IMG/VR virus record: IMGVR_UViG_3300030333_005321
Location: 1-23,050 of that record
From: a virus
Length of the DNA stretch: 23,050 nucleotides
Strand: one strand, 5' to 3'
Part shown: positions 1-23,050 of the stretch, piece after piece
How positions within the stretch are numbered: the stretch's first letter is position 1
Layout of the letters: each line of letters opens with the position of its first letter
The notes under the pieces: model-generated
What the model saw: only the letters and a program-made list of their open reading frames with translations
What the model was told of the DNA's origin: nothing
The model's database searches: none
Program-made: the position numbers and the translations under genes

Positions 1-552
<552 letters not shown>

Positions 553-563
553 GGAGATATGGA

Positions 564-950
564 ATGGGTAAAGAAGTTAAAAAATATGGTTATAGTTGTA
601 AATTGGACAGAGTTGTTGATGGTGACACTTGTGATGCTCTTATCGATTTGGGTTTTAAAACTTTCGTGCACAAGAGAATTCGATTTAAGGGTGTGGACAC
701 CTGGGAAAGTAGAACTCGTGACCTCGATGAAAAGAAAAAAGGATTAGCTGCTAAAGCATTTACAAAAGATCTATTAGAAAATTCAGACGAAGGTAAATTT
801 ACAATTATATCTCATGGAGTTGGTAAATATGGTAGAGTGTTAGGTGAGTTATTCGTAAAAGGACACGAAAAATCAGTAAATCAATTGTTATTAGAAAACG
901 GACACGCTTATGAATATGAGGGTGGAAAGAAAAAGGTATTTAATGGTTAA
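564..950 (+). CDS. Staphylococcal nuclease (thermonuclease)-like protein
   Basis: A 128-residue protein with the SNase fold signature: VVDGDTCDALIDLGF near the N-terminus, the RIRFKGVDTWE segment, then GKYGRVLGEL and NQLLLENGHAYEYEG near the end. The aspartates of VDGDT and the arginine of RIRFKGVDT match the calcium and phosphate ligands of this family, which cleaves DNA and RNA. AAGGAGAT lies at 551-558. ATG 564 is preferred over ATG 559, which opens a different, short frame without family resemblance. No signal peptide is visible, so an intracellular role such as nucleotide salvage from host nucleic acid is possible, but that is inference. Its stop overlaps the next start. Confidence 0.85.
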   Translation: MGKEVKKYGYSCKLDRVVDGDTCDALIDLGFKTFVHKRIRFKGVDTWESRTRDLDEKKKGLAAKAFTKDLLENSDEGKFTIISHGVGKYGRVLGELFVKGHEKSVNQLLLENGHAYEYEGGKKKVFNG

Positions 951-1371
951 AGGTATTACTTGTAGTTGTTTTGATTTACTACATGCTGGACATATTCTTA
1001 TGTTAGAGGATGCTAAATTACAATGTGATAAATTAATAGTAGGGTTACAAACAGATCCAACCATAGATAGACCTGAAAAGAATAAACCAATTCAATCATT
1101 TGAAGAGAGATATATACAATTACAAGCTGTAAAATATATTGATGAGATTTTTATATATGATACAGAAGAAGATTTATATAAAAAGATCTTGTATTTTAAT
1201 CCAGATCTTCGTATATTAGGTAGTGACTATAATATACCGGGTAAGAGATTTACAGGAGATGATTTGAATATACCAATATATTTTCACGAAAGAAAACACA
1301 ATTATTCATCAACAAATTTAAGAGGTTCTATTGTATCAGAATATTTACATAGAGAAGACAAAACAGGGTAA
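943..1371 (+). CDS. Cytidylyltransferase-like nucleotidyltransferase
   Basis: This 142-residue protein belongs to the HIGH-motif nucleotidyltransferase superfamily (glycerol-3-phosphate cytidylyltransferase, RfaE C-terminal domain). It has ITCSCFDLLHAGHI at the N-terminus, with HAGH as the nucleotide-binding HxGH, LIVGLQTDP, and a C-terminal SSTNLRG resembling the family's SSTxLR. Such enzymes join a CTP- or ATP-derived nucleotide to a phosphorylated alcohol or sugar. The substrate cannot be read from sequence; given the sugar genes downstream, an activated sugar or polyol is plausible. ATG 943 overlaps the preceding stop and has AAAAGG upstream; starts at 910 or 916 in the same frame would add residues lacking family resemblance. 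The 3' end overlaps the polymerase gene by 41 nt. Confidence 0.8.
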   Translation: MVKGITCSCFDLLHAGHILMLEDAKLQCDKLIVGLQTDPTIDRPEKNKPIQSFEERYIQLQAVKYIDEIFIYDTEEDLYKKILYFNPDLRILGSDYNIPGKRFTGDDLNIPIYFHERKHNYSSTNLRGSIVSEYLHREDKTG

Positions 1372-3844
1372 ACCAACTGTTCATCTGTGGGATGATAAAA
1401 AAGGTTATGAAAAGTTTCAGTTTACACCATATGCATATATGAAATCTCAATCAGGAACTTATCGTTCCTTATATGGTGATAAACTTAAAAAAGTAACATT
1501 TTGGGATCAAGAAGATTTACAATCAGGTAGAGTATTTGAATCTGATGTACCATTGGAAACTCGTGTATTAATTGATAAATACGGAGATTCCAATGAACCA
1601 TCTGTTGGACATAGAGAAATGTACTTTGATATTGAGGTTGAAGTTAAAGATGGTTTTCCTGAATGGAAATCCGCTAAGAATAAGATTACAGCTATTGCTT
1701 TATATGATAAAACAGCAGATAAATATCATTGTTATGTGTTAGGTAATATACCAAAAACAGAGGTTGTAGAATCATTTCAATCAGAAGAAGAATTGTTACA
1801 GGCTTTCTATAAAAAATATCTTGAAATCAATCCAACTATATTGAGTGGTTGGAACATTGACGGATTTGATATACCTTATTTATATAACAGAACTGTTAGA
1901 GTTATGGGTGAACAAATGGCTAATTGTATTTCACCAATAGGAAATGTATATTACAATGAACATCAGAGTAGATATAAAATAGCTGGTGTATCGTGTTTAG
2001 ATTATTTGGCTTTATATAAATTGTATACTTACACACAACAATCATCATATAGATTAGATTTCATAGGACAACTTGAAGTTGGTATTGGTAAAGTTGAGTA
2101 TGAGGGAACACTTGATGATTTGTATAGAGATGATATAAACAAATATGTAGAGTATAACTTAAATGATGTTGTGATTGTGAAAGAACTTGATGATAAGTTA
2201 AAGTTTATTGAGTTGGCTTGTGGTGTAAGTCACTTAGGACACATATCATATGAGGATATATTTTTCAGTAGTAGGTATTTAGAAGGCGCCATGCTCGTAT
2301 ATATGAAAGATATTGGAGTAGTTGCACCTAATAAACCACCTAGAACAGAGATGGGTTCAACTGATAAATTTACTGGTGCTTATGTTAAAGACCCAATACC
2401 AGGTAGATATGATTGGGTGTTTGATTTGGATTTGACATCAATGTATCCTTCAACAATTATGACTTTGAATATATCACCTGAAACAAAGATTGGTAAAATA
2501 AATGGTTGGGATGCAGAAGAATTTATTAAAGGAACATCTAAAACTTATTCATTGGAAAAGAATGGTAAAGTACAAGGGAGTTTAACAAATATACAATTAA
2601 AAGATATGTTAGATAAAAACAAAGTATCTATATCTTCAAATGGTATTATGTATCGTTATGATAAAAAGGGTTTGATACCTATATTATTAGAGAAGTGGTT
2701 TAATGAAAGAGTTGAATATAAAAGGTTGATGAAGAAACATGGTGATGAAGGTGATATTAAACAGAAAGATTATTTTAATAGACGACAACATATTCAGAAG
2801 ATTGTATTAAATTCATTATATGGTGTATTAGGATTACCTGTATTTAGATTCTATGATGTAGATAACGCAGAAGCTACAACTGTAACAGGACAAGAATTGA
2901 TTAAATTTACAGAGAAGATTGCTAATTTCTATTATAATCAACAATTAGGTGATAAAAAAGATTATTGTATTTACACCGATACAGATTCAGTATTTTATCC
3001 TGCTAAACCATTGGTTGAAAAAAGGTATCCAAATGCAGATGTAAATGACGAAGAGTTTATGACAGAACAGATATTGAATGTAGCTAAAGAAGTTCAAGAT
3101 TATATTAATAAGTCTTATGATTTATTTGCTGGTAAAATGTTAAATGTTAAAGGTAGTCATAGATTTGATATTAAACAAGAGTGTATTGCTAAATCAGCAT
3201 TTTGGGTAACTAAAAAAAGATATGGACAATGGATTATCAACGATGGTGGTTTTAAATGTGATAGACTTGATGTTAAAGGTTTAGATATTGTTAGAAGTAA
3301 TTTCCCACCAGCTATGAGAGATTTGATGACTGGTGTTCTTAAAGATATATTATCAAATGCAGATAAAGATATTATTGATGATAAGATAGTTGAATTTAAA
3401 AAGGTTATGAAGACAAAACCTATTGCTGATATTGCTTTACCAACTGGTGTTCGTGGTTTGACTAAATATAAAGATACAAATGCAAGAGGTAAGTTTAATG
3501 ATAAAACTATTTTTACAAAGACAAAGAAATCTACACCAGTCCATGTAAAAGCTGCAATCAAATATAATGATTTGTTAAAGTATTATAGTTTAGATAATAT
3601 AGAACCTATCAAACATAAAGAAAAGATTAAGTGGGCATATATGAAAAAAAATCCTTTGGGTATTGATGCTCTTGCATTCAAAGGTTATGATGATCCAAAA
3701 GAGATATTGGATTTCATTAAACAATATATAGATCATGATAGATTGTTTGAGGGAGCATTACAAAAAAAGATTAAAATGTTTTATGAGGCATTAAGTTGGG
3801 AATTACCAGTAGACAAACAAAATACTATAGCAAGATTTTTATAA
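1331..3844 (+). CDS. 43: Family B DNA polymerase, T4 gp43-like
   Basis: The phage replicative polymerase, 837 residues against about 898 in T4. The 3'-5' exonuclease motifs are intact: DIE at 100-102, NIDGFD ending at D180, and YNLND at 275-279. The polymerase motifs are also intact: motif A DLTSMYPS with D367, motif B KIVLNSLYG at about 490-498, motif C YTDTDS with D550 and D552, and a KKRYG (KxY) motif further on. The start appears to be TTG at 1331, giving MYQNIYIEKT, with AAGAGG five bases upstream; the next ATG in frame lies inside the conserved N-terminal domain. It overlaps the nucleotidyltransferase gene and is followed by the clamp gene, its processivity partner. Confidence 0.97.
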   Translation: MYQNIYIEKTKQGKPTVHLWDDKKGYEKFQFTPYAYMKSQSGTYRSLYGDKLKKVTFWDQEDLQSGRVFESDVPLETRVLIDKYGDSNEPSVGHREMYFDIEVEVKDGFPEWKSAKNKITAIALYDKTADKYHCYVLGNIPKTEVVESFQSEEELLQAFYKKYLEINPTILSGWNIDGFDIPYLYNRTVRVMGEQMANCISPIGNVYYNEHQSRYKIAGVSCLDYLALYKLYTYTQQSSYRLDFIGQLEVGIGKVEYEGTLDDLYRDDINKYVEYNLNDVVIVKELDDKLKFIELACGVSHLGHISYEDIFFSSRYLEGAMLVYMKDIGVVAPNKPPRTEMGSTDKFTGAYVKDPIPGRYDWVFDLDLTSMYPSTIMTLNISPETKIGKINGWDAEEFIKGTSKTYSLEKNGKVQGSLTNIQLKDMLDKNKVSISSNGIMYRYDKKGLIPILLEKWFNERVEYKRLMKKHGDEGDIKQKDYFNRRQHIQKIVLNSLYGVLGLPVFRFYDVDNAEATTVTGQELIKFTEKIANFYYNQQLGDKKDYCIYTDTDSVFYPAKPLVEKRYPNADVNDEEFMTEQILNVAKEVQDYINKSYDLFAGKMLNVKGSHRFDIKQECIAKSAFWVTKKRYGQWIINDGGFKCDRLDVKGLDIVRSNFPPAMRDLMTGVLKDILSNADKDIIDDKIVEFKKVMKTKPIADIALPTGVRGLTKYKDTNARGKFNDKTIFTKTKKSTPVHVKAAIKYNDLLKYYSLDNIEPIKHKEKIKWAYMKKNPLGIDALAFKGYDDPKEILDFIKQYIDHDRLFEGALQKKIKMFYEALSWELPVDKQNTIARFL

Positions 3845-3850
3845 AAAGGC

Positions 3851-3880
3851 TTGACTTATATAGGTAAACAGTATTATATT
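3851..3880 (+). promoter_or_regulatory. Putative sigma-70-type promoter before the clamp gene
   Basis: In the 68-nt gap between polymerase and clamp, TTGACT (3851-3856) is followed 18 bases later by TATATT (3875-3880), a reasonable -35/-10 pair for host RNA polymerase. A TATAAT also occurs at 3880-3885 but is too far from the -35 box. No TATAAATA late octamer is present here, consistent with early or middle expression of the clamp. Confidence 0.5.
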
Positions 3881-3912
3881 ATAATAATAAATTCTAAATA
3901 GGAGAATAAAAG

Positions 3913-4635
3913 ATGCAAAAAACGAAGTTAAATAAATTCATTCAAAAATATAATTTGGGTGGAAATGTTAATAGTGTTAAGTGGAAAGCGGGCACAGACA
4001 AATTAACAACTTCATTTGTTACACCTGATAAATCTTTATTAGGAACAGTTGAAGTAAATAATGTTCAATTTGAAGATGCTGATATTGGTGTTTATCAAAC
4101 AGATCAATTACAAAAACTATTGGGTGTTTTAGGTGATGATGTTAATTTAACATTAACAAAAGCGGGTGATAAAGCTGTTTCACTTAAAGTAAAAAATGGT
4201 CCAGTTTCAGTTGATTATGTATTGAGTGACTTATCAGTAATACCAGATCCACCAGCACTTAAAAGACTACCTGATTTTCAAACAAAAGTAAAATTAGATA
4301 GTAGTTTTATTGATACTTTCATTAAAGGTAAATCTGCTTTATCTGATGTAGATATGTTTACATTTGTTAATGATAAAGCTGGTTCATTAAATGCTGTTAT
4401 TGGTTATTCATCAACGAATACTAATAGAGTTAATATACCTGTTGAAACTGAAACTAATGGTTTAACAGATGCGGTTACATTTAATGCTAATCTGTTTAAA
4501 GAAATGTTAGTTGCTAACAAAGATTGTAAATCAGCAGTTCTTGAAGTTTCAAATGAAGGTTTGGCTAAAGTAAACTTTAAAGTAGATGATTATGATTCTA
4601 CATATTATATAGTTGCTATGCAGGATGTAGATTAA
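3913..4635 (+). CDS. 45: DNA polymerase sliding clamp, T4 gp45-like
   Basis: A 240-residue protein (T4 gp45 is 228) resembling the T4-type trimeric clamp. The N-terminal LNKFIQKYNLGG, the central VDYVLSDLSVIPDPP segment and the C-terminal YYIVAMQDVD are the recognisable parts; overall it shows the alternating beta pattern of clamp domains. It encircles DNA and tethers the polymerase; in T4 it also activates late transcription through gp33 and gp55, relevant to the TATAAATA promoters at 9549 and 22439. AGGAGA lies 8 bases before ATG 3913. The stop TAA overlaps the next ATG (TAATG). Confidence 0.88.
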   Translation: MQKTKLNKFIQKYNLGGNVNSVKWKAGTDKLTTSFVTPDKSLLGTVEVNNVQFEDADIGVYQTDQLQKLLGVLGDDVNLTLTKAGDKAVSLKVKNGPVSVDYVLSDLSVIPDPPALKRLPDFQTKVKLDSSFIDTFIKGKSALSDVDMFTFVNDKAGSLNAVIGYSSTNTNRVNIPVETETNGLTDAVTFNANLFKEMLVANKDCKSAVLEVSNEGLAKVNFKVDDYDSTYYIVAMQDVD

Positions 4636-4799
4636 TGGGTTGTAAGAGTAAATGTGGTTGTAAAGTAACAGAAAAATCTTATTATGAGTTAAAAGTTCCT
4701 GCTGGAAAATATACTTCAAATAATATTTTTAGTTTAGTGTGGGAAGTATTTACACACAGATTACATCACTTAATCAAACACAGGAGGTGGACAGATTAA
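4635..4799 (+). CDS. Small cysteine-containing protein, unknown
   Basis: A 54-residue ORF fitted exactly between clamp and clamp loader genes: its ATG overlaps the clamp stop (TAATG at 4633-4637), and its TAA (4797-4799) overlaps the clamp loader ATG in the same way. AGGATG at 4622-4627 can serve as ribosome binding site. The N-terminus is MGCKSKCGCK, three cysteines spaced CxxxCxC that could bind a metal; the C-terminal half is rich in His, Arg and Trp. I recognise no family. The snug fit and coupled overlaps argue that it is translated, perhaps also coupling clamp and clamp loader synthesis. Confidence 0.6.
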   Translation: MGCKSKCGCKVTEKSYYELKVPAGKYTSNNIFSLVWEVFTHRLHHLIKHRRWTD

Positions 4800-5704
4800 T
4801 GGAACATAGTTTATGGGTAGAGAAATACAGACCACAAGACTTATCAACTTATATTGGTAACGAGCATCTTAAAAGTAAGGTGGGGATATATCTTGAAAAT
4901 GAAGATGTACCTCACTTATTACTTTATGGAAAAGCTGGTACTGGTAAAACAACATTAGCAAAGATTATTACAAAGAACATAGATTGTGATTATATGTATA
5001 TCAATGCTTCTGATGAAAACAAAGTTGATGATGTGAGAAATAAAATCAAAACCTTCGCAAGTTCAGTAGGTTTCAAATCCTTGAAAGTAATCATTCTTGA
5101 TGAGTGTGATTATCTTACACCAAATGCACAGGCTGCATTGAGAAACTTAATGGAAACATTTTCAAAACATTGTAGGTTTATTCTTACTTGTAATTATGTT
5201 GAGAGAATCATAGACCCAATCCAATCAAGATGTCAATCATACAAAGTTGTACCACCTTCAAAGAAAGAGGTTGCACAACAAATGGTTCATATCTTAACTG
5301 AAGAAGGTTGTCAATATGAACTTGATGATATAGCTCTTGTAGTTAATGCGGGTTATCCTGATATTCGTAGAGTTATTAATTCAGCTCAAAGACAGGTTGT
5401 AAATGGTACATTAAAAATTGATGCTGGTTCTGTAATTCAGAGTGATTATAAAATACAACTATTGGAATTATTATCGGCTGGTGGTAAGTTAAATGATATA
5501 AGACAATTGATTGCTGATAATTCAATAAGTGACTATTCAGAAATATATAGATTGTTATATGATGAGGTAGAAACTTATAGTAATGGTAAAGTAGCAGAAT
5601 GTATTTTGAATATAGCAGAAGCACAATATCAAGATGTAAATGTAGTTGATAAAGAGATCAACTTCATGTCACTAATAATAAGATTATTGAGGGTAATAAA
5701 ATGA
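4799..5704 (+). CDS. 44: Clamp loader ATPase subunit, T4 gp44-like
   Basis: A 301-residue AAA+ ATPase (T4 gp44 is 319) that opens the sliding clamp and loads it on primer-template DNA. Visible motifs are WVEKYRPQDL at the start, Walker A GKAGTGKT at 44-51, Walker B VIILDECD at 97-104, sensor-1-like LTCN at about 129-132, and the arginine-finger SRC at 143-145. ATG 4799 is chosen because it gives the canonical EKYRP start and has AGGAGG at 4782-4787; a longer frame from 4739 would overlap the small ORF and add unrelated residues. The gene ends in an ATGA overlap with the GroES-like gene. Its gp62-like partner lies about 700 nt downstream. Confidence 0.95.
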   Translation: MEHSLWVEKYRPQDLSTYIGNEHLKSKVGIYLENEDVPHLLLYGKAGTGKTTLAKIITKNIDCDYMYINASDENKVDDVRNKIKTFASSVGFKSLKVIILDECDYLTPNAQAALRNLMETFSKHCRFILTCNYVERIIDPIQSRCQSYKVVPPSKKEVAQQMVHILTEEGCQYELDDIALVVNAGYPDIRRVINSAQRQVVNGTLKIDAGSVIQSDYKIQLLELLSAGGKLNDIRQLIADNSISDYSEIYRLLYDEVETYSNGKVAECILNIAEAQYQDVNVVDKEINFMSLIIRLLRVIK

Positions 5705-6006
5705 GATTAAAACCAGTAAACGATAAAATCGTTGTAAAAGCAATTGAAAAAGATGAAGAAGAAACTACAGCAGCAGGTATAATTTTACCAGATACAGTAC
5801 AAGATGGTTCATTACTTGAGGGTAAAGTTATGGCTGTTGGAGATGGTATGTATTCAGCAAATGGAACACTTATTCCAGTTGTAGTTGATGAGGGTGATAC
5901 AATATTATATAGTAAACACTCAGCTAAACAAGATTATAATATTGATGGAGAGGATTATATTATAATGAGTATTAATGAAGTAATGTCAATAGTCAGGGAG
6001 AAATAA
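5701..6006 (+). CDS. groES: GroES-like co-chaperonin
   Basis: A 101-residue GroES-family protein. It starts with LKPVNDKIVVK, has a mobile loop in which AGIILPD replaces the usual GGIVL stretch that binds GroEL, then the EGKVMAVGDG turn, VDEGDTILYSKHSA, and the closing DYIIMSINEVMSIV strand. T4 uses the distant analogue gp31 with host GroEL to fold its major capsid protein; this protein is closer to ordinary bacterial GroES and probably plays the same role. Its ATG overlaps the clamp loader stop (ATGA), so it is coupled to the replication genes rather than to capsid genes. Confidence 0.92.
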   Translation: MRLKPVNDKIVVKAIEKDEEETTAAGIILPDTVQDGSLLEGKVMAVGDGMYSANGTLIPVVVDEGDTILYSKHSAKQDYNIDGEDYIIMSINEVMSIVREK

Positions 6007-6171
6007 ATGAAACGATTTAAAGTAGTTCATAAAAATTATGAAAAACCACCTATTATTGTTACATTGTGGCAACCACCTTATGAAAATGAAAACATATTAC
6101 ATAAGACAAAGTGGAAAGCAGAAGATGTTACGATAACAGAAATGAAAACAAACTTTGTAGGAGAAGAATAA
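6007..6171 (+). CDS. Small hypothetical protein
   Basis: A 54-residue ORF starting right after the GroES stop, with GGGAG at 5996-6000 six bases before its ATG. Its TAA (6169-6171) overlaps the next ATG. The sequence MKRFKVVHKNYEKPP continues with IIVTLWQPPYENEN and a C-terminal acidic end. It contains two tryptophans and several prolines, with no membrane segment or cysteines. I recognise no family; placement and ribosome binding site support it as real. Confidence 0.6.
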   Translation: MKRFKVVHKNYEKPPIIVTLWQPPYENENILHKTKWKAEDVTITEMKTNFVGEE

Positions 6172-6401
6172 TGCAACAAACACCGGATTTAAGTAATGTA
6201 GATTTATCAAAAGCAAGTACAATGAAATGTGAAAAATGTGAAAATCCAACATTTAAACAAACATTGATGTTACATAAAATGTCTGCTTTGGTTTCACCAA
6301 ACGGACAAGAGACTATAATACCTGCGGCAGTATTTGCATGTGAAAAATGTGGACATGTTAATTCAGATTTTACAGAAACATCGTCATTAGCAACACCATA
6401 A
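6171..6401 (+). CDS. Small zinc-ribbon protein
   Basis: A 76-residue protein with two CxxC knuckles, CEKC (C20, C23) and CEKCG (C57, C60), separated by a beta-rich segment, the arrangement of a single zinc ribbon. ATG 6171 overlaps the preceding TAA and has AGGAGA upstream at 6159-6164; a longer reading from 6111 would run through the small upstream gene. The stop overlaps the gp62-like start (TAATG). Similar small zinc ribbons occur in marine T4-like replication clusters, but no specific role can be assigned from the sequence. Confidence 0.7.
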   Translation: MQQTPDLSNVDLSKASTMKCEKCENPTFKQTLMLHKMSALVSPNGQETIIPAAVFACEKCGHVNSDFTETSSLATP

Positions 6402-6829
6402 TGACAATATTTGATTGGATAAATCAAATGCTTGTCACCAAAAAGCATTGGGATGAATTTACAGAAGACGAACAAAAGAAATTCAGTCCATTTATAATCA
6501 ATCGTTGGTTGTCAATGGATAAAGACTTTCTTGAGATTGTAAATGTATTTCAAAAATATGCTATAGGAACACTTGAACCTCGTGAAGTTTATATGTGGTA
6601 CAGAGATGTTCTTCCAAAAGGTAAAAGATTCAATAAATATATTAAAGGTAAAAAAGATAAGAAATATGATCCAGAGTTAATTGATATAATATGTAGAGAT
6701 TTTGAATGTAGTAAATTAGAAGCAAAACAAAATTTATCTATTATATCAAAAGAGCAAGTGAGTCATATATTGGAGAAATATGGAACTGATCCCAAAAAAA
6801 TCAAAAGTATTTGTAAAAGAAATTTCTAA
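6401..6829 (+). CDS. 62: Clamp loader small subunit, T4 gp62-like
   Basis: A 142-residue protein, shorter than T4 gp62 (187). The assignment rests on a central VLPKGKRFNKYIKG (about 70-83) that parallels VPRGKRYGKW in T4 gp62, followed by a helical stretch ending in LSIISK that parallels its C-terminal helix, and on the position in the same run as polymerase, clamp and gp44. The N-terminus is acidic and helical (FDWINQM). gp62 forms the one-to-four loader complex with gp44. The similarity is modest, so a profile search would be the proper test. The 3' end overlaps the next gene by 50 nt. Confidence 0.7.
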   Translation: MTIFDWINQMLVTKKHWDEFTEDEQKKFSPFIINRWLSMDKDFLEIVNVFQKYAIGTLEPREVYMWYRDVLPKGKRFNKYIKGKKDKKYDPELIDIICRDFECSKLEAKQNLSIISKEQVSHILEKYGTDPKKIKSICKRNF

Positions 6830-7541
6830 AAAAATAGCGAAACAAATGATTGTAAAACACCATTACAGTCATGCTTGGACATCTTGTAGATATGCTTTAG
6901 GTATTTTTTATGAAACAGATAACGAACATTCATTCTTTGATGAGAAAGAGGAGAAATTGGCTGGTGTAGCTATTTATGGTTATCCAGTTGGGGCTAGAGC
7001 TGCTGGTTCTATTTCTGATGAGTTAGAACCTAAACAAGCACTGGAACTTACACGATTATTTATCCATGAGGAATATGGTAAGAATATGGAGAGTATTTCT
7101 ATATCTAAAACATTTAAATGGTTAAAGGAAAATGCTCCTGATATAAAAGTTCTTATATCTTATGCAGATCCAGGACAAGAACATATAGGTGGTATATATC
7201 AAGCAACTAATTGGATGTATCAGGGATATAATTTGGGTATAATGGATAATTATGGGATTAAATTAGAACCAGATGGTAAGTGGATACATTCTAGAACTAT
7301 ATTTGAAATGTTCGGTTCAGGTAATCTTGAACATTTAAAGAGTAGAATCGGACATACATTTTGGAGAAGAAAAGAACCAAGAAAACATAGATTTTTCTAT
7401 TTATTAGGTAGTAAAAGTGAAAAGAAAAAGATTGTTAAAAATCTGAAACATCCATTACAACCATATCCTAAAGATCCAAAAATGTATACTCCTGAAATAG
7501 AAGAGATAGTAGTAGAAGGGAAAGAAGATTTTTATGAGTAG
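6780..7541 (+). CDS. Mom-like DNA modification protein (GNAT-fold)
   Basis: A 253-residue protein with the hallmarks of phage Mom-like proteins: KHHYSHAW near the N-terminus, RYALGIF, VAIYGYPVG, an ELTRLFI segment, ISKTFKWLKENAP, and the signature SYADPGQEHIGGIYQATNW in mid-protein, closing with KHRFFYLL and a YPK. In phage Mu, Mom converts adenine to N6-carbamoylmethyladenine and protects DNA against host restriction; it has an acetyltransferase-like fold. By analogy this gene may modify an adenine in phage DNA. ATG 6780 has GGAG four bases upstream and lies inside the gp62-like gene; starting at the next ATG (6846) would leave only the HHYSH part. Confidence 0.65.
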   Translation: MELIPKKSKVFVKEISKKIAKQMIVKHHYSHAWTSCRYALGIFYETDNEHSFFDEKEEKLAGVAIYGYPVGARAAGSISDELEPKQALELTRLFIHEEYGKNMESISISKTFKWLKENAPDIKVLISYADPGQEHIGGIYQATNWMYQGYNLGIMDNYGIKLEPDGKWIHSRTIFEMFGSGNLEHLKSRIGHTFWRRKEPRKHRFFYLLGSKSEKKKIVKNLKHPLQPYPKDPKMYTPEIEEIVVEGKEDFYE

Positions 7542-8391
7542 AATATCATATTCACAATTATCAATGTTTTCAGAATGTCCTCTTCATTGGAAACTAAAAT
7601 ATATAGATGATTTGGCTATGCAAGAACCAAGTATTCATTTATTATTTGGAACAGCGATGCATGAAGTTATACAAACTTGGTTAGAGGTTATGTATCACGA
7701 TAGTATTAAAAATGCAAATAAATTAAATCTTGAACAAAGACTACACGATAAGATGTATGAACAATTTAAAATAGATAAGGAATTTTATGGTAAAAATCCT
7801 TGTACTCTCGAAGAGATGAAAGAATTTTTTAATGATGGTGTAGCAATACTTGATTTCGTTAAGAAGAGAAGAGCTGATTACTTCAGTAAAAGAGGATATA
7901 AACTTATAGGTTGTGAAGTTCCAATTGATGTGGATTTAAAAAAGAATGTTAAAATGGTTGGTTATTTAGATATAGTTATATTAGATGAGATACACAATAC
8001 TTTAAAAATCTATGATATAAAAACATCTACTCGTGGTTGGAACAAATGGATGAAAAAAGATGAAAACAAAACACAACAATTACTATTATATAAACAATTT
8101 TATTCTAAACAATATAATCACCCGATAGATAAGATAGAAGTAGAGTACTTCATAGTGAAAAGAAAACTATGGGAAGAGGCAATGTTTCCACAAAAGAGAG
8201 TTCAGAAGTTTTCTCCAGCTAGTGGCACTGTGAGTATGAACAAGGTGGCTAAGAGATTAGATACATTCTTAGACTTGGCTTTTAATGAAAAAGGTGAAAG
8301 AATTCATGAAAACATTATACCAACACCAAGTAAGAAAGCTTGTAGATTCTGTGAGTTTAGAAAAACAGAATATTGTTCGGAGGGCATTTGA
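7534..8391 (+). CDS. Cas4/RecB-like PD-(D/E)XK nuclease with predicted Fe-S cluster
   Basis: A 285-residue nuclease of the RecB/Cas4 type. Motifs in order: YSQLSMFSECP (C15), GTAMHE with H43, a GYLD with D146, YDIKTS with D161 and K163, and QLLLY with Q181, together the catalytic metal site. The C-terminus has CRFC (C270, C273) and C281, which with C15 give the four cysteines that hold an iron-sulfur cluster in Cas4, AddB and related enzymes. It probably acts as a single-strand exonuclease in phage recombination or host DNA degradation. No CRISPR array or other cas gene is visible, so a CRISPR role is not supported. It overlaps the preceding gene by 8 nt. Confidence 0.88.
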   Translation: MSRISYSQLSMFSECPLHWKLKYIDDLAMQEPSIHLLFGTAMHEVIQTWLEVMYHDSIKNANKLNLEQRLHDKMYEQFKIDKEFYGKNPCTLEEMKEFFNDGVAILDFVKKRRADYFSKRGYKLIGCEVPIDVDLKKNVKMVGYLDIVILDEIHNTLKIYDIKTSTRGWNKWMKKDENKTQQLLLYKQFYSKQYNHPIDKIEVEYFIVKRKLWEEAMFPQKRVQKFSPASGTVSMNKVAKRLDTFLDLAFNEKGERIHENIIPTPSKKACRFCEFRKTEYCSEGI

Positions 8392-8392
8392 T

Positions 8393-8776
8393 ATGATGAA
8401 ATATTATTCATTGGAGATAAAATTAGATGATGTAGTAAAAGATAGTGGTACAGAATTAACTATATTAGAAAATATTAGAAGATGCAGTAAAATTGTTGGA
8501 AAAACATTTAAAGTTATTTTTTGGCACGAAAATTTAACAGAACAGGATTGTAAAGATTTTATTGAAAGAAATGAACATTTATTATTTGAGGTACATACTC
8601 AATTAGTAAAAAGACCAGTAGACACCTGGTTTATAATTTATGATTATTTGGATAGAAAAAAAATTGATTGTCGAACTAGGTATAGGGTTGAAGATACAGA
8701 TATATTGTCAGGTATATCAAGATATTTAAAAGTTATAAATCATTTAAAAAATAAAGAAAAAGAATATGATATTTAA
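8393..8776 (+). CDS. Hypothetical protein
   Basis: A 127-residue protein, mostly soluble and charged, starting MMKYYSLEIKLDDVVKD. ATG 8393 is chosen because GGAGGG lies at 8379-8384, eight bases upstream; an upstream frame extending to 8285 would overlap the nuclease by more than 100 nt. Segments such as FKVIFWHENL and TWFIIYDYLDRKK alternate beta and helix, but I see no motif and recognise no family. It overlaps the DUF192 gene by 11 nt. Confidence 0.65.
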   Translation: MMKYYSLEIKLDDVVKDSGTELTILENIRRCSKIVGKTFKVIFWHENLTEQDCKDFIERNEHLLFEVHTQLVKRPVDTWFIIYDYLDRKKIDCRTRYRVEDTDILSGISRYLKVINHLKNKEKEYDI

Positions 8777-9125
8777 TAATATTATTTCCATTGGTAAACA
8801 AACATTTAATGTATCATTAGCAAAAAAAACTGAAGAAATACAAAAGGGGTTAATGTTTCAAACAGAATTACCGAAAAATAGTGGTATGTTATTTATTTAT
8901 AGGTATGAAGATTATCATTGGATTTGGATGAAGAATACTTACATACCATTAGATGTAATTTGGTTTGATGAAAATAGAATAGTAGTACATAAACAAACAT
9001 TATATTCAGGTAGTTTAAAGAAGGTAACACCACCTGAAAAATCTAAATATATTTTAGAAGTAGCTGCTAATACTTTTGATGGTAATGTTGGAGATATTAT
9101 GTTATTCAATAAGGAGTTGAAATGA
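8766..9125 (+). CDS. DUF192 family protein
   Basis: A 119-residue protein matching the DUF192 pattern along its full length: VSLAKKTEEIQKGLMFQ, ELPKNSGMLFIY, WIWMKNTYIPLDVIWFDE, then a PPEKSKYILEVAANT segment and a closing GDIMLF. DUF192 proteins form small beta barrels; most cellular members are exported, but this one has no signal peptide. The molecular function is unknown. The start ATG lies within the end of the previous gene, and the stop forms an ATGA overlap with the next. Such proteins recur in marine phage genomes. Confidence 0.85.
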   Translation: MIFNNIISIGKQTFNVSLAKKTEEIQKGLMFQTELPKNSGMLFIYRYEDYHWIWMKNTYIPLDVIWFDENRIVVHKQTLYSGSLKKVTPPEKSKYILEVAANTFDGNVGDIMLFNKELK

Positions 9126-9523
9126 AAATAGCAATAATAGGTAGTAGAAGATACGAAAATAAAAAGAAGATAAAAGATTTCATATTCAAATTAAAAAATG
9201 AATATGGTACAGATACAATAATAGTTAGTGGTGGTTGTAAACAAGGTGCTGACAAATACGCTAAGAAATATGCATTAGAGTTAGGTTTACAATACGAAGA
9301 GTATCCACCATTTCACGAAGTACATAATTTATATTGCACAATGCCATCATCAAGATATGGTAAGGAATATAATATAAAGAACTTTTTTGCACGGAATAAA
9401 ATAATTGCTGGAACATCAGATATGGTAGTAGGATTTATTCCTGATGGGGTTGAAGGTAGAGGAACATTGAATACTATAGAGTATGCTAAAAAGTTTGATA
9501 AAAAATATATAATAATTTCATAG
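9122..9523 (+). CDS. SLOG-fold (DUF2493-like) nucleotide-binding protein
   Basis: A 133-residue Rossmann-like protein of the SLOG superfamily, which includes DprA, LOG and DUF2493. Evidence: N-terminal MKIAIIGSRRY, VSGGCKQGADKYAKKYA as nucleotide-binding loop and helix, ARNKIIAGTSDMVVGF, and a GTLNTIEYAKK helix at the end. SLOG proteins bind or process nucleotide-derived ligands; in phages their role is not established. It starts in an ATGA overlap and ends the run that begins at 3913; the next gene has its own late promoter. Confidence 0.8.
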   Translation: MKIAIIGSRRYENKKKIKDFIFKLKNEYGTDTIIVSGGCKQGADKYAKKYALELGLQYEEYPPFHEVHNLYCTMPSSRYGKEYNIKNFFARNKIIAGTSDMVVGFIPDGVEGRGTLNTIEYAKKFDKKYIIIS

Positions 9524-9538
9524 TTTTTTATATTTGTA

Positions 9539-9558
9539 TATATTTATATATAAATATA
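9539..9558. repeat. 20-bp perfect palindrome overlapping the late promoter
   Basis: The bases 9539-9558 are an exact inverted repeat with no spacer (each half TATATTTATA), made only of A and T. It covers the TATAAATA octamer and ends 16 bases before the start of a ribbon-helix-helix-like gene. It could be an operator or a transcript hairpin; in AT-rich DNA such palindromes also arise by chance. Confidence 0.5.
9549..9556 (+). promoter_or_regulatory. T4-type late promoter TATAAATA
   Basis: An exact match to the T4 late promoter octamer, in the 51-nt gap between the SLOG gene and the RHH-like start. In T4 the octamer spans -13 to -6, so transcription would begin near 9562, leaving a very short leader that still holds GGAG at 9564-9567. 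By eye the octamer occurs only three times in the window on this strand; two of these lie in two of the three main gaps. Confidence 0.65.
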
Positions 9559-9574
9559 CAATTGGAGAATGGTT

Positions 9575-9772
9575 ATGAATAAAAATTCAAAACTCACATC
9601 AGTTAAAATATTAGAAGATTTATATAGAAGATTTAAAGAAAATACTGTGAACGCTGATATGAATTTACAAAAATTGACAAATAGATCTATAGATTTATAT
9701 TTAACTGATACAACTTATAGAAAAAAATTAGATAGGTATGATAATTTAACAATAAGTGGAAGTAATTTTTAA
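9575..9772 (+). CDS. Ribbon-helix-helix-like small DNA-binding protein
   Basis: A 65-residue protein with the CopG/Arc layout: a short strand (LTSVKILEDL), a first helix (YRRFKENTVNADM), a turn, and a second helix (LQKLTNRSIDLYLTD). Such proteins dimerise through the strand and bind palindromic operators. ATG 9575 is preferred over ATG 9569, because GGAG at 9564-9567 is seven bases from the first and only one from the second. It has its own late promoter inside a palindrome and stands directly before the glycan gene run, so it may regulate itself or that run. The fold call is from pattern only. Confidence 0.6.
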   Translation: MNKNSKLTSVKILEDLYRRFKENTVNADMNLQKLTNRSIDLYLTDTTYRKKLDRYDNLTISGSNF

Positions 9773-9792
9773 TTTAAGGAGATAATAAGGTT

Positions 9793-11226
9793 ATGGGTGA
9801 TATAAAATTACCAAAATTAAAACCAGTAGGTAAAGATAAACAAAAGACGATAAAGAAGAAAAAAATACTTCTGATGTCAGATGATTTACGAATGCACTCT
9901 GGAATAGCTACTCAATCAAAAGAATTTATAATGGGAACAATCAAGCATTACGATTGGGTTCAAATTGGTGGTGCTATTAAACATCCCGATGAAGGTAAAA
10001 TCATTGATATGAGTGAAGCTGTTCGTAATGAAACTGATGTAAAAGATGGATACCTTAAAATATATCCTATAAGTGGTTATGGTAATCCAGATTTGTTACG
10101 AGAAATAATTGAAATAGAAAAACCAGATGCTATTTTACACTTTACAGACCCAAGATTTTGGATTTGGTTTTATAATATGGAACATGAGATAAGAGCAAAA
10201 ATTCCTATCTTTTATTATAACATATGGGATGATTTACCAGATCCAATGTATAATAGAGATTATTATAGAAGTTCAGACTTACTTATGGGAATTTCAAAAC
10301 AGACATATGGTATTAATAAAAGAATTTTAAAAGATTATGATTATGAAGATTGGCAAATTAAATATGTACCTCATGGTGTATCTTCAAAAAGATTTTTTAA
10401 AGTTCATAGTCAAAATGAAAATTTCAAACAATTTGAATCTAAATATAAATTAGATAAATACAAATTTAAAATACTCTATCTTAATAGAAATATCAGAAGA
10501 AAATGTCCAGGTGATGTAGCATTAGCTTACAAACATATGATGGATAAACTCACACCTGAACAAAGAAAAGAATGTGTATTTGTATTTCATTCAGCACCAG
10601 TTGATGAGAATGGAACAGATATGAGAGTGTTGTGTAAAACATTACTCCCAGAATATCCTGTTATATTTACTTATGATATAAAAGGTTCTCCATTTAATGA
10701 TGTTGAAATAAATTATCTTTATAACTCTTGTGATGTTTATATCAATATGGCTTCTAATGAAGGATTCGGTTTAGGTTCACTTGAAGCGTTAACTGTGGGA
10801 ACACCAATAGTATTAAATGTTACAGGTGGAATGCAAGACCAATGTGGATTCAAAAATGAAAAAGGTGAATACCTAACTGCTGATGATTATATTGAATTAG
10901 GTTCTAATCACAGAGGTAAATATAAAGAACATGGTGAATGGGTTGAACCTGTATTTCCAAGTAATATATCATTAGCTGGTTCACCACAAACACCATATAT
11001 TTTTGATGACAGATGTCAATATGAAGATGCTGGTGATGCACTTTTAAATTGGTATCACGCTGGTCCTACCGAAAGAGAACGATGTGGTGAGGTTGGTAGA
11101 AAATGGGTATTAAGTGATGATGCAAAAATGACAACAAAACATATGTCAAATAGCTTCATAGAAAGTATGGATAATGCTTTTGAAAATTGGAAACCGAAAG
11201 AAAAATATACAATGGAGGTTATTTAA
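9793..11226 (+). CDS. GT-B glycosyltransferase with N-terminal LPKLK peptide
   Basis: A 477-residue GT4-type glycosyltransferase. The N-terminal Rossmann domain starts at KKILLMSDDLRMHSGIATQ, the usual glycine-containing loop; the C-terminal donor domain has ILYLNRNIRRKCPG, then YINMASNEGFGLGSLEAL, the EGFGxxxLEA (ExE) motif that binds the sugar nucleotide, and TPIVLNVTGG. Before the fold comes a basic leader GDIKLPKLKPVGKDKQK whose IKLPKLK core recurs in the next two proteins. AAGGAG lies upstream of ATG 9793. It overlaps the next gene by one base (TAATG). Donor and acceptor are unknown. Confidence 0.88.
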   Translation: MGDIKLPKLKPVGKDKQKTIKKKKILLMSDDLRMHSGIATQSKEFIMGTIKHYDWVQIGGAIKHPDEGKIIDMSEAVRNETDVKDGYLKIYPISGYGNPDLLREIIEIEKPDAILHFTDPRFWIWFYNMEHEIRAKIPIFYYNIWDDLPDPMYNRDYYRSSDLLMGISKQTYGINKRILKDYDYEDWQIKYVPHGVSSKRFFKVHSQNENFKQFESKYKLDKYKFKILYLNRNIRRKCPGDVALAYKHMMDKLTPEQRKECVFVFHSAPVDENGTDMRVLCKTLLPEYPVIFTYDIKGSPFNDVEINYLYNSCDVYINMASNEGFGLGSLEALTVGTPIVLNVTGGMQDQCGFKNEKGEYLTADDYIELGSNHRGKYKEHGEWVEPVFPSNISLAGSPQTPYIFDDRCQYEDAGDALLNWYHAGPTERERCGEVGRKWVLSDDAKMTTKHMSNSFIESMDNAFENWKPKEKYTMEVI

Positions 11227-12596
11227 TGAAAAGATTAATATTGATATGTGCGCCAGTAACATCAAGAAGTGGATATGGAGCTCATGCTAGAGATTTAGTT
11301 AGTTCTTTGTTAAAAGACGATAAGTATGATATAAAGATACAGGATGTTCGTTGGGGTGATTGTCCTAGAAATGCTCTTGATTTAAATAATCTAAATGATA
11401 AAAAAATATTTGATTGTATTTTGAAAGAACCAAAAATAGATAGAAAACCAGATATTTATATTGATATTAGAATACCAAACGAATTTCAACAAATTGGTAA
11501 TATTAATATTGGTATAACTGCAGGAGTTGAAACAACTATCGTATCAGGAAATTGGTTAGAAGCTTGTAATAAAATGGATTTAATTATTGTTCCATCAGAA
11601 CATTCTAAAGGTGGTTTTGTAAATACAATTTATGACAAAATTCAAAATTTACCAGATGGTCAACAACAACAAGTTGGTGAAATGAAAATTGAAAAGCCAA
11701 TAGAAGTTTTATTTGAAGGTGCAGATGAAGATATTTACAAACCATTATCTAAAGATGAAATAGATTCTGAATTTTTTGATTGGTTAAACAATGAAGTACC
11801 TGAAAAGTTTGCTTTTCTTTCAGTAGGACAATGGGCTCAAGGTAATTATGGTGAAGATAGAAAAGATTTAGGTAAAACAATAAAAGTTTTTTATGAAACT
11901 TTCGCAAATCAAAAGAAACAACCAGCTCTTATTATGAAAACAAGTGGAGCAAGTTATTCTGTTATGGACAAAGAAGCTACTATAGAAAAAATGAATAACA
12001 TTAAGTCAATGTTTCCATCAGATTGGAAATTACCTAATGTTTATTTATTGCATGGTGATTTGTCAAATGAAGAAATGAACTATCTTTATAATCATCCAAA
12101 AGTAAAATCATTTTTGTCATTTACTCACGGTGAAGGATTTGGTAGACCTCTACTTGAAGCAACGATGACTGGACTACCTGTTATAGTAAGTAACTGGAGT
12201 GGGCATATAGATTTTTTAGATGGTAATAAATCTATATTGTTAAATGGTGAACTTCAACAGGTTCCACCATCAGTTGTTTGGAAAGATATAATACTTGCAG
12301 AAAGTAAATGGTTTGTTGTTAATGAAATAGAAGCTTCAAAGGCTATTAAATCTATGTTTGAAGATAATAAAACATTCAAGAAAAAAGCTAAAGAGTTAAT
12401 GGATATTAATAGAAACAAATTTACATTGAATAAGATGTCTGATAAATTTAATAGTATAATCCAAAAGTATCTTGATAATTCACCAGCACAGGTATCATTA
12501 AATCTTCCGAAATTAAAAAAAGTTAGTGATTCTAAATCAGAATCACCAAAAATTAAATTACCAAAATTAAAAAAATTAACGGAGGCAACGGTATGA
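11226..12596 (+). CDS. GT-B glycosyltransferase with two C-terminal LPKLK peptides
   Basis: A 456-residue GT4-type glycosyltransferase: N-terminal LILICAPVTSRSGYGAHARDL, a mid-protein VLFEGAD, donor domain with FLSVGQW, LLHGDLSNEEM, and HGEGFGRPLLEATMTGLPVIV as ExE motif. After the fold, the last 35 residues are a basic tail with LNLPKLKKV and IKLPKLKKL, separated by a serine/lysine linker. ATG 11226 is chosen because GGAGG lies at 11214-11218 and it overlaps the previous stop. It ends in an ATGA overlap with the next gene. It probably acts together with the preceding glycosyltransferase, with which it shares the peptide. Confidence 0.88.
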   Translation: MKRLILICAPVTSRSGYGAHARDLVSSLLKDDKYDIKIQDVRWGDCPRNALDLNNLNDKKIFDCILKEPKIDRKPDIYIDIRIPNEFQQIGNINIGITAGVETTIVSGNWLEACNKMDLIIVPSEHSKGGFVNTIYDKIQNLPDGQQQQVGEMKIEKPIEVLFEGADEDIYKPLSKDEIDSEFFDWLNNEVPEKFAFLSVGQWAQGNYGEDRKDLGKTIKVFYETFANQKKQPALIMKTSGASYSVMDKEATIEKMNNIKSMFPSDWKLPNVYLLHGDLSNEEMNYLYNHPKVKSFLSFTHGEGFGRPLLEATMTGLPVIVSNWSGHIDFLDGNKSILLNGELQQVPPSVVWKDIILAESKWFVVNEIEASKAIKSMFEDNKTFKKKAKELMDINRNKFTLNKMSDKFNSIIQKYLDNSPAQVSLNLPKLKKVSDSKSESPKIKLPKLKKLTEATV

Positions 12597-13087
12597 ATAT
12601 AATAAGTAATTGCCCATTATGTGGAGAAAAATCATTACATGTAATTGGAGAAGAAGGAACATCCCAGACTCAACAATGCATAAATTGTGGGTATGCTACA
12701 ACAGATAAATTTGTTGGTAGTATAAAAGATAATGAGATGTATAAAACTTTACCAGAAGAAATGCAATCTTGGGCTAAAGAGAAAAATGGTAGAATTTGGA
12801 TTCCATCAATGATAACACTTCCATTTGGAACTATATATCCAATAAAAATAGATACTGTAATGAAATGGGCATGCGCTGAGATGGTTGATATACCCGAAGA
12901 AAATAGAAAGAATTATCCTGTTGAGGGTCAGGAAGGTAAATTTCATACAAAAATGTATGATACGGATAATCAACAAATATTTGATAATTTTCTTGATGCT
13001 ATGGCTGATATGAATCAAAAAGCAAAAGATAATGCAGTTCCTGAAAAAAAGATAAATCTTCCAAAATTAAAAAAATTAGATGGCTAA
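12593..13087 (+). CDS. Zinc-ribbon protein with C-terminal LPKLK peptide, unknown function
   Basis: A 164-residue protein. The first 40 residues form a zinc ribbon (CPLCG ... CINCG); the middle, WAKEKNGRIWIPSMITLP followed by FGTIYPI, is a conserved-looking beta segment; then comes an acidic helix, and finally INLPKLKKLDG at the extreme C-terminus. The same nonapeptide core ends the preceding glycosyltransferase and begins the one before. I do not recognise the central domain. GGAGG at 12581-12585 precedes its ATG. It overlaps the next gene by 8 nt. Confidence 0.75.
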   Translation: MNIISNCPLCGEKSLHVIGEEGTSQTQQCINCGYATTDKFVGSIKDNEMYKTLPEEMQSWAKEKNGRIWIPSMITLPFGTIYPIKIDTVMKWACAEMVDIPEENRKNYPVEGQEGKFHTKMYDTDNQQIFDNFLDAMADMNQKAKDNAVPEKKINLPKLKKLDG

Positions 13088-13646
13088 AACTAAATACAAT
13101 CATAGAATTTTAGTAGAAAGTTATCAGATGGCTAGGACTAAATCTGTTTATCCCGGAATGGTACTTGACTTTAAATACAAAGGTGAACATATTTTTGATG
13201 AAAATCCTATGGTTTTGGTTCTTTGGAATGATTATAAAAAATATAAAATACATGGAATAAATTTAAATTATTTATCGAATTCTAGAATAGGAGTTTTATT
13301 TGATAAATTAATTGAAGGTTCTAAAATATATAATCAGGGTAAACGTACTGGAAATCCATTTGTTATACAAGATCAAGATGATGAAAGTGGTTACGATGAT
13401 AATTTACCATATAGAAATTTATTAAAAAAACCATATACAAGAATGAAACTTCCGACCTACAGAGAAAATAGAGGTGGTAATCCACTTTCAGATGCAGAAG
13501 CAAAAAGACAAATGAAAGTATTATACGAAAAAATTATCAAAAGATTTGTATATAGGGGAAAAGATTATAATGTATATAGAACTTATAAATATGATAAAAT
13601 GGTAACTTTAAGAGTTTTAAATTTAAATTTAGGAAAAATAAGATAA
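13080..13646 (+). CDS. Hypothetical phage protein
   Basis: A 188-residue basic protein. Near the N-terminus lies YPGMVLDFKYKGEHIFDENP, then MVLVLWNDYKKYKIHGINLNYLS, a beta-rich pattern, and a C-terminal helix with FVYRGKDYNVYRTYKYDKM. The HGINLNYL segment reminds me of unannotated proteins of T4-like phages, but I cannot name a family. The start lies within the last codons of the zinc-ribbon gene with only a weak ribosome binding site. An octamer TATAAATA at 13584-13591 lies inside this gene and may be chance. The stop overlaps the next start. Confidence 0.7.
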   Translation: MAKTKYNHRILVESYQMARTKSVYPGMVLDFKYKGEHIFDENPMVLVLWNDYKKYKIHGINLNYLSNSRIGVLFDKLIEGSKIYNQGKRTGNPFVIQDQDDESGYDDNLPYRNLLKKPYTRMKLPTYRENRGGNPLSDAEAKRQMKVLYEKIIKRFVYRGKDYNVYRTYKYDKMVTLRVLNLNLGKIR

Positions 13647-14266
13647 TGAAAATAAGTTATAGTATATTAACTCACAACGAAACTGACTCGTTATCAGAGT
13701 TAATTCAATTTTTAGTAAAACATAAAGATGAAGAAGATGAGATAGTAATTCTTGATGACTTTTCAGACAATGAAAAGACAAAAGAGATATTAGATAGTAT
13801 GTGTTCTATATATGATATAACATTTGAACAAAGACATCTTCATAAAGATTACGCAGGACAAAAAAATCACTTGACTGGTATGTGTACAGGTGACTATATT
13901 TTTAATCTTGATGCTGACGAACTACCAAATAAATGGTTAATGAAAAATATAAAAGAAATATTAGAAGCAAATCCAACAATAGATTTATATTGGGTGCCAA
14001 GAGTTAATACTGTAGAAGGGTTAACACAAGAACATATTGATAAATGGAGATGGCAGGTTAATGAAAAAGGTTGGGTGAATTGGCCTGATTATCAAGGTAG
14101 GATTTGGAGAAATCGTTCAAATATTAGGTGGGAAAAACCAGTACATGAACAATTAACAGGTTATAAAGAACATACATATCTTCCAACGGAAGAAGAGTTT
14201 TGTTTTTATCATCATAAAGAAATAGATAGACAAGAAAAACAAAATGAGTTTTATAATACAATATGA
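13646..14266 (+). CDS. Family 2 glycosyltransferase (GT-A)
   Basis: A 206-residue short GT2-type enzyme. It shows the usual start ISYSILTHNETDSL, then EIVILDDFSDNEKT (nucleotide-binding DD), and GDYIFNLDADELPNKWL, where DAD is the metal-binding DXD. The later VPRVNTVEG and WPDYQGRIWRN stretch resembles acceptor-side regions of WaaE/KdtX-like GT2 enzymes. No membrane segment is visible. It starts in TAATG and ends in ATGA overlaps, so it is coupled on both sides. The sugar it moves is unknown. Confidence 0.88.
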   Translation: MKISYSILTHNETDSLSELIQFLVKHKDEEDEIVILDDFSDNEKTKEILDSMCSIYDITFEQRHLHKDYAGQKNHLTGMCTGDYIFNLDADELPNKWLMKNIKEILEANPTIDLYWVPRVNTVEGLTQEHIDKWRWQVNEKGWVNWPDYQGRIWRNRSNIRWEKPVHEQLTGYKEHTYLPTEEEFCFYHHKEIDRQEKQNEFYNTI

Positions 14267-15294
14267 TTAAAGTAAAAATCTTAAATTATAATGTTGGTAG
14301 AAATGAACCAACATTCAGGCCATTAACTTTTATAAGGGATATGTTATACAATGATTATAGTATCGAATTAACAACTGATGATGATTATGATTATATGTTT
14401 GTTGGTATGAATGAATTTATCAATAAACAAATACCTTTAAATGAAAGTGTAGAGTGGGGATTAGAAAACTTAGAAAAAGTTACTGAAGGTGGTGATTATT
14501 TTTTATTTGATGGTTCTGATTCAACATCATTGATGGGAGCATATGAAGTATTTGAACAAAGTAATGCTAAGTATCTATTTAAAAATCAATTATTGAGTAG
14601 AGAAGAGTATAAAAAACCAACAGCGTTTAACAAATGGTTCTTTGATAAAGATAGTGATTTAGATTTAAGTTACGACATACCAAAAGATAAGTGGGATAGA
14701 ATAAAATTAAGCGGATATAATTTAGGATATTTACTACCACAATATAGAAACTTTCAACCTATAAATAAAAATAAAAATATTGATGTATGTGCAATTTATC
14801 AAGCAGAACATAAATATAATGAAGATCACGGAGTTAGAAATGATTTACATTATACTAATCATAGAAAAGGTGCTTGGGATATATTAGATTCAAAGTTTGA
14901 TTCTAGAAAAGATAAATTACCTTATCAGGAATATATTCAAACATTATATAATTCAAAAGTAGCTATATCACCATTTGGTATGGGTGAGGTATGTTTTAGA
15001 GATTTTGAGTGTATGCAGTTTGGAACAATAATTATAAAACCATCTATGTCAATGGTGAATACTATACCAAGTATTTATGAGGATAATGAAACATATATAT
15101 CCTGTAAGTATGATTGGTCAGATTTAAATGAAAAGATTGATTATGTTTTGACTAATTTTAATACTTTAAACGAAAGAATAAATCATAATATCAGAGAAAA
15201 ATTTACAAAAGAATATAGTTATGAAAAATTATGTTTATATTTATATAACATATTTGCAAATTTGGATAATGTAAAAAAAGATGGGGAGAATTAG
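14263..15294 (+). CDS. Glycosyltransferase-like protein (GT-B C-terminal domain)
   Basis: A 343-residue protein. The C-terminal half has YNSKVAISPFGMGEVCFRDFE followed by CMQFGTIIIKP, similar to the donor-binding site of exostosin-like and GT1-type enzymes, and a closing helix typical of GT-B proteins (FTKEYSYEKLCLYLYNIF). The N-terminal half starts KVKILNYNVGRN and contains DYMFVGMNEFIN and DYFLFDGSDST, compatible with a degenerate Rossmann domain. It is probably a glycosyltransferase, but no classical ExE motif is present. It overlaps its upstream neighbour by ATGA. Confidence 0.65.
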   Translation: MIKVKILNYNVGRNEPTFRPLTFIRDMLYNDYSIELTTDDDYDYMFVGMNEFINKQIPLNESVEWGLENLEKVTEGGDYFLFDGSDSTSLMGAYEVFEQSNAKYLFKNQLLSREEYKKPTAFNKWFFDKDSDLDLSYDIPKDKWDRIKLSGYNLGYLLPQYRNFQPINKNKNIDVCAIYQAEHKYNEDHGVRNDLHYTNHRKGAWDILDSKFDSRKDKLPYQEYIQTLYNSKVAISPFGMGEVCFRDFECMQFGTIIIKPSMSMVNTIPSIYEDNETYISCKYDWSDLNEKIDYVLTNFNTLNERINHNIREKFTKEYSYEKLCLYLYNIFANLDNVKKDGEN

Positions 15295-15295
15295 G

Positions 15296-16291
15296 ATGTC
15301 AAAGAAAATTTTAATTACCGGTGTCGCAGGTTTATTAGGTTCAAGACTAGCTGATTGGATATTGGAAAATACTGATAACGAAGTAATTGGTATTGATGAT
15401 ATGAGTGGTGGTTATGAAGAAAATGTTCATCCATCGGTTGAATTATATAGAATGGATTTATCCAAAGAAAATATAAATGATATTTTTGATAAACATAAAC
15501 CATATATAGTTTATCATTTAGCTGCATATGCAGCTGAAGGGTTAAGTCCATTTATTAGAAAATTTAATTATGTTAATAATTTAGTTTCAACTGCATCTAT
15601 TATAAATGAATGTATTAAACATGATGTAAATAGATTAGTTTTTACATCAACTATGGCTGTTTATGGACATGGTAATCCACCATTTAATGAAAATGATATA
15701 CCAAAACCAATTGATCCATATGGTGTTGCGAAATATGGTTGTGAAATGGATATCAAAATTGCTGGTGAACAACATGGATTAGATTGGTGTATCATAAGAC
15801 CACATAATGTATATGGTGTTAAACAAAATTTATGGGATAGATATAGAAATGTATTAGGTATTTGGATGTATCAGTATATGAATGGTGAAGATATGACAAT
15901 CTTTGGTGATGGTGAACAAACAAGAGCATTTAGTTTTATTGATGATACTCTTGAACCAATGTACAAAGCAGGAATTCAAGATAATTGTTCAAAAGAAATT
16001 ATTAATCTTGGTGGAACTGAGTTTTATAGTATTAAAGAAGCAAACAATATATTAAGAAAAGTTTTAGGTGGTGGTAATGTTGTTCATTTAGAACCAAGAC
16101 ACGAAGTTAAAGATGCCCATCCAACTTGGGAAAAGTCAGTAGAATTATTAGGTTATGAAGATAAAACATCTCTATATGATGGGTTAAAACAAATGTGGGA
16201 ATGGGCACAAAAACAACCTCAACGACATAGATTTCATTGGGGTAATTATGAAATTGAAAAAGGTATTTATAATTTTTGGAGAAATGAATAA
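15296..16291 (+). CDS. NAD-dependent epimerase/dehydratase (extended SDR)
   Basis: A 331-residue nucleotide-sugar short-chain dehydrogenase. TGVAGLLG at 8-15 is the NAD-binding glycine motif, IGIDDMSGG gives the acidic residue that favours NAD, YHLAAYAAE is the usual third motif, S/T at FTST (117-119) and YGVAK (Y142, K146) form the catalytic set, and IIRPHNVYG and FGDGEQTRAF bind the sugar nucleotide. It is most like UDP-glucose/UDP-GlcNAc 4-epimerases or NDP-sugar dehydratases, but the substrate is open. ATG 15296 has GGGGAG at 15283-15288 upstream; the longer frame from 15281 starts inside that site. Confidence 0.92.
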   Translation: MSKKILITGVAGLLGSRLADWILENTDNEVIGIDDMSGGYEENVHPSVELYRMDLSKENINDIFDKHKPYIVYHLAAYAAEGLSPFIRKFNYVNNLVSTASIINECIKHDVNRLVFTSTMAVYGHGNPPFNENDIPKPIDPYGVAKYGCEMDIKIAGEQHGLDWCIIRPHNVYGVKQNLWDRYRNVLGIWMYQYMNGEDMTIFGDGEQTRAFSFIDDTLEPMYKAGIQDNCSKEIINLGGTEFYSIKEANNILRKVLGGGNVVHLEPRHEVKDAHPTWEKSVELLGYEDKTSLYDGLKQMWEWAQKQPQRHRFHWGNYEIEKGIYNFWRNE

Positions 16292-17001
16292 TGAAACATA
16301 AAGGAGTAAGTATACTGTGTCCGACTAGAGGAAGACCAGATCAAGTTAAAGAATTAATATCTACATGTATTGGTAATTCAAAAGGTATTTTTAAGATAGA
16401 ATTTGTTTTTAGAGTTGATGATGATGATTTGGAAACTATACACACATTACAAAAATTATCTAAAGATAATGAAAATATTAAGTATATAGAAGGACCTAGA
16501 GGTAATGGTAATTTAAGTAAGATGTGGAATGAATGTTATGAAAAAAGTACAGGTGAATTATTTATGCTTTGTGGTGATGATATAAGATTTAGAACTGGTA
16601 ATTGGGATGTAAAACTTAACGAAAAAGTTTCAAAATATCCAGATAAAATTGGATTCTTTTTTACTTATGATGGTTTTCATGGAAAAGGTGCGGGTGGTAC
16701 TCATGGATTTTTACATAAAAATTGGGTAGAAGCTGTAGGAACTTTTTGTCCTCCATATTTTCAAAGTGATTTTAATGATAGATGGTTTAATGAAATTTCT
16801 AAAAAGCTTGATAGACATATTTTTGTAGATATATTTACAGAACATTTACACCCAGCGGCAAAAAAAGGTGAATGGGATCAAACGCACAAAGATAGATTGG
16901 AAAGACATAAAAAACAAGATGGTGAAAAAATATGGAAAGAAAAATCTAATGAAAGAAAAGAATGGGTAAAGAAATTAAAAAATGTTATGAAGAGAAAATA
17001 A
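16291..17001 (+). CDS. Family 2-like glycosyltransferase (GT-A)
   Basis: A 236-residue protein with the GT-A pattern: GVSILCPTRGRPDQVKEL at the start, VFRVDDDDLET as nucleotide-binding acidic cluster, and GNLSKMWNECYEKSTGELF followed by MLCGDDIRF, whose GDD sits where DXD is expected. The later part has GFFFTYDGFHGKGAGGTHGF and a His-rich HLHPAAKKGEWD region, then a very basic helix. It lacks membrane segments. Start and stop both overlap neighbours as TAATG. Donor and acceptor are unknown. Confidence 0.8.
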   Translation: MKHKGVSILCPTRGRPDQVKELISTCIGNSKGIFKIEFVFRVDDDDLETIHTLQKLSKDNENIKYIEGPRGNGNLSKMWNECYEKSTGELFMLCGDDIRFRTGNWDVKLNEKVSKYPDKIGFFFTYDGFHGKGAGGTHGFLHKNWVEAVGTFCPPYFQSDFNDRWFNEISKKLDRHIFVDIFTEHLHPAAKKGEWDQTHKDRLERHKKQDGEKIWKEKSNERKEWVKKLKNVMKRK

Positions 17002-17756
17002 TGAAATTAAGGGATAAAATATCAAATTGGTTAAATGATTATTTAGTAGATAATAATTTAGATACATTTGTGATAGGTATTTCAGGAGGAATTGACTCTG
17101 CTGTAACTTCAACATTATGTGCAAGAACTGGTAGAAAAACATATGTTGTAGTAATGCCAATCCATCAGAACCCTGAAGAAACACAGAGAGGTGATGACCA
17201 TTGTCATTGGTTAAAAGAAACATATCCAAATGTAGAACAAATTAATGTGGAGTTAAGTAGTATCTATGATAAATTTTTAGTTGAAATTCCAAGTAAATTT
17301 CATTCAGGTTTAACATTAGCAAACACAAGAGCAAGAATCAGAATGTCAACTCTATATATGATTGCAGGAAGTTCTAATGGTATAGTAGCTGGTACTGGAA
17401 ATAAAGTTGAGGATTTTGGAGTTGGATTCTTTACAAAATATGGTGATGGTGGGGTTGATATTAGTCCAATAGCTGATTTAATGAAATCAGAAGTATATAA
17501 ATTAGGAAGAGAATTAGGAGTTATAGATAGTATTTTAAATGCTGCCCCAACCGATGGTTTATGGGATGATGATAGAACAGATGAAGATCAGTTAGGAGTA
17601 TCTTATGATGAACTTGAATGGGCTATGAATTATGATGGTTCAGATATAGATGAAAGACAACAACATATTTTAGATGTGTATAATAAACACAGAAAACAAA
17701 ATTTACATAAGATGAAAGAGATACCAATTTTTAAAAAAAAGGATCAAAGGTTATGA
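17001..17756 (+). CDS. nadE: Ammonia-dependent NAD+ synthetase
   Basis: A 251-residue protein with all NadE landmarks: the ATP pyrophosphatase loop SGGIDSA at 28-34, the LANTRARIRMSTLYMIA helix, GTGNKVEDFGVGFFTKYGDG, the ISPIADLMKSEVYKLGRELG segment, and APTDGLW followed by DRTDEDQLGVSYDELE. It amidates deamido-NAD to NAD using ATP and ammonia; no glutaminase domain is present. ATG 17001 overlaps the previous stop; a longer frame from 16962 would overlap that gene by 40 nt. It lies among NAD-using sugar enzymes (15296, 18511, 21194), so it may sustain NAD supply for them, which is inference. Confidence 0.93.
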   Translation: MKLRDKISNWLNDYLVDNNLDTFVIGISGGIDSAVTSTLCARTGRKTYVVVMPIHQNPEETQRGDDHCHWLKETYPNVEQINVELSSIYDKFLVEIPSKFHSGLTLANTRARIRMSTLYMIAGSSNGIVAGTGNKVEDFGVGFFTKYGDGGVDISPIADLMKSEVYKLGRELGVIDSILNAAPTDGLWDDDRTDEDQLGVSYDELEWAMNYDGSDIDERQQHILDVYNKHRKQNLHKMKEIPIFKKKDQRL

Positions 17757-18514
17757 AAAATTATTTGGTTATTCCAATAGCAAAATGTGGTAAGTCTGCA
17801 GTTGGTGATGCAGCTGGGTTTAAGTTTTATGATTTCTATAAGAAATTTGCAGATATGCAAATAAAAAGTGCTGAAAAAAATTTAAAAGATTTAGATGATG
17901 TAAAAATTATTGATGGGGAATTTGAATCTACTGAAGATTTGTTTGAACATATTTTCCATTATGTATATGATTTAGCGCATACTGAAGAATGTAATATTTT
18001 ACAAGCCATGTCTGATACATTATATATAAAGGAAACTGAAATATTCGGTAAGTATGAAGATTTTTCTTTGTTTGGTTGTAATCCAGGTAAAAATGAATAT
18101 CCCTCTGGACATCCATTACAATTGGATAGTGTTAGGTATTATCCACATACTATGGAAGAAAGTATTTGGGAATATGGTAAAAAATTGTGGAAAGATCCTA
18201 TATTAAATAAACAAAAAACATGGGGTTATGAAATGGTATTATATACAGCTATGTTTTTCAAACAAAGAAAAGGTTTTTATTTAAATAAGGACAATTTGAT
18301 TAAACATTTAGAATCAACAAAACATCTTGCCTGTAAAACTGGATATACATGGCAAGAACATTATGGTAGTACTGATTTACTTAAAGATCATCAATGGAAA
18401 CCTTGTAATATAGAAGATGCAACTATTCTTGAATATTCAGCAACAAGGGGACATGAGAAACAATTACAATTGATGACTGAGTCATTTAATAAATTTATCA
18501 GAGGGGTAAAATGA
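17753..18514 (+). CDS. Hypothetical protein in glycan gene run
   Basis: A 253-residue protein that I do not recognise. It begins KNYLVIPIAKCGKSAVGDAAG, followed by helical and charged segments, FHYVYDLAHTEECNILQAMSDTLY and, in the middle, GCNPGKNEYPSGHPLQLDS. Cysteine, His and aromatic residues are frequent. The phrase ILQAMSDTLYIKE faintly recalls the DXD region of GT-A enzymes, but this is too weak to call. It is translationally coupled on both sides by ATGA overlaps, placing it functionally with NAD synthetase and the sugar-modifying genes. Confidence 0.7.
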   Translation: MKNYLVIPIAKCGKSAVGDAAGFKFYDFYKKFADMQIKSAEKNLKDLDDVKIIDGEFESTEDLFEHIFHYVYDLAHTEECNILQAMSDTLYIKETEIFGKYEDFSLFGCNPGKNEYPSGHPLQLDSVRYYPHTMEESIWEYGKKLWKDPILNKQKTWGYEMVLYTAMFFKQRKGFYLNKDNLIKHLESTKHLACKTGYTWQEHYGSTDLLKDHQWKPCNIEDATILEYSATRGHEKQLQLMTESFNKFIRGVK

Positions 18515-19491
18515 ATAAACAATTTAATTTTGGATTAATTGGTTATGGATATTGGGGTTCAAATATACTTCGGAATTTATTAAAAATTCAGAATATTGAT
18601 GTTAATTGTATTATTGACACAGATATAGAAAAGAGTAAATTAATGTCAAAAACTAAATTTTATACTGATGTTAATGATGCTTTAAATGAGTTGGATTTAG
18701 ATGCAGTTATTATATCTACACCAATTAAAACTCATTTTGAAATAGCAAAAAAATGTCTTAAAGAAAAAATTAATGTTTTAATTCAAAAACCTATGGCTCA
18801 AACTAATAAAGAATGTGATGAATTAATTGATATTGCAAATGAAAATAATGTTAAGATAATGATTGCTCATACTTTTCTCTTTACTAATGAAATCAAAAAA
18901 ATAAAAGAATTGTGTAATGAAGGACATTTTGGAAATTTAAAACATTTAGACTCCACAAGATTTAATTTAGGACTGTTTGATAAAAGTTCATCTGTAATTT
19001 GGGATTTAATTCCACATGATTTTTCAATATTAAATTATTTAATGGACAATGAAAAACCAAAGTTTATATCAGCCTCTGGGTTTAGTCATATTGAAGATTG
19101 TATTGATGTTGCAAATGTATCTGTAGAATATAAATCAGGATTTACAGCCAACATTCATATTAGTTGGTTTTCACCAATTAAAATAAGAACTTTGTTATTA
19201 TCAGGTGATAAAAAGATGTTAGTTTATGATGATATTAAAACTTCTGAAAAGATTATGATATATGATAAAGGAGTTAGTTACAAAGATTGTTATTTTGATT
19301 ATAGAATAGGAGATATGTTTTCACCAAAAGTTGATGTGGGTGAAGCAATTGAAGGAGAAATAAAACATTTTCTTAATTATTTAGATGGAGATGAATGTAT
19401 CTCTGGACATAATGAAGGAAAAATGGTAGTTACAATGATTGAAAAGGTAAATGAATCTATTAAACTTGGGGGAACAAAGGTAAGAGTATGA
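18511..19491 (+). CDS. Gfo/Idh/MocA family sugar oxidoreductase (WbpB/WlbA-like)
   Basis: A 326-residue NAD(P)-dependent oxidoreductase. GLIGYGYWGSN (GYGYWG at 11-16) binds the dinucleotide, VIISTPIKTHFEIAKKCL is the second family motif, QKPMA (92-96) stands in place of the usual EKP, and WDLIPHDFSIL (H169, D170) supplies the catalytic histidine region. In surface-sugar clusters such enzymes oxidise the C3 hydroxyl of an NDP-sugar to a ketone for later amination. The order oxidoreductase, formyltransferase, aminotransferase, UDP-sugar dehydrogenase supports that role. Gln for Glu in the EKP motif is slightly unusual; the lysine, the key residue, is kept. Confidence 0.9.
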   Translation: MNKQFNFGLIGYGYWGSNILRNLLKIQNIDVNCIIDTDIEKSKLMSKTKFYTDVNDALNELDLDAVIISTPIKTHFEIAKKCLKEKINVLIQKPMAQTNKECDELIDIANENNVKIMIAHTFLFTNEIKKIKELCNEGHFGNLKHLDSTRFNLGLFDKSSSVIWDLIPHDFSILNYLMDNEKPKFISASGFSHIEDCIDVANVSVEYKSGFTANIHISWFSPIKIRTLLLSGDKKMLVYDDIKTSEKIMIYDKGVSYKDCYFDYRIGDMFSPKVDVGEAIEGEIKHFLNYLDGDECISGHNEGKMVVTMIEKVNESIKLGGTKVRV

Positions 19492-20114
19492 AAAATGTAG
19501 TTATATTAGGTAAGGGTTCTTTGGCAATTAAAATATGTAATTGGTTTAAAGATAGTTCAGATTATAATTTAATTCTTGTTGTTCCAGTTTCACCAGAACC
19601 ACAATGGACAGAATCTTTGAAGCTTTGGTGTGATAATAATTCGGTAGATTATATATCATCTGGTAATTATAGAGATATATCTTCTGATATTAAAATTGAC
19701 TTGGCATTTTCAGTTTTCTATGATAAAATTATTAAAAAAGATTTTATAGATAGATGTAGTAGAATTATAAATTTACATAATGCTCCATTACCTTTATATA
19801 GAGGTGTTTCACCTATTAATTGGGCGTTAAAGGATAACCGAAAAGAACATGGAATTACTATACATGAGATAACAGAAGGTATTGATGATGGTCCAATTGT
19901 TTCTCAAATGAAATATTCTATTTATCCAGAAATTGAAGAAGTTAGAGATGTTTATAAAAAATCAGTAGGTTATGGATATGAATTATTTTTAGCAACTATA
20001 CCTATTTTAGATAAAATAGAAGCTAAAAAACAAGAGGGAGAAGTTATTTATCGTGATTCGAGTGAAAATAAATATTTAGGAAATAGAAGGAATTGGTCAC
20101 GAAATGAAAGTTGA
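19488..20114 (+). CDS. Sugar N-formyltransferase (formyl-THF dependent)
   Basis: A 208-residue protein of the methionyl-tRNA formyltransferase superfamily. INLHNAPLPLYRGVSPINWA carries the catalytic N95 and H97 and the LPxYRG loop, and GIDDGPIV contains the third catalytic residue, D133. The N-terminal VVILGKGSLAIKI is the Rossmann start. It is too short for tRNA formylation (about 310 residues, with an anticodon-side domain) and resembles sugar N-formyltransferases such as VioF, QdtF or WlaRD. It probably transfers a formyl group from N10-formyl-tetrahydrofolate to the amino group made by the aminotransferase that follows. Overlaps: ATGA upstream, 11 nt downstream. Confidence 0.88.
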   Translation: MKNVVILGKGSLAIKICNWFKDSSDYNLILVVPVSPEPQWTESLKLWCDNNSVDYISSGNYRDISSDIKIDLAFSVFYDKIIKKDFIDRCSRIINLHNAPLPLYRGVSPINWALKDNRKEHGITIHEITEGIDDGPIVSQMKYSIYPEIEEVRDVYKKSVGYGYELFLATIPILDKIEAKKQEGEVIYRDSSENKYLGNRRNWSRNES

Positions 20115-21192
20115 ATATTTGGATTTAAAAAAACAAAATCAAAGTATCAAAAAAGAGTTATTATCTGATATTGAGAATATTATAGATAATTGTTCATTCG
20201 TATCAGGAAAGAGAGTTGAAGAATTTGAAGAATCTTATGCCGAGTATTGTGGTACAAAGTTTTGTGTAGCAACTAATAATGGAACATCTGCATTAAGTGC
20301 TGCATTATCTTGTTATGATATTGGTGGTAATGTATTAACTTCACCAAATAGTTTCTTTGCAACATCAGAAGCAATATCTCATCATCCTTCATTAAATCCT
20401 AAATTTATTGATGTAGATGAAACTTGTAATATGAATGTGAAAGAGAATGATATTTCGGATGATGTAAGTATGTTATTACCAACAAGTTTATATGGAAATC
20501 CCTGTGATTTGGAGAATCTTAAAAAACATAATTTAATATTAATTAATGATGCTGCTCAAGCACATGGTTCAAAGATTAATGATATTCCAATAGGTAAATT
20601 TTCAGATTTAACTTGTTTTAGTTTTTATCCAGGAAAAAATTTGGGGGCTTGTGGAGAAGGAGGAGCGGTAGTTACTGATTCGGAGTCTTTATATAAACAT
20701 ATGAAGTCATTTGTAAATCACGGAATGGTGGAGAAATATAATCATAGAGTTATAGGACATAACTATCGTATGACAGAGATGGTAGCTGCATCACTAAACA
20801 TTAAGTTGAGGTATATAGAGGAGTGGACTGAAAAAAGAATTGAAATTGGAAAGAAGTATGAATCAATATTAAAAGATAATAAAAATATTGGATTGATGAA
20901 GGTTAATAAGAATCATAGATGTGTATATCATATATTTCCAGTTTTTATAGATAATAGAGATTTGATACAGAATGAACTTTTAAAAAGTGGTATTTCAACT
21001 GGACTTCATTATCCATATCCAATTCATTTACAACCAGCATATAGTCATTTAAATCATAATGAGGGGGATTTCCCAATTACAGAAAAACAATCAAAAACAC
21101 AATTAAGTTTACCAATTTATCCAGAAATGACATTTGAAGAGGTAGAGTATGTGTGTGAAAAATTAAATAATTTATTAAGTAAGGAGATATAA
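20104..21192 (+). CDS. DegT/DnrJ/EryC1/StrS sugar aminotransferase (WbpE-like)
   Basis: A 362-residue PLP-dependent sugar aminotransferase. YLDLKKQN at the start, FVSGKRVEEFEESYAEYCG, TNNGTSALSAAL, the cofactor-holding DAAQAHG (D149-G155), and SFYPGKNLGACGEGGAV with the Schiff-base lysine K178 are all present, as are the downstream GHNYRMTEMVAA and GLHYPYPIHLQP. It aminates a keto-NDP-sugar using glutamate. With the Gfo/Idh enzyme it forms the classic C3 oxidation/amination pair, and the formyltransferase between them indicates that the new amine is formylated. ATG 20104 lies within the end of the previous gene. Confidence 0.95.
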   Translation: MKVEYLDLKKQNQSIKKELLSDIENIIDNCSFVSGKRVEEFEESYAEYCGTKFCVATNNGTSALSAALSCYDIGGNVLTSPNSFFATSEAISHHPSLNPKFIDVDETCNMNVKENDISDDVSMLLPTSLYGNPCDLENLKKHNLILINDAAQAHGSKINDIPIGKFSDLTCFSFYPGKNLGACGEGGAVVTDSESLYKHMKSFVNHGMVEKYNHRVIGHNYRMTEMVAASLNIKLRYIEEWTEKRIEIGKKYESILKDNKNIGLMKVNKNHRCVYHIFPVFIDNRDLIQNELLKSGISTGLHYPYPIHLQPAYSHLNHNEGDFPITEKQSKTQLSLPIYPEMTFEEVEYVCEKLNNLLSKEI

Positions 21193-21193
21193 G

Positions 21194-22429
21194 ATGAATG
21201 TAGGTTTTATAGGATTAGGTAAGTTAGGATTACCTTGTGCATTAGCAGTTGAATCCAAAGGACATGATGTAGTAGGTTATGATATTAGTGATTCAGTTCA
21301 AGAAACAGTAAGAAGTAAGAAACTTCCATATAAAGAAATATGGGCTCAAGACCATTTAGATAATAGTAATATAGAAATTAAATCAGTATCAGATGTGGTA
21401 AGTCATTCAGAAATAATATTCGTTCCAATACAAACACCACATGATGAGAGATATGAAGGAACAACAAGAATACCAGATGATAGAGTAGATTTTAATTATG
21501 ATTGGTTAAAAGCTGGTATAAAAACTTTATCAGATGAAATAGAAAAACAAGGTGAGGATAAAGTTGTGATAATTATCTCTACTGTTTTACCAGGAACTAT
21601 TGAAAGAGAGATTAAACCACTACTTGGATCTCACACAAAACTTTGTTACAATCCATTCTTTATCGCTATGGGAACTACTATGAGAGATTTTATGAATCCT
21701 GAATATGTTTTATTTGGTGTAGATGATGATGAGGCAGCTGAAAAAGCACAAAGTTTATATTCAAGTATTCACGACAGACCATTTTATAAAACTACAATTA
21801 AAAATGCAGAACTTATCAAAGTGGCTTACAATACATTTATTGGTATGAAGATTGTTTATGCTAACACAATGATGGAAATATGTCACAAGATTGGAGCTGA
21901 TGTTGATGCAGTTACAGGTGCTATGTCATTAGCAACTGAAAGATTGATAAGTGGTAAATATTTAAGTGGTGGAATGGGAGATGGTGGTGGTTGTCACCCA
22001 AGAGATAATATTGCTATGTCTTGGTTAGCTAGAAAATTAGATTTAAGTCACGATTTCTTTGAGGACTTGATGTTGGCTAGAGAACACCAAACAGATTGGT
22101 TAGCTGATTTAATAGAAGACAATCAAATGTATGACAAACCTATCTACATATTAGGTAAGTCATTTAAACCAGAAACAAACATACAGACTGGAAGTCCATC
22201 AATATTATTAAAAAATATATTAGATGAGAGAGGTATTGATTGTGAAATGTATGATCCATATGTTGATGATAAAAACAATTATAATTTTCAAGAAGGTGTT
22301 TATTTTATAGGAACTATGCATCCAGATTTTAATGAGTTTAATTTTCCTATCGATTCTATTGTTATTGATCCATGGAGATACATTGATGATATAGATGGTG
22401 TAGAAATTATCAGAGTAGGAAATAAATAG
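21194..22429 (+). CDS. UDP-glucose/UDP-GlcNAc 6-dehydrogenase family protein (WbpA-like)
   Basis: A 411-residue UDP-sugar dehydrogenase. GLGKLG at 7-12 binds NAD, ISTVLPGT is the usual mid motif, ELIKVAYN gives K209 and N213, and GDGGGCHPRD gives the catalytic C267 and D271. It should oxidise C6 of a UDP-sugar to the carboxylate with two NAD. The active-site loop differs from the common GGSCFPKD of UDP-glucose dehydrogenase, so the substrate is not fixed; UDP-GlcNAc is attractive given its neighbours. A strong AAGGAGAT lies at 21181-21188. It is the last gene of the run that starts at 9793. Confidence 0.93.
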   Translation: MNVGFIGLGKLGLPCALAVESKGHDVVGYDISDSVQETVRSKKLPYKEIWAQDHLDNSNIEIKSVSDVVSHSEIIFVPIQTPHDERYEGTTRIPDDRVDFNYDWLKAGIKTLSDEIEKQGEDKVVIIISTVLPGTIEREIKPLLGSHTKLCYNPFFIAMGTTMRDFMNPEYVLFGVDDDEAAEKAQSLYSSIHDRPFYKTTIKNAELIKVAYNTFIGMKIVYANTMMEICHKIGADVDAVTGAMSLATERLISGKYLSGGMGDGGGCHPRDNIAMSWLARKLDLSHDFFEDLMLAREHQTDWLADLIEDNQMYDKPIYILGKSFKPETNIQTGSPSILLKNILDERGIDCEMYDPYVDDKNNYNFQEGVYFIGTMHPDFNEFNFPIDSIVIDPWRYIDDIDGVEIIRVGNK

Positions 22430-22438
22430 CTTGTTTTA

Positions 22439-22446
22439 TATAAATA
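22439..22446 (+). promoter_or_regulatory. T4-type late promoter TATAAATA
   Basis: An exact TATAAATA in the 47-nt gap after the UDP-sugar dehydrogenase gene. With T4 spacing, transcription would start near 22452, giving a 25-nt leader that holds TGAGGA at 22465-22470 before ATG 22477. No hairpin terminator is visible in the gap. Confidence 0.65.
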
Positions 22447-22476
22447 ATATGTGTATATTTAATATGAGGAAATTAT

Positions 22477-23050
22477 ATGAGTAAAAAAATAGTTATAATG
22501 CCAGTTTTTTGTGATACTCACCTGATAAAGTTTCAGGTTGATAATATAGTTGAAACTATAAATCCAGATTATATAATTTATAATGAGGGTTTATTTCCAA
22601 AAGGTCCTGAGAGTTCAACTGAAATAAATAATAATTTTATATCTAAATATACATTGGATGGGCATAGAGGATTTGATTTTGTTGAATTGGAAGAAGTTAT
22701 ATATGATGGAAAAAAGAAATATCCGAATATTAATTTTATTTTAAATAAAATGAATTATGAAGATAATGTAACATCAGCTTCACATAACGCGATGACTGCT
22801 TATAGTAATTTTAAAGATTTGGGTGTAGATGTAAAAGAAGGTGATTTTATTTTTCCATTTGAAGGTGATGTATTTCATCATGAATCTTCTGCTGACGAAA
22901 TTGAAGGATATATGAAACAATTAAAACCAAATACAGGATTTAAATCTATTTGGATTGATTTTATAGAAACACAATTTTATACAGAAAAGAATAATTGGCA
23001 ACCTGTTGGTGGAAACCCAAAACAAAGAAAAATATGTATTTGTTATGGTG
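22477..23050 (+). CDS. Putative glycosyltransferase, 3'-partial
   Basis: An open frame of 191 codons from ATG 22477 that runs off the window end. It begins SKKIVIMPVFCDTHLIKFQV, followed by PDYIIYNEGLFPKGPESS and, further on, GDFIFPFEGDVFHH, where EGDVF sits where GT-A enzymes have their acidic metal site. The start pattern, a beta strand followed by a helix and PDYIIYNEG, fits a GT-A glycosyltransferase acting from a nucleotide sugar, but no closer family is evident. GAGGA lies a few bases upstream, and the gene has its own late promoter, separating it from the preceding run. Confidence 0.6.
   Translation, partial: MSKKIVIMPVFCDTHLIKFQVDNIVETINPDYIIYNEGLFPKGPESSTEINNNFISKYTLDGHRGFDFVELEEVIYDGKKKYPNINFILNKMNYEDNVTSASHNAMTAYSNFKDLGVDVKEGDFIFPFEGDVFHHESSADEIEGYMKQLKPNTGFKSIWIDFIETQFYTEKNNWQPVGGNPKQRKICICYG

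Follow-up and report, generated by a model that had tools for sequence, protein, structure and literature searches.

A conserved terminal LPKLKK peptide marks a glycosyltransferase pair of uncultured T4-like phages and may serve as a docking motif

An eight-residue peptide with the consensus LPKLKK is carried at the ends of two adjacent glycosyltransferases, here named GT1 and GT2, in a large family of uncultured T4-like phages. The tag is genuine: it occurs at protein ends and in tandem, its peptide sequence is conserved, one gene set alone carries it and, as modelled, it is not folded onto GT2. We propose, with a probability of roughly 0.6, that it is a short linear docking motif through which the glycosyltransferase pair is tethered to one shared partner, making up a phage glycosylation complex.

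The window, that is the whole stretch of DNA analysed, is a virus record of 23,050 bases, AT-rich (GC 28.9%), which encodes a family B DNA polymerase, two clamp-loader proteins and a probable sliding clamp, the latter named from its place beside the clamp loaders and without a match in PHROGs. The polymerase C-terminus (3818-3841) is a PIP-box-like peptide, QNTIARFL, and homologues end in KQNSIERFF or TAKKFFxF. The sugar-nucleotide genes comprise an epimerase, a Gfo/Idh protein, a formyltransferase, a DegT aminotransferase and a UDP-sugar dehydrogenase, and an NAD synthase gene (16962-17756) lies within the sugar operon. The gene block under study runs in the order GT1, GT2, zinc ribbon, P188 (13080-13646) and GTA, with the start of GT2 overlapping the stop of GT1 (Table 1). 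The GTA proteins of the window and of its homologues share a strongly conserved end, HPKxIxRQEKQNxxYxTL.

Table 1. Tagged genes, tag copies and candidate partner in the window.
Feature	Position	Strand	Evidence
GT1, GT-B/GT4 glycosyltransferase with one N-terminal tag	9793..11226	+	ORF; PF00534 E 3.6e-8
N-terminal tag IKLPKLKPV, GT1 residues 4-12	9802..9828	+	sequence; homologous N-terminal tags on other GT1s
GT2, GT-B/GT4 glycosyltransferase with two-copy C-terminal tag	11226..12596	+	ORF; PF00534 E 5.2e-7
GT2 disordered C-terminal tail, residues 419-456	12480..12593	+	pLDDT 51-69, no secondary structure
GT2 tag copy 1, LNLPKLKKV	12498..12524	+	sequence; kept in relatives
GT2 tag copy 2, IKLPKLKKL	12552..12578	+	sequence; kept in relatives
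Zinc-ribbon protein (CPxC...CxxC) with C-terminal tag	12593..13087	+	ORF; invariant cysteines, appended tail; model
Zinc-ribbon C-terminal tag INLPKLKKL	13052..13078	+	sequence; also in other loci
GTA, conserved GT2-family (PF00535) glycosyltransferase, tagless, candidate partner	13646..14266	+	PF00535 E 1.6e-16

The first-pass annotation had reported four copies of LPKLK, and all four were found where it placed them: at 9808 (residues 6-10 of GT1, MGDIKLPKLKPV), at 12504 and 12558 in the C-terminal tail of GT2, and at 13058 at the C-terminus of the zinc-ribbon protein, which reads INLPKLKKLDG up to its stop. The case proved stronger than had been claimed, with 0.016 copies expected by chance in the 7,583 residues of the window, under either composition or a first-order Markov model, against the four observed, and with no LPKLK in any other frame of the window. 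The description of the three tagged proteins as otherwise unrelated holds for the zinc-ribbon protein but not for the two enzymes, which are both GT-B/GT4 glycosyltransferases (PF00534) and fall into one BLAST cluster. Their scores against PF00534 (Glycos_transf_1) were 33.6 bits for GT1 and 29.8 bits for GT2, at a cut-off of 26.4.

The AlphaFold2 model of GT2 (pLDDT 92.9, with most of the domain above 90) matched many GT-B enzymes in a structure search, the best PDB match being 3oy2, a chlorella-virus glycosyltransferase (E 9.3e-18), and its tail was left unstructured and undocked. The model of the zinc-ribbon protein (pLDDT 92.9), for which a fold search returned no solved relatives at E <= 0.001, likewise ends in a tag-bearing coil (pLDDT 73-77). 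As modelled, the copies on these two proteins thus lie outside the folded domains, as had been suggested, and both tails are disordered segments of the kind in which short linear docking motifs are sought. In GT1, sequence comparison showed the tag to be an N-terminal extension that is absent from most homologues. The GT1 region of phage Mel-JY01 (L003, 7498-8989) is annotated as two ORFs, both of which are matched by the GT1 of the window.

IMG/VR was scanned with alignments of GT2 and GT1, giving 474 and 582 confirmed relatives, respectively, of which 80 each were fetched. The motif (V/P)x(L/I)xLP(K/T/Q)LKK(V/I) is conserved across hundreds of IMG/VR contigs. It was present in strict form at the C-terminus of 119 of 122 distinct GT2s, in two copies in 82 and three copies in 4, and the remaining three carry degenerate copies; in a larger set of GT2s it was found in 192 of 212, the others being 11 with degenerate copies and 9 from a distant clade. 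Copies are spaced, from start to start, by 8 residues (57 cases) or by 16-18 residues (52 cases). In four GT2s (L022, L027, L096, L097) a shared tail ending in EPNKYxEGVE takes the place of the second copy, and no other protein end in the loci has this tail. A tblastn search with the tail peptide by itself gave no hits, probably owing to the low-complexity filter. A scan of genome contigs for cellular GT2 homologues returned 16 MAG contigs; those examined carry the same GT1-GT2-zinc-ribbon genes and look like misbinned phage.

The strict pattern LP[KRTQ]L[KR][KR] was then searched for in about 290 loci, which yield 5,651 non-redundant plus-strand ORFs; as the loci were fetched through GT1 and GT2, this survey covers the neighbourhoods of these two genes. 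All 324 occurrences fell on three proteins and at their ends: 278 in GT2, every one within the last 40 residues, 39 in GT1, all N-terminal, and 7 in the zinc-ribbon protein, all C-terminal. None of the 5,039 other ORFs of the loci carried the motif, including 810 that are lysine-rich, and in 32 longer records and the whole genome of phage immuto the only matches beyond the three genes were internal or in tiny ORFs. The zinc-ribbon tag also occurs in L004, L009, L011, L017, L018, L023, L024 and L028. Absence from homologues or commonness in lysine-rich proteins had been named in the first-pass annotation as grounds for abandoning the tag; both were looked for, and the tag stood. A search of the available papers found no mention of the LPKLKK motif.

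Over 209 copies, the core L-P-x-L is nearly invariant (first L 207/209, P 209/209, second L 208/209) and the lysine positions are more variable (K 167-193/209), while the codons are mixed (TTA, CTA, CTT, TTG or CTC for leucine; CCA, CCT, CCC or CCG for proline). Because synonymous codons vary around a nearly fixed L-P-x-L, it is the peptide that is under selection. A tree of 132 GT1s was built with the N-terminal extension left out; on it, the distribution of the tag requires at least nine changes, six of them forced by well-supported (starred) branches, so that the GT1 tag has been repeatedly gained or lost. The earlier proposal, of a short tag at protein ends for docking or targeting, is strongly supported by the tag's purely terminal placement, its restriction to three adjacent genes, its tandem copies and its disordered tails, and is further backed by the peptide-level conservation and the repeated gain or loss on GT1.

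That the near-invariant part of the tag is L-P-x-L and not the lysines suggests recognition by a binding groove and not by charge alone, and we infer that the tag binds a protein. It would be presented by the disordered end of GT2, always C-terminally and usually in two copies, by the N-terminus of GT1 in some lineages and by the C-terminus of the zinc-ribbon protein in the clade of the window; the tagged proteins would bind one common partner, forming a glycosylation complex fed by the sugar-nucleotide operon.

Gene content was compared for candidate partners. In 144 loci with a tag-bearing GT2 and at least 3 kb of downstream sequence, GTA was found in 142, the zinc ribbon in 121 and P188 in 63; apart from GT1 and GT2, no neighbouring gene accompanies the tag in all phages that bear it. 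Because 23 of the 144 loci have no downstream gene for it, the zinc-ribbon protein was excluded as the shared partner. GTA was likewise rejected as the sole partner, as it was not found in the tagged records L157 and L159, and as Rhodothermus phage RM378 is tagless despite having GTA-like genes. Phages immuto, Mel-JY01 and RM378 all have the same GT4 pair beside sugar-nucleotide genes; RM378 lacks the tag, and immuto, an isolated phage whose host is Flavobacterium sp. LMO8, carries it on GT2 alone.

A distant clade with homologous GT1 and GT2 (L196, L198, L200, L201, L203, L206, L212, L214, L215, L217) is tagless, with zero matches to the tag pattern in its ten records (747 kb in total) and no tag, GTA, zinc-ribbon or P188 homologues in the nine loci with enough DNA; the clade being distant, phylogeny may account for these differences in gene content. 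In four of these nine loci (L196, L200, L214, L215) the C-terminus of GT2 runs, where the tag would sit, into a PF00535 (Glycos_transf_2) domain. These fused domains, apparently of two different kinds, belong to the same Pfam family as GTA but are not matched by the GTA profile, so that identity with the GTA enzyme is not established. The fusion supports the C-terminus of GT2 as an attachment place for another glycosyltransferase, and the partner would accordingly belong to the glycosylation machinery, most likely as such an enzyme. The first-pass annotation had suggested a virion or membrane component as partner; such evidence as there is points to further glycosyltransferases.

Four other explanations were weighed. 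The tag could instead recruit the glycosyltransferases to a virion-protein acceptor such as an HK97-fold capsid, in the manner of encapsulin cargo-loading peptides, which are short N- or C-terminal tags (LTVGSLRR in M. xanthus; PMC11190991); by analogy this is conceivable, and we think it unlikely. The spacing of LTVGSLRR equals that of LKLPKLKK (L-x-hydrophobic-x-x-L-basic-basic), both being short conserved terminal peptides on enzymes, immuto has an annotated Gp23 major capsid protein, and the best PDB match of GT2 comes from a chlorella virus. The likeness is nevertheless limited to an eight-residue pattern, the core of the tag being LPKL and not VGSL and its sequence differing from the known loading peptides LTVGSLRR and DLGIRKL, no encapsulin shell is known here, and no phage structural protein carries the tag; the spacing is a lead and not membership. 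It is quite improbable that a cargo-loading-like tag docks the enzyme set on an HK97-fold capsid so that the virion would be glycosylated during assembly.

Localisation by charge, through binding of the tag to an anionic surface (membrane, DNA or RNA), would agree with the three to four lysines per copy, the tandem arrangement and the disordered tail. We nonetheless hold it to be rather improbable, given that the hydrophobic and proline core is better conserved than the lysines and that the tag is absent from the other lysine-rich ORFs of the loci.

Docking on the phage sliding clamp for DNA modification is very unlikely. In its favour, the tag resembles clamp-binding peptides in being a short C-terminal peptide on phage enzymes encoded near clamp-loader genes, and T4 alpha-glucosyltransferase, which binds the clamp gp45 and co-purifies with it (PMC13216743), is an example of such a phage enzyme being recruited by another protein, as proposed here. 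The phages' own DNA polymerases have another, PIP-like peptide at their C-terminus, which disfavours the clamp as target, and the tag is unlike a clamp box, lacking the aromatic pair and glutamine anchor of the QxxhxxFF-like pattern seen at the polymerase C-termini. Moreover, the downstream operon is for nucleotide-sugar synthesis, and the T4 enzyme belongs to another family, does not share the tag and is the only one of the two with a known DNA substrate. It is hardly credible that the peptide is a by-product of an A-rich nucleic-acid element (RNA or DNA) that lies at the gene junctions and acts in translation coupling or is a repeat. The overlap of the genes and the richness of the stretches in A would suit such an element, but synonymous codons vary while residues stay constant and the GT1 copies follow a start codon.

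Glycosyltransferases are common in phages, and their acceptors and organisation are mostly unknown. A tag that hundreds of phages carry on a single enzyme pair and, the zinc-ribbon protein apart, on nothing else surveyed would offer a bait for the partner and the acceptor of these enzymes, as well as a handle for naming uncharacterised gene clusters.
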